A DNA stretch of 64,000 nucleotides from Bacteroidota bacterium (GTDB taxonomy: Bacteria > Bacteroidota > Bacteroidia > B-17B0 > Aurantibacillaceae): contig JAAFIQ010000021.1 of NCBI GenBank assembly GCA_013298715.1, positions 1 through 64,000 of the forward strand. Direction: 5' to 3'. The notes under the pieces are model-generated. The model was not told the origin of the DNA. It saw only the letters and a program-made list of their open reading frames with translations, and made no database searches. Every line of letters starts with the position of its first letter. Position 1 is the first letter of the stretch. Shown here in pieces: positions 1 through 64,000 of this stretch. The position numbers and the translations under genes were made by a program.

Positions 1-1
1 T

Positions 2-1012
2 TTACGCCGATTAAAAGACGCCGAAACTTTAGCTTTAGAAAATTTAAAAGTGGTTAACGAATCCAATAAATCGGAACTATTAAACTTAAACAAACAACTC
101 AATAGTATTTATGCCTTAACAAATCGGGGCGAGTTAGCTATTAAACATTTACAAGATTATTCGGATTTAAAAGATAAGTATTTTGATGAGTCGAGTAATT
201 TGGCTTTAGCTAATTCAGAAAAAAAATACCAAACCGAAAAGAAGGAAGCCGAAAATAAATTGCTGTTGCAAGAAAATAATATTAAAACATTAGAAAACGC
301 CAAAAATAAACAAACCATTTTTTTATTGGTTGGTGGTATTCTTTTAGCTACTATTATTGTGTTTTGGCAGTTTAGTTTAGCGCGCATCAAAAAACAAAAA
401 CGTGCATTAGAAACCGAAAAAAAATTGCAGCACGATAGAGAACGTATTTCGCGCGATTTGCACGATAACGTTGGCGGGCAATTATCGTATGTGATGTTTT
501 CGTTAGAAGCCGATGAGAGTAGTGATAAAACTAAACGACAAGAAAAAGCACAAAATTTAGCAACCACATTAAGAACTGTAACGAACACATTAAGAGAAAC
601 GATTTGGGCCTTAAATCAAGATAAACTCACTTTGAGCAATTTATCGGATAAATTAAAAGTTTATACGCGCACTATTTTTTCATACTCCGATACTAAAATT
701 AAATTCAACGAAACGATTCCAATTGACCCCGAATTAAATCCTGCTGATGCGTTGAATCTTTTCCGTATTTGCCAAGAGTGCATTAACAATGTGTTTAAAC
801 ATGCTAAAGCGAGTGAGCTAATCATTACGATTTCAAAAACTGATAAAATAATGATTGGTATCGAAGATAATGGCATTGGCTTTAATACAGCGGTTACAGC
901 CAATGAAAGCTATGGCTTAGAAAATTTAAAATTGCGTGCAAAAGAATTGAATGCAGACCTTGCTATAGACAGTAAAGTTGAAAAAGGCACACGCATAACG
1001 GTAATAGTATAG
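2..1012 (+). CDS. Sensor histidine kinase, HisKA_3 type, 5'-truncated by window edge
   Basis: The reading frame is open from base 2, so the true start lies outside the window and the GTG at 50 is probably internal. The visible part has a hydrophilic, coiled-coil-prone N-terminus as found after TPR arrays. One membrane segment follows (VGGILLATIIVFWQF, near residues 110-128). Then come the HisKA_3 phospho-acceptor region (ERISRDLHDNVGGQLS) and an HATPase_c domain (N box CQECINNVFKHA, G1 box IEDNGIGF, GLENL near the end). This is a NarX/LiaS-like kinase that autophosphorylates on the His of RDLHD. It very likely works with the response regulator 41 nt downstream. The missing N-terminus probably holds TPRs, which is an inference from its paralogs in this window. 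Confidence 0.9.
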   Translation, partial: LRRLKDAETLALENLKVVNESNKSELLNLNKQLNSIYALTNRGELAIKHLQDYSDLKDKYFDESSNLALANSEKKYQTEKKEAENKLLLQENNIKTLENAKNKQTIFLLVGGILLATIIVFWQFSLARIKKQKRALETEKKLQHDRERISRDLHDNVGGQLSYVMFSLEADESSDKTKRQEKAQNLATTLRTVTNTLRETIWALNQDKLTLSNLSDKLKVYTRTIFSYSDTKIKFNETIPIDPELNPADALNLFRICQECINNVFKHAKASELIITISKTDKIMIGIEDNGIGFNTAVTANESYGLENLKLRAKELNADLAIDSKVEKGTRITVIV

Positions 1013-1053
1013 ATGCACTATTTATTTATTTCAATATAAAATGAAACTTTGCA

Positions 1054-1743
1054 ATGGAAAATAAAAAACCTATGACATATATTGCCATTGTAGATGATAA
1101 GCGTAGCATTCGTCAGGCCTTGCAAGAGCGCTTTGAAAATTCGGACACTTATAAAGTGTTATTTACTGCTGAGAACGGAAAAGATTTTTTAGAGAAGATG
1201 ATGGCGGCGCGTAAGTCAATAATGCCCGATGTGGTGTTAATGGATATTGATATGCCAATAATGACGGGTATTGAAGCGGTAGCCCAAGCCAAAGAGGTTT
1301 ATCCACAAACTAAATTTTTAATGTTAAGTATTTTTGATGAAGATGATAAAATATTTGAAGCCATTAAAGCGGGTGCCAATGGTTATTTATTAAAAGATGA
1401 GCCACTCGAAAAAATAAAGGAAGCCATTCGGAATTTGTTAGATGACAATGGCGCGCCCATGAGCCCGAGTATTGCACGCAAGGCATTAGATTTATTAATG
1501 AATGCAAAAGTTGAAATAAACAAAGAAACATCGGCCGAACATTATGACCTATCGGAACGGGAAAAAGAAGTTTTAAAACATTTGGTAAATGGCTTAGAGT
1601 ACAAAGAAATTGCCGCCTTAATTAATACAAGCCCTAACACCGTTCGCAATCAAATAACTAACATTTATAAAAAATTACACGTTACCTCAAAAGCGCAGGC
1701 TATACGCAAGGTCATAAATAAAAAATGGTTTATATTGTTTTAG
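1054..1743 (+). CDS. LuxR/NarL-family DNA-binding response regulator
   Basis: 229 residues, the normal length for the family. An N-terminal receiver domain has the acidic pocket at D14/D15, phospho-acceptor D64 (VLMDIDMP) and the conserved K in LLKDE. A C-terminal LuxR-type helix-turn-helix follows (LSEREKEVLKHLVNG, then NTSPNTVRNQITNIYKKL). It lies just after the HisKA_3 kinase gene in the same direction, so it is the probable cognate regulator. ATG 1054 is taken as the start. An in-frame ATG at 1072 would give the more usual beginning MTYIAIVDD and cannot be excluded. Confidence 0.93.
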   Translation: MENKKPMTYIAIVDDKRSIRQALQERFENSDTYKVLFTAENGKDFLEKMMAARKSIMPDVVLMDIDMPIMTGIEAVAQAKEVYPQTKFLMLSIFDEDDKIFEAIKAGANGYLLKDEPLEKIKEAIRNLLDDNGAPMSPSIARKALDLLMNAKVEINKETSAEHYDLSEREKEVLKHLVNGLEYKEIAALINTSPNTVRNQITNIYKKLHVTSKAQAIRKVINKKWFILF

Positions 1744-2370
1744 CGAGAGGCTATCCGATGGATTTATTGTTTTGTAGGTTATAGTTTTAATCTGAGTTTA
1801 AAAATAAAGGATTTAATTAAATTGACTTTCCTCCTAAACTCAAAAATCTTTTTCTTTTAACTTTTTTTCTGTGATAAGGGCCGAAGAAGCCAGCTTGCAC
1901 TCAGCGTTAGAAAAAAATCAAGTCGCTGAAAACGCTCACCCTCACTTCATTTTTCTTAGAGAAATTATCCTGTGGATAATTTAGCCAGCGCGTGTGCAAG
2001 CAATCGACGTAAATTTTAATTTGCCAAGAAAATTTCCGAAAACAAAATAAAAAAACGACAAGCGCCCTCGATGAATTTTCAAAGAAAAATTAATTCTCGC
2101 CCACCTAGCTCCGCGCGGCGAAAAGCCAACGCACAAAATCCGTAATCGTCCAAAACTGATAAATAGAGCAATAGCTTTCAATTGATTGGTGCAAGCCTCT
2201 TTTATGAATTTAATGGCTTTTGTGTAATTTTACCTTGTAGAACATTTTTATTATTTCAAATCTAAATCATGCTATTGCTGACTTTTTTAGTTACTGAGCA
2301 AGCCCTAAATACAGTATTCATGAAAAAAATAGTTACATAGATCTTCTTAACTAATTCAAAAAATAAAAAA
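1744..2370. other. Long gene-free stretch with a GC-richer island
   Basis: 627 bases between the ends of two convergent genes. The frames I read hold only short open stretches, including a 66-codon minus-strand one at 1981-2181 with low-complexity, arginine-rich, shadow-like composition. The island at about 1875-2180 is visibly richer in G+C than the flanks and has runs such as CTAGCTCCGCGCGGCG. It contains a 9-bp perfect hairpin around 1963-1983 (AAATTATCC-TGT-GGATAATTT), and CTTGCAC/GTGCAAG arms near 1894 and 1993. It could be a decayed repeat or an unrecognised RNA. No function can be assigned. Confidence 0.4.
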
Positions 2371-4527
2371 TTACTTCGCCAACTTCATTTCGTTTAACAA
2401 ATAACCAGCGCCGGAATATTTATCTACAATCCACAAAGTAAACCTTACATCTAAAACTATGTTGCGGCAAAATATAGGGTTGTACATTATATCACTCATA
2501 GTGCCTTCCCAGTTTCTATCAAAGTTAGTGCCTATTAATTCGCCATTTGCATTAAGCACGGGGCTACCGCTATTACCACCCGTTGTGTGATTGCTGGCAA
2601 TAAAAGCCACACGTAATTTTCCTTCTTTATCTGTATAATTTCCAAAATCTTTTTTATTATACAATTCAATTAAACGTGGTTTAATATAAAAATCTTCTAA
2701 GCCTGTTTTATTTTTTTCTATAATGCCATCAATGGTTGTGTAGTGTGCGTTTTGAACACCATCTCTTGGGCTGTAATCGTTTACTTTTCCAAAAGCCACA
2801 CGCAAAGTACTATTAGCGTCTGGGTAAAACTTTTTGTTTTTTAAAGTTTCACGCAAACCTTTTACATATTCTTTTTGCATATCAGTTATTTGCAAATCCA
2901 AATAATTTATTTGTGGCATAACCCCTTTTTGGTAATACGATAAAATATCTACAGACAATACGTACATTGGATCGCGCGCATAAAGCATGGCATTTTTTTC
3001 AAAATCTTCAAACATTAATTTTGCTTTTGCTTTATCGTTAAACGAAGAATTGCTGTACATAAAATCAGCAAGTCCATTTATATTTCCTTTGTAAGCAAGT
3101 AGTAAAGAATCTAAAATATGCGGACGGTAGTTGCTTTCTATATTAGCTGAATAATCTGTAAGCATTGCAATAAATAGTTTCTTATCAGTAGGTTTATTAA
3201 AATTATTAAAGGCCAATAGCTGTTTGTATTCGCTTAAAGTAGCATCAAATTTATTTGCTTTTCCTTCCTGCTTCTTTTTTAATTCTGTAAATAATACTGA
3301 TGCGCTACTTGCATATCTAAAACCATCAACTCCCCAAAGGCACTCCGCAAAATAATCAAATTGTTTGCTTAAGGGTTTATAATCTTCGTATGTTTTTTTA
3401 AACTGCAAAAGTAAATTGCTATACTTTTCTTTTTTGGCTGCGTCGTTATTTAGTGCTGTTAAAAACTCTTGTTCAAACTGTTGCTTTTTTTCTACAGCAT
3501 TCGATTTTTTTAAACCTAACATTTCGCCTTTCCATTTTTTGTAATAATTGGCAACGCCAGCATAACGCGAAGTGTACATTAAACGAATGGTGTCGTTATT
3601 CTTCATATCGGCATCCATTATTGCTAAGCGTTTCTCGCGCAAGTTAACACGCGTAGGGTCTTGGTTATTCATTATAAAATCTACTGCGTAAGATGTTAAG
3701 TACTCTTGTGTGCGGCCAGGAAAACCATATACCATTGTAAAATCGCCTTTGTTATAGCCTTTTAAACTTATTGGAAAAGAATATGCAGGCGTGTATGGTA
3801 CATTATTTTCAGAATACTCTGAAGGCTTGTTTTCCTTATCGGCATAAATTCTAAACATACTAAAATCTGCATTATGGCGCGGCCAAACCCAATTATCGGT
3901 TTCATCTCCAAATTTACCAAGACTTTCGGGTGGTGTTAAAACAAGTCGCACATCTTTATAAGATTGTGTTTGAAACAAATAATATTCATTGCCATAAAAA
4001 AATGGACGTACAAAAACATCGTAGCCACTACTAATTTTTGTTTCTGTTTCTATTTTTTTAATATTTGCTTGCACTGCTGAATCTCTTTGTATATCAGAAT
4101 AAGTTGGTAAAAGTGAGCCAACTACTTTTGATGTAACATCTTCAATTTGCTTTATAAAAGTTACCGTTAAATTTTTGCAAGGCATTTCTTCTTTACCGCT
4201 TAATGCCGCATACCCGTTTTTTAAATAATCTTTTTCAACGGTACTAAGTGCTGCAATAGAAGAAAAGCCGCAATGGTGATTGGTTAAAATTAATCCTTTG
4301 GTTGAAATTACTTCGGCAGTGCAACCACCTGCAAACACACAAACGGCATCCTTCATGCTTGCCTTATTAATATCGTAAATTTGTTTTGAGCTAAGTTTAA
4401 ATCCATTTTTTTTCATGTCTTTAATAGCCAAGGCTTCTATTAATTGTGGCAACCACATGCCTTCATCGGCAATACAGATGAATTTTAGGTTTAAAAGTAG
4501 TATTAGGAAAATTAGTTTTTTGTTCAT
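2371..4527 (-). CDS. S46 family dipeptidyl-peptidase, DPP11-like
   Basis: 718 residues, the usual size for S46 peptidases, which release dipeptides in the periplasm. The N-terminus is a signal peptide ending ICIA, followed by the family hallmark DEGMW. The catalytic triad is readable: H85 in LTNHHCGFSS, D221 in RHNADF and S653 in GGNSGSPV. Residue 671, in the stretch NFDRNWEG, is Arg. It lies 18 residues after the catalytic Ser, the spacing of the S1 Arg in Porphyromonas DPP11. This suggests preference for Asp/Glu at P1, whereas DPP7 has Gly there (family knowledge). ATG 4527 is preceded 45 nt upstream by a TACATTTG box. It appears monocistronic. Confidence 0.93.
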   Translation of the reverse strand: MNKKLIFLILLLNLKFICIADEGMWLPQLIEALAIKDMKKNGFKLSSKQIYDINKASMKDAVCVFAGGCTAEVISTKGLILTNHHCGFSSIAALSTVEKDYLKNGYAALSGKEEMPCKNLTVTFIKQIEDVTSKVVGSLLPTYSDIQRDSAVQANIKKIETETKISSGYDVFVRPFFYGNEYYLFQTQSYKDVRLVLTPPESLGKFGDETDNWVWPRHNADFSMFRIYADKENKPSEYSENNVPYTPAYSFPISLKGYNKGDFTMVYGFPGRTQEYLTSYAVDFIMNNQDPTRVNLREKRLAIMDADMKNNDTIRLMYTSRYAGVANYYKKWKGEMLGLKKSNAVEKKQQFEQEFLTALNNDAAKKEKYSNLLLQFKKTYEDYKPLSKQFDYFAECLWGVDGFRYASSASVLFTELKKKQEGKANKFDATLSEYKQLLAFNNFNKPTDKKLFIAMLTDYSANIESNYRPHILDSLLLAYKGNINGLADFMYSNSSFNDKAKAKLMFEDFEKNAMLYARDPMYVLSVDILSYYQKGVMPQINYLDLQITDMQKEYVKGLRETLKNKKFYPDANSTLRVAFGKVNDYSPRDGVQNAHYTTIDGIIEKNKTGLEDFYIKPRLIELYNKKDFGNYTDKEGKLRVAFIASNHTTGGNSGSPVLNANGELIGTNFDRNWEGTMSDIMYNPIFCRNIVLDVRFTLWIVDKYSGAGYLLNEMKLAK

Positions 4528-4572
4528 GATTTTTTATTTCGGTTAAAAGAATTGCTTTAATTAATAGTGTAG

Positions 4573-4580
4573 CAAATGTA
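4573..4580 (-). promoter_or_regulatory. -7 promoter box (TACATTTG) for the S46 peptidase
   Basis: On the minus strand this reads TACATTTG, a full match to the Bacteroidota -7 consensus TAnnTTTG, 45 nt before the ATG at 4527. No TTG was found at the expected -33 distance. Confidence 0.4.
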
Positions 4581-4653
4581 ATTGAAATAAGGATTTGAAA
4601 GAGAAACTTTTTAGAAATTTTAGAAAGAATATTGATGTTAAGATTAATCGGGA

Positions 4654-5040
4654 TTAATTCAACTTAGCAGGCACAACCATATCGAAGCGTGGAATTGGCA
4701 CATTAAATTCTTCGTTAGTAATCAGGTTTACAAAACTGTAATGGCCATACATAAAGCCAATATCGCTTTGTAAATTGCAACCGCTGTTATACGAAAAACA
4801 TTCGCCTGGTTCTAAAATTGGGGTTTCGCCAACAACTCCCTCACCATCAACTTTACGTTTTTCACCGTTGCTATCAATAATATCCCAATGGCGTTTTGTA
4901 AGTTGAACAGAAAAACTATTGTTGTTGGTTATGGTAATAAAGTAAACAAAAAAATAATGATTCTCTTTAGGAATACTACTCTCCGCTAAGTATCTTGCTG
5001 TAACCTGAATATCTATACTTTGCGTGTTTTCTTTAAGCAT
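4654..5040 (-). CDS. apaG: ApaG family protein
   Basis: 128 residues, full length for the ApaG/DUF525 family, a single fibronectin-III-like beta-sandwich. Family motifs are in order: ITITNNNSFSVQLTKRHW, then VDGEGVVGETPILEPGE, then YNSGCNL and MYGHYSF. The family was linked to Co2+/Mg2+ resistance in enterobacteria, but its biochemical role is not settled. Its start is 4 nt downstream of the small membrane protein gene that ends at 5045, so the two are probably co-transcribed. Confidence 0.93.
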   Translation of the reverse strand: MLKENTQSIDIQVTARYLAESSIPKENHYFFVYFITITNNNSFSVQLTKRHWDIIDSNGEKRKVDGEGVVGETPILEPGECFSYNSGCNLQSDIGFMYGHYSFVNLITNEEFNVPIPRFDMVVPAKLN

Positions 5041-5044
5041 AAAG

Positions 5045-5470
5045 TTATAAGTTTTGAACTTTAGGATCAGGTATTAACACTTTGCAAGCAAAAATAAATA
5101 AGGCGCCACCGGTTTGCTCACAAATTTGCCAAATGCAATCAACCATTAAATGTTGTACACTTAAGGTTGTTGTTAAAGAAAAGTTAAGAACGGTAACAAT
5201 CATAAATAAAGAGATTCCAGCAATTAAACCACAAAGTAAGGCCCTAAAGAAAAAATTATAAATACGTTTCATTATTTGTGCTTCAAATAACAAAAACATT
5301 CCTGCCCCAAGAATTAAATAGGTAAAAGCCGCAAAGGTTACAAACCAAGAGAGTGGGAAGGTTAATCGCTTAAAGTCGTTTAAAAAAACACCATGCCATA
5401 AATAAAACAAGATGAACATGCCCATTGCTGATAATATCCACGAAATGTAAAATCTAATACCAAGTTTCAT
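5045..5470 (-). CDS. Small four-helix membrane protein of unknown function
   Basis: 141 residues with four hydrophobic segments, near residues 7-26 (ISWILSAMGMFILFYLW), 42-62, 74-96 and 118-133. A charged linker MKRIYNFFFR lies in the middle. No motif of a named family was recognised. It is the first gene of a two-gene unit with apaG, 4 nt apart. ATG 5470 is the only sensible start because the first helix begins at once. Confidence 0.75.
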   Translation of the reverse strand: MKLGIRFYISWILSAMGMFILFYLWHGVFLNDFKRLTFPLSWFVTFAAFTYLILGAGMFLLFEAQIMKRIYNFFFRALLCGLIAGISLFMIVTVLNFSLTTTLSVQHLMVDCIWQICEQTGGALFIFACKVLIPDPKVQNL

Positions 5471-5666
5471 TTTTATACCTTTTTTTAACCCTTTTGTAGG
5501 TTTTTAAACCAATTAAAGCGAATAATTGGAACAAAAGTAGTAATTTTTGTGATATATTTCTTTTAAAATGCGCTGTTTAGATGAATTTCATCGAAATGCG
5601 GCTCAGAAAACGTTGTGCTTTAAATCACCTAATTTAAAAACATCAATAAACACATTGCTTTTTTGC

Positions 5667-5674
5667 TATATTTG
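5667..5674 (+). promoter_or_regulatory. -7 promoter box (TATATTTG), 5 nt before ATG 5680
   Basis: Perfect TAnnTTTG box ending 5 nt before the ATG at 5680. A start point at the usual short distance would make the message leaderless or nearly so. No TTG was found at the usual -33 spacing. Confidence 0.5.
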
Positions 5675-5679
5675 TAACA

Positions 5680-7266
5680 ATGCACAAGTTTATAAAATCA
5701 CTCCTTTCCATTTGTTTAGTAGTTGTACTTTTCTTCTCGTGCCGCAAGCAAACAGGCGTAAATTGGGATGTAGATGCAGTTTTTCCGATAGTAAATAGCA
5801 CGCTTAATATTAAAAACTTTTTAGGCGATTCTATTTTTAAAAGCGATAACACAGGTTTATTAAACATAAGTCTTACACGCACAATAACCGCTCTAAGGCT
5901 AGATTCGTTATTAAAGCTACCCGATACCACCATCGTAAGCACATTTACATCTGTAAATCCTTTTGGCTCAACACTTACTCCGGGACAATCTTTTCCATTT
6001 TTACCAGCCGCAGACATTACCTTTAACATAGGCGATGGGACAGCCATTAAATTTGCAACACTGGCAAAAGGAACTTTAAACGTAAAATATAGTAATACCA
6101 TACAAGAACCTTTGGATTTAATTTACGTAATAAATGGAGCGGTAAAAAATGGGTCGGTACTAACAATTAAAGAAACAATTCCACCTGGTGTAAACGCTCT
6201 TATAAAAAACTATGATTTAAGCGGTTATACCTTAAATATGCGTGGTATAAGCGGTATGCAATACAACACGCTTGCTCAAAATTACACAATCACCTTAAAC
6301 CAAAATGCTAATCCGGCACAAGTAAATTTTGGGCAAGGTGCCAAAATAGAAGTAGCTTATAGTAATGTTGTGCCGAATTATGTTGAAGGTTATTTTGGAA
6401 CCCCTAAGGTTGAAATACCTTTGGATACTGCAAACTTTAGCCTTATTGATAACTTTAGTGCGGAGAATTTTATGCTCAGTAGTGCGGTGCTTGATTTTAA
6501 AATTTTAAACGAATTTGGAGTTGAGTTTACTGGTGGTTTTAGTAATATTAAGTCAATAAATAAATCAACCATTGTGCCGCTAATTACCAGCGAGCTAAGT
6601 AATATAAATATTAATCGTGCTAGTAAAGTTGGTAACACGGTGTACCAAACGGTAAAAACCGTTTCGCTATCAAATGCAAATAGTAATATTGCACCCTTTT
6701 TATCAAACCTACCCGACAAGCTTGTTTACCAAGGCACTGTAAATGTAAATCCTTTAGGCAACATTAGTGGTTACAACGATTTTGCTTTTGGAGATAACGG
6801 ACTGACTGTTTTAGCAGATGTAAATATACCTATGCGTTTTAATGCCAATAATTTTGTGATACAAAGCAAAACAAGTGTTGATTTTTCGAACATAAAACAA
6901 TTAGAAAATGTAAATAGCGGTACAATTATTATTTCTGCATTAAACGGTTACCCTTTTGCAGCAAGGTTACAGGCGTATATGCTAAATGCCTCTGGAGTTG
7001 TTATAGATTCGTTATTTAATAACAGCAATAATCAAATAGCGGCAGGACAGGTTAATGCGCAAAATATTGTGGTAAGCTCAAATTCATCACAACTTAGGAT
7101 TCCTTTAACAAAAGAAAAAATTTCTAAACTTAAAGAAACAAAAAATTTAAAAATTACTAGCAAATTCATTATGCCGCCAAATCCGCCGGATATAAAGATT
7201 TACGACTACTACACCGTAAACGTTAATATTACCGCAGATTTGAACTACCATGTAAAATCCGATTAA
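5680..7266 (+). CDS. Large uncharacterised lipoprotein
   Basis: 528 residues. The N-terminus is a lipoprotein signal (basic MHKFIK, hydrophobic LLSICLVVVL, lipobox LFFSC), so the mature protein is lipid-anchored at about Cys20. The rest is rich in Asn, Thr, Ser and aliphatic residues with alternating beta-strand character and no recognised enzyme motif. It is followed with a 5-nt overlap by an outer-membrane-like protein gene, so the two probably act together at the outer membrane. The partner is an inference from gene order; the function is unknown. Confidence 0.85.
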   Translation: MHKFIKSLLSICLVVVLFFSCRKQTGVNWDVDAVFPIVNSTLNIKNFLGDSIFKSDNTGLLNISLTRTITALRLDSLLKLPDTTIVSTFTSVNPFGSTLTPGQSFPFLPAADITFNIGDGTAIKFATLAKGTLNVKYSNTIQEPLDLIYVINGAVKNGSVLTIKETIPPGVNALIKNYDLSGYTLNMRGISGMQYNTLAQNYTITLNQNANPAQVNFGQGAKIEVAYSNVVPNYVEGYFGTPKVEIPLDTANFSLIDNFSAENFMLSSAVLDFKILNEFGVEFTGGFSNIKSINKSTIVPLITSELSNININRASKVGNTVYQTVKTVSLSNANSNIAPFLSNLPDKLVYQGTVNVNPLGNISGYNDFAFGDNGLTVLADVNIPMRFNANNFVIQSKTSVDFSNIKQLENVNSGTIIISALNGYPFAARLQAYMLNASGVVIDSLFNNSNNQIAAGQVNAQNIVVSSNSSQLRIPLTKEKISKLKETKNLKITSKFIMPPNPPDIKIYDYYTVNVNITADLNYHVKSD

Positions 7267-8509
7267 ACGCATTAAAAAACGAATTACATATTTATTCATT
7301 TTGTTTACTGTTGGCATTAGGGCGCAATACAATAGCGAATTTATTAATTATTCGCAAATTAAGCGCAGCGTAGCGTTGAATGCAGAATTTGACGCCGGAT
7401 CGAATGGCACCAATACTGCTTTAATAAATAAGTTTTTATTTGGAGGCTACATTACTCAACAAGAAAAAGACCAAGCTAGTAAATACCTTAAAGCGGAGAA
7501 TAACTTTGGCGTAAATTTAAATTACGACTTAAGTGCATTTTTAAAGGGAAACAAAAAATTTGATTTTTTAATTGGCTTCAAAAATCAAGAAGTGGCTAAT
7601 GCAACTTACACTAAAGATTTTTTTAAATTAATGTTTTACGGCAACAAACAATTTGCTGGACAAACAGCCAATTTAGCGTTTTGCAATATTAATGCCTTAC
7701 GCTTTCAAGAAGCTAAATTTGGAATAATTATGCACAGTGTGGATAGTGTTGCAAAAATTGGCGTGTCACTTTCATTTTTAAAAGGTGAACAATTGTTTTA
7801 TATAAGAACCAGAAAAAATTCAAGTTTATTTACAAGTAGCGATGGTAGCGAACTTGTTTTTAATAGCAATTTTAACATGGCTATTAGCGATACAAATAAT
7901 AAAAATCTTACTACATTTAACGGAGTAGGTGCCAGCGCTGATATATTTTTTGAAACTCCTTATACTACTTTTAAAAAGAAAAAAGCAGTTTTAATTGTAA
8001 ATGCCAATAACATTGGCTTTATACATTGGCGTAACAACAGTGTACAATATAGTAGCGATAGCTCTCTAAGATTTACAGGTTATAACGTAAAAAATATTTT
8101 TGATTTAAAAGATAGCACACTTAACCAAATTAATGCAGATAGTTTAGTATTAAATCTAACCAATGCACGCAAAGAAAACTTTAATGTAAACATACCAACC
8201 AATTTAATTATAATTAATCGTATTATTATTAATCAAAAATACACTACAGCTTTTGGGTTTAGGTATATTTTTAACGCAAATTATAAGCCTTATGTATTTT
8301 TAGATCAGGAGTTAAACATTAAAAAATTTACATTAAGCTTACATACGGGCTATGGTGGCTATGTGCGCTTTAGTGCTGGTATGGCAGTAACATATAATGC
8401 AAAAAACTGGTTTGTACGCATAGGCAGTAATAGTATACAAGGTTACATATTGCCAAAAACTACAAGTGGCCAAGGTTTATTTTTTAGTTTAGCAAAAAAG
8501 TTGGGATAG
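7262..8509 (+). CDS. Predicted outer-membrane beta-barrel protein (DUF5723-like), apparent ATT start
   Basis: The first conventional start in frame is TTG 7301, but that leaves a headless signal sequence. The frame is open back to 7256. Starting at ATT 7262 gives a complete signal peptide: basic IKRIKKRI, hydrophobic TYLFILFTVGI, then RAQ. ATT 7262 overlaps the TAA stop of the upstream lipoprotein gene (ATTAA), mimicking the TAATG junctions seen elsewhere here. The mature protein has alternating hydrophobic strands, an N-terminal stretch resembling the DUF5723 family and a C-terminal strand ending FFSLAKKLG, as in PorV/OMP-like barrels. The family call is from memory of its features. 415 residues from ATT, 402 from TTG. 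Confidence 0.75.
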   Translation: MKRIKKRITYLFILFTVGIRAQYNSEFINYSQIKRSVALNAEFDAGSNGTNTALINKFLFGGYITQQEKDQASKYLKAENNFGVNLNYDLSAFLKGNKKFDFLIGFKNQEVANATYTKDFFKLMFYGNKQFAGQTANLAFCNINALRFQEAKFGIIMHSVDSVAKIGVSLSFLKGEQLFYIRTRKNSSLFTSSDGSELVFNSNFNMAISDTNNKNLTTFNGVGASADIFFETPYTTFKKKKAVLIVNANNIGFIHWRNNSVQYSSDSSLRFTGYNVKNIFDLKDSTLNQINADSLVLNLTNARKENFNVNIPTNLIIINRIIINQKYTTAFGFRYIFNANYKPYVFLDQELNIKKFTLSLHTGYGGYVRFSAGMAVTYNAKNWFVRIGSNSIQGYILPKTTSGQGLFFSLAKKLG

Positions 8510-8510
8510 T

Positions 8511-9986
8511 ATGAAAAAGTTTTTAATCAATACCTTATGTGTCATTATGCTAATTCTTTCTAAGTTAGCTAACTGTCAATCGATTAGTACCAGTAGCTTA
8601 TTCGCAGTATTTGGTGGAGAGGCGGATGATGTTGGTTATTCAATAAAACAAACTTTAGACAGTGGATACATTGTTACAGGACAAACAACTAGTTTTGGTT
8701 CAACAAGTACTGACATATATATTGCAAAAACCAATAAATATTTAATTCCGAAATGGCAAAAAAATTTTGGAGGATTTTTTTCAGAAGTTGGGAAGTCAAT
8801 AATTGAACTATCAGACTCCAGTATAGTAATAGCCGGATTTTCCAATTCATTTGGTAATGGAGGCTATGATGCTCTAATTATTAAAACCGATAAAAATGGT
8901 AACACATTATGGCAGAAAACTTGGGGAGGGTTGGACTGGGATTTTGCAAACTCAATATGTAAATCAAGTGATGGAAACCTTATTGTTTGTGGGAATACAT
9001 ATTCTTTTGAAAGAGGGAATTCTGATGCATTCGTAATCAAACTAGATTTGAATGGAAACTTAATTTGGCAAAAAATATATGGTGGCTCAAATTTTGATGA
9101 GTTAAAATGTATAATCCCAACTTCTGAAGGTGGATTTATAGCGGCAGGAACAACTATGAGTTATGGGGAAATTAATGGTGATATATGGATTACAAAATTA
9201 AACTCAACTGGAGATTCTACATGGTTTGTTACAAATGGTGGTAATAAACATGATAAAGGAAATGGAATTGTTCAAGATAAGTTTGGAGATTACCTAATAT
9301 GTGGGGGTACTAGAAGCTTTCCATCAAGTAACGGAAATGATATGGATGCATATGTTTGTAAACTTTCGAACTCTTCGAGTTTTATTTGGAAAAGTACTGC
9401 AGGTAATAGCAGAGACGAAGAAGCCTTTTCAATCAAAAATTCGGTCTCAAATTATGGGAATATTGTCATTACTTACGGTACAAATGAGTTTATAACTTTT
9501 GGGACTGATATTAAAACACTTTTACTGGATTTCAATGGCTACTATGTTAGAGGTGGTAGTTTTGGTTCAACAAAAGATGAATTAGGGTATGATCTTCAAA
9601 ATACTTATGATAAAGGGTATGTTACTGTTGGTTATTCTGAGAGTTTTAATGCAAGACTAAAAGATATTTTTATTGTAAAATATGATTCAGAAATGACAAT
9701 TGGCCCTCAGATGGTAAATATTAAACAACAAAGGACGCTTGACCATTCAATTAGTTTTTACCCCACACTAGTTAATAATAATTGTTTTTTTATTGAGTCT
9801 GAAATCCCTTTGAATCAGAACAAAATCAATTTTAATATTTTTGATCTAAATGGGATTGAAATAAGAAAATATAGTTTAGAAATTGAATCTGAAAATAAGC
9901 TTAAAATTAGGTTTAATGATGTTAGTAGCGGGATTTATTTTTTAAAATTAAATCAATTTGTCTTCAAATTTATTATACAGAAATAA
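8511..9986 (+). CDS. Secreted repeat protein with type A T9SS sorting domain
   Basis: 491 residues. A signal peptide (MKKFLINTLCVIMLILSKLANCQ) leads into about six repeats of roughly 50 residues. They share GG..D..YSI..T.D.GYI..G.T.SFG followed by a WQK.FGG-like block, suggesting a beta-propeller or similar solenoid. The last 85 residues are a type A sorting domain (ISFYPTLVNN, FNIFDLNGIEI, SSGIYFLKL). The protein should be exported by T9SS and released or anchored at the surface. Ligand unknown. It begins 1 nt after the stop of the barrel protein gene. Confidence 0.85.
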   Translation: MKKFLINTLCVIMLILSKLANCQSISTSSLFAVFGGEADDVGYSIKQTLDSGYIVTGQTTSFGSTSTDIYIAKTNKYLIPKWQKNFGGFFSEVGKSIIELSDSSIVIAGFSNSFGNGGYDALIIKTDKNGNTLWQKTWGGLDWDFANSICKSSDGNLIVCGNTYSFERGNSDAFVIKLDLNGNLIWQKIYGGSNFDELKCIIPTSEGGFIAAGTTMSYGEINGDIWITKLNSTGDSTWFVTNGGNKHDKGNGIVQDKFGDYLICGGTRSFPSSNGNDMDAYVCKLSNSSSFIWKSTAGNSRDEEAFSIKNSVSNYGNIVITYGTNEFITFGTDIKTLLLDFNGYYVRGGSFGSTKDELGYDLQNTYDKGYVTVGYSESFNARLKDIFIVKYDSEMTIGPQMVNIKQQRTLDHSISFYPTLVNNNCFFIESEIPLNQNKINFNIFDLNGIEIRKYSLEIESENKLKIRFNDVSSGIYFLKLNQFVFKFIIQK

Positions 9987-9990
9987 TTAC

Positions 9991-11451
9991 TTGAAATTTT
10001 TGAGCTTGTTACCTTTAATTTGCTCAATATTTTATTTCATTATTACATATACTTATTGTTACTATGGTCCAACAGGGATACATTTTATTAGACAAACAGA
10101 TACTCTATCCTTTATCCTAAACTATTACAACTCAAATAATTTTAATTTTTTTGAGTTAGGTAATTTGAACCTAAATATTGGGAATGGAAATGCTTCTTGC
10201 GAATTTCCTTTGTTCTATTTTTTGTTTGGTAAATTGTTTAGAATAACAGGAATAAATTTTTTTCTTGTAAGATTAACCTCTCTCATATTAATATGTATTT
10301 CTATTTATATTTCAATCAAGAAAATAATCCAGTTTTCCGAATACCCAATTATTCAAATCATCGTTTTCTTTCTACTTATTTCTTCATCAGTATTCCGCTA
10401 TTACAGTTCAAATTACCTTCCAGACTCGATAGCATTATCATTTTGCTTAATTTCAGTTGCGTTTGGGATAGATTTTTATATAACAGAGAATCAAAAAGAT
10501 AAAAATCTCAAAATCTTTTTAGTCTTCGGTATACTTTCCTCTTTAATGAAGATTTATTATGGGATTTACTTCGGTTCGTTAGTTTTTGTTTTTCTGTATT
10601 TTAAAAAGATAAGGTATTCTAGATTTTTCTTTTTAGTTACAACATTTGGATTAGTTGTTGGTTCTTGGTATTTTTTCTCCTTAATCTACAATATATTAAA
10701 TAATACTAATTATTATCTAACGGCTTCCAAACCCCTCTGGAGCGTAACAAAAAATGAAATTCAAAATATTCTTTCCTTAGTAATGAATTATTGGAAAAAT
10801 AGACTATACTTTCCCTCTACATTTCATTTGTTACTTTTTATGCTTTTAGTTTCATTATTTTTTATAAAGAGGTGGAATTTTAAATGTATCAAGTTGCTCT
10901 TTGTAATTTTTGTAGGAGCTGTTTTATATGGTTTGATTTTCTTCGGTCAATTCAAAAATCATGATTATTATTTTTTGGTTTTTTTACCGTTTTTCCTTCT
11001 ATTGTTTCTTTTTTTGAATGAGATAAACCAATATTATTGTAACTTTTATTTTAAAATTGCATTAAATATCCCAACAGTTGTTATTACCATTTTGTCGATA
11101 AATTATTCAACAATTCAAGTGGATAGGAGATATAGTGAAATTGACAGATTTACTATTTTAAACTATAAATTAACAGGGATTTTACAAGAAATTAAAGAAA
11201 CTTCTGCAAATGATAAATTTTTAATTATTGGTGATGTAACTCAAAATGGAGGTTTAGTTTTCATAAATAGATATGGATACACCTTCGATGATTTTAGACA
11301 TGAAGGTGAAATTTTGGCGAGAATTAATGAAGTAAACTATTTAGTAGTGGTTTCACCTTACTTTCATAGTATCCCTAAAGGAATTCTCGACAAGTTATCT
11401 AATGCAAAAAAGTTGAGATTAACTCACCTTATGTTGTTTAAAATTAAATAA
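9991..11451 (+). CDS. Multi-pass membrane protein, GT-C (ArnT/PMT-like) glycosyltransferase family
   Basis: 486 residues with around eleven hydrophobic helices. After the first helix comes a loop with an acidic motif (RQTDTLSFILNYY) and later EFPLFYFLFGKLF, as in GT-C lipid-linked sugar transferases of the ArnT/PMT group. These move a sugar from a polyprenyl phosphate onto lipid or protein on the outer face of the inner membrane. The frame is open upstream to TTG 9958 inside the previous gene. TTG 9991, 5 nt after that gene's stop and giving MKFLSLLPL, is preferred. Substrate unknown. Confidence 0.7.
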   Translation: MKFLSLLPLICSIFYFIITYTYCYYGPTGIHFIRQTDTLSFILNYYNSNNFNFFELGNLNLNIGNGNASCEFPLFYFLFGKLFRITGINFFLVRLTSLILICISIYISIKKIIQFSEYPIIQIIVFFLLISSSVFRYYSSNYLPDSIALSFCLISVAFGIDFYITENQKDKNLKIFLVFGILSSLMKIYYGIYFGSLVFVFLYFKKIRYSRFFFLVTTFGLVVGSWYFFSLIYNILNNTNYYLTASKPLWSVTKNEIQNILSLVMNYWKNRLYFPSTFHLLLFMLLVSLFFIKRWNFKCIKLLFVIFVGAVLYGLIFFGQFKNHDYYFLVFLPFFLLLFLFLNEINQYYCNFYFKIALNIPTVVITILSINYSTIQVDRRYSEIDRFTILNYKLTGILQEIKETSANDKFLIIGDVTQNGGLVFINRYGYTFDDFRHEGEILARINEVNYLVVVSPYFHSIPKGILDKLSNAKKLRLTHLMLFKIK

Positions 11452-11519
11452 TTTTTATGCAATGAGCTTATTCCTAAATATTCCTCTACTCTTATATTTT
11501 CCGTAAATTTATACTCACA

Positions 11520-12617
11520 ATGAGTAAGCACGGTAAAGTATTAGTAGCTATGAGCGGCGGCATAGATAGCAGCGTTACGGCAATGATGTTGCACGAGCAA
11601 GGTTATGAAGTAATTGGTATTACCATGAAAACGTGGGACTATGAAAGCAGTGGCTCAAGCAAGCGCGAAACTGGCTGTTGCAGCTTAGATAGTATAAACG
11701 ATGCCAGAACTATTGCCGTAAATTTTGGGTTTCCGCACTACATTTTGGATATACGAGGCGAGTTTGGAGAACATATTATAAATAATTTTGTAGAAGAGTA
11801 TTTAGCGGGTCGTACGCCAAACCCATGCGTGCTATGTAACACACATATCAAATGGGATGCCTTACTCAAACGCGCCGATATGTTAGAGTGTGAGTTTATA
11901 GCCACTGGGCATTATGCGCAACTAAAAAAATTAAATAATAGAACTATAATTTCTAAAGGTGTTGATATTACAAAAGATCAAACCTATGTGCTTTGGGGCT
12001 TAAATCAAGATTGCTTAAATAGAACAATGTTTCCGCTGGGTGGTTTTAAAAAAACGGAGATAAAAGAATTAGCCAAACAAGCAGGCTTTTATGATTTAGC
12101 TAACAAAAGCGAGAGCTATGATATTTGTTTTGTGCCTGATAACGATTACCGCTCGTTTCTAAATCACCGCTTACCTGAACTAGAGGCTAAAGTAGCCGGA
12201 GGGAATTTTATTTATAAAAACAAGGTTGTAGGAAAACATAAAGGTTATCCATATTTTACAGTTGGTCAGCGTAAAGGTTTAGAAATTGCGTTAGGTTCGC
12301 CTGTGTTTGTAAAAGAAATAATACCAGAAACTAATACGGTTGTACTTGGTGATAAAGAAGATTTAGAAGAAAATTATTTAACGGTACGTGATTTTAATAT
12401 TATAAAATACGATACTTTACCCGATGATTTTGTAGGCCTCACAAAAATACGTTATAAAGATGCGGGCCAGTTAGCCACAATTAATAAACTAGAAAATAAA
12501 TTAGAAGTTATTTTTCATGCACCAGTTACAGGTGTTGCCCCTGGTCAAAGTGCTGTAATTTATGATGGTGATGATTTAGTTGGAGGTGGTTTTATTGATA
12601 GGAAAAGTGTTATTTAA
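11520..12617 (+). CDS. mnmA: tRNA 2-thiouridylase MnmA
   Basis: 365 residues, full length. It activates U34 of Glu, Gln and Lys tRNAs with ATP and inserts sulfur. The PP-loop MSGGIDSS is at residues 11-18. The catalytic Cys is in NPCVLCN (C106 by alignment with the E. coli nucleophile) and the second Cys is C203 in SYDICFVP. The tRNA-recognition and C-terminal barrel regions follow (FTVGQRKGLEIALG, VTGVAPGQSAVIY). It stands alone, with a TAAATTTA box about 8 nt before ATG 11520. The sulfur probably comes from a cysteine desulfurase such as that at 45764. Confidence 0.97.
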   Translation: MSKHGKVLVAMSGGIDSSVTAMMLHEQGYEVIGITMKTWDYESSGSSKRETGCCSLDSINDARTIAVNFGFPHYILDIRGEFGEHIINNFVEEYLAGRTPNPCVLCNTHIKWDALLKRADMLECEFIATGHYAQLKKLNNRTIISKGVDITKDQTYVLWGLNQDCLNRTMFPLGGFKKTEIKELAKQAGFYDLANKSESYDICFVPDNDYRSFLNHRLPELEAKVAGGNFIYKNKVVGKHKGYPYFTVGQRKGLEIALGSPVFVKEIIPETNTVVLGDKEDLEENYLTVRDFNIIKYDTLPDDFVGLTKIRYKDAGQLATINKLENKLEVIFHAPVTGVAPGQSAVIYDGDDLVGGGFIDRKSVI

Positions 12618-12749
12618 TTTTTCATTAATCGCACTTAGATTGGTGTACTGTTTCAATTCTCAGATTCAAATAAGTAAACTTAATTAATAATTATTTTAAA
12701 ACAATTTGTAGGTAGCTGAAAAACAATTTAATTTTCACACAATACTTTT

Positions 12750-12757
12750 TATATTTA
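12750..12757 (+). promoter_or_regulatory. -7-like promoter box (TATATTTA)
   Basis: TATATTTA, one base off TAnnTTTG. It lies 5 nt before an in-frame ATT at 12763 and 74 nt before the GTG at 12832 of the next gene. The spacing resembles the short box-to-start distances of other genes here. Confidence 0.3.
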
Positions 12758-12831
12758 CGTTTATTAAGCACGCAACACTGAAAAAACTTAAAATTATAAT
12801 TGATTCGATTTACCATAAGCCTTCAATTTAT

Positions 12832-14157
12832 GTGCTTATAATATTTATAATTTTTTCAATTGATAGACATCAACGTTGGTATCCTATAGAGAGGGGGAAT
12901 TTTCCTTTTGAAAGCGATGTTGATCAATACTATTCATATTTACCCGCAGCATTTATTCATCACGATTTATCATTCTCATTTCCAAATAACTATTGGGGTA
13001 CAACATTAGAAAACGGAAATACTATTCCAAAAGTAACTATGGGGATGGCTATTATGTATAGTCCTTTCTTTTTTATTGGGCGCACTTTTGCTGGTAGCGA
13101 AAAAAATAATGCCTATTCTCAAACATATAAAATGACAATTCACTTTGGTACATTTATTTATGTATTATTAGCACTCTGGTTTTTAAGAAAAAATTTGCTG
13201 CATTTTTTTAATGAATACATAACCACAATTACAATTATTTGTGTTTTCTTCGGAACAAATTTATTTTATTACACGTTCAATCTTGGGGAGATGCCCCATG
13301 CCTATCTTTTTTTTGTTTTTTCGTTATTTATCTACTTCGTACTTAAATGGGATAAAACAAAAAAAGTACAATACTATTATGGATTTTCTTTTTTAGCTGG
13401 ATTTGCCGCGTTAATAAGACCAACAGAAAGTATAATTTTATTGTTCCCGCTTCTCTTAGGCGTCAATTCTCTAAGTGGTTTAAAAGAAAAAATTAGTTTG
13501 TTTATTTCCAATAAAATCGAATTATCAATAGCATTTATTTTATTTATTCTCCCTTTCTTTTTTCAAATGATATACTGGAAAATTTATGCGAATCAATATT
13601 TATTCTTTTCTTACACAAATGAACGTTTCTATTTTTTAGACCCTCAAATTGGTAATTTTTTATTTAGCTTCAGAAAAGGCTGGTTACTTTATACCCCTAT
13701 GATGATTTTTGCCGTTTTAGGAATATTTTTTTTAAAAAAAGTAGCTAAAGATTTATTTATCTTCTCAATTCTCTATTTAATTATCAATATATATATTCTC
13801 AGTTCTTGGTGGGATTGGGCTTTTGGGGGCTCATTTGGCTGCCGCGCACTCATTCAGCATTATGCCTTTTTTGCTTTAGGATTTGCAGCATTTCTAAAAA
13901 TAACTCTAAATTTTTTTAATAATTTACTGTTAAAATACTGTCTTCAAATTTTTATTTGTAGTCTTTTCTATCTTATTATTCAGCTAAATTTGAATCAATC
14001 ACTCTTATATAGGTATAACCTAATTCATTGCTCAGGAATGACAAAGGAAGCATATTTATACATTTTTAATAAAGACGGAGTTTTACCAAAAGAAATTGAT
14101 AAAAAAATTAAAGAACCTAATATGAAAGATATGTTAAATGGCAAACGCGATTATTAA
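12832..14157 (+). CDS. Multi-pass membrane protein, probable GT-C glycosyltransferase
   Basis: 441 residues from GTG 12832, with about ten hydrophobic helices. An acidic loop follows the first helix (FESDVDQYYSYLPA) and a WWDWAFGGSFGCR block near the end resembles GT-C membrane glycosyltransferases of Bacteroidota. The frame has no ATG near its beginning and is open upstream past 12763. The upstream codons read LKKLKIIIDSIYHKP, so the real start may be CTG 12778 or ATT 12763, giving a basic cytoplasmic N-terminus. Substrate unknown. It is the second such protein in this region. Confidence 0.65.
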   Translation: MLIIFIIFSIDRHQRWYPIERGNFPFESDVDQYYSYLPAAFIHHDLSFSFPNNYWGTTLENGNTIPKVTMGMAIMYSPFFFIGRTFAGSEKNNAYSQTYKMTIHFGTFIYVLLALWFLRKNLLHFFNEYITTITIICVFFGTNLFYYTFNLGEMPHAYLFFVFSLFIYFVLKWDKTKKVQYYYGFSFLAGFAALIRPTESIILLFPLLLGVNSLSGLKEKISLFISNKIELSIAFILFILPFFFQMIYWKIYANQYLFFSYTNERFYFLDPQIGNFLFSFRKGWLLYTPMMIFAVLGIFFLKKVAKDLFIFSILYLIINIYILSSWWDWAFGGSFGCRALIQHYAFFALGFAAFLKITLNFFNNLLLKYCLQIFICSLFYLIIQLNLNQSLLYRYNLIHCSGMTKEAYLYIFNKDGVLPKEIDKKIKEPNMKDMLNGKRDY

Positions 14158-14159
14158 AA

Positions 14160-14179
14160 AGATTATAGCATAATAATCT
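14160..14179 (-). terminator. Possible weak terminator hairpin
   Basis: Perfect 7-bp stem AGATTAT/ATAATCT with a 6-nt loop. Read on the minus strand it is followed by TTTTTAAT, so it could end transcripts of the serine hydrolase gene whose stop is at 14320. The stem is AT-rich and therefore weak. Confidence 0.3.
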
Positions 14180-14319
14180 AAAAAGAAATTTATTTTGCCA
14201 AGATAGTTTTCTTCATCCTAAAATAAACCCACCAGAAATACATCCAAACTAAACTACATCAATCACTTAAAAAATATGTATTATTTAAAAAATAAATTAA
14301 AAAAATAAAGTAGTAATTT

Positions 14320-15429
14320 TTAATCTTTTTTGAGTGAATACGCCTTTGATAAAGAAGTAAACATCTCCCACCAATTGGCATTTCCTTCTTTCTTTCCAAG
14401 CCTAACAATTATAACATCGCTCTGTGGATTTACATAAACATACTGCCCTAAAATGCCTTCTGCCATAAAATCTTTGTTTGGTGTAGGCAGCCACCACTGA
14501 TACTGATAATAATTTACACTACCTTCTAATGTATCCAGCTTGGTCGATTCTTCAACCCACTTTTGTGAAACAAGTTGTTTACCTTCCCAATTACCCTTGT
14601 TCTTGTATAATCTTCCAAGTTTGGCAAAGTCCCTAGCCCTCGCGTTTAAACAACAAAATGTTTTTTCTAATCCATTTTTCTTTCTATCAATACTCCACGA
14701 CGCATCATACTCCATCCCTAAAGGCATCCAAATTTTTTCTTGTAAATAAGTAGTGATTGTTTTTCCTTTTAAGGAACGTTCTAAAACCAATCCTAACAAT
14801 TGGGTATTGCCGCTAACGTACTCAAATTGTTTACCTGGTTCGGCTTTTAGTTTCATTTTACTAATTTTTTTTCGGAGATTAAGTCCGTAATAAAATGATG
14901 CTGCATCTCCAAATGGATTCCAGTAACTCTCATTAAATTTAATTCCTGATGTCATTTGTAAAAGGTGTTTAATAGTAACTTTATCAAACCCATTTTTACT
15001 TAATTCAGGAATATATTTGGTAATGGGCTCGTCTACCGATTTAATAAATCCTTCATCAATAGCACAACCTATTAAAATTGATGTTACAGATTTTGCCATT
15101 GAAAATGATGGGACTATACTTTTCTTTTCATATCCCTTAAAATATTTTTCATATTTAATTGTATCATTTCTAATAACTATAAATGCTACAGTTTTGTTTT
15201 TTTCTAAAAACTTTTCAAAATTAGCACCGTTTAATTCTTTTGGGAGTTTTTCTAAATTAACAGTTTTAAAATTGTAATGCAATGAGTCCGCTATTAAAGC
15301 TCTTGAATGAAATTTTTTATAATCTTTTAAATCTGCAAAATTATAAAAAACAAATCTCCCTAGTTGACAAGAGGTTGAAACCAAGAACACGAAAATTATT
15401 GAAATTTGTAGTATAATTTTTTTACACAT
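14320..15429 (-). CDS. Serine hydrolase, beta-lactamase/PBP-C family lipoprotein
   Basis: 369 residues. The lipoprotein signal ends in VSTSC (Cys21). The class C beta-lactamase/DD-peptidase fold is shown by the S-x-x-K motif S110-MAK in SFSMAKS, the loop HLLQMTSGI, the second motif YVSGN (Tyr/Asn) and PLGM. Such proteins are usually esterases or DD-peptidases rather than true beta-lactamases. It should be lipid-anchored in the periplasm. It is monocistronic, with a gene-poor gap on each side. Substrate cannot be told from sequence. Confidence 0.88.
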   Translation of the reverse strand: MCKKIILQISIIFVFLVSTSCQLGRFVFYNFADLKDYKKFHSRALIADSLHYNFKTVNLEKLPKELNGANFEKFLEKNKTVAFIVIRNDTIKYEKYFKGYEKKSIVPSFSMAKSVTSILIGCAIDEGFIKSVDEPITKYIPELSKNGFDKVTIKHLLQMTSGIKFNESYWNPFGDAASFYYGLNLRKKISKMKLKAEPGKQFEYVSGNTQLLGLVLERSLKGKTITTYLQEKIWMPLGMEYDASWSIDRKKNGLEKTFCCLNARARDFAKLGRLYKNKGNWEGKQLVSQKWVEESTKLDTLEGSVNYYQYQWWLPTPNKDFMAEGILGQYVYVNPQSDVIIVRLGKKEGNANWWEMFTSLSKAYSLKKD

Positions 15430-15527
15430 GTTGATAGTATTTAAAACCTGTTTTAACTTAATTATAACAAGAAAATTAAGACATTGTTTAATTCAACACG
15501 ATTAAAAAAGCCGAACATAAACGTTTT

Positions 15528-16472
15528 TCAGTTAGCCAATACTATTTTCTTTGTTTCAAAATAACCACCTCCAGTAATACTTACAAAATAAACGCCATTT
15601 ATAAATTCTTCCATTTTACAATTGAGTTCGTATTTTCCTGTTTGGTGAAGCGTTCCATTTGCTAATTGGTTTATCAAAGCTCCATTCAAATCAAATACGC
15701 TGATTGTTAATCGTGTTGGTTTTGTTACTTCATACTGAATTGTAAAATTTCTATTGCTTGGGTTTGGGTATACATTAAAATTTTTTGAATCACTATTTTT
15801 TAAATTTTTATCAATACCAATTTTAGCAAGGTTCTCAACTTCAATACTGCTATCAGCTTGTAATGCCATAGTTGCTTTACACGGTTCTTTACTAATTTTT
15901 TCTTCGGTTGGCATTATGCAAACATCACCAGTTAATTTATCACTATTTTCAAGAGTAAGTGTGTCAGCTATAATGGGCATTTCATAAGCAACATCCCCCA
16001 TAATTTCTCCTTTGCTAAAAATTGTTTCATCACAAATAATTGAATCTGTATGCGTTATAGTATCATTTAAAACCTTTGCAAGCCCCAATGGATGAGAGAT
16101 TGAGGGTTCTATCTCACCCATTACTTCAACTTTCTCGTTTCTATAATCTTTACAACTAAATAAAAATGAGCCAAAAACTAAAAACAATGCTATAGCAAAA
16201 CGCTTTGTTAAACTCGTATTATAAGGAATTTTGTTTAAGTCTAGTTTGCTTTCTAGTGGCCTGTTTAACTGCTCGTTTTTAAATCTACCGCAAACTTTTT
16301 CTTTGCTTTTTTCAATTAATATATATTTAATTTCTTCGTCGGTTTTATTACTAAAATCAACTACTGTTTTATTGCAGCTTAGGCAAAATTTCCCTTTTTC
16401 ATCTGGTAACATCTTGTTCCAGTCTTCGTGGCAAGGTTCATTAATTTGAACTTTAAAGTTTTTATTTTCCAT
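15528..16472 (-). CDS. Zinc-ribbon-like, single-TM protein with type A T9SS sorting domain
   Basis: 314 residues. The N-terminus is not a signal peptide but a cysteine motif: C14 (EPCHEDW), C30 and C33 (GKFCLSC), C61 (KVCGRF). This is a probable metal-binding ribbon. One membrane segment follows at about 88-107 (FAIALFLVFGSFLFSC), then a variable Asp/Glu/Thr-rich region. The end is a type A sorting domain (NVYPNPSNRNFTIQYE, VFDLNGALI, NGVYFVSITGG). The topology, with a cytosolic ribbon and exported C-terminus, is known from other Bacteroidota proteins but is unexplained. Confidence 0.78.
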   Translation of the reverse strand: MENKNFKVQINEPCHEDWNKMLPDEKGKFCLSCNKTVVDFSNKTDEEIKYILIEKSKEKVCGRFKNEQLNRPLESKLDLNKIPYNTSLTKRFAIALFLVFGSFLFSCKDYRNEKVEVMGEIEPSISHPLGLAKVLNDTITHTDSIICDETIFSKGEIMGDVAYEMPIIADTLTLENSDKLTGDVCIMPTEEKISKEPCKATMALQADSSIEVENLAKIGIDKNLKNSDSKNFNVYPNPSNRNFTIQYEVTKPTRLTISVFDLNGALINQLANGTLHQTGKYELNCKMEEFINGVYFVSITGGGYFETKKIVLAN

Positions 16473-16702
16473 ACGTTTTTATTTTAAGATGATTTAATTC
16501 GACAATTCCATAAATTAGTGGTAAAATTATTTTTACTTGCTAATAAATAAAAGTTACTTTTTATAAGTGAAGCTAATCGCAATATATTTGGTATGTATCT
16601 TTATTTATCTGGCAATGTAAATCGCACAACAAGTAGTACTTTTTCAACGAATACCAATAATGAAACTTAAAAAAATAGTAAATTTACTCATCAATTATTA
16701 TA

Positions 16703-17083
16703 ATGAAAACATTTGAAACAGACGCCTACACCATGATAGTAAATACAAATTTACTTATTGAATTTAAAGTAAAGTCGGGTGTAAAGTTAAAAGCAAGCGA
16801 TATTTGGGAATCACGTGATCAGTCGTGCGGGTACATTCCAGGAAAAAAGTTTTTTGTTTTGTTTGAAGTTTCTGAAGGTGCAGAGGTGACAGCTGAAGGG
16901 AGAACTGCTGGTGCTTCTGAAGAATATTCAAAACATGTGAGCGCACTTGCCCTGTGCAGTAATAAAATGCATGAACGTATTTTAGGAAATTTATTTTTAA
17001 AAATACATAAACCAAAAGTGCCAACTCGTTTTTTTGAGAACAGATTAGAAGGAATTGTGTGGTTAAAATCTAAGATGGAGTAA
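16703..17083 (+). CDS. Small conserved protein, possibly STAS/SEC14-like
   Basis: 126 residues, no signal peptide or membrane segment, so cytosolic. The pattern (KFFVLFEVSEGAEVTAEGRT, then ALALCSNKMHERILGN, then RFFENRLEGIVWL) resembles small STAS/SEC14-type proteins of Bacteroidota. These alternate strand-helix and often end with a motif of this kind (F.....A..WL). The assignment is by general resemblance only. The gene ends 2 nt from the end of the convergent ogt gene. Confidence 0.6.
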   Translation: MKTFETDAYTMIVNTNLLIEFKVKSGVKLKASDIWESRDQSCGYIPGKKFFVLFEVSEGAEVTAEGRTAGASEEYSKHVSALALCSNKMHERILGNLFLKIHKPKVPTRFFENRLEGIVWLKSKME

Positions 17084-17085
17084 TT

Positions 17086-17613
17086 TTACCACAATTGGGT
17101 TTGACTTTTATTTTCTAATTGTAATAATTTCTTTTTTACAGCTAAACCTCCTGAGTAGCCCGTTAACTCACCATTACTTCCAATAATTCTATGGCAAGGA
17201 ATAATAATAGAAAGTGCATTAGCACCGTTTGCTGCTGCTACGGCTCTAATAGCACTTGCAGCGTTTATACTTTTAGCTAAATTTAAGTAGGTAGAAGTTT
17301 TTCCATACTTAACTTTTAGCAAGGCTTCCCATACTTTTTTTTGAAAATTGCTTCCAACTAAAAGCAAAGGCAAATCAAAATCATTTAATTTCTTTTCAAA
17401 GTATAAGTTCAATTGTGCTTTTGTTTCATCTAAAAGCGTGTCGTTTTTTTCTACATAATCCAAATTAAAAAAGTTTTTAATTCGCTTATCAATTAATTCT
17501 CGCTGTTTCCTATAACGCCAATCACAAATACATAATTGCGATTGGTAACTTCCAAGAATTAACTCACCAAAGGGGGAATTAAAGTAATTGATTGCAATTA
17601 CAGCCTCAGCCAC
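17086..17613 (-). CDS. ogt: Methylated-DNA-protein-cysteine methyltransferase
   Basis: 175 residues. Repairs O6-alkylguanine by transferring the alkyl group to its own Cys140 in IIPCHRII, a suicide reaction. The helix-turn-helix region (SNFQKKVWEALLKVKYG) and the downstream GYSGGLAVKKKLL motif are both present. The start is GTG 17613, directly after the TAA of the DUF4476 gene (no intervening base), so it is probably translationally coupled to it. Confidence 0.95.
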   Translation of the reverse strand: MAEAVIAINYFNSPFGELILGSYQSQLCICDWRYRKQRELIDKRIKNFFNLDYVEKNDTLLDETKAQLNLYFEKKLNDFDLPLLLVGSNFQKKVWEALLKVKYGKTSTYLNLAKSINAASAIRAVAAANGANALSIIIPCHRIIGSNGELTGYSGGLAVKKKLLQLENKSQTQLW

Positions 17614-18405
17614 TTAGTTTGATTTATTCATAAAATCACTTAAATCTTTTTTACTGCTACTCAAACTAAATACATCCATTACTGAAAAATAGTTTTGTTT
17701 ATCAAGTGTTTGCGCATAAAAGTGTTTTGCTAAATCAAGTTTATTGCGTTCTAAATTAAATGTTTTTAAAACAGTTACCACTTGCGTAGTGTTTAAATTT
17801 TTACCTCTTAAAAACGACTTTGCTAAGTTTGTTCTAGTGCTTTCTAACGATTCTTTTTTAAGCATATTCACAACACCATTAAATTCTGCGTCATTCATAG
17901 CAACGGGGGCAACGCTCAAACTTGGTTGCTGAACAATTGTATTAGTTGAAACAGGTTGTGTTGTAGTGGTTGTAGTTATTACTGTGGGCGTAATTACCGC
18001 GGTGTTAGTTGGCACTAGCGTTTGGGTTAAAGCAGTAGATGCTATAGTTTGAGTAGTTAAACCCATTAATAGTTTGCTTTCTAAAATAAGGGAGAACTTT
18101 CCATAAACATCTCTATTTAAAACATAGTTACTAATGTAGTTAGGTAAACTTGTAATTGAAAACTGAATAGGACTCGATGCACCTGCAATTAAAAATTGTA
18201 CCCTGTAATTTTGTTCGTCGAGGCAATCGTAAGTTATTGATGAAGCATAAACATTTATTGGCCTAACACCGTTTATTGAAGCAATAAATTTGGGTTGATT
18301 TGGACTTGCATTTTTTATAGTGAGCATACCACAATCTTGGGCAATTAAATTAGAGGTTAAAATTGTTACTGTTAATAAAAGTAATGAATTAAATAAGTTT
18401 TTCAT
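17614..18405 (-). CDS. Exported DUF4476 domain protein
   Basis: 263 residues. A signal peptide (LLLLTVTILTSNLIAQ) precedes a beta-rich region. A Thr/Val-rich low-complexity linker follows (about residues 130-170, many TTT/TPT). The C-terminal 95 residues are helical (MNDAEFNGVVNMLKKE, LDLAKHFYAQTLDKQN, SSSKKDLSDFM), matching DUF4476. The function of the domain is unknown. First gene of a two-gene unit with ogt, an odd pairing. Confidence 0.82.
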   Translation of the reverse strand: MKNLFNSLLLLTVTILTSNLIAQDCGMLTIKNASPNQPKFIASINGVRPINVYASSITYDCLDEQNYRVQFLIAGASSPIQFSITSLPNYISNYVLNRDVYGKFSLILESKLLMGLTTQTIASTALTQTLVPTNTAVITPTVITTTTTTQPVSTNTIVQQPSLSVAPVAMNDAEFNGVVNMLKKESLESTRTNLAKSFLRGKNLNTTQVVTVLKTFNLERNKLDLAKHFYAQTLDKQNYFSVMDVFSLSSSKKDLSDFMNKSN

Positions 18406-18487
18406 TTTGTAAATTGTTTAAATAGGCATTAAAATATTATAACAAATTTACATATTCATTTGTTATATTTATAATCATTATTTTATT

Positions 18488-20584
18488 ATGACACAATTAC
18501 AAAACTATGCATACGGCCAATGGATTGCCGGAGCAGATAACGGAACAGAATTATTTAATGCCATTAATGGTGATTTAGTTGCAACTGCAAGTAGCAAAGG
18601 AATTGACTTTGCAAAAATGTGCGATTATGCGCGCACCGTTGGCGGACCAAAACTTCGCAAACTAACATTTCAACAACGAGGCATGATGCTTAAAGCATTA
18701 GCAACGCATTTATTGAGTAAAAAAGATATTTTTTATAAAGTTAGTTGGGCTACTGGTGCAACTAAAGCAGATAGTTGGGTAGATATTGAAGGCGGTATAG
18801 GCAATTTATTTACCTATGCAAGCTTACGTCGTCAATTCCCTAACGAAACCTTTTGTTACGATGGTGATGTGGCAAGACTTTCAAAAAATAATACCTTTAT
18901 TGGACATCATATTTGCGTACCTAAAGAAGGAGTTGCCATTCACATCAATGCCTTTAATTTCCCAGTTTGGGGTATGTTAGAAAAAATTGCTGTTAACTTA
19001 TTTGCGGGCGTACCTTGCATTGTAAAGCCTGCAACCTTAACAAGTTTTTTAACCGAAGCCGTTGTGAAAGAAATTGTAGCAAGTAATATTTTGCCTGATG
19101 GTGCTCTACAACTGATTTGTGGAAGTGCTAATGGAATATTAGAACATGTTACAAATCAAGATGTGGTAACGTTTACAGGCTCTGCATCAACAGGAAAAAT
19201 GCTAAAATCGCACCCACGTTTGTTAGAAGAAAGTGTACATTTTAACATGGAAGCCGATAGTTTAAATTGTTGCGTGCTTGGAACAGATGTTACACCCGAT
19301 AAACCTGAATTTGATTTATTTATTAAAGAAGTTGTAAGAGAAATTACAACCAAGGCAGGACAAAAATGTACAGCAGTGCGCCGTATCATCGTTCCTGAAA
19401 ATTTGGTAGAAGATGTGCAAATTGCTTTAGGTAAACGTTTATCTAGTAATATTATTGGTGATCCTAATGTGGAAGGTGTGCGCATGGGCTCATTAGCAGG
19501 TAAATCGCAGCTTGTTGAAGTACGCGAAAAAGTGGAGCAACTCTCTAAAACACAAAAAATTATTATTGGCAATTTTGAAAACTTTGAAGTAAAAGGAGCC
19601 GATAAAAATAAAGGTTGTTTTATGCCACCAATTATTTTCTTAAACGATGCACCATTTAAAAATACCGATTGCCATAATGTTGAAGCCTTTGGCCCAGTTA
19701 GCACCATAATGCCATACAAAACCATTGAAGAAGCAATTGAGTTAGCAAAAATGGGTAAAGGAAGTTTAGTAAGTTCAATAATCACTGCCGATGATAGCAT
19801 TGCTCGAAAATACACCATCGGTGCGGCATGTATGCATGGGCGCATTTTAGTTTTAAATAGCGAGTGCGCTAAAGAAAGTACCGGTCATGGTAGCCCAATG
19901 CCAATGTTGGTGCATGGCGGACCGGGTCGTGCGGGTGGTGGCGAAGAAATGGGCGGTAAACGTGGCGTTTTTCATTACTTGCAACGTACCGCTATACAAG
20001 GCACACCAACAACGATTAGCGCTATTTTAAATAATTACCAACAAGGGGCAAAACAAATCATTAAAGATATTCATCCGTTCCGTCAACATTTTGAAGATTT
20101 AGAAATAGGAGAAACTACAATCACGCCTTTGCACACAGTTACCGAGGACGATATTGTGAACTTTGCTAATTTAAGTGGTGATAAGTTTTACGCCCATTTA
20201 CAACCCGATGCGTTAGAAGGAACTATTTTTAAACGTACGGTGGCACATGGCTATTTTGTTTTATCAAAAGCGGCAGGTTTATTTGTTGATGCGCCAAAAG
20301 GGCCAGTATTATTGAATTATGGATTAGATGAATGCCGATTTACACGCCCTATTTACCCAGGTATGACCATAGGCGTGAAATTTACATGTAAAGAAAAAAT
20401 TGAAAACGACAAGCCACTAAAGGCAGCTAACGGTGAGGAGGTTAACGTTGGTATTGTAAAATGGCTAGTAGATATTTACGATGCAAGCGCCATGAATATT
20501 TTAGAAAAATATGATGCCGTTGACCAAGCGGGACAGACAGTTGGTGTTGCATCTATTTTAACGATGGTGAAAAAGAAGAAGTAA
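18488..20584 (+). CDS. paaZ: PaaZ-type oxepin-CoA hydrolase / 3-oxo-5,6-dehydrosuberyl-CoA semialdehyde dehydrogenase
   Basis: 698 residues, the fused two-domain architecture of PaaZ. The N-terminal aldehyde dehydrogenase has catalytic C294 (AGQKCTAVRR) and E255 (FNMEADS), agreeing in position with E. coli C295/E256. The C-terminal MaoC-like hot-dog hydratase starts near residue 535, with SGDKFYAHLQ and VAHGYFVLSKAAGLF. It opens the ring of oxepin-CoA and oxidises the aldehyde in phenylacetate degradation. It is alone here; paaABC lie 25 kb away on the other strand. Confidence 0.95.
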   Translation: MTQLQNYAYGQWIAGADNGTELFNAINGDLVATASSKGIDFAKMCDYARTVGGPKLRKLTFQQRGMMLKALATHLLSKKDIFYKVSWATGATKADSWVDIEGGIGNLFTYASLRRQFPNETFCYDGDVARLSKNNTFIGHHICVPKEGVAIHINAFNFPVWGMLEKIAVNLFAGVPCIVKPATLTSFLTEAVVKEIVASNILPDGALQLICGSANGILEHVTNQDVVTFTGSASTGKMLKSHPRLLEESVHFNMEADSLNCCVLGTDVTPDKPEFDLFIKEVVREITTKAGQKCTAVRRIIVPENLVEDVQIALGKRLSSNIIGDPNVEGVRMGSLAGKSQLVEVREKVEQLSKTQKIIIGNFENFEVKGADKNKGCFMPPIIFLNDAPFKNTDCHNVEAFGPVSTIMPYKTIEEAIELAKMGKGSLVSSIITADDSIARKYTIGAACMHGRILVLNSECAKESTGHGSPMPMLVHGGPGRAGGGEEMGGKRGVFHYLQRTAIQGTPTTISAILNNYQQGAKQIIKDIHPFRQHFEDLEIGETTITPLHTVTEDDIVNFANLSGDKFYAHLQPDALEGTIFKRTVAHGYFVLSKAAGLFVDAPKGPVLLNYGLDECRFTRPIYPGMTIGVKFTCKEKIENDKPLKAANGEEVNVGIVKWLVDIYDASAMNILEKYDAVDQAGQTVGVASILTMVKKKK

Positions 20585-20804
20585 TTATTTCTCAAAAAAA
20601 CTGTCAAAAAAGAAGCAATTATTTGTTTGTAACTCGTAGAAGTAATTGCATAGTGTTGAGTTATAAAAAATAGTTTATAAAGGAATTAAATTATAATTTT
20701 TAGTTCTTATATTATTAATTATAAACGGTTCAAAGAATTTGAATAGAGCTAGATCAGACGTAATTTTTGGTAACGAATAACATAAAAATAAAATTACATA
20801 AAAT

Positions 20805-22991
20805 ATGAAGTTATCAAAAAAAGTAGTTTTTCTAATAATATTAAATATCACATTTTCTTGTTATTGCCAAAATGGGGTAATTGATTCTCTTCTTAAAGAA
20901 TTAAAAAAATGGGAAAACACAAGTGGTTTAGCGGCAGATACCAATTTGTATTTAATAAATCTTGAAGTTGCAAAAGATTACTTTAACAGAGATTTAGATA
21001 CCTCACTGATTTATGCTAATAAAAGTTTAAAATATGCTCTAAATGTAAACGATACTCTCAAGATTGTGCTGTGTAAAATGCATATCGCAACAATTTTAAT
21101 GTATAAAGGCGATAATCAATCTGCTTTAAAAATTTTTCTCAGCTATCTTCCTTTTATTGAGGCAAAATTAAAAATTTCTCCACATAGTACAAAATATCTC
21201 AACACCGCTGGTAATATGAATAATAGAATAGGCTATTTGTATTACCTTCAATCTAATATTGAAAAAGCGCTTAACTATAATTTTGTTGCGTTAAAGCAAT
21301 TTGAAATTGCAGCTAATAAAAATGCTAAAACTGCCGTGCTTGCAAATATTGGGAACGCCTATACAAAATTGAATGAACACAAGAATGCAATAAAGTATTA
21401 CCAACAGGCCAAAGATTTAGCAAAATCGCAGAATAATTTAAGGCAACTAGATGCAAATTTACTGAATCTAGGTATTTCTTACTCAAGTCTTAATCTTATA
21501 AAAGAGGCAGAGAGCTATTATTTACAAGCGATTAATAGCAATGACGTTGAGGTTTTAGCCAATTGTTATAACGGATTAGGAACCTTGTATCAAGAAAAAA
21601 AAGAATACACACGAGCCCTGTTAAATTTTAAAAATTCTTATGAAAAATATAAAATTATGCAAGATATGCGTGGCGAAAGTATAGCACTTAATAATATTGC
21701 GAATGTTCATATTTTAAAAAAAGAATATTCAAAAGCAGAACAAGTATTACTTGAAGCAATACAAATTGGCTCACAGCAAGGCATGATAGCCGAACTTGAT
21801 GCTTTTTACGAAAATTTACACGAAGTTTATTTTAATACGAATCGGCCTGCTTTGGCGCTGGCAGCCTATAAGAAGCATGTATTATATCGCGATAGTCTTA
21901 AAAATGAAGAAAACCAAAAAGCACTCATTACAAAGGAAATGCAATACGAGTTTGACAAAAAGCAAACTGCCGATAGTTTAAAAACAGTTCAAGAAAAAAA
22001 AGTAGCTCAAATAAAATATGATGAAGAAAAAAGTAAAAATAAATTACGCATAATTTTAGGGAGTAGTATTTTATTTCTCCTTTTATTGTTTACTTTATTA
22101 ATGTATAACCGATTTAAAGCAATCCAAAAGCAAAAAGTTATAATTGAACTAAAAGAAAAAGAAACGCAGTTTCAAAAGCATGTTATTGAAGAAAAACACA
22201 AGGCAATAACAGATAGTATAAATTATGCCGAGCGTATTCAACGCAGTTTCCTTGCCACGAAAGAACACCTTGATTTAAATTTACGTAACTACTTTATTTT
22301 ATTTAAACCTAAAGATGTTGTAAGCGGCGATTTTTATTGGAGCGCAACTCTTAATAATGGTTTGTTTGCATTGGCAATAGCAGATAGCACTGGGCATGGC
22401 GTACCAGGCGCTATTATGAGTTTATTAAACATTAGCAGTTTAGAAAAAGCGATTGAAACCAATGTACAACCATCTGATATTTTAAACGCAACACGCAAAA
22501 CAATTATTGAACGTTTAAAAAAAGATGGCAGTCCAGACGGTGGTAAAGACGGAATGGATTGCAGCCTTTTATGTTTTGATTTTACAAACATGAAACTTTC
22601 TATTTCTGCAGCCAATAACCCTGTTTGGATTGTGCGCCCTAAGCCCGAGGCGAGCGCTGAGGCTCTCGAAGCGCGAGAAGCCACCGTTATAGAAATTAAA
22701 CCCGATAAAATGCCAGTTGGTAAACATGATAAAGACCAAATACCATTTACCCAACAAGAAATACAGTTACAAAAAGGTGATGTAATTTATACTTTAACGG
22801 ATGGCTTTCCTGATCAATTTGGTGGCGAAAAAGGAAAAAAATTTATGAGCAAAAACTTAAAGGAGTTGTTAGCGGCAAATGCTCATTTACCAATGCAAGT
22901 GCAGAAACAACTGTTGGAAAGTACTTTTATAGATTGGGTTGGAAATTTAGAACAGGTAGATGATGTTACACTGATAGGAATAAGAATTTAA
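20805..22991 (+). CDS. TPR-repeat membrane PP2C (SpoIIE-type) phosphatase
   Basis: 728 residues. The signal peptide ends YCQ, and TPR units span roughly residues 50-360 (for example AVLANIGNAYTKLNEHKNAIKYYQQA). A membrane helix lies near 415-435 (ILGSSILFLLLLFTLLMY), then a coiled coil with the signature DSINYAERIQ. A cytosolic SpoIIE/PP2C domain runs from about 494, with metal-binding acidic blocks DVVSGDFYW, ADSTGHGVPGA, GKDGMDC and EQVDDVTLIG. A periplasmic TPR sensor probably controls a cytosolic serine phosphatase. It heads a cluster of three such paralogs. Confidence 0.9.
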   Translation: MKLSKKVVFLIILNITFSCYCQNGVIDSLLKELKKWENTSGLAADTNLYLINLEVAKDYFNRDLDTSLIYANKSLKYALNVNDTLKIVLCKMHIATILMYKGDNQSALKIFLSYLPFIEAKLKISPHSTKYLNTAGNMNNRIGYLYYLQSNIEKALNYNFVALKQFEIAANKNAKTAVLANIGNAYTKLNEHKNAIKYYQQAKDLAKSQNNLRQLDANLLNLGISYSSLNLIKEAESYYLQAINSNDVEVLANCYNGLGTLYQEKKEYTRALLNFKNSYEKYKIMQDMRGESIALNNIANVHILKKEYSKAEQVLLEAIQIGSQQGMIAELDAFYENLHEVYFNTNRPALALAAYKKHVLYRDSLKNEENQKALITKEMQYEFDKKQTADSLKTVQEKKVAQIKYDEEKSKNKLRIILGSSILFLLLLFTLLMYNRFKAIQKQKVIIELKEKETQFQKHVIEEKHKAITDSINYAERIQRSFLATKEHLDLNLRNYFILFKPKDVVSGDFYWSATLNNGLFALAIADSTGHGVPGAIMSLLNISSLEKAIETNVQPSDILNATRKTIIERLKKDGSPDGGKDGMDCSLLCFDFTNMKLSISAANNPVWIVRPKPEASAEALEAREATVIEIKPDKMPVGKHDKDQIPFTQQEIQLQKGDVIYTLTDGFPDQFGGEKGKKFMSKNLKELLAANAHLPMQVQKQLLESTFIDWVGNLEQVDDVTLIGIRI

Positions 22992-23055
22992 TTACAAAGT
23001 AGAAGTACAAAATGAAGCACTATCAAAGGTATTCTAACTATATTTACACTAAACC

Positions 23056-23754
23056 TTGAAAATAGATAAATATATCAGTCAAAACGGATTTTGTTCTCGC
23101 AGAAAGGCCTTTGATTTAATTGAAGAAAAGCGAGTAGTGGTTAATAAAAAAGTAGCTACCTATAGTACTAAATTTAATCCTGGAGATAGTGTTGAAATTG
23201 ATGGTGAGCTTTTAATTGAAAAAATATTTGTGCCAACATACATTGCCTATAATAAGCCAAAAGGTATAATTTGTACAACTGAAACAATTCAAAATAATAT
23301 TTTAAGTGCAATTAATCATCCAGAAAAAATATATCCAGTTGGCAGATTAGACAAAGATTCGGAAGGATTAATTTTATTGACGAATGTTACTTCATTAATA
23401 GATAAAATAGCTAATCCAAAGTTTGAACATGAAAAAGAATATGTTGTTACCCTGAATATGCCAATTACAAATAAATTTATTTCGGAGGTGGAAAGTGGCA
23501 TGGATATTGGGGGTGGAGTAGTTATCCAACCTTCAACTATAAATATAAGTAAAGAAAGTAAAAGAATCTTTAATATTGTTCTTAAGCAGGGCATAAACAG
23601 ACAAATAAGAAAAATGTGTAATAAGCATAATTACACGGTATTAAAATTACAACGCATAAGAGTAATGCATATTGAGCTCGCAAAACTCAAATTGGACCAA
23701 TGGAGAAATCTTACGGAAAATGAAATTATTGAAATAAATAATAGCTCTACTTGA
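23056..23754 (+). CDS. rluF: 23S rRNA pseudouridine synthase, RluF/RsuA family
   Basis: 232 residues. An N-terminal S4 RNA-binding domain (KYISQNGFCSRRKAFDLI) precedes the RsuA-type catalytic domain. Catalytic Asp99 is in GRLDKDSEGL, with KPKGIICT and GINRQIRKMC as further family motifs. RluF converts U2604 (E. coli numbering) of 23S rRNA to pseudouridine. The start is TTG 23056, the only start that gives the complete S4 domain. It lies between two TPR/PP2C genes with short gaps. Confidence 0.9.
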   Translation: MKIDKYISQNGFCSRRKAFDLIEEKRVVVNKKVATYSTKFNPGDSVEIDGELLIEKIFVPTYIAYNKPKGIICTTETIQNNILSAINHPEKIYPVGRLDKDSEGLILLTNVTSLIDKIANPKFEHEKEYVVTLNMPITNKFISEVESGMDIGGGVVIQPSTINISKESKRIFNIVLKQGINRQIRKMCNKHNYTVLKLQRIRVMHIELAKLKLDQWRNLTENEIIEINNSST

Positions 23755-23786
23755 AATAAAATTAATACACTTTAATCTTATCCTTT

Positions 23787-25100
23787 ATGAAAAGCTTAAT
23801 AATACTCGTTTTATTTATTTCAAATAATTTATGTGGGATAATTAATTTAGATAGTTTAAAAACATGCATAGCTAACAACAATAAGGTTGACACTAATAAG
23901 ATAAACACACTAAATTTATTAGCAAACTCTTATTTAATGAGTAAAAATGATAGCGCATTATTATTCGCTAACCAAGCTCTTAACGAAGCAAAAAAAATAA
24001 AGTATTTAAAAGGCATGGCTGCAGCATATAAAAATTTAGGCGATTTTCACAACGGCGCCAGTAATTTTGACTTATCAATTTATAATCTTATTGAAAGTTA
24101 TAAAATTTACGAGCAATTAGATAGTAAAGCTAAAATGAGTAATGCTTTAAACTCAATTGCCAATTCGTATTTAGGATTAAATAATTATACAAAGGCGCAA
24201 GAATATTATTTAAAGAGTTACAACATTGCCATTGCCGATTCCAATAAAGCAATGATCGCTACTACCTCCGTAGGCTTGGGAAATATTTTATTATACAATA
24301 ATAAACCAAAAGAAGCATTTGAATACTTTAATAAATCAGTTATTTTGTTTAACTCTATTCCTAATGCTTTAACCCAAAAGGCGCTAACGCTTTTGGCACT
24401 TGGTAATTCGCTAATTCAACTTCACGAAAATAAAAAAGCTTATAAAAGTTTTGAAGAGAGCGTTGAGCTATTATCCAAAATAAAAAACAGATACGGTCTT
24501 GCTTCAGCATATTCAACCATAGGGAAGGCTTATTACGACGAAAATGAAATAAAAAAATCTTTATTCTATTATTTAAAAGCAGACTCTATTTTTAAAATAG
24601 AAAATTCATATTTAGATATGAAAGATATTTCCTTCGCTATTTCAGAGTTGTATAAAAAAGATAAGCAGTTTGAGAAATCGCTTAATTATTATGTCTTATT
24701 TTCAAAGTATAAAGATTCTATTTTTAATGGTAAAAAAAGCAAACAACTGCTTGAAGTTGAAGCTAAATATGAAACAGAAAAAAAAGAGAATCAAAACAAA
24801 TTACTGCGATTAGAGAATGCACTTTCTACCGATATTATTAAGCAACAGAAAATTATTTTTTACATCATAGCCGCTGCTTTGTTAATCATGTCGATACTGG
24901 CATTTTTTATACTTAAAGGATTAAAAAAACAACAAAAGGCTAATGAAGTAATTTCAAGACAAAAACAGGAAGTAGAATTACAAAAGCATAAAATAGAAAT
25001 TCATCAAAAAGAAATTATTGATTCGATAAAATATGCCAAACGAATACAGCAGGCCTCATTGCCTCATAGTAGTTACATTAAGAAATACTTGAATGGCTGA
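23787..25100 (+). CDS. TPR membrane signalling protein, paralog lacking the PP2C domain
   Basis: 437 residues. Same plan as its two neighbours: signal peptide, TPRs (about 40-330), membrane helix near 355-378 (IIAAALLIMSILAFFIL), coiled coil and the signature DSIKYAKRIQQASLP. It then stops after SYIKKYLNG, just where the others enter the phosphatase domain (DFYW/DFSW block). No phosphatase remnant is found in the next 367 bases. This is either a truncated relic or a receptor that works without its own output domain. The frame itself is intact. Confidence 0.85.
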   Translation: MKSLIILVLFISNNLCGIINLDSLKTCIANNNKVDTNKINTLNLLANSYLMSKNDSALLFANQALNEAKKIKYLKGMAAAYKNLGDFHNGASNFDLSIYNLIESYKIYEQLDSKAKMSNALNSIANSYLGLNNYTKAQEYYLKSYNIAIADSNKAMIATTSVGLGNILLYNNKPKEAFEYFNKSVILFNSIPNALTQKALTLLALGNSLIQLHENKKAYKSFEESVELLSKIKNRYGLASAYSTIGKAYYDENEIKKSLFYYLKADSIFKIENSYLDMKDISFAISELYKKDKQFEKSLNYYVLFSKYKDSIFNGKKSKQLLEVEAKYETEKKENQNKLLRLENALSTDIIKQQKIIFYIIAAALLIMSILAFFILKGLKKQQKANEVISRQKQEVELQKHKIEIHQKEIIDSIKYAKRIQQASLPHSSYIKKYLNG

Positions 25101-25467
25101 TCTAAACCGGTTCTACTAATATTTAAAATAAATAAATTTCTATAATCGAATTTTATTAGTTAATATGTAAAATTCTTAACATGCTGTAAATGAGGATTTT
25201 TGGTTTTAAACCCTAAACAGCCAGTTCAAAAAAAACGTCGTCGGCGATTAAGCAATTGTAAGGATTTCCAAGGAAATTCTTTATGAGAAATCCTAACAGT
25301 TCCTAATTTGAGATAACCCGCAATAAAACAATTAGTAAGTCAATAACTCGTTTTCTACTTTCTAATTGCAGTTAAAAATACTACAAATTCGGATATATTT
25401 TATTAGATTTACTTTTGCATAAGAATCAATTAAATCAGTGGTTACTAGAAAAGAGTAGTTTTGGTGA
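25101..25467. other. Gap after the truncated paralog, with imperfect hairpin
   Basis: 367 bases without a gene. It holds an 11-bp stem with one mismatch, 25258-25268 (GTAAGGATTTC) against 25287-25297 (GAAATCCTAAC). A run with higher G+C (ACGTCGTCGGCG) lies at about 25235. Near the end is the -7 box of the following gene. Nothing resembling a PP2C domain is left. Confidence 0.5.
25410..25417 (+). promoter_or_regulatory. -7 promoter box (TACTTTTG)
   Basis: TACTTTTG, a full TAnnTTTG match, 50 nt before GTG 25468. It would give the TPR/PP2C gene its own promoter and a leader of about 45 nt. Confidence 0.4.
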
Positions 25468-27465
25468 GTGAATAAGTTTATTATAAATATAGTTGTTTTT
25501 ATTGTTTTTAAATCTATTTGCTATTCGCAACAAAAAGTTGATACTACGTTAGCTAAAATTAATAAACAGTTTCACGATACAGTTAATGCAAGAATTCTTT
25601 ACGCCGATGCGGATGAGCTTAGTAAAATAGATCCAAGCCTCTCAATCACTTACTTAAATAAAGCTTTAAAGTTTGCACAAAATAATAACAGTAAAATAAT
25701 TTTATCAGATATTTATAACAAACTTGGCTATTGCTATTATTTTACCAATGAGTATAGTTTAAGTTTAAAAAATTTTATACTTGCGCTTGAGTATTGCGAA
25801 AAATTGAATAATCCATCTGGTATTGCAGCATGTTACAATAATATCGGTTCTATTTATCTTGATATTAAGGATACTACCAATGCTTTAAGAAATCATTTAA
25901 AATCTTTGGAAATTCGGAAAACATTAAAACCTGTTGATGAAACAGTTAAAGGACAAATTTCTATGTCTTATGGAAACATAGGTAAAACTTATTTTACAAT
26001 GGGTAGGCTTAGCAAAGCTATGGATTATTACAAAATGAGTTTAAAAATTTCAAAAGAGATTGGTAACAAAAATAGAGAAGCATTAATGCTGAATAACATG
26101 GGAAGCATTTATGGCGAGCAAAAAAATTATGCAGAAGCCTTCCGTTATTTCTCGGAGGCCTACGTGATTTATAAGCAGCTTAACTCCAAGGAGAATAGTG
26201 CTTTATGCCTCAATAATATTGCTGAAATTAACTTCCGAACACGCCGTTATTTTAAAGCAATAGAAAGCTATAATGCATCTTTAGAAATATCTAGCGAAAT
26301 ATCTGGGCTTTCAGATATGGAGACAAGTTACACTGGCTTGTATAATTGTTACTTACAAATGAAAGATTATAAACAAGCGCATAATTATTTGGTGTTGTCG
26401 AATAGCATACACGATTCAATTTTTAGCGAAGAAAACACGAGCGAATTAAATAATCTAAAAGCCAAGTTTGATGCCAACTCACGCGAAAAAGAAATTAAAT
26501 TATTAACTGCAGATAAGGCATTAAAAGACATTAAAATCCGAAATGCAAATATTGTAACGTATGCATCTATTTCTGGAATATTAATATTAAGTGCTTTTGT
26601 ATTTTATGTTTTTTATCTGTTAAAGCAGAAACAAAAAATTAATCAAGAATTGAATTCAAAGAATGAAAAAATTGAATACGCCTATCAATTGGTTGATGCA
26701 AAGCAAAAAGAAATTTTAGATTCAATTAATTATGCTAAACGCATTCAAAATGGTTTAATAGCAAACAAGAAAGAGTTAACCAAGTATTTCCCAAACAACT
26801 TTATATACTACAATCCAAAAGATATTGTTAGTGGGGATTTTTCTTGGACAAATTATTCAAAAAATGAATCAAATGAAGAATTGTTTTACCTTGCCTGTTG
26901 CGATAGCACTGGTCATGGTGTGCCAGGAGCATTTATGAGTTTGCTAAACATGTCGTTGCTGAGTGAAGCAATAAATGAGAAGAAAATTTTTGAACCAAAT
27001 TTAGTTTTTAATCACATTAGGCTTAGGCTTGTTGATTTGATTGGCGCCGAAGGGCAGCAGGACGGATTTGATGGAACTTTACTTTGCTTAAATTTATCGA
27101 ATAAAAAAATAACCTATGCTTCTTCTAATAACGGTGGTTTATTAGTTAAGCCTGATGGAAGTTTTGAAGAATTAAGTTATGATAAAATGCCGGTTGGTAA
27201 AGGTGAGAAAGAGAATAGTTTTTTACTTTACGAACTAAACTACAGCCAAGGCGATAGTGTTTATTTGTATACCGATGGATTTGCTGATCAATTTGGTGGA
27301 CCAAAGGGAAAAAAATTCAAATACAACCAATTTATTGCTACACTAATAAATGTTAGTACTTTGCCGATTGATAAACAACAAAAAGAACTTGAATTAATTT
27401 TTAATAACTGGCAATCAAATCACGAACAGGTAGATGATGTTGAGGTTATAGGCATAGTGTGTTAA
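25468..27465 (+). CDS. TPR-repeat membrane PP2C (SpoIIE-type) phosphatase
   Basis: 665 residues. GTG 25468 gives a complete signal peptide (MNKFIINIVVFIVFKSICYSQ). TPR units follow to about residue 330 (GKTYFTMGRLSKAMDYYKMS), a membrane helix near 364-386 (ISGILILSAFVFYVFYLL), coiled coil and signature DSINYAKRIQNG. The SpoIIE/PP2C domain from about 443 has DIVSGDFSW, CDSTGHGVPGA and EQVDDVEVIG. It differs from the 20805 paralog throughout the TPR region, so the two probably sense different things. Partners (anti-sigma or anti-anti-sigma proteins) are not in the window. Confidence 0.9.
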   Translation: MNKFIINIVVFIVFKSICYSQQKVDTTLAKINKQFHDTVNARILYADADELSKIDPSLSITYLNKALKFAQNNNSKIILSDIYNKLGYCYYFTNEYSLSLKNFILALEYCEKLNNPSGIAACYNNIGSIYLDIKDTTNALRNHLKSLEIRKTLKPVDETVKGQISMSYGNIGKTYFTMGRLSKAMDYYKMSLKISKEIGNKNREALMLNNMGSIYGEQKNYAEAFRYFSEAYVIYKQLNSKENSALCLNNIAEINFRTRRYFKAIESYNASLEISSEISGLSDMETSYTGLYNCYLQMKDYKQAHNYLVLSNSIHDSIFSEENTSELNNLKAKFDANSREKEIKLLTADKALKDIKIRNANIVTYASISGILILSAFVFYVFYLLKQKQKINQELNSKNEKIEYAYQLVDAKQKEILDSINYAKRIQNGLIANKKELTKYFPNNFIYYNPKDIVSGDFSWTNYSKNESNEELFYLACCDSTGHGVPGAFMSLLNMSLLSEAINEKKIFEPNLVFNHIRLRLVDLIGAEGQQDGFDGTLLCLNLSNKKITYASSNNGGLLVKPDGSFEELSYDKMPVGKGEKENSFLLYELNYSQGDSVYLYTDGFADQFGGPKGKKFKYNQFIATLINVSTLPIDKQQKELELIFNNWQSNHEQVDDVEVIGIVC

Positions 27466-27607
27466 TCGAAACTAAATTTGACCAACGTTCACTTCTAATA
27501 CCAAGAAGAATTAAAAATTTTATCATTGATTGATCTAAAAAATATTTCATCTTGTTGTAAGATGATTAAAGAGACCCATTCAAACACTGAATTTACTCAT
27601 CTTGAGT

Positions 27608-28894
27608 TTAATAAATAAACTTTTTAGCAATCTGCTTTTGGTTTTGTTCAATAACCAAGCAATACAAACTTCCACTGCTTAGGTTTAATTTTTTTAGTAG
27701 AAGTATTTCATTTTCAACTTCAGAAAAATAAACTTTATGCTCAAATTGCAGTTTCCCATCAAGGGAGTATATTTTTGCAGTAATCACTTCACTTGAAAAA
27801 TTAATGAGCCTCAATCTCAATGCCGAAGCTTCATTATCATTAATAACCAAAGCATCAAGTTCTTTTCCCTTATCGTTTTGTACTTCTATGATTCGTGAAT
27901 ATTTATAGGAGTTATCATTATCTACAAGTTTAAGTTTATAATAGGTTGTTTGGTTTAAAACTTCGTAATCATCAAATTCATAATCTTGTTTACTACTAAT
28001 CTGATTTGTACTTCTTTGCACAAGCGCAATAGATCGCCAATTATAAGCATTTGTAGATTTATATAATTCAAAATGCTTAAAATTAACGCTGTTTTCAGTA
28101 AGCCAATTAAGTTTTGTAAAATCGTTTTGCTTTGAGGCGCTAAATTTTAGTAAATCGATTGGCAAAACTACAATTAGTGCATTTACTTCAAATGAAATCA
28201 TTGCCAGTCTGTTAGGCGTAGTATTTGTAATTGTTGGGTCAGTTGTAAGATTTGTGCCTAACAATAAAGAATTAACACAATAGGAATGATTGGATAAGTT
28301 AATATCTGCATGCTCTGTATAACCCGCAGGTACAGGGTTATAATTGGATGACGCACTTGAGGAAGTACCACTAGTAAAAACCCTGTCGTTTATTTCGGCA
28401 CTAATACTGGGGTTAGCATCAATCGTATTATTAGTTGTTCCTGGAGCTGTAAAGGCAATTCTGCTGTCTTCAACGGGATTTGATTGATCTACGCCGCCAA
28501 GTGTGAAAACTGTGGTGCCAACACTTTCAAGCGCAGCAATACAGCAAGTAGCAGTAAAGGCAATTACAACAGAATTATGGGCCGCAGCTATAATTTGAGA
28601 TTCGTTTAAATAGAAAGCACAGATTTGATTACGTTTGTTTGGTGTTCCTCCGGTTTGATTTATAGCTGCTGTTGTTATTTGAGTCATATTTATCCCACCA
28701 TAATTTGCAGATATAATGCTGTTAGCCGTTGTATTAAACTCAGCGGTAACAAAAAACAAAAGCAATCTGTTGGAGCCAGCAGCGGCGTTAAAGGTAAACG
28801 TTTGTGTGATGAAATTACCCTGATTTAATATAGAGACCTGAGCTTTATTAGAGAAAATAGCTAAAAATAATGACAATATAAAATTAATTCTCAA
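27608..28894 (-). CDS. Secreted protein with probable T9SS C-terminal domain
   Basis: 428 residues. TTG 28894 begins a signal peptide (INFILSLFLAIFSNKAQ). A beta-rich N-terminal half (SNRLLLFFVTAEFN, GGVDQSNPV) is followed by the LPIDLLKFSASKQND-type segment. That segment recurs before the sorting domain in Bacteroidota secreted proteins, with LNWLTENSVNFKHFELYKS after it. The C-terminus (AKIYSLDGKLQFEHK, LSSGSLYCLVIEQN) fits a type A sorting domain of weak consensus. Function unknown, surface or secreted. Confidence 0.75.
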   Translation of the reverse strand: MRINFILSLFLAIFSNKAQVSILNQGNFITQTFTFNAAAGSNRLLLFFVTAEFNTTANSIISANYGGINMTQITTAAINQTGGTPNKRNQICAFYLNESQIIAAAHNSVVIAFTATCCIAALESVGTTVFTLGGVDQSNPVEDSRIAFTAPGTTNNTIDANPSISAEINDRVFTSGTSSSASSNYNPVPAGYTEHADINLSNHSYCVNSLLLGTNLTTDPTITNTTPNRLAMISFEVNALIVVLPIDLLKFSASKQNDFTKLNWLTENSVNFKHFELYKSTNAYNWRSIALVQRSTNQISSKQDYEFDDYEVLNQTTYYKLKLVDNDNSYKYSRIIEVQNDKGKELDALVINDNEASALRLRLINFSSEVITAKIYSLDGKLQFEHKVYFSEVENEILLLKKLNLSSGSLYCLVIEQNQKQIAKKFIY

Positions 28895-29138
28895 AATATC
28901 TATTCTCTTTGTTAGTAAATATAAATAAAATTTTCTATATTATTTGCTCAATCTATAGTTTTTGTCTAAATAGATCAATGTTCTGTTTTTCTATTTTTTA
29001 TAATTTATAAAGCGTATGTTCATAGTAATTTAATAGATTGGTAACACAGTAATTAAAAAATTCATTATTAATTTCATGTAATATTTAAATGATTTGATTA
29101 CGAATCAATAAAGTCTTAGCAAGTATTCTAAAGTTATA

Positions 29139-29825
29139 TCAAATCATAACTTTCATCACACCCTCTAAATAAAGTTTTCCAATAGGGATTTCAAAATTAT
29201 TCACAAAGACAGAACTTTGATTATACTTTGAAATGTAGATTTTATTAATTAAAAAAGATTTATGACATCTAATAAAACCAGAGTTTGCGAATTCATCTTC
29301 CAGTGATTTTAAGGTTTGAATAATTATAAAACGTTTTTCTTTGGTATAAATTTTTACATATTGTTTGTCTGATTCTATATATAAAATATCTTTTGCAAAT
29401 ATCTTTACTTTTTTATAGTCATCATTTACCCAAATAAATTTTTCTTCGATTTGATTTGTATTAACATTAAAATATTTTTGAGCTTTTTCAATTGATTCGT
29501 TAAATCGCTTTTTCGAAAAAGGCTTAAGTAAATAATCAATTACCCATAAATTATATGCTTCTAGGGCATGGTGTGCGTATGAAGTGGTAAGTATTACAGG
29601 TAATTTTTTTTCAGATTGCTGTTCTTTTAAAAAATCTAAACCAGTTCTAAATGGCATTTGAATGTCTAAAAAAAGTAATGTATTACCATCTAAAACTTCT
29701 TTTGGTAGATTAATGTTGTTGAAAGATGAATGGGTTAATTTTAGTTGTTTGTTTTCTTTTATAAAAAATGTAAGCAATTCAATTGCTGGCTCTTCATCTT
29801 CTATTATGCAACAATTGATTATCAA
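29139..29825 (-). CDS. LytTR-family response regulator
   Basis: 228 residues. The receiver domain has phospho-acceptor D54 (LLFLDIQMP) and the conserved K in LLKPFSKKR. The LytTR DNA-binding domain follows (about 130-228: DILYIESDKQYVKIYT, FIRCHKSFLINKIY). It binds DNA through beta strands. The start TTG 29825 lies 32 nt inside the end of the LytS gene, so the pair is translationally coupled. The nearby divergent lipoprotein cluster at 31001 is a possible target, by position only. Confidence 0.92.
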   Translation of the reverse strand: MIINCCIIEDEEPAIELLTFFIKENKQLKLTHSSFNNINLPKEVLDGNTLLFLDIQMPFRTGLDFLKEQQSEKKLPVILTTSYAHHALEAYNLWVIDYLLKPFSKKRFNESIEKAQKYFNVNTNQIEEKFIWVNDDYKKVKIFAKDILYIESDKQYVKIYTKEKRFIIIQTLKSLEDEFANSGFIRCHKSFLINKIYISKYNQSSVFVNNFEIPIGKLYLEGVMKVMI

Positions 29826-30867
29826 GTAAAGGCAATTTTAATTCAGTTTTAAAGATATTGTTTTCTTCTTGATAGTGAAACAAATAATTTTTGTTGTAAG
29901 TAATATCCAAACGTTTTTTTAAATTTATTAGTCCTGTACCGTCCGAATTAAGGGGTTTATCTTTTCTAATTGTATTTTCTAATTTGCAAGTTAACTCGTT
30001 GTTATGAACAAAAATTTCCATTTGTAAAAAGGCGCTTTCTTCATCCAAGTTACAGTATTTAAATGCGTTTTCGGCTAAGGTTAAAATTGTGTGTGGTTCA
30101 ATATAAAACACATCAGAATTAGTTATTTGTATAGTTAGTTTCGCCTTAGTTATCCATCTTTTATTCACTAAATACAAGTCAAACAAATCTTTGGTAACAT
30201 TAATTTCATTTTGAGCATCTATGTAAGATTCTGAATTTTTTGTATCGCTTAAAAAACGGAGTATCTCTGATAACTTTAAAATTAACTTTGGGGTCTCATC
30301 TTTTTTTTGTACGGCGTAACTATAAATATTATTTAAGGAGTTAAATAAAAAATGCGGATTTATTTGCGCACGTAACAATTTAATTTCAGATTCTAATTGA
30401 CCAATTTTTAATTTTTTTTCATCTTCAGCTTTCTTAAAATAAACTTGTAACATTTTTTGAATACCAAATAATCCTATAAATGAAAAGTTGATAAAGAATC
30501 TACTATTTATATGCTCTGTCCACATAAGCCAAGGAACATTGTATCTTTTTAAAAACAAAGTATCCATTAAAGCATTTAATACCATAGAAGTATACAACTG
30601 AATTGGAATAGTAATAAAAACTACCCAAAATAATTTTTTGTTTAATAATTTATCATACAAATAAAAATGATTAATTAGTGGAAAAATAAGTACTATAAAT
30701 AAATTAGCAAGTGTGTACCAATAAAATTGATAATTATCAAAATAGTAATGGTTGCTATTGCACCAATTAACATGATAGTTATAGCTCGCGTAATAAAAAT
30801 AAACAATAACCACTAATTGAAACATCCAAAGTAGTTGGTGCGTTTTTATGTTTTTAAAAAAATTCAT
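29794..30867 (-). CDS. LytS-type sensor histidine kinase
   Basis: 357 residues. Four membrane helices cover about residues 12-140. A His_kinase domain follows with phospho-acceptor H172 in LRAQINPHFLFNSLNN and a C-terminal ATPase fold (ILTLAENAFKYC, GTGLINLKKRLD). It phosphorylates the LytTR regulator with which it overlaps. ATG 30867 is preceded by a TAATTTTG box ending 7 nt upstream. No extracellular sensor domain is evident, so the membrane part probably senses the signal. Confidence 0.92.
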   Translation of the reverse strand: MNFFKNIKTHQLLWMFQLVVIVYFYYASYNYHVNWCNSNHYYFDNYQFYWYTLANLFIVLIFPLINHFYLYDKLLNKKLFWVVFITIPIQLYTSMVLNALMDTLFLKRYNVPWLMWTEHINSRFFINFSFIGLFGIQKMLQVYFKKAEDEKKLKIGQLESEIKLLRAQINPHFLFNSLNNIYSYAVQKKDETPKLILKLSEILRFLSDTKNSESYIDAQNEINVTKDLFDLYLVNKRWITKAKLTIQITNSDVFYIEPHTILTLAENAFKYCNLDEESAFLQMEIFVHNNELTCKLENTIRKDKPLNSDGTGLINLKKRLDITYNKNYLFHYQEENNIFKTELKLPLLDNQLLHNRR

Positions 30868-30874
30868 TACGCTA

Positions 30875-30882
30875 CAAAATTA
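30875..30882 (-). promoter_or_regulatory. -7 promoter box (TAATTTTG) for the LytS/LytTR pair
   Basis: Minus strand TAATTTTG, a full TAnnTTTG match, with only 7 nt between the box and the ATG at 30867. This suggests an almost leaderless message. Confidence 0.45.
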
Positions 30883-31000
30883 GGCTAATAAAAATAACTC
30901 TATACTTTTTTCGTTCATAAAAATGGTTCGTTGGTTCAGTATTTTAATTTATTGTTTTTGTTAGGATTAATTTCACAACATAAACTTTAATCATATAAAA

Positions 31001-31693
31001 ATGAAAACAGCAATGAGAAAATTAACATTCGGAATAATTACAGCCTTAACAATAATTACTTCCTGCCAAAAACCAGCAGATAGTAAAGATGTAAAGCAGG
31101 ATAAAATATATGCCGAATATGAATTGTTTTATGATAAAAACGCTGATAAAACTTATGCAAGTGCATCTTTCAGATTTAATGATGGCGCAGGTACACCGCT
31201 AACACTTTCATCACCAAGTGAAATAAAATTTAATAACGATGCTATTCCTTTCGATCCAATTTTTAATTATTATCGTAAAGAATACGCAGGGCAAATAAAT
31301 TCGGGTACATTTAATTTTAAAGATGCCGATGGTAAAACTTATTCTGACCCAGTAAGCATTGCCAAAATAATAACTAATCCAACTATTGATACGATTAAAA
31401 GAGTTGGCGCTTATAGCTATAACTGGATAGGAGATAGTGTAGTTGCTAATGAAACCGTTGGATTGACAATAGGGAATAATGCTAACACATTAAATTTTCA
31501 AGTATTTCTGCAAAACACTGTTAATTCAAAAAATTTAATCTTACCACTTAATCAGCTAAATCAATTACCTATTGGAATGAGCTCTTGCATATTAGATAGA
31601 CAAATTGAAAAAGCTGCCCCAAATGTTACCAGCGCCGGAGGCAAAATTAGAGGGAAGTACAGAGCATTGAATAAAAACTTATATATTAAATAG
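31001..31693 (+). CDS. Uncharacterised lipoprotein
   Basis: 230 residues. The lipoprotein signal has lipobox IITSC (Cys22). The mature part is beta-rich and acidic, with no recognised motif (ADKTYASASFRFND, SSPSEIKFNNDAIPFDP). Its order of immunoglobulin-like strands is only an impression. It lies divergent from the LytS/LytTR pair and upstream of another lipoprotein and a barrel-like protein, so a shared envelope role is possible. Confidence 0.75.
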   Translation: MKTAMRKLTFGIITALTIITSCQKPADSKDVKQDKIYAEYELFYDKNADKTYASASFRFNDGAGTPLTLSSPSEIKFNNDAIPFDPIFNYYRKEYAGQINSGTFNFKDADGKTYSDPVSIAKIITNPTIDTIKRVGAYSYNWIGDSVVANETVGLTIGNNANTLNFQVFLQNTVNSKNLILPLNQLNQLPIGMSSCILDRQIEKAAPNVTSAGGKIRGKYRALNKNLYIK

Positions 31694-31710
31694 TAGCATA
31701 AAATATTTAT

Positions 31711-31718
31711 TATATTTG
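31711..31718 (+). promoter_or_regulatory. -7 promoter box (TATATTTG); decides the next start
   Basis: Perfect TAnnTTTG box. The TTG inside it, at 31716, is in frame with the next gene and could be mistaken for its start. The box position favours ATG 31734 instead, 15 nt beyond. Confidence 0.5.
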
Positions 31719-31733
31719 ATTAAGAGTAAGAAA

Positions 31734-33482
31734 ATGAAACAAAATCTTTATAAGTTTAAAAGTGTTATTTTTATTTTGATAATTGCTTGTACTGTATTAC
31801 TAATCCAATGCGTTCCAGCTCCACCAAAATATCCCTTTATTGCAAATTACGATTCACTTAACGTAGAAGCAAAAAAAATTAGCGATTCATTAGAATGGTA
31901 TATTAAAGAATGGCATGCTGGTAAAGCTTCTGAAACACTGCCACTACGCTATGTTCCAAAGGGATATGACACAGGCAGATACAAAGATTTTAGATTAGTA
32001 AAGTTTGAAAAGATTAATCCAAAAAAACAATGGGTATTCAGACCTACGCATTCAATTGATCATAGTCGTCTCTATGGTAGCTTCCCTGATCCTCACGTAA
32101 GTTATTTGCTTGCTCCCGTTTTGCTAGCGCCATTTGGAACCAAGGTGTATATTGAAGGTGATTTTCCTTATTGTCGCTTTTTTAATGTGCAAGTTTCTCC
32201 ACCATTTGATGCGCACGAATACCGTTATGATAAATGGAGCGGCAAGGGGGAGGTAAGCATTGTAGATGCAGATATGATTCCAAAGCCTGGTAGTCAAAAT
32301 CCGTTTTTACCGAATGCAGATAGAACGGTTAAAAACAGAGCTTATCAAATCGTTTATGAAATGGCAATGGGTAACCCTTGTGAGGTAGATCCAACGCACC
32401 GCCCAGGTTACCGTGGCAATGGTAAAATACGTTATGGGAGTGCCATTCAATATCAAGGGCCTTGGGCTATGAATAAAAAAAGTGGACATACCCGCGGTAT
32501 ATGGGATTTTGGCGATCTATGGATGCGCTATTATGCAATAGATAAAGATAAAGATGTGTATGCTGGAGTTGAGATTCCGAAAATATACTATGAGTTAAAA
32601 AGTGGAGAAAAATTTTTTATTGAAGTAAATTGCGATGGCATGGTAAAAGCCTCTGAAACCACAATGGCGCAACGCCACAAAGGCAATGCTGATCCTGCGC
32701 CCTATAATGGCGCTAATGTTGGTTGGGATAAACAGTTTGGAATTTTCCTACAAATTTCAACGGGTGTTTCGCATGCATTGTATAAAGAAAAAGAAAGTGA
32801 TAAAGAATATATTCGAAAACTTGACTTAGGAGTAAATGGTAGAGGCGAAAATATGCCACCTCCTGCATGCTACGAACCACACGCCACAACATGCGCGTAC
32901 GCGGCAATTCTTACTTCAGGCACCTCCATTAAAAAAGGAAAAGTATTTATAATTACTGGGAAACTTCCAACTTTTCCAGATACACGAAATGGTGAGAAAG
33001 TATTTAAACCTGCCCAATGCCGCTATTGGTCAATTACCAGCTACGATGCAGAGTTTCCGTTTTCAAAAGTAAAGGGCTTAGAACAAACGTCGGTAATGGA
33101 TGATGAATTGGTATTAGATAAAGATAGAAAATACATCATTGTATATTCACGTCCAGAAGACAGACCAATTAACGCAACCAAAGAAAATGGTGTAACTTGG
33201 GTTGACTGGGGCTATACATGCACCCAATCATTTACTATCAGATGGATAAGTGTAACACCCGAATGGGATTTTGAAAAATCACCTACAGAAACGCACATGC
33301 CTTGGAGTAAAAGTACTTGGAGCGGCACACAATTTGCAAAAGGATTTATTGGCACAAACGATACCACAGGTTACATGGGCGGTTATCATCCTGTAAAACA
33401 TTACATGACTAAAAAAGATTTTGAGAGTTTAGGAAATAATTTAGATGCGTATAAAATACCAGATTGGAGAAAATTTCAATAA
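31734..33482 (+). CDS. Large uncharacterised lipoprotein
   Basis: 582 residues from ATG 31734. The signal has lipobox LLIQC, followed by PAPPKYPF. The mature part is a large globular protein with many Trp, Tyr and Pro. Blocks such as GKLPTFPDT, QCRYWSITSYD, YIIVYSRPEDRPINA and GVTWVDWG recall a domain I know from uncharacterised secreted actinobacterial proteins. No catalytic motif was seen. The gene ends in TAATG, sharing one base with the start of the next gene, so the two products are probably made together. Confidence 0.8.
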   Translation: MKQNLYKFKSVIFILIIACTVLLIQCVPAPPKYPFIANYDSLNVEAKKISDSLEWYIKEWHAGKASETLPLRYVPKGYDTGRYKDFRLVKFEKINPKKQWVFRPTHSIDHSRLYGSFPDPHVSYLLAPVLLAPFGTKVYIEGDFPYCRFFNVQVSPPFDAHEYRYDKWSGKGEVSIVDADMIPKPGSQNPFLPNADRTVKNRAYQIVYEMAMGNPCEVDPTHRPGYRGNGKIRYGSAIQYQGPWAMNKKSGHTRGIWDFGDLWMRYYAIDKDKDVYAGVEIPKIYYELKSGEKFFIEVNCDGMVKASETTMAQRHKGNADPAPYNGANVGWDKQFGIFLQISTGVSHALYKEKESDKEYIRKLDLGVNGRGENMPPPACYEPHATTCAYAAILTSGTSIKKGKVFIITGKLPTFPDTRNGEKVFKPAQCRYWSITSYDAEFPFSKVKGLEQTSVMDDELVLDKDRKYIIVYSRPEDRPINATKENGVTWVDWGYTCTQSFTIRWISVTPEWDFEKSPTETHMPWSKSTWSGTQFAKGFIGTNDTTGYMGGYHPVKHYMTKKDFESLGNNLDAYKIPDWRKFQ

Positions 33483-34495
33483 TGAAGCACAAATTTTACA
33501 TATTTATTTTTCTATTATGTTTTAAATTTAGTAGTTCACAACATTTATATGATACTACTAAATATATAAAATTTTATGGCAAAACCTTGTGGAGTTTATA
33601 CTTTAATTCAAGTAACTCATCTATTGCTGTAACACAAGATTATAATAAAGATACAAGTATCAATACGTCTTTAAACCTCACAGCAGAAAGCTTTCAAGAA
33701 ATTGGTATTTCATACGTTAACAGAAAAGTTCAAGCCTTAATTAATTTAGTAAACATTCCTTCTACTTCATCTAACCGAAAACCAAATTCTACCTATTCAA
33801 ATTGTTTAATATCATTTAGTGATAAAAATTATTTGCACGAAACTGGTTACAATTGGTTTAACAGTTATTACGATAAAAACTCAAAAAATTTTATTAAGAA
33901 TTTTAATGACTCTACACCGTTTTATAATTATAACCGTTTAAGAACACTAAATGTTTTTTATAGATACGTTAATTTTAATAATTATAAAAAGTTCTCATAC
34001 AGCGCTGCTTACAGAGGAACAGCTCAACAACGGAAGTCTGCTTTCACTACGCTTTATTACTTAGGAGCTAATTACAATCGAATGGAATCCGATACCGCCA
34101 TAATTCCCTTTTATGTAAGAAAAAGTTATGATAGATTGGGCGACCTAAATAAATTTTTCTCATATAATGTAAGTGGTGGTATAGGTGTTTCAGCCACAGT
34201 AGTTATGCTTAAATGTTTCTTTATTAATGCCACAGGTATGATGGGGCCTGCCATTCAATTAAGGCAGTATTCAATTTATAATAAAAATGGGTTTAATAAT
34301 AAAGTTAACTTTTTTCTTACTGCCGATTTGCGGTTTGCAATTGGTGTAAACTTAAAACGCATTATGATTAGCAATACCACATTCATTAATATGAAAGATT
34401 ACGGAATTGATAAAGTTAATTTCAGATCAACCTTTGTTTCAAATTCATTTTCGTTAGGTTATAGATTTAATACAAGAAACAAACGCAATTTGTAG
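33482..34495 (+). CDS. Predicted outer-membrane beta-barrel protein
   Basis: 337 residues. ATG 33482 overlaps the upstream stop by one base (TAATG) and gives a clean signal peptide (FYIFIFLLCFKFSSSQ). The first in-frame ATG, 18 nt further upstream inside the previous gene, is less likely. The mature part shows alternating strands with aromatic girdles (VQALINLVNI, KKFSYSAAYRG, MFFSYNVSGGIGV-like) and ends SFSLGYRFNTRNKRNL, near a barrel C-terminus. Function unknown; probably the partner of the preceding lipoprotein. Confidence 0.7.
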   Translation: MKHKFYIFIFLLCFKFSSSQHLYDTTKYIKFYGKTLWSLYFNSSNSSIAVTQDYNKDTSINTSLNLTAESFQEIGISYVNRKVQALINLVNIPSTSSNRKPNSTYSNCLISFSDKNYLHETGYNWFNSYYDKNSKNFIKNFNDSTPFYNYNRLRTLNVFYRYVNFNNYKKFSYSAAYRGTAQQRKSAFTTLYYLGANYNRMESDTAIIPFYVRKSYDRLGDLNKFFSYNVSGGIGVSATVVMLKCFFINATGMMGPAIQLRQYSIYNKNGFNNKVNFFLTADLRFAIGVNLKRIMISNTTFINMKDYGIDKVNFRSTFVSNSFSLGYRFNTRNKRNL

Positions 34496-34681
34496 TTTAA
34501 AACTAATGTCGCTGAAGAATTAGATGGCATTTTTCTTTCTAACAACCACTTTAAAAGCTAAATAATTGTAGGATAACAATAGCATTCCAAGAAAATAGCA
34601 TTAATTTTTTACATAAGCCTTTTACCATAGCTTTAAAAAAATTAATCATATATTATTAAATTTACAAAAACATTTTAAATT

Positions 34682-35308
34682 ATGAGCGCTGTTAGCGATG
34701 CAATCATTAATGCGTTTGGCAAGGGCGAAGCCATAGGTAATCTTCAAAATTTGTTTGTTAGGCCATTTGATAAAATGGTGATTGAGGATTTAACTTCAAC
34801 TATTAATTATGGATGTTTTAAAAATAAATTTTATTTATTACTTTCATTGGAGTTAGAGTTATATAATGAATGTTTAGTTGATTGGAATTTTTTAATTCCA
34901 AAAGATAACAAAATGAGAAAAGTGTTTGGTCGCAATGCTTATGGTTCATTATTTATAATTGAAGATCCCGAAAATAAAGGACTTGCCGCAGAAGTAGGAA
35001 TATTAAATCCTTTTACGCTTTCCTATTCTGTCAACCCAAGTTGTGTTTTTATGAATAATCTTGGGCATTGGATGCCAAAAAATGTTCATTCTACTTCGGT
35101 ATCAAATTCAACAATTTACGATGTTGTTTTTGGGAAGGATAAGTTCTTAGGTACACATGAAATCTTAGCTCCAAAAATACCTTTACCATTAGGCGGTAAA
35201 TTTGAAATGAATAATTTTCAAATAGAACCTATTTTGGATTATTATAAAAGCACTGCTAAAATTTATAAGCAAATAAAAGATAAAAACGGAAATTTGCTTT
35301 TTCCTTAA
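34682..35308 (+). CDS. Cytosolic protein, possibly GAD-like/Tdi1 immunity-type
   Basis: 208 residues, no signal peptide. The central block VFGRNAYGSLFIIEDP followed by NPFTLSYSVNPSCVFMNN resembles the GAD-like/DUF1851 family, some of which are type VI secretion immunity proteins. The resemblance is from memory and weak. The tail DYYKSTAKIYKQIKDKNGN is repeated in a decayed form at 35927-36007, after a broken CbrC-like gene. That arrangement resembles gene cassettes of toxin-immunity loci. No toxin gene was seen nearby. Confidence 0.55.
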   Translation: MSAVSDAIINAFGKGEAIGNLQNLFVRPFDKMVIEDLTSTINYGCFKNKFYLLLSLELELYNECLVDWNFLIPKDNKMRKVFGRNAYGSLFIIEDPENKGLAAEVGILNPFTLSYSVNPSCVFMNNLGHWMPKNVHSTSVSNSTIYDVVFGKDKFLGTHEILAPKIPLPLGGKFEMNNFQIEPILDYYKSTAKIYKQIKDKNGNLLFP

Positions 35309-35320
35309 AATTAAAATACT

Positions 35321-35938
35321 ATGATGTCTTTTCAATATTTAAGTAATGGAGTCCTGTTTATTTCTCCAAGCTCTACTAAAGTAAAATGTGATTGTTGTAA
35401 TAAAAAGATGAATTGTTACGATACTTCAAAATTTATTTACGCGGATACTATTTCTAATATTTGTACACTTGTTTAAAATGTGCTTACGGTTTTGAGCATA
35501 TTAATATAGTTACAAACAATGCTGATATTGAAAATTTAAAAGTTCAAATTAAAACATTAAATCCAATTTTAAGTGAGAGCGAAGTGAATAAACTTGCTCA
35601 ACTAAAAACAAGAGAGTTAGTTAAAACCACACCTCCGTTATTGGCTTCAACTGCCTTTTTATGGCCAGCTTTAGCAGGTGAGTATGCAAAGTTTATTGGT
35701 TATGGAAGTAAACAGTTTTATGAAACTTTAAGTAGTAAAACAGATGCATTCACTTATTTTTGTAATTCTATTAATGAAGAACCAGATAAACAAAAAGCAA
35801 GAGAATTCTGAGAAACAAAATTACCTGAAGAAATTATAAAAAACTTTAATGATTCACTTACTATCAATCCTCGTGTATTTGTTTTTCAGAGTTTAAAAAG
35901 TAATTTGATTGTTAGTAAAATAGAGAATGGATTATTTT
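35321..35938 (+). pseudogene. CbrC-like zinc-ribbon protein, frameshifted and interrupted
   Basis: ATG 35321 opens a frame with FQYLSNGVLFISPS and a first Cys pair (KCDCCNKKM). It runs into a stop at 35474. From about 35461 the frame shifts and continues with the matching second pair (YTCLKCAYGF) and a CbrC-like LWPALAGEYAKFIGYGSK. It then meets a TGA at 35809-35811 where TGG would read EFWETKLPEE, and goes on to a final TAG at 35938. There are therefore two lesions. The CbrC/UPF0167 family is linked to colicin tolerance in E. coli. Assignment rests on the Cys spacing and the FIGY block. Confidence 0.65.
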
Positions 35939-36007
35939 AGAAGCACCTCGAAAATTTTTAAACAGATAAAAGGTAAAAATGGAAAATTTGCTTTTTTCAT
36001 AAGCTAG
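35927..36007 (+). pseudogene. 3' fragment of a paralog of the 34682 gene
   Basis: In one frame this reads DYFRSTSKIFKQIKGKNGK, against DYYKSTAKIYKQIKDKNGN at the end of the intact gene. Only the last 27 codons survive. It overlaps the last bases of the CbrC-like remnant in a different frame, so the junction looks like a recombination endpoint. Confidence 0.75.
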
Positions 36008-36077
36008 TTTAGTTCTCTAGTTGCGTTTGTTGAACAGAAACGCATACCTAAGGTTTATTAAATTTTTAGTATTTTTA

Positions 36078-36085
36078 TATCTTTC
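36078..36085 (+). promoter_or_regulatory. -7-like promoter box (TATCTTTC) for purD
   Basis: TATCTTTC differs from TAnnTTTG in the last base and ends 5 nt before ATG 36091. Confidence 0.3.
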
Positions 36086-36090
36086 AATAT

Positions 36091-37377
36091 ATGAATGTAT
36101 TAATATTAGGCTCAGGCGGAAGAGAACATGCATTTGCATGGAAACTATCTCAAAGTAAAAACTTACAAAATTTATATATTGCGCCAGGCAATGCAGGTAC
36201 TGCTAATTGTGGCACTAATGTGAATATTAGCGTTACCGATTTTGATAGCATTAAAAATTTGGTGTGGGAAAAGGATATTAATCTTGTTTTGGTTGGCCCT
36301 GAAGATCCTTTGGTTAAAGGCATTCATGACTTTTTTTTAAATGACGAAGTATTAAAAGATATTCCGGTAATTGGTCCTAAAAAGGATGGTGCTCAACTAG
36401 AAGGTAGCAAGGATTTTAGTAAGCAATTTATGTTTAAGTACAATGTACCTACTGCAAAATATGGCACATTTACAAAAGAAACTTTAAACGAAGGATTGAA
36501 TTTTTTAGAAACGTTGCAACCGCCCTTTGTTTTAAAAGCAGATGGATTAGCGGCTGGAAAAGGCGTATTAATTTTACATAATTTAGCCGAAGCCAAAAAC
36601 GAATTAAAACAAATGTTGGTAGATGCAAAGTTTGGAAATGCAAGTTCAAAAGTAGTTATAGAAGAATTTTTGCATGGTATTGAACTTTCAGTTTTTGTTT
36701 TAACCGACGGTAAATCTTATAAAATTTTACCTGCAGCAAAAGATTACAAACGTATTGGCGAAGGTGATACAGGCTTAAACACAGGCGGTATGGGCGCTGT
36801 AAGCCCTGTGCCATTTGCTAACCAAGAATTTATAAATAAAGTTGAAGAGCGTGTGATTAAACCAACAATTGCTGGTTTAAATAAAGAAGGAATTGATTAC
36901 CGAGGTTTTATTTTTATTGGTTTGATGAATTGTAATGGCGAGCCTTACGTAATTGAATACAATTGCCGCATGGGCGACCCAGAAACAGAAGTAGTAATAC
37001 CTCGTATTAGTACTGACTTTTTAGATTTGCTTGTTGGCGTTGGCAATCAAACCTTACACGAAAAAAGTTATGGTACAACAGAGCAAACTGCAACTACTGT
37101 TGTAATGGTAAGTGGCGGTTATCCTGAAGATTTTAGTAAAGGTTTTGAGGTGAAAGGATTAAGTGAAACTAACGGTTCGCAGGTGTTCCATTCGGGTACA
37201 AAATTGGAAGGCGATAAAGTATTAACATACGGAGGTAGAGTATTTGCTATTACTAGTTTTGGAAATAGTATTGAAGAAGCAGTAACCAAAAGTTTTAAAA
37301 ACGCTGAAATAATTTCTTACACCAATAAATATTATAGAAAAGATATTGGTAAAGATTTAATGGCGCTATCTAAATAA
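36091..37377 (+). CDS. purD: Phosphoribosylamine-glycine ligase
   Basis: 428 residues, full length. It joins phosphoribosylamine and glycine with ATP in purine synthesis. The N-domain begins with VLILGSGGREHAFAWKLS. The ATP-grasp region has KADGLAAGKGVLI, and GDTGLNTGGMGAVSPVP and YNCRMGDPETEVVIPR follow in the usual order. Its last 12 bases overlap the end of the convergent CHU_C gene. It is not linked to other pur genes. Confidence 0.98.
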   Translation: MNVLILGSGGREHAFAWKLSQSKNLQNLYIAPGNAGTANCGTNVNISVTDFDSIKNLVWEKDINLVLVGPEDPLVKGIHDFFLNDEVLKDIPVIGPKKDGAQLEGSKDFSKQFMFKYNVPTAKYGTFTKETLNEGLNFLETLQPPFVLKADGLAAGKGVLILHNLAEAKNELKQMLVDAKFGNASSKVVIEEFLHGIELSVFVLTDGKSYKILPAAKDYKRIGEGDTGLNTGGMGAVSPVPFANQEFINKVEERVIKPTIAGLNKEGIDYRGFIFIGLMNCNGEPYVIEYNCRMGDPETEVVIPRISTDFLDLLVGVGNQTLHEKSYGTTEQTATTVVMVSGGYPEDFSKGFEVKGLSETNGSQVFHSGTKLEGDKVLTYGGRVFAITSFGNSIEEAVTKSFKNAEIISYTNKYYRKDIGKDLMALSK

Positions 37378-38352
37378 ACTTACCATACCATTTCTTACAA
37401 GTTTTTTATTAGTGCCAGCTTCGGTACTTTCAATATGGTATACATAATTTTCTTCAGGACACAAATTACCTTTAAAACGCCCGTCCCACTTGCCATTCAA
37501 ATTATTTGTTTGATAAACTACATTGCCCCATTTATCTGAAATTACCATTAAAAAAGTCGTATAATCACATTGTGTTATGGGATAAAAATAGTCATTCTTA
37601 TTATCTTCGTTTGGTGTAAAGCTATTTGGTATCATCATCTCACAATCACAGGCTTTTAACTTTACCCTTACCGAATCAACTTGCACGCCACAATTCTTAC
37701 TATCTGTTTTTACCCAATAAAGTCCTTCTTTGGTTACATTAATGCTGGAGGCCGTAGAGCCTGTACTCCAATTAATTTTTGTATTGGGTTGGGTTTTAAT
37801 GCTTAAACTTTTATTCTCATCGCTTAAACAAAATTGCATTTCGCTTGTAAAACTAAGGGTATTTCCTGGTAAAACTTTTACTATTGCGGTATCAATTATT
37901 GAGCAACCAAAGTTGGTAATGCGCACCCAGTAGCGCCCGCTCGTTTCAACCTTAATTTTTTGTGTTACATCACCCGTGTTCCAAAAATATTTCATGCCAT
38001 TATTTTTTGCATCAAGTACAATTGGTTTGCCTTTGCAAAGCGTGCTGTCACGCAATAAAGAACGTGGTCTAAAATAAATTTTTACGTAAGTACTATCAAA
38101 AAAAGTTTGTTTATTTGAAACAACTTTTACATAATATTTTCCTCCAAACTTAAATGCACTAATTTTTTTTGTGTTTTGTATAATGCTATAAGGTGTGGTC
38201 CATAAAATGCTTGCGTTTTTATCTAACTTTTCTTTTATTTCAATAACAGCAGTATCACCTGCGCAAAAGCCAGTAGTGTCAGGCAATAAATTTTTTTGTG
38301 CCGTAACTTTACAAACCAAAATAAAAAATAAATATGTAATTAACTTTTTAAT
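37366..38352 (-). CDS. Secreted protein with gliding-type (CHU_C) C-terminal domain, apparent ATT start
   Basis: The only conventional start is TTG 38319, which removes half of the signal peptide. From ATT 38352 the protein begins IKKLITYLFFILVCKVTAQ, a complete signal sequence. The ATT overlaps the TAA stop of the upstream kinase gene (ATTAA), like the junction at 7262. The mature protein has three Ig-like segments of about 75 residues (CAGDTAVIEI, CKGKPIVLDA, CLSDENKSLSI). It ends in the CHU_C block MIPNSFTPNEDNKNDYFYPI with DKWGNVVYQTNNLNGKWDG, a type B T9SS sorting signal. 328 residues from ATT. Confidence 0.85.
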   Translation of the reverse strand: MKKLITYLFFILVCKVTAQKNLLPDTTGFCAGDTAVIEIKEKLDKNASILWTTPYSIIQNTKKISAFKFGGKYYVKVVSNKQTFFDSTYVKIYFRPRSLLRDSTLCKGKPIVLDAKNNGMKYFWNTGDVTQKIKVETSGRYWVRITNFGCSIIDTAIVKVLPGNTLSFTSEMQFCLSDENKSLSIKTQPNTKINWSTGSTASSINVTKEGLYWVKTDSKNCGVQVDSVRVKLKACDCEMMIPNSFTPNEDNKNDYFYPITQCDYTTFLMVISDKWGNVVYQTNNLNGKWDGRFKGNLCPEENYVYHIESTEAGTNKKLVRNGMVSLFR

Positions 38353-41257
38353 GCTCTAATTCTATAGTAATTATTGTACCAGTTTTTGTTGCATCAAGTG
38401 TAGATTTATCAAGCATAGTAACCACTTGTGTTTTGCCACTTAGTTTTGAGTTAATCTCTAAAATTGATTTTATGGTACTTGTTCCTAAAGATTTGTGCCC
38501 AGTTTTTGAGTGTTCTTTTGCTTTAATTAACCCAATACCATCGTCTTCAATAGTAATAAGTAATTTGCTATTAGATTTAGCGAAATTAACTTTTAAGCTT
38601 CCATGTTCTAACTTTGGTAAAATGCCGTGTATAATGCAATTCTCAACATGTGGTTGAATAATCATATTTGGAATTTTTGTTTCAATTTTATCAATTCTAT
38701 CATCTACTATTATGTCATAATCAAATTTACTTTTAAAACGTTCTTTTTCTAATTCTAAATAATAACTTAAGCGTGTAATTTCGTCCTGCAATGTTATTTC
38801 GCGTTGTGCAGCTTTTTCAATTATCATTCTTATGAGGCGCGAAAACTTTGCTAAATATTCACTTGCCTTTAAGCTATTATTGGTATTTATATAATTTTGA
38901 ATAGATGTAAGCGAATTAAAAATAAAATGCGGGCTCAACAAAGCATTCATAGCTTGATGTTTTAATAAATTCATCTGCTGTTCTTCTTCTAATCGTTTGG
39001 TTGCAGTACGTTTTATTTTCTTTAAAACCAAATAACTAATAAATGCAATAACTAATAAACCTCCAATTATAATCAGTATTAACGCAATTGCAGTTTTACT
39101 TAATTTTTTTTCTTTGGTTATTGTGAAAGTTTTAGCGTCACTCCAAACAACGTTATTTATAGAAGTTTGAATCTCAATTTCTGTTTTACCAGCTTCAATT
39201 CCAACTAAATCTAAAAGTGTATTTTCTAATGGTAACCAAGCGCCGTTGTTTTTTTTGTATCTATAAAATTGTTTTGAAGGCTTGTTAAAATAAGGACTAG
39301 AGAAAGCTATAATTGCTTCACTTTGATTAGCATTAAGCTGAATTAGATTGTTGTTAAAATTCAACTTCACTAATCCAGAAGTTATATTTGTAATCACAAT
39401 TGGCTTTAATTTATTTAGTGAGGCAACAATCAGGTCTAACTTCAACATCGCTATGCCTCGAGCTGTGGCAATGCATACCTCGTTTTCAAAAAAATCGATG
39501 TCGCTTACCGAACTTGATAATAAACCCGAAGATTTATTAATTATTTGTAAAGGGTTAAGTTTCTCATCACAAATAACTAAACCATCTTGAGTACAAAGCC
39601 AAATTGAGTTATTGTATTTTTTTAGGCGTTTAACGCCATTTAATTTTACGTTACCAAGTTGTTGAATTAATTGTTTATTAGAGATGTTTGTAATGCCGTT
39701 TTCATGTGCTGCATAAAGCTGATTATCAATAAGAGATAAGTCGGTAATATTAAAATTTAATTCATTTGTGTTTTGAAAATTGTATTTTTTTGTTTCGAAA
39801 GAGTAGATATATAACCCATTATTAGTTGCTACATAAAGCTGGTTTTCTTTCACCAACATGGCGTTTACACTAATTCTAAAGTCGGGAAAAGACACTAAAG
39901 TATCTAAAGTTTTAGAGGGATCTTTATTACATAATAAAATATTTGCATTTCTATCTGCTATAATGGATTGGTCGTTTTTGTATGTGCAGTATTGGTTTGC
40001 TACGATGGGTTTAAATTTGTAAGTTTCTTTTCCGTTTGAGAATATACGTGAGTTCAAATCAAAAGGGCTACTTTTTAAATAATAAATTGTATTAGAATTT
40101 TGGCTCACAGTTGATATTGCTTCTGGAAAAAAATCATCTGGTTTAGATAGAATACTAATAGCGCCATCACCACTATTAAACCCATATAGTCCGTTGTTAG
40201 TAGCTGTTATAACTAGTTTGTTTTTTAGTAAGATTTTATTTACCACAAGCTGTTTCCCATTAAACTGAAAATTAAAATTTAAGAAAGAAGGATTTTGAAT
40301 AAGGTACAAACCTTCGTTAAATGTACCCACCCAAATATTTTCATTCAAATCTTTGTAAATTGTTTTTATCAACGTTTCTGAAATACCAAGTATATCAAAC
40401 ACATTATACGTTTTTCCGTTTTGGTAGAGGTATAAATTTTCATCAGGGTAGGAGGTAAACCAAATTTTATTGTACTTATCTACAACTAGTTTAGTAATGC
40501 TTTTATCGCCACCAAATAAAAATGTTTTACTTTTTGTAGGATATTTTGGCACAATTTCACCTACTAGTTTTTGATTTTGTAGCTGAATTATTTTATTTGA
40601 ACTTCCTAAATAAAATGAGCCATCTGAAGCCTCTGATATTGAATAGACTGGGTTAACCGTAGAATAAATTAATTGTGGATTAGTAGCATCCGTAACATCA
40701 AATAGTCCGTTGTTTCTGCCTACATAAATTTTATTATTTTTTGTTTTGTAAATACAATGGGCGCGGTTAGCAGATTCAGCATTAGCAAACTTGTCTTCTA
40801 AAATATTTCCTGATTTTATGTCAACAATGGTTAATTTTATTCCTGTTACCACGGCATATATAAACTCAGAGGTAACAATAAAATTATCAGCTTTAATATT
40901 AAACCTAAAGTTTTTCGCAAAACTGTAGCGTTTGCTTCCAATTTCATACTCGGCAATACCTTCATTTCTTAAAGCCAAGTAAAGGTTATTTTTAAGCCCA
41001 ATATTACAGTTTAATAAGGCATTACTCTTTAAACTATCAATTGGGAGTTTCGTGAAGTTATAGCCATCATACGAATATATTCCGTTTTGTGTAGTTACAT
41101 AAACTAGGCCATCGTTACTTTGTTCAATATTAAATACATTAGGGTTTGTAAGTCCTTCCTCACTCCCAAGCTTTTGAAAATTAAAAGCAGGATTTTGAGC
41201 AATTAAAAAATTGCAACAAATAATTAGGTAAAAAACTATTCGCCCTTTAAGAAACAT
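38348..41257 (-). CDS. Two-component propeller sensor with LytS-type kinase domain
   Basis: 969 residues. A signal peptide (RIVFYLIICCNFLIAQ) is followed by a long periplasmic propeller with recurring blocks such as GLTNPNVFNIEQSNDG and NIWVGTFNEGLY. A Y_Y_Y-type domain (YFNKPSKQFYRYKKNNG) and a membrane helix near 735-757 come next. The kinase has phospho-acceptor H in LLSPHFIFNSLTS and the ATPase fold (NCIIHGILP, IEDDGIGL). No response regulator is adjacent, so its partner is elsewhere. ATG 41257 is preferred to TTG 41260. It overlaps the next gene by 5 bases. Confidence 0.92.
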   Translation of the reverse strand: MFLKGRIVFYLIICCNFLIAQNPAFNFQKLGSEEGLTNPNVFNIEQSNDGLVYVTTQNGIYSYDGYNFTKLPIDSLKSNALLNCNIGLKNNLYLALRNEGIAEYEIGSKRYSFAKNFRFNIKADNFIVTSEFIYAVVTGIKLTIVDIKSGNILEDKFANAESANRAHCIYKTKNNKIYVGRNNGLFDVTDATNPQLIYSTVNPVYSISEASDGSFYLGSSNKIIQLQNQKLVGEIVPKYPTKSKTFLFGGDKSITKLVVDKYNKIWFTSYPDENLYLYQNGKTYNVFDILGISETLIKTIYKDLNENIWVGTFNEGLYLIQNPSFLNFNFQFNGKQLVVNKILLKNKLVITATNNGLYGFNSGDGAISILSKPDDFFPEAISTVSQNSNTIYYLKSSPFDLNSRIFSNGKETYKFKPIVANQYCTYKNDQSIIADRNANILLCNKDPSKTLDTLVSFPDFRISVNAMLVKENQLYVATNNGLYIYSFETKKYNFQNTNELNFNITDLSLIDNQLYAAHENGITNISNKQLIQQLGNVKLNGVKRLKKYNNSIWLCTQDGLVICDEKLNPLQIINKSSGLLSSSVSDIDFFENEVCIATARGIAMLKLDLIVASLNKLKPIVITNITSGLVKLNFNNNLIQLNANQSEAIIAFSSPYFNKPSKQFYRYKKNNGAWLPLENTLLDLVGIEAGKTEIEIQTSINNVVWSDAKTFTITKEKKLSKTAIALILIIIGGLLVIAFISYLVLKKIKRTATKRLEEEQQMNLLKHQAMNALLSPHFIFNSLTSIQNYINTNNSLKASEYLAKFSRLIRMIIEKAAQREITLQDEITRLSYYLELEKERFKSKFDYDIIVDDRIDKIETKIPNMIIQPHVENCIIHGILPKLEHGSLKVNFAKSNSKLLITIEDDGIGLIKAKEHSKTGHKSLGTSTIKSILEINSKLSGKTQVVTMLDKSTLDATKTGTIITIELEH

Positions 41258-41379
41258 CAATCTCCTAATTTACGAAAAATATTAGAGGCGAAAAGCGGGG
41301 GTAGATGCGAAATAATAAGCTAAGAAAGAGGGGAAAATATCATAGGTTTAAAATTGCGTAATTGTATGAGATTCAATTT

Positions 41380-41876
41380 TCAAAAGCAATACATTTTTCT
41401 GTAACCTTTTAATTGTTTAATTTTTTTCAAATTCTTAGCATTTAAAATCTTGCAAGCATTTGGCTTGTCGTTGTTGAGTAGATGCCAAGTTGTGAGCAAA
41501 ATATCAAAGAAGGTATCAGTTTGCTCATGTGTGATTGATGGGCCACAAATTGAAGATTTTCGAGACGGTTTTGAGAAAGAGCTTGAAATATAAGCTGTGT
41601 CAGCTTTTTGTTGGTATCGATTTTTAATTTGTACCGACTTAAAAAAGTCATCAATGTTTAAGTATCTTTTAGTGTGTATGTTAGAGCAATTGCTCTAAAA
41701 TAATAGTTTTCATAAGCCAAGCTATCCTTTTTTATTGCTTGTGAATATATTTCTATTGCTTTTTCGAAATCTGCACTTATTAAATATTTCATGCCTTGTT
41801 CTTTTAGGGTGGGAATTTCCTGAGAATAGAATCTAAGACAAAGAAGTAATAGTATATTTAGTAATTTTGCTTTCAA
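41380..41876 (-). pseudogene. Probable frameshifted TPR protein
   Basis: TTG 41876 opens a signal peptide (LLNILLLLCLRFYSQ) and one TPR (DFEKAIEIYSQAIKKD, ENYYFRAIALTYTLKD). It then stops at 41658. Two bases out of phase, an open frame continues as LNIDDFFKSVQIKN and ends ACKILNAKNLKKIKQLKG. That tail resembles the ending usual in small Bacteroidota TPR proteins. One indel near 41662 would restore a protein of about 165 residues. The middle of the second part is poorly TPR-like, so further damage or a misjoined frame is possible. Confidence 0.5.
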
Positions 41877-41885
41877 TTTATACTT

Positions 41886-42674
41886 TTAACTAAACTTAAA
41901 ACTTACCCTTCTATTCTTTTGCATTAATTCCTCTTTTTTAGTTTGGTCTTTTTCTAAGTTTATTATAGCAATATCAATTACAGGTTGTGATATGCCTATA
42001 CCTTTTACTGAAATTTTTGATGCCGATATTCCATTTTTTACTAGTTGTTCTTTAATAAAGTTGGCGCGCTTTAACGAAAGATTTTTTATGTCACCTTCAT
42101 TATTGTCACAATGCCCAATTATTTCAACTTTCATCTTGGGATCTTGTTCAATTATTTTTTTCACAACAGAAATAATAGAATCAGATGAAACATGAGTAAA
42201 CATTACCAAATCTTTGTCTCTTTGAGGTAAAGCACTATTTGTTTTAAAGTAAATTTTTGGATGATAATAACAACTGAAATAACAATAATTTGTTATTTCC
42301 CAAGGGTATTCTAACTGTAGATTATAAACTGTATCTGCGTTTAGGTTAATTATTGTTGAAGTGCTTGCAGGCATACCATTACAAGATAGATATCCACAAT
42401 GCTTTACAGTTCCTCCTTTTAATCTATTTAGTGATTCATGGCAAATTAGTACTTCTTCATTAATCCTCTTAAATTGGAATTTGAATTCCCCTTTAGCATT
42501 CGTTTTTGTAGTTAAAAAAATTGTATCATTAAGTTTCAGAAAAACAGAAACATTTTCAAAAAAAACTTCTTTCTCTGCTGGAAAAAGAAGTTTTCCGTTT
42601 ATAGTTAAATTGTTTTGAGAATAAACAGTTGTTAAATTACACAACAATACAAACAATAGAATTAATCTTTTCAT
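41886..42674 (-). CDS. OmpA-like peptidoglycan-associated protein
   Basis: 262 residues. A signal peptide ends YSQ. An N-terminal transthyretin-like segment (LTINGKLLFPAEKE, NAKGEFKFQFKR) precedes a C-terminal OmpA domain with VEIIGHCDNNEGD, LSLKRANFIKEQLVKNGI and QKNRRVSFKF. It probably binds peptidoglycan from the outer membrane side. Its central part is Cys- and Tyr-rich (NYCYFSCYYHPK). It is followed 9 nt later by the frameshifted TPR gene. Confidence 0.88.
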   Translation of the reverse strand: MKRLILLFVLLCNLTTVYSQNNLTINGKLLFPAEKEVFFENVSVFLKLNDTIFLTTKTNAKGEFKFQFKRINEEVLICHESLNRLKGGTVKHCGYLSCNGMPASTSTIINLNADTVYNLQLEYPWEITNYCYFSCYYHPKIYFKTNSALPQRDKDLVMFTHVSSDSIISVVKKIIEQDPKMKVEIIGHCDNNEGDIKNLSLKRANFIKEQLVKNGISASKISVKGIGISQPVIDIAIINLEKDQTKKEELMQKNRRVSFKFS

Positions 42675-42849
42675 AATTAACTTTTAATTAGACGCTCATT
42701 CAAAAGCTAAAGTTAAGAAAAAGAGAATCTAAATTGGGCATATAATAAACTAATATCAAGTTCCTACAATTTTACAGTTAGTGATTTATTTGATAAACTA
42801 AATTGCTATTATTATCAGAAAAACGAAAATCACCTAACCTTTCAAACCG

Positions 42850-43512
42850 TTATACACCACAATCCCTTAAATCGAGAATAGATAAATAAAATTTTTTGTT
42901 CCTTTGGATAAAAAATAACTTAAGCTGAATTAAATCTCCATGTTTCTCTTTAAAGTGAACTACAACACTTTTTGTTAGCTGTTCATCTATATCTCGTAAG
43001 CTTTTTAAATACTCTAAATTTGGCGCTTGCTCCGTTTGTATCTGATTTAGTTTATAGATATCTTGTAAAATAGTTTGCGCCTTTTTTAAATTAAAAATAT
43101 AGAAACCTTCAACTTCAGAGCTACAAGGGTCAAAATTTTCTGGGTTAACAAAGGCATCTTTTTTTATAAACGCAATATCGCGGTACAAAAATAAAAAAGA
43201 TGATTTCCCAAGTAATTCCGTTTGGCTTTGTAATTTTTCCAGAGTTGGTGTAGCTGAAACTCCAGACTCAATGCAATAAACCCCACTTTTAGGGTCAATA
43301 TACTTTTCTAAATAATTAAGGTTAGAAAAAAAATTGTAAAGAATAGAGTCCTCAACATTAAGACTTTTGGCTTTCAAAACTTCAGTATCTAGTTTCACTT
43401 GGGTTATGCTACTATCTTTTCTTTCTTCTGCCTTCTGGGAATGAGATTCATCTTTAGTGGATTGATCACAACTTAAAAATGTAAGTACATAAATAATAAA
43501 TAGTTTTTTCAT
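42850..43512 (-). CDS. Uncharacterised lipoprotein downstream of paaC
   Basis: 220 residues from ATG 43512. That start gives a compact lipoprotein signal (KKLFIIYVLTFLSC). The upstream in-frame ATG at 43548 would add 12 polar residues and spoil it. The mature part is Lys/Glu-rich and mostly helical, with no known motif. It follows paaC by 66 nt in the same direction but has no evident link to phenylacetate. Confidence 0.72.
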   Translation of the reverse strand: MKKLFIIYVLTFLSCDQSTKDESHSQKAEERKDSSITQVKLDTEVLKAKSLNVEDSILYNFFSNLNYLEKYIDPKSGVYCIESGVSATPTLEKLQSQTELLGKSSFLFLYRDIAFIKKDAFVNPENFDPCSSEVEGFYIFNLKKAQTILQDIYKLNQIQTEQAPNLEYLKSLRDIDEQLTKSVVVHFKEKHGDLIQLKLFFIQRNKKFYLSILDLRDCGV

Positions 43513-43578
43513 GAATATTCCTGTATTCAAACGTATGTTATCAGGCATATAAATTCACTTTCTCTCAATACTGCTTTC

Positions 43579-44331
43579 TCACCACTTCGCTTCTGGGTGC
43601 GCTTTTGCTAGGCTTTGCATTTCGGCTAATAAATAACCTAAATGTTCGGTGTGTAAGCCATTTTTACCACCGTCTTGCATAAAGGCATCTGCGGGTATTT
43701 TTAAATTTGCTTCTTCAAATAAGGTAGTAATGGTTTTTGTCCATTTATCTTTTGAGGCATTAATGTTTACGCCTATTCCATTTTCTTCTGCAAATTTTTC
43801 GGTTTCATCGGTAAAAAATAATTCGCCGCTAAAGCGCCATAATTCGTTTAAGGCAGCTTGCGCACGTTGGTTACTTTCTTCGGTTCCTAAACCAAAACGG
43901 GTAACCCAACTGCTGGTGTGGCGGTAATGGTAAGTTACTTCTTTTACCGTTTTTGCAGCAATACCAGCTAGTACCTCATCTGAGCTTTTGCACAATTCAG
44001 TATAATGCAACAAGTCAAAATAATCAACCATTACTTGTTTCACAATGGTTTGCGCATAATCACCATTAGGTTGTTCTACCAATTTGGTGTTCAAAAATTC
44101 GCGCTCGTTTCTAAAATATGCTAAGGTATCTTCGCTCACATTTTCTAAACCGCTAAGTTTAGCAGCGTGTTCTAACAACATTTTGCTTCTACCCAAAATA
44201 TCCAATGCAATGTTGGTTAACGCTAAATCTTCTTCTAAAAATGGGCCATGTCCTGTCCACTCTGTTAAGCGTTGCGAATTTATTAGGCCATTATCGGCTA
44301 AGCGAAGTATAAATTTGTAATGATGATTCAT
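43579..44331 (-). CDS. paaC: Phenylacetyl-CoA epoxidase subunit PaaC
   Basis: 250 residues, normal size. It is the non-catalytic ferritin-like partner of PaaA in the multicomponent oxygenase that epoxidises the ring of phenylacetyl-CoA. Typical blocks are LRLADNGLINSQRLTEW, DLALTNIALDILGRS, YHYRHTSSWVTRFGLG and the C-terminal GLHTEHLGYLLAEMQ. It starts 8 nt after paaB in the same operon. Confidence 0.95.
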   Translation of the reverse strand: MNHHYKFILRLADNGLINSQRLTEWTGHGPFLEEDLALTNIALDILGRSKMLLEHAAKLSGLENVSEDTLAYFRNEREFLNTKLVEQPNGDYAQTIVKQVMVDYFDLLHYTELCKSSDEVLAGIAAKTVKEVTYHYRHTSSWVTRFGLGTEESNQRAQAALNELWRFSGELFFTDETEKFAEENGIGVNINASKDKWTKTITTLFEEANLKIPADAFMQDGGKNGLHTEHLGYLLAEMQSLAKAHPEAKW

Positions 44332-44339
44332 TAAATAAA

Positions 44340-44627
44340 TTACATGTGTTTAATAATATCTGGTACCTGATAAAATGTTGGATGACGAAAAATTTTGTCA
44401 TTTGCAGGTTCAAAAAAAGCGCCTTGATCTTCGGGACTACTCGCCACAATATGTTCTGATTTTACAACCCAAATAGCAGTGCCTTCCATACGGCGCGTAT
44501 ATAAATCGCGTGCATTTTGCAATGCCATTTCTTTATCAAAGGCATGTAAATTACCACAATGTACAAATGGTTGTCCTGCTTTTTTCTGCAGAAATACTTC
44601 CCACATAGGGCCTTGCGTATCGCTCAT
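44340..44627 (-). CDS. paaB: Phenylacetyl-CoA epoxidase subunit PaaB
   Basis: 95 residues, normal length. The small subunit bridges PaaA and PaaC in the epoxidase. The family beginning is clear (WEVFLQKKAGQPFVHCGN), followed by HAFDKEMALQNARDLYTRR and IWVVKSEHI. It lies between paaA (65 nt before) and paaC (8 nt after). Confidence 0.95.
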   Translation of the reverse strand: MSDTQGPMWEVFLQKKAGQPFVHCGNLHAFDKEMALQNARDLYTRRMEGTAIWVVKSEHIVASSPEDQGAFFEPANDKIFRHPTFYQVPDIIKHM

Positions 44628-44692
44628 GTTTTTTTGTTTATTGTATTATTAAATAGTTTATTCTAATAAAGCAGTATTAATTTTTATACTAA

Positions 44693-45637
44693 CTAGGCAG
44701 CTTCTCTTTTTTCTTCTTGTCTTTTAGCAAATGCAGTTGCGGCTGCTCTTACCCATTCTCCGTTTTTATGCGCAGTGTTGCGGGCTTGCAAACGCTCTTT
44801 ATTACAAGGACCATTGCCGTGAATCACGTTTTTAAATTCTACCCAATTTGGTTCGCTAAAATCGTATTCTTTTCTGGTTTCATTCCATTTAATACCTGAA
44901 TTGGTTGGAAAATCTAAACCTAAATATTCTATTTGCGGCACGGTTTGGTTAACAAAACGTTGGCGTAACTCATCATTTGTTTCACGTTTAATACGCCATT
45001 TTACAGCATTATCACTATTAGGGCTTTCAGCATCTGGCGGACCAAACATCATTAATGTAGGAAACCAAAAACGATTCAACGCATCTTGGGCCATTTCTTT
45101 TTGAGCAGGTGTCCCAAACGCCAAGCGGGTCATGGCCTCATAGCCTTGGCGTTGGTGAAAACTTTCTTCTTTACAAATACGTATCATGGCACGGCTATAA
45201 GGTCCGTAGCTTGTGCGTTGTAACATAACTTGATTCATAATAGCGGCACCATCAACCAACCAGCCAATAGCAGCCACATCGGCCCAAGTAAGTGTAGGAT
45301 AATTAAAAATTGATGAGTATTTAGCTTTGCCTGTATGCAAGGCATCCAACATTTCATCACGGCTTGTGCCAAGGCTCTCAGCAGCAGTGTATAAATACAA
45401 ACCATGTCCACCCTCATCTTGTACTTTTGCTAATAAAACCAATTTACTTCTAAGACTCGGTGCGCGGGTTATCCAATTTCCTTCGGGTAACATACCTACA
45501 ATTTCGCTGTGTGCATGCTGTGATATTTGTCGGATTAAGTGTTTGCGGTAGTTTTCAGGCATCCAATCTTTTGGCTCGATCATTTCGTTTTTCGCCAGTT
45601 TGCCTTCAAAAATGTTTTCAAAGTTGTAAGTTTCCAT
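44693..45637 (-). CDS. paaA: Phenylacetyl-CoA epoxidase catalytic subunit PaaA
   Basis: 314 residues. Catalytic subunit with the di-iron site. Visible ligand motifs are [17 protein letters not shown] and [15 protein letters not shown], the E-x-x-H pairs expected in the family. It converts phenylacetyl-CoA to the ring-1,2-epoxide. First gene of paaABC, with a TAAATTTG box 19 nt upstream of its ATG. paaD (iron-sulfur assembly) and paaE (reductase) do not follow paaC here. Confidence 0.96.
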
Positions 45638-45656
45638 AATAGAGAGAATAGTTAAG

Positions 45657-45664
45657 CAAATTTA
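45657..45664 (-). promoter_or_regulatory. -7 promoter box (TAAATTTG) for paaABC
   Basis: Minus strand TAAATTTG, a full TAnnTTTG match, 19 nt before paaA ATG 45637. It shares the intergenic region with the divergent cysteine desulfurase promoter. Confidence 0.45.
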
Positions 45665-45735
45665 CGAATTAAACAGTTAAAAATGAAATTAGTTCATAGT
45701 CGAAAAATATCCTTTCATAAATATGCTAATATTGA

Positions 45736-45743
45736 TAACTTTG
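45736..45743 (+). promoter_or_regulatory. -7 promoter box (TAACTTTG); decides the desulfurase start
   Basis: TAACTTTG is a full TAnnTTTG match, 20 nt before ATG 45764. It lies inside the extra 27 codons of the longer frame that begins at 45683, which argues against that longer start. Confidence 0.5.
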
Positions 45744-45763
45744 CAAATTACATAAGCATAAAA

Positions 45764-46906
45764 ATGAAAGTTTATTTAGATAACGCCGCCACTACCAAGT
45801 TAGATGAAGAAGTTATTAAGGCTATGATGCCAGTAATGATGGAAGATTTTGGAAATCCATCCTCAATACATGGTTACGGCCGTAAGGTGCGCTCTATTAT
45901 CGAAAATAGCCGCAAATCGGTTGCTAAACTTTTAAACGTAACACCTGCCGAAATTTTTTTTACTTCGGGTGGCACAGAGGCTGATAACATGGCTATTTGC
46001 CAGGCGGTTTCTACTTATGGCATTACGCACGTAATAAGTAGTTCTATTGAGCATCACGCGGTAGAGCATACCATAAAAGTTCTAGAAAAAGAAGGAAAAA
46101 TAAAGGCAAGCTGGGTAAAAATTGATAACAAGGGAAATGTAGATTTGAACCATTTGGAGGATTTGTTGAAAAATAACCCTAGAAGCTTGGTTTCGCTAAT
46201 GCATGCTAATAATGAAATAGGAACGTTGCTTCCAATAAAAGAAGTAGGAGAAATTTGTAAAAAATATAATGCACTTTTTCATAGCGATACCGTGCAAACA
46301 ATGGGGCATTACACAATGGATTTAAAGGATATAAATGTGCATTATATTACCTGTGCTGCTCACAAATTTCACGGGCCAAAAGGTGTTGGGTTTTTGTACA
46401 TTCATCACGCACATAAAATTAGTCCTTTTATTCATGGTGGCGCTCAAGAGCGCAACATGCGTGGCGGTACTGAAAATGTGTATGGCATTGTTGGTTTAAC
46501 CAAAGCGCTAGAGCTTTGTTACCAAGATATGGAAGCGCACCAAAATCATATTGTAGAGTTAAAAAATTATTTTAAAACACAATTGCAAAACACAATTGAA
46601 GGGGTAGAGTTTAATGGCGAAACCGATACAGATAAAGCTTTGTACACGGTTTTAAATTGCCGTTTCCCTAAACATAGCGATGCTGAAATGCTACTATTTA
46701 ATTTAGATATTGCAGGCATAGCAGCAAGTGGTGGTAGCGCTTGTAGCAGTGGCAGCAACCAAGGTAGCCATGTGTTGCGCGGTTTAGGAATAGATATGGA
46801 TAGACCATCGGTAAGATTTAGTTTTTGTAAATACAACACCAAACAAGAAATTGATTTTGTAATTAATAAATTGGCAGAATTATTTAAAGTTAAACAAACA
46901 GTATAA
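45764..46906 (+). CDS. Cysteine desulfurase, NifS/IscS family
   Basis: 380 residues from ATG 45764, which gives the classic beginning MKVYLDNAATTKLDEE. The first in-frame ATG at 45683 would add 27 odd residues and bury a promoter box. PLP-binding Lys lies in CAAHKFHGPKG, and the catalytic Cys is in the flexible loop GGSACSSGSNQGSHVL. It mobilises sulfur from cysteine for Fe-S clusters and tRNA thiolation, and may serve MnmA. It is followed 3 nt later by frr. I cannot tell an IscS from a NifS role. Confidence 0.93.
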   Translation: MKVYLDNAATTKLDEEVIKAMMPVMMEDFGNPSSIHGYGRKVRSIIENSRKSVAKLLNVTPAEIFFTSGGTEADNMAICQAVSTYGITHVISSSIEHHAVEHTIKVLEKEGKIKASWVKIDNKGNVDLNHLEDLLKNNPRSLVSLMHANNEIGTLLPIKEVGEICKKYNALFHSDTVQTMGHYTMDLKDINVHYITCAAHKFHGPKGVGFLYIHHAHKISPFIHGGAQERNMRGGTENVYGIVGLTKALELCYQDMEAHQNHIVELKNYFKTQLQNTIEGVEFNGETDTDKALYTVLNCRFPKHSDAEMLLFNLDIAGIAASGGSACSSGSNQGSHVLRGLGIDMDRPSVRFSFCKYNTKQEIDFVINKLAELFKVKQTV

Positions 46907-46909
46907 ATT

Positions 46910-47470
46910 ATGAGCGATATAAAAACAGTACTAGACAACACCAAAACCTTAATGGATAAGGCTATTAACCATTTAGAGAGTGAATTACAAAAAGTACGTG
47001 CAGGTAAAGCTAACCCTGTAATGTTAGAAAACGTGCAAGTAGATTATTATGGAAGCCGTGTGGCATTGAGCAACACAGCAAGTATTAATACCCAAGATGC
47101 TCGTACATTAATTATTCAGCCTTGGGAAAAAAGTATGCTAACCCCTATAGAAAAAGCCATACAAGCCGCAAACCTAGGCTTTAACCCACAAAACGATGGT
47201 GTAATAATTCGTATTGTAGTGCCGCCTTTAACAGAAGAGCGCCGCCGTGATTTAACTAAAACAGCCAAAAGTCTTGGCGAAGATGCTAAAATTGCAACAC
47301 GTAATTTACGCAAAGAAGCAATGGAACAAATTAAAAAATTACAAAAAGATGGCTTGCCAGAAGATGTGGCCAAAGACGGCGAAACAAAGGTGCAAACCTT
47401 AACCGATGCTACTGTAGGTAAAATTGATAAGCACGTTGAGCAAAAAGAAAAAGAAATAATGACAGTTTAA
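46910..47470 (+). CDS. frr: Ribosome recycling factor
   Basis: 186 residues, full length. It splits post-termination ribosomes together with EF-G. The family beginning (LDNTKTLMDKAINHLESELQ), the RAGKANP motif, QPWEKSMLTPIEKAI and RIVVPPLTEERRRDL are all clear. It sits 3 nt after the cysteine desulfurase; the usual neighbour pyrH is not visible. Confidence 0.98.
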   Translation: MSDIKTVLDNTKTLMDKAINHLESELQKVRAGKANPVMLENVQVDYYGSRVALSNTASINTQDARTLIIQPWEKSMLTPIEKAIQAANLGFNPQNDGVIIRIVVPPLTEERRRDLTKTAKSLGEDAKIATRNLRKEAMEQIKKLQKDGLPEDVAKDGETKVQTLTDATVGKIDKHVEQKEKEIMTV

Positions 47471-47823
47471 GATTTTTTAGTTTAAAAATCAAAGAATCGC
47501 TTTTAAAATAACCAAATTTTGCTTTGACTAGAAATGTAATTATTTTATTAGTATTTTCTTTCTTTCAATCGTTTGGACAAGTTTCAAAAATAAAGGTTAA
47601 GAAGTTAGAACCGTCGCCTGCTTTATTTCCGGGTGGCAGAGACAGTTTGACTAAGTATTTCAGTAAGGCAATCGTTCAGAAGTTAAACTTCCGCTCAGAT
47701 AATCCTAAAAAAATCAATTTCCGAGCATGGGTGGATATTAATGAATTAGGTTTGGTTACCAAAGTTGAGTTAACAAATGGTTCTACTATACCAGACATTG
47801 ATACTTTGTTTGTTGATCAAGTA

Positions 47824-48083
47824 GGGTTCACTTAAAATGTATAAAAATTAGCTGAATCGACCTGCCTACGGCGGGCACGGGCAGCGAAGTGAAGATGTAT
47901 ATAAATACTTCGAACTGAGCTAACGATGAGTCAGCTAATTTTTATCAAGCCAAAAGAAATAAAAAAACTCTATTTTTTAGTGCAAGGATTTTCTCAAAAA
48001 ATTTCAAAAAGCTTTGCATATAAAAATGGATTTAATCCTTAAATCACTTGTTAATTGGCATATTTGCGTTTTTGAGTGAACCC
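47824..48083 (+). mobile_element. MITE-like non-coding element, copy 1 (260 bp)
   Basis: The ends are inverted repeats: GGGTTCACTTAAAA at the left, and on the right the reverse complement GGGTTCACTCAAAA (one mismatch in 14). The target duplication CAAGTA flanks it at 47818-47823 and 48084-48089. It has no open frame of note. Inside is a 13-bp perfect hairpin (47843-47855 with 47931-47943), an inner CGAAGT/ACTTCG stem and a second AAGGATT/AATCCTT stem. Relative to copy 2 it has an extra GC-rich palindrome-like block (CCTGCCTACGGCGGGCA). The transposase that moves it is unknown. Confidence 0.88.
47843..47943 (+). repeat. Internal hairpin of element copy 1
   Basis: AAAAATTAGCTGA at 47843-47855 pairs without mismatch with TCAGCTAATTTTT at 47931-47943. 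The pair G47851/C47934 is A55683/T55748 in copy 2, so pairing is kept while the bases differ. Confidence 0.8.
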
Positions 48084-48221
48084 CAAGTAAGAAAAATGCC
48101 TATGTGGATTCCTGCAAAGAATGACAAAGGGTAAGCCATCAAAGACAAACAGTTTATTCCTTTTAATGTAAAATTTGAATGATAGAATTAACTAGTTTAT
48201 CAGTTTAAAGTTAGACTAAAA

Positions 48222-51200
48222 TTATTTCATCAATGTAACGTGCCCAATCTTTTCAATATTCTTACCAAAGCTATTTGTAAGTGTTATTTTAAATACATAT
48301 ACATCGTTTTTACAAATAACTCCTTTTCTTGTACCATCCCAGCCAACTAAAAAATCTTTACTTGTAAATAATATTTCGCCCCATCTGTCATAAATTGTCA
48401 TAGTGTAATTTTTTATACCAAAACCTTTTGGTTGAAACACATCGTTAATATCGTCACCATCTGGAGAAAATGCATTAGGAATGTATAATCCGTAATCTTC
48501 GTTCACTGTAACTAATTTTACAATACTATCTGTACAACCCCATTTATTACGAACTACTAGAGCCACAGGAAACACTCCAGGATCTTGAAACAAATAAGAA
48601 GGACTTTGTTTATTACTGTAATTATTATTATTTATAAACCACCAGTTCCATTCAGTTGCCGGACCACCAATAGTAGTTAAATCAGTAAAAGTAGCTGGTT
48701 CTATTTTTTCAATAGGTGGGTTTGGATTCCAAGCAAAATTTGCAACCGGCAATGGATAAGCAGTTGCAACAAACGTCGCCGTGTTAGAACATCCATTTAC
48801 ATCTGTAATGGATGCTTTTAAATTATAATCTCCAGCCTCAGTAAAACATTTAGTTAAAACATTTCCACTCACGCTTCCTCCAAAAGTAGTTAACCAACTT
48901 ACATTTTGTAATTGTGTATTGGCCCCAACCACGCTATAGGTGGCACAAAACGGTACACAGTTTTTTGTTGCGCTACCAGCCAAACTAGCAATTGGTAAAG
49001 GATATACAGTAACATTCAATGTTTGGCTATTGCTACATCCTTTATTATCAGTTACAGTTACTACATAATTACCAGAGGTAGTTATATCATCTGCTATAAA
49101 ACTCGTATTCTGCTCATTAGAAACGAAATTATTTGGTCCGCTCCAGCTATAAATAAATCCACCGCTACTGAATAATTTAACTTCTTTATTTAGGCAAACA
49201 GGACCACTGCTGCTCATAGTTATTGTTGGAGGTGTGTAAACACCTAAATTAGCCTGATTAGCGCTCGTACATGAATTTGGAGCTGTAACCACAACAGTAT
49301 AAGCACCAGCGTTATTGGCAGTCATGTTTGGAACAAAAGGATTTTGTTGAATGCTTGTGTAGCCATTTGGTCCATACCATAAATAACTACCTCCTCCATT
49401 TGCGGCAAGTGTTGCAGTAGCACCTATACAAACAGTGCCACCGCTTGCAATAGCCACTGGGTTTGCATTTACAACCAAAGTTGTTTGAGCGGTAGAGGTA
49501 CAATTATTTGTATTCGTAACAACCACATTGTACACACCTGCTTGGTTAAAATTAGAGAATCCAATTACTGGGTTTTGTTGAGAAGAAGTAAATCCTAGTG
49601 GGCCAGTCCAGTTATAAATACTTCCACCACTTGCGGTAACACTAACAGATTTTGTTTCGCAAACAGGCCCCGTATTACCTATTACTATAACAGGATTTGT
49701 ATTTACAATTACGGTAGTTGTTGCAACAGCAGTACAATTATTAGCACTACTCACAACAAGGCTATAAACCCCACTAGAAACAGCGCTCACTGCGGTTAAT
49801 GTTGAGTTTTGAAGGATACTAACAAATCCATTCGGACCAATCCAATTATAGCCAATGCCTCCATTGCCTGCTAGATTCAAATTGTTCCCAACACATAAAG
49901 GTGAATTTGTATTTATTAACGGCGTAGGTGCCAAATTAACTACAACATTTGCAGTGTTTGAATTACTGCAACCTACAGCACTTGTAATGGTTAAATTATA
50001 AACACCTGCTAAGTTTGCCTGAGCGTTATTGATTACTGGGCTTTGTGATGTAGATGCAAAATTATTAGCCCCACTCCAGCTATAGGTAGAAGCGGCAACT
50101 AAATTTGAGGTTAGATTAATGCTTTGGCCTGGGCAAACGGTTGCTCCGGTTGGATTTACTAAAGGTGTTGGGTTTACAATTACATTTGTAACGGCAGATG
50201 CAGTGCATGAATTAGCCCCTGTAACAACAACACTGTAGTTACCTCCGTTTGTGATTAATACATTATTTATTGATGGGTTTTGCGATAAGTTCGAAAACCC
50301 ACTAGGACCAAACCAAGAATAACCTATACCACCATTTGCTGTGAGGTTTAAAGTTTTTGTAGTACACACAGGACCAGAATTACCAACCGTTATTGTTGGG
50401 CTCGGATTTATTGTTACACCTGTTGTTGCTGAATTAGTACAAGAGCCATTACTTGCAATTAAACTGTAGACGCCATTTGCTGATAAAGAAACATTATTGA
50501 TATTAGGATTTTGCAGTAAACTTGAGAATCCATTTGGACCAGTCCATGAGTAATTTGTAGCTCCACTTGCTGTTAAACTTAAAGTACCACCTACACAAAC
50601 GGGAGAATTATTATTAACAACTGGATTTGGAACTGGATTTACAACCACATTTGCTATTCCTGTATTGGTGCAACCAGCAACGCTAGCAATAGTTAAATTA
50701 TATACGCCGGCTAAACTAGGCTGTGCATTGGCAATTACTGGGTTTTGCAAAGCTGATACATAATTATTTGGGCCTGCCCAGCTATAACTGGCAGTAGCTA
50801 AAAGGTTAGAACTCAAATTAATGTTTTGATTTGGACAAACTGTGGCGCCAACGGCAGCAACAGTTGGGGTAGGGTTAATTAATACATTCAGCGTTCCTAC
50901 AGCAGGGCAGGTTGTGGGTGAGGTGATAGAAAGAGTATAAATACCTGAAGCAGCAGTTGTAACATTATTGATTACTGGATTTTGAATCAAACTCGTAAAT
51001 CCATTTGGTCCAGTCCAACTGTAAGTCCCAACTGAAGTAGTATTTAAATTAAGTGTTTTTGTTGAACAAACTGGGGCGTTGCTCGAAATATTTACTGTTG
51101 GAGTAGGTAATACGGTAACGGTAATTTGTGCCATTGTTGTACAAGTTCCGGTTCCGGCAGTTACCGAGTAGGTAGTTGTAACAGTTGGATTAGCGCTAAC

Positions 51201-51875
51201 ATTACTGCCAGTAGTAGCACTAAGCCCGGTTGAAGGTGTCCAGATGTAATTAGAACCACCAGTAACCGTTAATGTTTTAGGACTCCCTAAGCACATGGTT
51301 GTGGAAGGCGATGTTACAATAGTTGGTGTTACGCAACTAGAAAAGGATTGCACGCACAATCCAATAAGACTGCCATTACCTGTTCCAGTACCATTAATTG
51401 TTATTGAAGTGTATGGTTGCGAAGAATTTAAAAATATAATTGTTCCTGATCCGTTCATGCCAGGAGTACCATTGAAGGTGTTGCCATTTTGAGTAAAACC
51501 ACAACCGCAACCTTGTGTAGCATTTAAAACGCCATTATTTACACTAAACGTAAAAAATTCAGTATCGTTTGTTGCTGTAATAATATACCCTACATTGTTT
51601 ACTGGTTGCGAAAAATTGAATGTTTGATTAAAAGCACCTCCAGAGCCAACCCAAAGAGGACCTGCAGATAAACCGCAATTTGTATAGTTTGAGCCGTAGT
51701 TTTGAATACTTCCAGTGGTATTTTGAGTAATGTTAACTCCAGACACTGTTGATGGAAAATTACCTGTTGAGGTACAGTTGCAGTTTTGACTTTTTCCTAA
51801 GTTTGGAAAAATGATGAGAATCAAAATGAAAAATCTGGTAAAGAATAATTTGGATTTTTTCAGAGTAAATTTCAT
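48222..51875 (-). CDS. Giant secreted Ig-repeat protein with CHU_C sorting domain
   Basis: 1217 residues from ATG 51875, which starts the signal peptide (KLFFTRFFILILIIFPNLGKSQ). The in-frame ATG at 51914 would add 13 polar residues. After an N-terminal domain of about 180 residues come a first Ig-like module and then nine modules of about 78 residues with G.YSW.GP.GF.S..QNP.I. Two PKD-like modules follow, and the gliding-type C-terminus has YIPNAFSPDGDDINDVFQPK. It is a likely T9SS-exported adhesin. Modules 2-4 and 5-7 match each other in order, so triplets were duplicated. Monocistronic. Confidence 0.92.
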   Translation of the reverse strand: MKFTLKKSKLFFTRFFILILIIFPNLGKSQNCNCTSTGNFPSTVSGVNITQNTTGSIQNYGSNYTNCGLSAGPLWVGSGGAFNQTFNFSQPVNNVGYIITATNDTEFFTFSVNNGVLNATQGCGCGFTQNGNTFNGTPGMNGSGTIIFLNSSQPYTSITINGTGTGNGSLIGLCVQSFSSCVTPTIVTSPSTTMCLGSPKTLTVTGGSNYIWTPSTGLSATTGSNVSANPTVTTTYSVTAGTGTCTTMAQITVTVLPTPTVNISSNAPVCSTKTLNLNTTSVGTYSWTGPNGFTSLIQNPVINNVTTAASGIYTLSITSPTTCPAVGTLNVLINPTPTVAAVGATVCPNQNINLSSNLLATASYSWAGPNNYVSALQNPVIANAQPSLAGVYNLTIASVAGCTNTGIANVVVNPVPNPVVNNNSPVCVGGTLSLTASGATNYSWTGPNGFSSLLQNPNINNVSLSANGVYSLIASNGSCTNSATTGVTINPSPTITVGNSGPVCTTKTLNLTANGGIGYSWFGPSGFSNLSQNPSINNVLITNGGNYSVVVTGANSCTASAVTNVIVNPTPLVNPTGATVCPGQSINLTSNLVAASTYSWSGANNFASTSQSPVINNAQANLAGVYNLTITSAVGCSNSNTANVVVNLAPTPLINTNSPLCVGNNLNLAGNGGIGYNWIGPNGFVSILQNSTLTAVSAVSSGVYSLVVSSANNCTAVATTTVIVNTNPVIVIGNTGPVCETKSVSVTASGGSIYNWTGPLGFTSSQQNPVIGFSNFNQAGVYNVVVTNTNNCTSTAQTTLVVNANPVAIASGGTVCIGATATLAANGGGSYLWYGPNGYTSIQQNPFVPNMTANNAGAYTVVVTAPNSCTSANQANLGVYTPPTITMSSSGPVCLNKEVKLFSSGGFIYSWSGPNNFVSNEQNTSFIADDITTSGNYVVTVTDNKGCSNSQTLNVTVYPLPIASLAGSATKNCVPFCATYSVVGANTQLQNVSWLTTFGGSVSGNVLTKCFTEAGDYNLKASITDVNGCSNTATFVATAYPLPVANFAWNPNPPIEKIEPATFTDLTTIGGPATEWNWWFINNNNYSNKQSPSYLFQDPGVFPVALVVRNKWGCTDSIVKLVTVNEDYGLYIPNAFSPDGDDINDVFQPKGFGIKNYTMTIYDRWGEILFTSKDFLVGWDGTRKGVICKNDVYVFKITLTNSFGKNIEKIGHVTLMK
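48985..51110 (-). repeat. Ig-module array with a three-module super-repeat of about 700 bp
   Basis: Within the giant gene the same kind of module recurs about 700 bp apart. TKTLNL-type modules lie at about 51045, 50343 and 49640. GATVCP modules lie at about 50820 and 50120. NSPVCVG/NSPLCVG modules lie at about 50590 and 49890. The order A-B-C, A-B-C, A-B shows a triplet unit. Confidence 0.8.
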
Positions 51876-52026
51876 TTGTTTAAGGTTTAAATTTCTATCC
51901 AAAGGTAGGGTCAATAAACCAATTACCTATAAATTTCGCTCATTAAAAGCCTACTTTCAAACAATAGATGTTAGGTATTTTGCAGTTTTTAAAGTCGGAT
52001 TTTTTTACCGAAATAAAAACAAGGAA

Positions 52027-53082
52027 TTATCCCGCTGCCTCATTCAAATAAAATAGTTTATAATACTTTAGTCCCTTTTCTTCATCAAAGCCTTGCTCAA
52101 CGTAATCATGTTTGCTATGAATGTAAATATGAAAATTTTTATCAAGCTTTACCACACTCCGCATGTATTTGTTATTTTTTTTAACTGCTGTTTGGCTCAC
52201 ATCAAATTCTTCAATATCGTTCAAATTTAGTCGGTTATTATATTCTGTTTTGTAATTTCTAAACGCTTCAATTAATTCTGGCTCTTGGAACACTTCTTTT
52301 TCAAAAACATTAGTATTAACTCTGTCTTTATCTTTAAAGTAACTCGTGCTTTTGTTCAACATCATCATTTGGTTTTGTTTACTCACGTTGTTTGCTTCGG
52401 TTAGCACTTCTTCGCAAAATCCACGGGTTGCATCAATAAAATTTTTGGTATAATAATAACCATTAGGGAGTAATTTAGCATTCAAAAAGTCTTCTTCCCA
52501 ATACTGCGCGCACTCTGCAATTTTATTATTTGTATCAATTATACTTAATTTATAACCATCTTTTTTATTAGTGTTAAACACCAAGCAACCTTTGTCTAAT
52601 TTATGAATATCAATACCATTATCACTTTCAATCTCAAAATTATCAAGGTGTTGATATACTTTTAAATAGGTTTCTTTATTTTCGCATTTAAACATTCCTA
52701 TTGCATCGCACAATTCTCCATCCAAGGTTACATCAGCAAAGTGTGCAATAAATAATTCGCCACCTTTTATTTTAGGGTGCATGCTTTGGTTGTACAAATG
52801 ATTTGCAATAGTTTTAGTTGCATTTAAAAATTCATTGTTATTTTTAAAAATATCTTCACAGGCATTTGCAACGCTTGCCAGGCTAATATCAATTTTACCT
52901 TTAAATTTGTAATAAATATCTGTTTTAAATCCTTGAGTAAAATATCTTACTAATGTTTCTTTTACAAAATCATCTTGTATCTCAATCGTTTTTTCTCCAA
53001 TAGTTAACTCTTCACCTAACCCTTTATTGCCAATATAACTAACGGATAACTGGGTTAAACTTGCTCTGCTAAAATCAATCAT
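52027..53082 (-). CDS. Nucleoid-associated protein, NdpA/YejK family
   Basis: 351 residues, the usual size. The family pattern is visible from the N-terminus (SVSYIGNKGLGEELTIGE) through KGGELFIAHFADVTLDG and IGMFKCENKETYLKVY. The family binds the bacterial nucleoid; the detailed role is unknown. It is transcribed away from the ctpA-type gene, with a TATATTTG box 17 nt before ATG 53082. Confidence 0.88.
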   Translation of the reverse strand: MIDFSRASLTQLSVSYIGNKGLGEELTIGEKTIEIQDDFVKETLVRYFTQGFKTDIYYKFKGKIDISLASVANACEDIFKNNNEFLNATKTIANHLYNQSMHPKIKGGELFIAHFADVTLDGELCDAIGMFKCENKETYLKVYQHLDNFEIESDNGIDIHKLDKGCLVFNTNKKDGYKLSIIDTNNKIAECAQYWEEDFLNAKLLPNGYYYTKNFIDATRGFCEEVLTEANNVSKQNQMMMLNKSTSYFKDKDRVNTNVFEKEVFQEPELIEAFRNYKTEYNNRLNLNDIEEFDVSQTAVKKNNKYMRSVVKLDKNFHIYIHSKHDYVEQGFDEEKGLKYYKLFYLNEAAG

Positions 53083-53099
53083 AATTTATTATTAGTTGC

Positions 53100-53107
53100 C
53101 AAATATA
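53100..53107 (-). promoter_or_regulatory. -7 promoter box (TATATTTG) for the NdpA-like gene
   Basis: Minus strand TATATTTG, a full TAnnTTTG match, 17 nt before ATG 53082. A TTG lies 25 nt further upstream, longer than the usual spacing. Confidence 0.45.
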
Positions 53108-53185
53108 AGCCAGTTACTATGTTTTACTTTAACAAAATTTAAACAAGTTTTACAGCACTTTGGCAAAATATGTGATGAGCGAGTT

Positions 53186-53214
53186 TTGAAAGTTTAATTA
53201 ATATTTTAATTTTG
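53186..53214 (+). promoter_or_regulatory. Complete promoter: TTG, 18 nt, TAATTTTG
   Basis: TTG at 53186-53188 and TAATTTTG at 53207-53214 with an 18-nt spacer, both elements of the Bacteroidota promoter. The box ends 6 nt before ATG 53221. This is the best-formed promoter in the window. Confidence 0.6.
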
Positions 53215-53220
53215 TAATAT

Positions 53221-55320
53221 ATGATTACTCAAAAATTTTTTAAAACCTTAACCATCTCAGCCATTGTAATTTCTGCTTCGGCTTTTACACTAAAAAAGTA
53301 TGTGTTCGATAAAAACGACGTTATTTTTGAATTACTATTTGGAAGTCTTGGGCAATACCATTATTCGCCAGCAAAAGTTGATGATGCTTTTAGTGAAAAA
53401 GTTTTTGATTTGTATTTAAAAAGAATTGATTACTCAAAAAAATTTATTTTGCAAAGCGATTACGATGAGTTAGCAAAATCAAAAAAAGATTTAGATGACC
53501 AAATTTTAATTCGTAATCATGATTTTTATAAAAAGTCAGTAGAGATAATTATACAACGTACCAAAGAAAAAGAAAATTGGGCTACTGAAATTCTTTCAAA
53601 ACCTTTTGATTACAAGACAAATGAAGAGTATGAGAGTGATGGCGAAAAATTGAGCTATGCTAAAACAGAAACTGAGTTAAAAGACGAATGGCGAAAAATG
53701 TTGAAATTACAAGTTTTAGGTAGAATAGACGATGAGTTAACACGACAAGAAAAAGCAATTGAAAAGAAAGATACAACGGTAAAAATTAAGTCTTTTGATA
53801 GTGTTGAGGTAGATGCGCGCAGAAAAACTTTAAAAGCTAATTTGGCTTGGTTTAAACGTTTATCAAAAATAAAATCGGCAGAACGCTTTGGTTATTTTGC
53901 AAATTCGGTAGCTAATGTATACGACCCACACACTGAATATTTTGCCCCAGTAGATAAAAAGAAATTTGATCAAAATATGAGCGGACAATTTGAAGGAATT
54001 GGCGCACGCTTGCAATATACCGATGATGCCTTAACTATTAGTGAAATAATTATGGGTAGTCCAAGTTTTAAACAAGGCGAATTAAAAGCAGGAGATAAAA
54101 TATTAAAGGTAGCACAAGGCAAAGGCAAGGCGGTTGATATTACTGGTATGGAAATGGATGAGGCCATTGATTTAATTAAAGGTAAAAAAGGAACAGAAGT
54201 TATTTTAACAGTTAAAAAGAAAGATGATAACTCTATTAAAAATATTAGCATCATTCGTGATGTGATTGAAATGGAAGAAACATTTGCAAAAAGTGCACTC
54301 CTTGAAAACAAGCAAAAATACGGTTATATTTATTTGCCATCTTTTTACACCAATTTTAATAGAAACGATCCAAGTTCGGCACGTTACTGCTCACGCGATA
54401 TGCGCAAAGAGATTGAAAAATTAAAAAAACAAAACATTAAAGGGCTTATTGTAGATTTAAGAGACAATGGTGGTGGCTCTTTGCAAGAAGTAGTTGAAAT
54501 GGCAGGCTTGTTTTTTAGCAAAGGTCCAGTTGTGCAATCACGAGGAAAAAACAATTCGTTAGCTGTTTTAGAGGATAAAAATCCTGAAATACTTTGGGAT
54601 GGACCTTTAACCATTTTAATAAATCACAATAGTGCAAGTGCCAGTGAAATTTTGGCTGCTGCTATGCAAGATTACAAACGTGCTGTAATTATTGGCACAC
54701 AAAGTTATGGCAAAGGTACGGTACAAAGTTTTGTTGATTTAGATACGTGGTTGTTACCGCAATTTGATACCATTAAACCTGTAGGTTCTGTAAAAATTAC
54801 TCAACAAAAATTTTATAGAATTAATGGGGGCGCAACGCAGCTTAAAGGTGTAATGCCAGATATTGTTTTACCAGACCCATATGAGTTTTTAGATTTAGGT
54901 GAGAAAGAAATGGATAACCCAATGCCTTGGGATGAGGTTAAAAAAGCTGATTATGTTGAGTTTAATACCATTAACTATAAAAATATATTAAAAAATAGTG
55001 CTTCAAGAGTTAAGAATAGTTCTCAGTTTTCTCTAATTGACGCACAAGCAAAAGAAATTAAAGCCAAGCGTGATGACACCAAATACAATTTGAATTTAGA
55101 AAAATACAGAGCCGAAAATAAAATTTTGCGCGATCAAAATAAAAAATACGAAGAGCTAACAAAAGAAATAAAAGGCTTTACAGGTAATTTATTAGAAGAA
55201 GATAAATCTAAGTTTGGAGGCGATACAACTAAAGCCGGACGTGAAGTGCGCTGGGCCAAAGCCAAATCCAAGGATGTATATATTTACGAAGCTACAAATG
55301 TGTTAGGGGAGATGAAGTAG
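53221..55320 (+). CDS. Tail-specific (carboxy-terminal processing) protease, S41 family
   Basis: 699 residues, the long Prc type. An N-terminal signal anchor (TISAIVISASAFTL) is followed by a helical domain (about 30-235) and a PDZ domain (about 260-335, GELKAGDKILKVAQG). The S41 catalytic core has Ser473 (NHNSASASEI) and Lys498 (SYGKGTVQSF), 25 residues apart as in E. coli Prc. A DUF3340-type end is rich in Lys/Glu. It degrades or trims periplasmic proteins from the C-terminus. It has its own complete promoter. Confidence 0.95.
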   Translation: MITQKFFKTLTISAIVISASAFTLKKYVFDKNDVIFELLFGSLGQYHYSPAKVDDAFSEKVFDLYLKRIDYSKKFILQSDYDELAKSKKDLDDQILIRNHDFYKKSVEIIIQRTKEKENWATEILSKPFDYKTNEEYESDGEKLSYAKTETELKDEWRKMLKLQVLGRIDDELTRQEKAIEKKDTTVKIKSFDSVEVDARRKTLKANLAWFKRLSKIKSAERFGYFANSVANVYDPHTEYFAPVDKKKFDQNMSGQFEGIGARLQYTDDALTISEIIMGSPSFKQGELKAGDKILKVAQGKGKAVDITGMEMDEAIDLIKGKKGTEVILTVKKKDDNSIKNISIIRDVIEMEETFAKSALLENKQKYGYIYLPSFYTNFNRNDPSSARYCSRDMRKEIEKLKKQNIKGLIVDLRDNGGGSLQEVVEMAGLFFSKGPVVQSRGKNNSLAVLEDKNPEILWDGPLTILINHNSASASEILAAAMQDYKRAVIIGTQSYGKGTVQSFVDLDTWLLPQFDTIKPVGSVKITQQKFYRINGGATQLKGVMPDIVLPDPYEFLDLGEKEMDNPMPWDEVKKADYVEFNTINYKNILKNSASRVKNSSQFSLIDAQAKEIKAKRDDTKYNLNLEKYRAENKILRDQNKKYEELTKEIKGFTGNLLEEDKSKFGGDTTKAGREVRWAKAKSKDVYIYEATNVLGEMK

Positions 55321-55655
55321 GATATGGAATCGCAGTTTTTTTGGAGAATGCAATAAGAGATTTATAATTAACGTGAATAGAATATGCTTCACCGTGATTA
55401 ATGGATAGAAATTACTTATGAGGATTTACCGTATGCCGCTTAAGTCGTAGTCCTCTTCTTGTTTTTCGACTTGCAATTCTGTCAACTATAATGTTATTTT
55501 TTACACAATAACGATAAAGAATAGATCTTAACTCTTCAAAATTTGAAAAATCGTTTGGGCTAATTTCTATTGTAGTTTTTGAATTGAAAGTTATTTTTAT
55601 AGGACTGCTATATAACAATGTTACATCGTCGGTAGTTAAATCCATTGTGTAATTA

Positions 55656-55897
55656 GGGTTCACTCAAAATGTATAAAAATTAACTGAATCGAGGCAGCGA
55701 AGTGAAGATGTATAGAAATACTTCGAGCTGAGCTAACGACGAGTCAGTTAATTTTTATCAAGCCAAAAACGCAAAGAAAACTCTATTTTTATCTGTAAGG
55801 ATTTTCTCAAAAGAGTTTAAAAAAACTTTGCATATAAAAATGGATTTAACCCTTACATCTATTATCAATTAGCATATTTGCGTTTTTGAGTGAACCC
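55656..55897 (+). mobile_element. MITE-like non-coding element, copy 2 (242 bp)
   Basis: Perfect 14-bp inverted ends (GGGTTCACTCAAAA) and flanking TAATTA at 55650-55655 and 55898-55903. TAATTA is itself a palindrome, so it alone could be read as longer ends. The rejoining of the interrupted gene and the non-palindromic CAAGTA of copy 1 show a 6-bp duplication. It is the same element as copy 1, clearly diverged, lacking the GC-rich block, and in the same orientation. It carries the same hairpins and encodes nothing. Confidence 0.88.
55675..55756 (+). repeat. Internal hairpin of element copy 2
   Basis: AAAAATTAACTGA at 55675-55687 pairs without mismatch with TCAGTTAATTTTT at 55744-55756. It is the counterpart of the copy 1 hairpin with one swapped base pair. 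Confidence 0.8.
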
Positions 55898-56301
55898 TAA
55901 TTATAGCTTGTTGGCTTAAATGGCTTTAGTCCCCAAGTGAAATTTGTAATTGTACTTAACAAAAATTCTTCTTTGGTTACCCATTTATAGTTAGTTAACT
56001 TAAAGTAATTGCCTTCTATCCAAACATGTTCTTGCGTTACATAAAAGTACCGTAATACAAGTAAACAAACAAAGGTAGAAATAAAGCAAGCGGGAAGGTA
56101 AAAATCGAGTAGTGTAACATTTGATTTAGAGCTGGAAATCGAATAAAAGAATGTGCATAAATTAAATAGGGTCCAAATAATTATTGGAAATGATAGAAAG
56201 TGTTTATTGATTTTAGATTTAAAGTGCATCTTGTAAATTTGATTTCAGAAAGTCTTAAATGAAAAAATAAATCCTAAATGAAATAGAAATTGGCGGTGCT
56301 T

Positions 56302-57003
56302 TCACTTCCCAAAAAATAACCACACGGCATCGGTGCTGAGAGGTTTGCTACTTACACTTACTGGTTCTTGCTTTATAGGGTGCGTAAATTGTAATTCGTA
56401 ACTGTGTAGGTGAATAAAGCCGCCTTTGTTACTTCTATCAAAACCATATTTTAAATCGCCTTTTATTGGGCAATTTATTTTTGCCAATTGACAGCGTATT
56501 TGATGGTGACGACCAGTGAGCAAATTAATTTTCAGTAAGTAATAATTATCGCTTTTATTTATAAGTTCGTATTCTAATTCTGCTTTTAGTGCATTGTTCA
56601 CAGGGGTGTCAAAAGCCTTGCTGGTGTTTGTTTTTTCGTGCTTAATTAAGTAATGTGTAAGTTTATCTTTTTCTTTTGGTGGACTATTTTTTACAACCGC
56701 CCAATATTTTTTTTCTATACCGCGCTCACGAATTAATTCATTAAATCGTGTAAGTGCCTTGCTCGTTTTTGCAAAAATTACCAAACCGCTTACTGGCCTA
56801 TCAATGCGGTGTATTACACCGCAAAACACATTACCAGGTTTATTATCACGTTGTTTAATGTAGGCTTTAATAAGTTCAGGTAAAGGCACATCGCCAGTTT
56901 TATCTCCTTGCACAATTTGTCCGGCTAACTTATTTACAACCATAATATGGTTGTCTTCGTAAACAATTTGTTCTTTATAAAATTTTGTTGCTAAAAATTC
57001 CAT
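56302..57003 (-). CDS. RluA-family pseudouridine synthase
   Basis: 233 residues. Catalytic Asp68 lies in HRIDRPVSGL, a variant of the usual HRLDxxTSG. Further motifs are NKLAGQIVQGD, LLTGRHHQIRCQLA and GDLKYG. There is no S4 domain, so it is the short RluA/RluC-like form. The target RNA is unknown. It starts with TAATG, sharing one base with the stop of the redoxin-like gene, so the two are probably co-translated. Confidence 0.92.
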   Translation of the reverse strand: MEFLATKFYKEQIVYEDNHIMVVNKLAGQIVQGDKTGDVPLPELIKAYIKQRDNKPGNVFCGVIHRIDRPVSGLVIFAKTSKALTRFNELIRERGIEKKYWAVVKNSPPKEKDKLTHYLIKHEKTNTSKAFDTPVNNALKAELEYELINKSDNYYLLKINLLTGRHHQIRCQLAKINCPIKGDLKYGFDRSNKGGFIHLHSYELQFTHPIKQEPVSVSSKPLSTDAVWLFFGK

Positions 57004-58451
57004 TAACGTATTCCTGTTTTAGTTTGCCTTCTTTTTATTTTAAACAAGGCGTTAAATTTATACTCTATACCCGCACTTGGCGCCAATGCGGGCGATTGCG
57101 CAATATAGCCAAAATTATTTATTAAAAAATAAGCCTCGCTACCAATAACATTGTACTTTTCTTTTGCAGTTTGCGTAAATTGTTTATCGTTATTATACCA
57201 AATTGTCCAATCAAATTTTGAATTGGTGTTTAAATAATTTGTGTACGATTTTAAGCTATCGTCTACGCATATACTTATAAATACCAGTTTATCGCCGTAT
57301 AGTTTTTTTAGTGCCGAAATTTTTGCCATTTCTTTTAAAGTTGCCTCGTTTTTTGTAGAGAAGAAATTCAAATAAACCCATTTATTTTTAAAATTAGACA
57401 AACTGCCAATGGTGCCGTTTTTACTTCTTGCATTAAAGGTTGGCGCCTCGCTACCCGCTTGCAGTTTATTAAACGCTGTAAGCATAGTGTTGGCAATGTT
57501 TTTATGCATTTTAATTTTGGAACTTTGTTGTAATTGCGATACAACGACCTCTACCGCATCTGGATTAAAATCGGCGCTGTAATAAAAATCCCATAAATTT
57601 TTTAAAGCTACTAACTCCCTTAGCGAATCATTTTTTAAAAAGTCATCTGTTTTTAAAAAGGTATTTACTTGCTCCCAATTAGCTTGATCATTAATCATGT
57701 TGTACAAGGTTTGTCCTTTTTTCTTTGATGCAATCGCGTTTAAATAGCCCTTAAAACACGTATTGAAGAATTGCATGTATTCGAAATGATTGTACTGTAT
57801 TGGTTTGTTTAAAATGTATTTACTTATTAAATAATTTTCTCCGCGCGATAAACTAGCATTCATAGCGGCAATAGAGTAAGAGTAATAATTTTTAAAGTAA
57901 GGGTTTTTAATTTTTCCGTAGCGTTTATCACATTTAATCGTTAGTGAATCTAATTTTTTAAATAAAGCAGGTCTGCTTAAGAATTCATTATTTTTTCCAA
58001 TCAATAAATTGTTTTCCATGTTTTGATAATCATAAATCAACACATTTAATTCCGTACTGTCTTTTCCAACTATTCCTATGTTCACTTCCAACTCACCGCC
58101 ATTATTGTAGTCTAAGGCTTTTTCAATTTCTGGCACTGTAATACCGTAAACGTAATTTGGCTCAACATACAATTTAGCAAATACGTTATCAATTTTTAAA
58201 AGTAGGGGCTGTGTGTAATTTACTTGGTGTTTTAACTCAAAATAACCATCCAACTCAATAGTATCTTGGGTTTCTTTTAATAAATTATTGGTAATGTAAT
58301 CTTCGTAAGAAAATAGTTTTATTACTCTATTAGCATAACTTTTATGCGCTTTTCCTTTAATAGTAACGTTTTGCGCCTTGTAATAAAGACCAACAAATAC
58401 TAGAAAATATGTAACGAAATTTTTAATAGAATTATAATGCGAAGGTAACAA
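57003..58451 (-). CDS. Periplasmic thioredoxin-fold (TlpA/redoxin-like) protein without CxxC
   Basis: 482 residues. TTG 58451 lies 4 nt after the upstream stop and precedes a signal sequence (NFVTYFLVFVGLYYKAQ). A long helical region follows. The C-terminal 150 residues are a TlpA-like fold (PTFNARSKNGTIGSLSNF, KWVYLNFFSTKNEATLKEM, LYGDKLVFISICVDD). At the active-site turn one expects CxxC, but the sequence is STKNEA, so no redox Cys pair exists. It may be a structural or binding domain. An alternative ATT start would also suit the signal peptide. Confidence 0.8.
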   Translation of the reverse strand: MLPSHYNSIKNFVTYFLVFVGLYYKAQNVTIKGKAHKSYANRVIKLFSYEDYITNNLLKETQDTIELDGYFELKHQVNYTQPLLLKIDNVFAKLYVEPNYVYGITVPEIEKALDYNNGGELEVNIGIVGKDSTELNVLIYDYQNMENNLLIGKNNEFLSRPALFKKLDSLTIKCDKRYGKIKNPYFKNYYSYSIAAMNASLSRGENYLISKYILNKPIQYNHFEYMQFFNTCFKGYLNAIASKKKGQTLYNMINDQANWEQVNTFLKTDDFLKNDSLRELVALKNLWDFYYSADFNPDAVEVVVSQLQQSSKIKMHKNIANTMLTAFNKLQAGSEAPTFNARSKNGTIGSLSNFKNKWVYLNFFSTKNEATLKEMAKISALKKLYGDKLVFISICVDDSLKSYTNYLNTNSKFDWTIWYNNDKQFTQTAKEKYNVIGSEAYFLINNFGYIAQSPALAPSAGIEYKFNALFKIKRRQTKTGIR

Positions 58452-58455
58452 AAGG

Positions 58456-59229
58456 TTACTCAGTTTCTACCTTTGTAATTGTAAACATATCAATGTAGTT
58501 ATTGGCAACGTCGTTGGCTTTTTTGCCACCTGCAATTACGGCGTAGGTGTCCATATCAACAGTTAAAGGATTTTTAAAAAATTCATCCAAATCGGTTTTA
58601 AAAAATAGGGTAGTAGTTTTGTTATTTTGAATTGTAATAGGCGCATCAAAGTTTAGCTCAATAGTTCTTATACAATTATTAACTCCACTAAATCCTCCAA
58701 TATGGATGGCATATTGTTGATTTAAAGTTTGTGTTGCTGTTTTGTATTCTCCTTCTAATTTTAAAAAAATATAGCCTGTGTTCCAATCCCAAAACATATT
58801 GTTGCTTGGGTCTAATGCACCGTCTTGTGCGCCACTTACATTTCGTTTAGCATCTACACCTAAAATAAATTTAATGCTTTTATAAGTTTTGGCTTCAATA
58901 TCGGTTAAACTAAAATTGGTTTTTCCTGCAAAGTGTTTAATTAAATTATAGTTTTCTTTCAGCTTTATCCATTCGTCATTTTCAGCTTTTAATTCAATAT
59001 TGCTTATGTAATAACTGAATAAATTTATGGTGATGGTATCACCGTTGAATTTGGTTGTGTATTTTTTCTCTGTAGTTCCAAGAGATGCCTCATTCATAAA
59101 AGCTTCAAAGTTTAATTTTAACGTTGTTAGCTTGCTTACGTTTGGCGGTGGAGCAATAGGTTTAATTTCTTTATCTTTTATACAAGAAAAAGCAACTAAA
59201 ACTAATACTATGGCTAATAATTTTTTGAT
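58456..59229 (-). CDS. MbnP-like lipoprotein, apparent ATC start
   Basis: The ATG at 59097 leaves a protein with no signal. Upstream in the same frame are 44 codons beginning ATC AAA AAA TTA TTA. They read KKLLAIVLVLVAFSC, a textbook lipoprotein signal with the lipobox Cys at residue 16. No ATG, GTG or TTG start is available there. Mature motifs LFSYYISNIEL, GALDPSNNMFWDWN and HIGGFSGVNN match the MbnP family. Those proteins are often paired with a diheme MbnH partner, not seen here. A TACCTTTA box ends 4 nt before the ATC. 257 residues. Confidence 0.78.
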   Translation of the reverse strand: MKKLLAIVLVLVAFSCIKDKEIKPIAPPPNVSKLTTLKLNFEAFMNEASLGTTEKKYTTKFNGDTITINLFSYYISNIELKAENDEWIKLKENYNLIKHFAGKTNFSLTDIEAKTYKSIKFILGVDAKRNVSGAQDGALDPSNNMFWDWNTGYIFLKLEGEYKTATQTLNQQYAIHIGGFSGVNNCIRTIELNFDAPITIQNNKTTTLFFKTDLDEFFKNPLTVDMDTYAVIAGGKKANDVANNYIDMFTITKVETE

Positions 59230-59258
59230 ACGATAAAGGTAAGAAAAATTTAAGAAGT

Positions 59259-59762
59259 TTACGGGTTAAGTATTTTGATTTCAATTCTTCTATTAATCGC
59301 GTAAAGATCTTCTCGTTCTGCAATATCTAATTTATTCTTTTTTACTAGCGCTAGTATTTTAGCTTCTTTTATTAAGGGTTGAGAATTGCCATAACCTTTA
59401 ACCGTGAAATTTTTTGTTGGAATTTGTTCTACATTGGATAGATAATTAAAAATCTCATTTGCCCTACATTCGGATATTTTTTTAACGGTATCATTTTTTC
59501 CTCGTGTATCAGAGTGAATTCCTATTTCAAATTTTAAATTTATGTGCTTCTTTAAAAATTGAGCAATTTTTTTTACTGAATCTATTCCGTATTCTGGATG
59601 AATTATACATTGACCGAGTCTAAACGTTATGTTTGGAGCCTTTATAATATCGTTAGCTACAAAAATCGTATCTTGAATAGTTTTATAATTTCTTTTTACA
59701 GCTTGTCCGTAAACAAAATTTATAAATCCTAAAAGTAAAAACATGAAAACTGTTTTTCTCAT
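59259..59762 (-). CDS. OmpA-like cell-envelope protein
   Basis: 167 residues. A signal peptide (VFMFLLLGFINFVYGQ) leads to a short linker and a C-terminal OmpA domain (FEIGIHSDTRGKND, SECRANEIFNYLSN, VKGYGNSQPLI, INRRIEIKI). It probably binds peptidoglycan. It starts 10 nt after yidD in the same direction. Confidence 0.88.
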   Translation of the reverse strand: MRKTVFMFLLLGFINFVYGQAVKRNYKTIQDTIFVANDIIKAPNITFRLGQCIIHPEYGIDSVKKIAQFLKKHINLKFEIGIHSDTRGKNDTVKKISECRANEIFNYLSNVEQIPTKNFTVKGYGNSQPLIKEAKILALVKKNKLDIAEREDLYAINRRIEIKILNP

Positions 59763-59772
59763 TTTTTATTTT

Positions 59773-59985
59773 TTAAGGCACTGGATCGTAACCACTTCCG
59801 CCCCATGGATGGCATTTACAAATGCGTTTTATACCAAGCCAACTCCCTTTAATAGCGCCATATTTGTTTACAGCTTCGATAGAATAATTGCTACACGACG
59901 GCTCAAACCTACAAGCGCTCGGCAATAATGGGCGAATGCAGTATTGATAAAATTTAATAAAGAGTAATGGTATTGCTTTTAACAT
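59773..59985 (-). CDS. yidD: Membrane protein insertion efficiency factor YidD
   Basis: 70 residues, normal length. Family signature is complete: [19 protein letters not shown], then [17 protein letters not shown] and [13 protein letters not shown]. It aids YidC-dependent insertion of membrane proteins. The usual neighbours rpmH, rnpA and yidC are absent. Confidence 0.95.
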
Positions 59986-59989
59986 GCAC

Positions 59990-62335
59990 CTATTCTTTAA
60001 TAATTTTTTTGGTGTACTCTGTATTATTTGCTTTTAGTTTTACTAAATAAACACCGCTTGCTAAGTTAGTCATATCAATAACAACAGAGGTATCAGAAGT
60101 ACTCTCAACGCGTGCAACAGGTTGCCCTAATAAATTTATTAAAGTTAGTTCAATTGTACTTCTATTTTTGTTATTTATGAATAATTTATCTGAAGCAGGA
60201 TTTGGATATACTTTAATGTCATCTGCAATTAGTTCTTGTTTAATTGCTGTGGCTACTGAGGTTAATTTTCTTATTAAAATATCATCAAAGTAAAATCCAT
60301 CTTTATTCACACTAAAGTTTGATTGGAATTGAAAGCGTATCAAAATATTTTGTCCAATATAATTTGATAAATCAATGTCTTCTTTTACCCATCCATCTTG
60401 CAGGCCATCGTAAACAGGGTTAGTGCCGCCAAAAGAAGCTGGCGATGTTTCATAACGACCGCATAGAGGAGTAAAACTACCTCCATTATTTGTGCTTATA
60501 AAAATTTGAGCTTTATCACTATTTTTTTCAATTTCAAAGCGTGTGTAGTATTGTAAGTGCGCATAAATAGCATTACTTAAGTTTACAGGATTTTTAAAGG
60601 TTATGCTTTTATTACTATTACCAGAGTAGTTACCATTTGGACTATCTGTAATGCTTGTTGGTGGCGACTTGAATTTTGTTGTACTATTGCCCCAAGTACC
60701 GCTTGTTGTATAGCTTGTAGCGATGGCTCCTCCACTTTCAGAAAATAACGTGGTAGGTGTTCCAAAAATTTTGCTAATTGTATCGGTGTGAGAAAATAGC
60801 CCGCTATTTACTGTTAAAGCGTATTGTATAATTTGTCCAGAGGTTAATCCGTTGTTCAGTGTGTATGAGATAGAATCTGCTATGGTTTGATTTAGTGTTA
60901 GCGCAGAATATACTTTTGGCGGACCTGTGCTTGCAATAGCTGTGCCTATTGGGTTTAGCGAAACTGTAAATTGACCAGGGGTTAAACTCAAACGTTGAAA
61001 ATTATATTTTATAAAGCCATTACCAGAAATAAATTTATCTTGGTTATCGCGTGCTATACCCATGCCAATAGCTAGTTTAGCCAAATATAAATTTTGAGTA
61101 AAAGTGGTTTTGCAAATATCTAAAATGCGTGTAGAGGCTGGCCAAAAACCATCTGATGCTGAACCTGCTTCTGGGGTCATAGCTAAAATTTTATTTTTTG
61201 TGTTTTGCTCACTGTACATCCAATCATCACTGTCTCCATTGGTTACATAGGCTACTGTTTGGTCGCCAGTACCATATAAAAATCTGCTATCTTCGGTAAG
61301 TAAAATAGACCAGTTTACATATGTAGCGCTATCAGGCGTATAAAAGCTTGGTAGATAACCGTAGGGATAAATTAATAGGTTGCTGTAAGTGTGCGCATTT
61401 AATGCAGTAACAAAGTTGCGGGCATTACAAAAATTTCTTATAGCTTGTGTTTCTGGTTCGCTAAATGCAGATGGACCGCGATAGGTGTCGCTACTACTTG
61501 TTGGCGAAGAGCCAGTATTATCATAACCCCAATTGCTTCCGTAATTTCTGTTAAGGTCTACACCCATAGTTCCGTCTCCGTTGTTTCTTCGGTTTTTACG
61601 CCACATACCGCCACCATTTGGGTTTGTAGTTTGGTTGTACACATAACCATCAGGATTTACACAAGGAACAAAGTACAATTCGCTGTTATCAATAATTGCT
61701 TTTATCTCTGGATTGGTGTTGTAATTTTCTAACAAATACCACATATAAAAAATAAGTTGCGATAAGCTGGCGGCTTCGCGTGCATGGTGTAAGGAATTGT
61801 AAAGTACTTCAGGTTCATTTTCATCTAAACTTGGATTATCAGAAATTTTAACCATCCAAATAGTTCTGCCTTCGTTTGTTGTTGGAGTTAAGGCTTGTTT
61901 TACTGAAATGATATTTGGATACAACAATTTCATGCTATCTAAAATTTGAACCATTTCATTAAAGGTGAAATAACCACCCATACTTCCTAAATGAAAATAG
62001 CTGGGCTTGGTTACGTTTGGTGCGTTGCAAACACCTGCCATTGCTGTTTTGTGGTATTGAGCTGCTTTATTACGCGCTTCGTAAAAGGCAGCTAAATCGT
62101 AAATTAAAATTTTGTGATTAATGTTATTTTGTTTTAAAATAGCAACCTCATCCTCGCTAATTTCCGCAGTAATTTCATTTTCAGAAGCATCACTGTGGTC
62201 TATAGTTATTCCTAATTTTAGTAAGGTATGCGCTAAATTGTTATCGCCCATCATTCTTACTTGATGGTATTTTTTTACTTGTGCACTTAAATTAACACAA
62301 CAAAATAGAAGCAGAGTGTAAACAGAAATTTTCAT
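59990..62335 (-). CDS. Secreted M14 zinc carboxypeptidase with T9SS sorting domain
   Basis: 781 residues. A signal peptide ([15 protein letters not shown]) precedes an N-terminal propeptide-like domain. The M14 catalytic domain has zinc ligands in [12 protein letters not shown] and [15 protein letters not shown], the substrate block [12 protein letters not shown], and the catalytic Glu in MTPEAGS. A beta-sandwich and a jelly-roll-like domain with [11 protein letters not shown] follow. A type A sorting domain closes it ([22 protein letters not shown]). It is exported by T9SS and cleaves C-terminal residues. It stops 4 bases before yidD begins. Confidence 0.93.
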
Positions 62336-62432
62336 TATTTAGTATGGTTGAACACTAAAGGTAATAAATTTTGTGTAAAGCATCAAGTGCTTTTTGCTAA
62401 ACGGTAATTTTTTGATTTGGTAGAGAATTAAT

Positions 62433-63668
62433 CTAATTCTTAAAAATATTAAAATCAACTCTGCGGTTAATTTTATGTTCTTCGTTATCGCAATCGCCAT
62501 CGGCTTTACAGGTTTTGCGTAATTCTTTATTGCCTTTGCCTTCTACTTTAATGCGTGTAGCTGCAATCCCTTTTTTTACTAAATAATTTTTTAACGTATT
62601 GGCTTGTTTTGTTGTAATCTCTAAAGCTAATTTAGGATCAGATTTGCTATCGGTATGCGCAAAAATATTTACCTGTAAATTTTTATTTTTAGTTAATATA
62701 TCTACAATTTGTTTTACTTCTATTTCGTCTTTTGGTGCAAGCTCTGCATTATTATTTTTAAAAATTAACTGGCGCGTTACATTTACATTGCCAACTGTAA
62801 TACCAGTTAATGTAACATCTTGTTTATTATCTTCTGTTAGCTTATAACTTAGGTTAGCTGGAATATAAAACACAAATCCTTTATCCATGTTTTTGCCATC
62901 CAAAATAAATTCTCCATTTGAGGTATAAATAGCTAAAGGATCAGAGGTTATGAAGTCAACTTGATTATCTACCTTTAAATAAAAATCTTGATTTAATTTT
63001 ATGTCGTTAAAAATAAATTGTCCTTTATCGTTCGTTGATCCAACAGAAACTGAATCCCAATACGCATCAAATAAATAAAGTTTTGAGAATTTTGCAATCT
63101 CAGCTTTGTTGCTTGACTGTGCGAGTATACCTATTACCTCTTTCTTAACTGGAATAAAATTTTTGCGCTCGTCCAAAATATTCTCAATATCTCTTATTCT
63201 TGGATTAATAGAAATAATTGTTCCATTTTCATCAATCATAATATCATTTGGCAATTGGGTAACTCCAAATTTTTTACACACATCATCGTTATAACCTTTT
63301 ACAGCTATGCCATTAATAAAGTTATTTAATGAATCGTTTGTAATGGCCTCGTTCCATGCCTTTTTATCGCTTTGTACAGCAACCGCAATTACTTCAAAGC
63401 CCTCGGCAGAGCGGTACATGGCATTTTTATAGCGCCCACAAATTCTATTTAAAAACTTGTTATTTGCGCGTGATTTAGAAACGGAACTGCTCCAGAAATG
63501 GATTAATACAATTCTATTTAAATAAGGCATCGAAAAGCTTTGAATAGAATTTTGTTGTAAATTTAATAGAAAGGCTGGGGCTTTATCGCCAACCTTTAAC
63601 GTGGTTTGGGCATTTATGCTTAAACCAAGCAAAGCAAATAATACAATTATACAAGCTTTTCTATTCAA
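62433..63668 (-). CDS. Fusion of thioredoxin-like domain and OmpA domain
   Basis: 411 residues. TTG 63668 starts a signal peptide (IIVLFALLGLSINAQ). An N-terminal TlpA/AhpC-like domain spans about 25-170 (VGDKAPAFLLNLQQ, IVLIHFWSSSVSKSRANN, FGVTQLPNDIMIDENG). At the redox turn it has SSSVSKS, so no CxxC. A linker of strands follows, then an OmpA domain (FAHTDSKSDPKLALEIT, VEGKGNKELR, NRRVDFNIF) that also contains an unusual CKADGDCDNEE segment. It is an inactive thioredoxin fold tethered to peptidoglycan. Confidence 0.85.
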   Translation of the reverse strand: MNRKACIIVLFALLGLSINAQTTLKVGDKAPAFLLNLQQNSIQSFSMPYLNRIVLIHFWSSSVSKSRANNKFLNRICGRYKNAMYRSAEGFEVIAVAVQSDKKAWNEAITNDSLNNFINGIAVKGYNDDVCKKFGVTQLPNDIMIDENGTIISINPRIRDIENILDERKNFIPVKKEVIGILAQSSNKAEIAKFSKLYLFDAYWDSVSVGSTNDKGQFIFNDIKLNQDFYLKVDNQVDFITSDPLAIYTSNGEFILDGKNMDKGFVFYIPANLSYKLTEDNKQDVTLTGITVGNVNVTRQLIFKNNNAELAPKDEIEVKQIVDILTKNKNLQVNIFAHTDSKSDPKLALEITTKQANTLKNYLVKKGIAATRIKVEGKGNKELRKTCKADGDCDNEEHKINRRVDFNIFKN

Positions 63669-63698
63669 TTTTTTTAATACTTCATAAATTTAAAGCAT

Positions 63699-64000
63699 TT
63701 ATAATGTTGCTTTATACTTTTCTAACCAAGTTATTAACTTATTATCTGTTAAATCCTTAGCCACAATTATTCCGTTTCCATTTATAAGGATGTTGCTAGG
63801 AATGCTGTAAATTGAAAATTGTTTAACTACTTGGCTTTCCCAAACGTTTAAATCACTTACGTGATAAGGCCAAGAAAGTCCGTCGGCTAAAATTGCTTTT
63901 TTCCATTGATTTTTATCTCTATCTAACGAAACAGAAAAAACTGTGAGGCCATTGCTATTGTTTTTAAAATTTGTGTTTTTATAATTATTGTAAGCTTTTA
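63699..64000 (-). CDS. Thioredoxin-like (TlpA family) protein, cut by the window edge
   Basis: The C-terminal 100 residues are visible, ending at TAA 63701-63699. They read VFSVSLDRDKNQWKKAI, DGLSWPYHVSDLNVWES, VKQFSIYSIPSNILING and IIVAKDLTDNKLITWLEK. This is the second half of a TlpA/ResA-type thioredoxin domain with its cis-Pro (SIPSN). The active-site half lies outside. It precedes the thioredoxin-OmpA fusion by 30 nt in the same direction. Confidence 0.8.
   Translation of the reverse strand, partial: KAYNNYKNTNFKNNSNGLTVFSVSLDRDKNQWKKAILADGLSWPYHVSDLNVWESQVVKQFSIYSIPSNILINGNGIIVAKDLTDNKLITWLEKYKATL

Follow-up and report, generated by a model that had tools for sequence, protein, structure and literature searches.

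Copy 2 of a repeated element in the window, the 64,000-nucleotide stretch of DNA analysed here, is very probably one of about forty MITEs that arose in a species-specific burst, were moved in trans and, in this instance, split the 189-codon frame of a small membrane protein. The element is a gene-less, non-autonomous transposon (MITE), bounded by terminal inverted repeats and flanked by a duplicated 6-bp target. It is from these ends and from exact duplications in many copies throughout the genome that the insertion is established, and not from the manner in which the two flanking reading frames join. The features of the site are as follows.

55656–55897, no strand assigned: element copy 2, a 242-bp MITE with no internal ORF of at least 50 aa
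55650–55655: target site duplication, left copy, TAATTA
55898–55903: target site duplication, right copy, TAATTA
55656–55669, plus strand: left terminal inverted repeat, GGGTTCACTCAAAA
55884–55897, minus strand: right terminal inverted repeat, GGGTTCACTCAAAA
55673–55758, plus strand: inner hairpin 1, a long A+T-rich stem kept in the consensus fold of 35 sequences
55897–56229, minus strand: upstream fragment, 110 aa
55412–55663, minus strand: downstream fragment, 83 aa as listed, with a GTG start inside the element end
55412–56229, minus strand: split gene, 189 codons and a stop after removal of the element and one TAATTA, of no known family

Copy 2 starts with GGGTTCACTCAAAA and ends with TTTTGAGTGAACCC. 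The upstream fragment stops at a TAG that spans the junction: its TA belongs to the duplication and its G is the element's first. All three frames entering copy 2 from either flank are closed by a stop within 11 codons, and in frames that stop at codon 0 on entry the stop is the TAA of the target itself.

The genome is a 4.01-Mb draft of 46 contigs, and at least 43 BLAST matches to the element are found on many of them, a count that rests on scoring 40 of 104 first-look candidates. Exact occurrences of the 14-base end number 36 forward and 34 reverse, whereas the same bases read backward, used as a control, occur 0 and 0 times. An exact 6-bp duplication flanks 29 of the 44 left-right end pairings, compared with 5.3 when the right flanks are shuffled among copies; the 15 pairings with no exact duplication include some false pairings or old copies. 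It is on this genome-wide evidence that the 6-bp duplication proposed in the initial annotation holds. Among the 29 exact pairings the columns of the duplication read T in 27, A in 29, mixed, mixed, T in 29 and A in 28, which gives TANNTA. Since the two middle bases vary among copies yet match across each copy, the duplicated stretch is the full six bases rather than TA alone. In one copy (L005) it is 7 bp.

The paired copies that were aligned (n = 43) range from 150 to 286 bp in length. Identity to the nearest neighbour is mostly 94–99%, with a few older copies at 59–92%. Most of the length variation is due to two modules of 18–19 bp, palindromes of the CCTGCC type, which hairpin 1 may contain or lack; in two forms of about 150 bp (L055 and L056) hairpin 1 itself is missing. 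The two palindromic modules, of the CCTGCCTACGGCGGGCACGG and CCTGCCTGCGGCAAGCAGG types, are mixed in varied combinations across the subfamilies, a pattern suggestive of repeated loss or of exchange among copies by recombination. At one locus (L028, C32:1434–1975) two copies lie back to back, a few bases apart: one is old, 83% identical to its nearest copy, and the other, at 97%, is younger. The family looks undescribed, although MITEs as a kind are already known: the open-licence literature yielded no described match for it. The 10-mer GGGTTCACTC occurs in 62 papers; among the matches listed, the titles are mostly animal physiology or other unrelated work.

Two minus-strand ORFs of 110 aa and 83 aa flank copy 2, as the initial annotation described, and removal in silico of the 242 bp together with one TAATTA does join them in the same frame, as KPTSYN-YTMDLTTDD, in an open frame of 189 codons. 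The same annotation took this join as independent proof of both the element boundaries and the duplication, and here the argument fails. When the element alone is removed the frame is still open, now with 191 codons, and deletions of 242, 245, 248 or 251 bp each leave a long open frame. Since the 6 bp of the duplication are divisible by three, the join determines the length modulo three only and cannot prove either the boundaries or the duplication. More generally, no duplication of a length divisible by three can be proved by an in-frame join.

The next matter is whether the joined frame was ever a gene. From the sequence it is likely that the insertion of copy 2 split a real protein gene, and this claim rests on the length of the frame, because there is no convincing homolog and the codon score falls below those of all training ORFs. 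Stops make up 0.076 of the codons in local intergenic DNA, and at this rate a run of 189 codons without a stop in a given frame has P ~3e-7; for the fragments taken separately the same model gives 1.6e-4 (110 codons) and 1.4e-3 (83 codons). Agreement of the two pieces in frame is by itself a 1-in-3 event. Two hydrophobic segments lie near the N-terminus of the 189-residue product: hydropathy exceeds 1.6 in 19-residue windows beginning at residue 11 and at residues 38–47, both in the upstream piece. The earlier designation as a membrane protein fits these segments, and hydropathy is its sole basis.

Relatives of the 189-residue protein were sought widely. The upstream piece has a match in 0 of 59 relatives. 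Among 394 other genomes of the class the joined protein gave weak partial matches only and no convincing homolog; matches at E <=0.1 occur in 46 genomes (own excluded), three of them at E <1e-3, and those three contain stops or are partial. When 19 of these loci were fetched and re-aligned, the matches were read as chance: they are partial, of low identity and unrelated in length. In a collection of 84,980 species 50 stretches fit the peptide pattern, none of which was confirmed as a homolog, and PDB gave no match. A Pfam search returned nothing for the joined protein and only sub-threshold matches for the separate pieces. Thus the continuous 189-residue homolog that had been proposed as a check is not to be seen, in convincing form, in any of these sets.

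The neighbourhood was compared by way of the adjacent pseudouridine synthase gene, which is present in 40 genomes. Thirty of its loci were examined, 29 of them from relatives, and the TlpA-like neighbour is kept in 27 of these 29. The orphan and the S41 protease are absent downstream of the pseudouridine synthase gene in all 29 relatives (E up to 0.01) within the stretch examined, which was about 1500 bases per locus and only 954, 464 and 70 bases in three. As the orphan is missing from the examined stretch in every one of these relatives, they offer no empty site at which copy 2 could be checked. Two separate genes at this place in relatives, which would have spoken against a single gene, are likewise not seen at the 29 loci.

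These results bear on two other readings of the site. The MITE may be real and its surroundings non-coding, so that the 189-codon frame is a chance one or the two pieces never formed one gene. The lack of a protein relative in all of the collections above is what such a reading would predict, most copies of the family are indeed intergenic, and codon usage in the joined frame is poor: it scores −0.083 per codon, whereas the 36 ORFs of the window that served as the training set score −0.059 to 0.361 (mean 0.204). Against it stand the 189 open codons, at a G+C content of about 30%, the frame agreement of the two pieces and the protein-like look of the two hydrophobic segments, and we consider it unlikely. 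Alternatively, precise and reversible excision could switch the 189-residue gene on and off, since exact loss of the element and one duplication would restore the frame. However, no empty site, circular form or transposase was found with one assembly per genome, and bacterial MITE insertions are usually stable. There is no sign of any past excision of copy 2, whose removal was made in silico only, and a switch of this kind is highly improbable. The reading that we favour remains the insertion of a MITE into a gene, and other copies of the family help to place it.

Copy 1, the other copy in the window, also lies inside an ORF.

47824–48083, no strand assigned: element copy 1, 260 bp, of the same family as copy 2, inside another ORF
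47818–47823: copy 1 target site duplication, left, CAAGTA
48084–48089: copy 1 target site duplication, right, CAAGTA
47527–48134, plus strand: ORF interrupted by copy 1, with homologs that are gapless through the insertion point

The joined protein at copy 1 has matches at E <=1e-3 in 16 relatives (17 of 40 genomes when the own genome is included). In 9 of 9 aligned homologs, which share 25–37% identity with it, the insertion point is crossed without a gap (VDQV/RKMPMWIPA vs, for example, LDAT/NKMPKWKPA). Judged from the alignments, these are uninterrupted homologs rather than proven orthologous empty sites. In the genome as a whole, a frame of at least 80 aa runs across the rejoined site in 8 of the 44 pairings, one of which is a false pairing. 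Four intragenic insertions are taken seriously: copy 2 (L001), copy 1 (L022), L004 and L027. The ORF split at L027 has a single weak relative, in G062 (E 2.2e-4). For L004 Pfam gives TPR-like matches below threshold, and for L022 and L027 it gives nothing of use. At L001 and L027 the split gene has few relatives or none, which fits insertions that survive in dispensable genes.

The setting of the copies is skewed. With ORFs of at least 100 aa called mechanically, 25 of the 41 copies in the own genome lie between convergent ORFs, 14 between tandem ORFs, 1 between divergent ORFs and 1 in an unknown setting. For comparison, the window contains 44 neighbour pairs, among them 7 convergent and 6 divergent ones. 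Of its intergenic bases 25% fall in convergent gaps, two of which are those that hold the MITEs; the convergent excess has P = 5e-7 for 25 of 40. Either counter-selection of insertions that disrupt promoters or some advantage of lying at gene ends may explain the skew.

Another reading is that the repeat is maintained as a functional structured RNA or DNA, for instance as a two-way terminator between convergent genes, with mobility secondary. Besides the orientation of the copies, strong folding speaks for this: as a single strand copy 2 folds far better than its shuffles, with z-scores of −6.96 as DNA and of −8.33 and −6.32 as RNA of the two strands. The consensus fold, computed from 34 of the 43 own copies and one copy from G043, retains the terminal stem and hairpin 1, but hairpin 2 is reduced to 6 pairs. 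Its covariation term is −0.02 and two-sided changes occur at 5 of 48 consensus pairs, and therefore the fold gives no demonstration of selection for structure. Moreover, there is no terminator-like site in 55300–56350 and no match to Rfam 15 at the gathering threshold in the window, the orientation skew is equally well explained by selection against insertions in promoters, and copies inside genes have the same structure. A maintained structural role is quite improbable, more so than a non-coding target site.

Outside this genome, substantial matches to the element are present in 3 of 39 congeners (G052 at 77%, G043 at 78% and G044, with a 116-base piece, at 79%), and eight further genomes of the genus have short matches only, of 22–42 bases. 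As far as these comparisons go, the burst appears to be species-specific. The biology of the insertion is ordinary. The exact 15-mer end occurs in 7 of 395 genomes of the class, at 35 sites in the own genome, 21 in G374, 10 in G255 and one in each of four others; these four are at background level, as the backward control is itself found once apiece in five genomes. Within the class, G255 and G374 are placed in families different from that of the own genome. In the sites examined there (10 of 10 in G255 and 10 of 21 in G374) the ends enclose MITEs of about 280–540 bp whose interiors differ from that of the own element, and exact duplications flank 5 of 10 pairings in G255 and 4 of 13 in G374, all of them TANNTA. 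Element DNA had no match in plasmids and phages, and the G255 element none in plasmids. An exact 20-mer of the element was found 0 times in a contig collection from which the own genome was possibly left out. An exact 18-mer match in a viral contig (L068) was read as chance, the surroundings being coding-looking and having no second end.

Longer forms with these ends also exist. In G255 a 1754-bp form (L153, 2849–4602) has the same ends, a TAATTA duplication and an IS110-family transposase inside. In G374 a tandem array of 17 copies of a 21-bp unit (L159, 843–1198) lies within a 1469-bp form with these ends, and a similar array (L162, 2738–3208) lies beside rather than inside a paired element.

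An autonomous partner was sought at the end sites of the own genome left over after pairing, and no transposase was found there apart from a nested IS in L054. A profile search with one Pfam family, PF01609 (DDE_Tnp_1), in three genomes, the own one being a draft of many contigs, gave six matches in G000, G255 and G374, none of them flanked by these ends, the nested IS again apart. L054 (1046–2739; C1:86245–87938) was itself rejected as an autonomous copy, being a MITE copy into which an IS is nested. This IS, bounded by CTACTGTGTGGACACAA, interrupts hairpin 1; its ORFs are broken, and one fragment matches Tnp_DNA_bind (PF14706), as in Tn5-like IS4 elements. L153 was rejected likewise, as a MITE plus an IS110-family transposase. 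The enzyme may have been lost, may lie in an assembly gap or may be of a family outside PF01609.

A mechanism for copy 2 can be proposed as follows. A transposase of the DDE type, which we infer by analogy together with its cut-and-paste mode, would act in trans and cut TANNTA, here TAATTA, with a 6-bp stagger. The GGGTTCACTC ends of the element would be joined to the cut target, and gap repair would then copy the six bases on both sides. The target would have been the frame of a lineage-specific, dispensable small membrane protein, which would end at the TAG of the junction, so that a 110-residue piece remains and the tail is silent; the two frames are seen directly, and a real gene that is now inactive is presumed. 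A wider version of this scheme is tentative and rather unlikely as a whole: a single kind of transposase, with a 6-bp TANNTA stagger and little need of anything beyond GGGTTCACTC, would move MITEs of unrelated interior in at least three families (those of the own genome, G255 and G374), and the own copies, marking convergent gaps, might end transcription from both sides.

In size, inverted ends, target, non-coding nature, fold and location the element resembles prokaryotic MITEs in general, which are described as shorter than 500 bp, non-coding, with terminal inverted repeats, an A+T-rich target, short direct repeats and a folded interior, and as mostly intergenic with some intragenic copies (PMC10969869, PMC2229807). 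It differs from them in its GGGTTCACTC ends with the 6-bp TANNTA duplication, and in that no parent IS was identified. MITECca01 of Cardinium (PMC9769881) is similar in length (~240 bp), phylum and lineage-specific spread; it is moved in trans by its parent ISCca4 of the IS982 family, whereas no parent was found here. BrickBuilt of Porphyromonas gingivalis is also a Bacteroidota MITE and has a minisatellite, to which the tandem array inside the long form L159 of G374 may be likened. Our element does not belong to BrickBuilt: the published ends of the latter, GAGACCTTTGCA, are most like IS5-family ISPg elements and differ from GGGTTCACTCAAAA (PMC4596501). RUP of pneumococcus is small, multi-copy, bounded by inverted ends, provided with stops in all frames and moved in trans, but inserts at TA and is tied to IS630-Spn1, whereas the present element duplicates six bases and is linked to no IS (PMC2229807).

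Copy 2 offers a gene-breaking MITE insertion seen at base resolution. The split orphan gene is of little consequence in itself, and the more useful result is that Bacteroidota-like genomes harbour a group of MITEs whose 6-bp target, TANNTA, is constant. Finding the enzyme would yield a new tool-sized element for study.

Elsewhere in the window, a 70-bp direct repeat of 76% identity (22774–22843 and 27248–27317) lies in two long plus-strand ORFs, which are probably paralogous genes.
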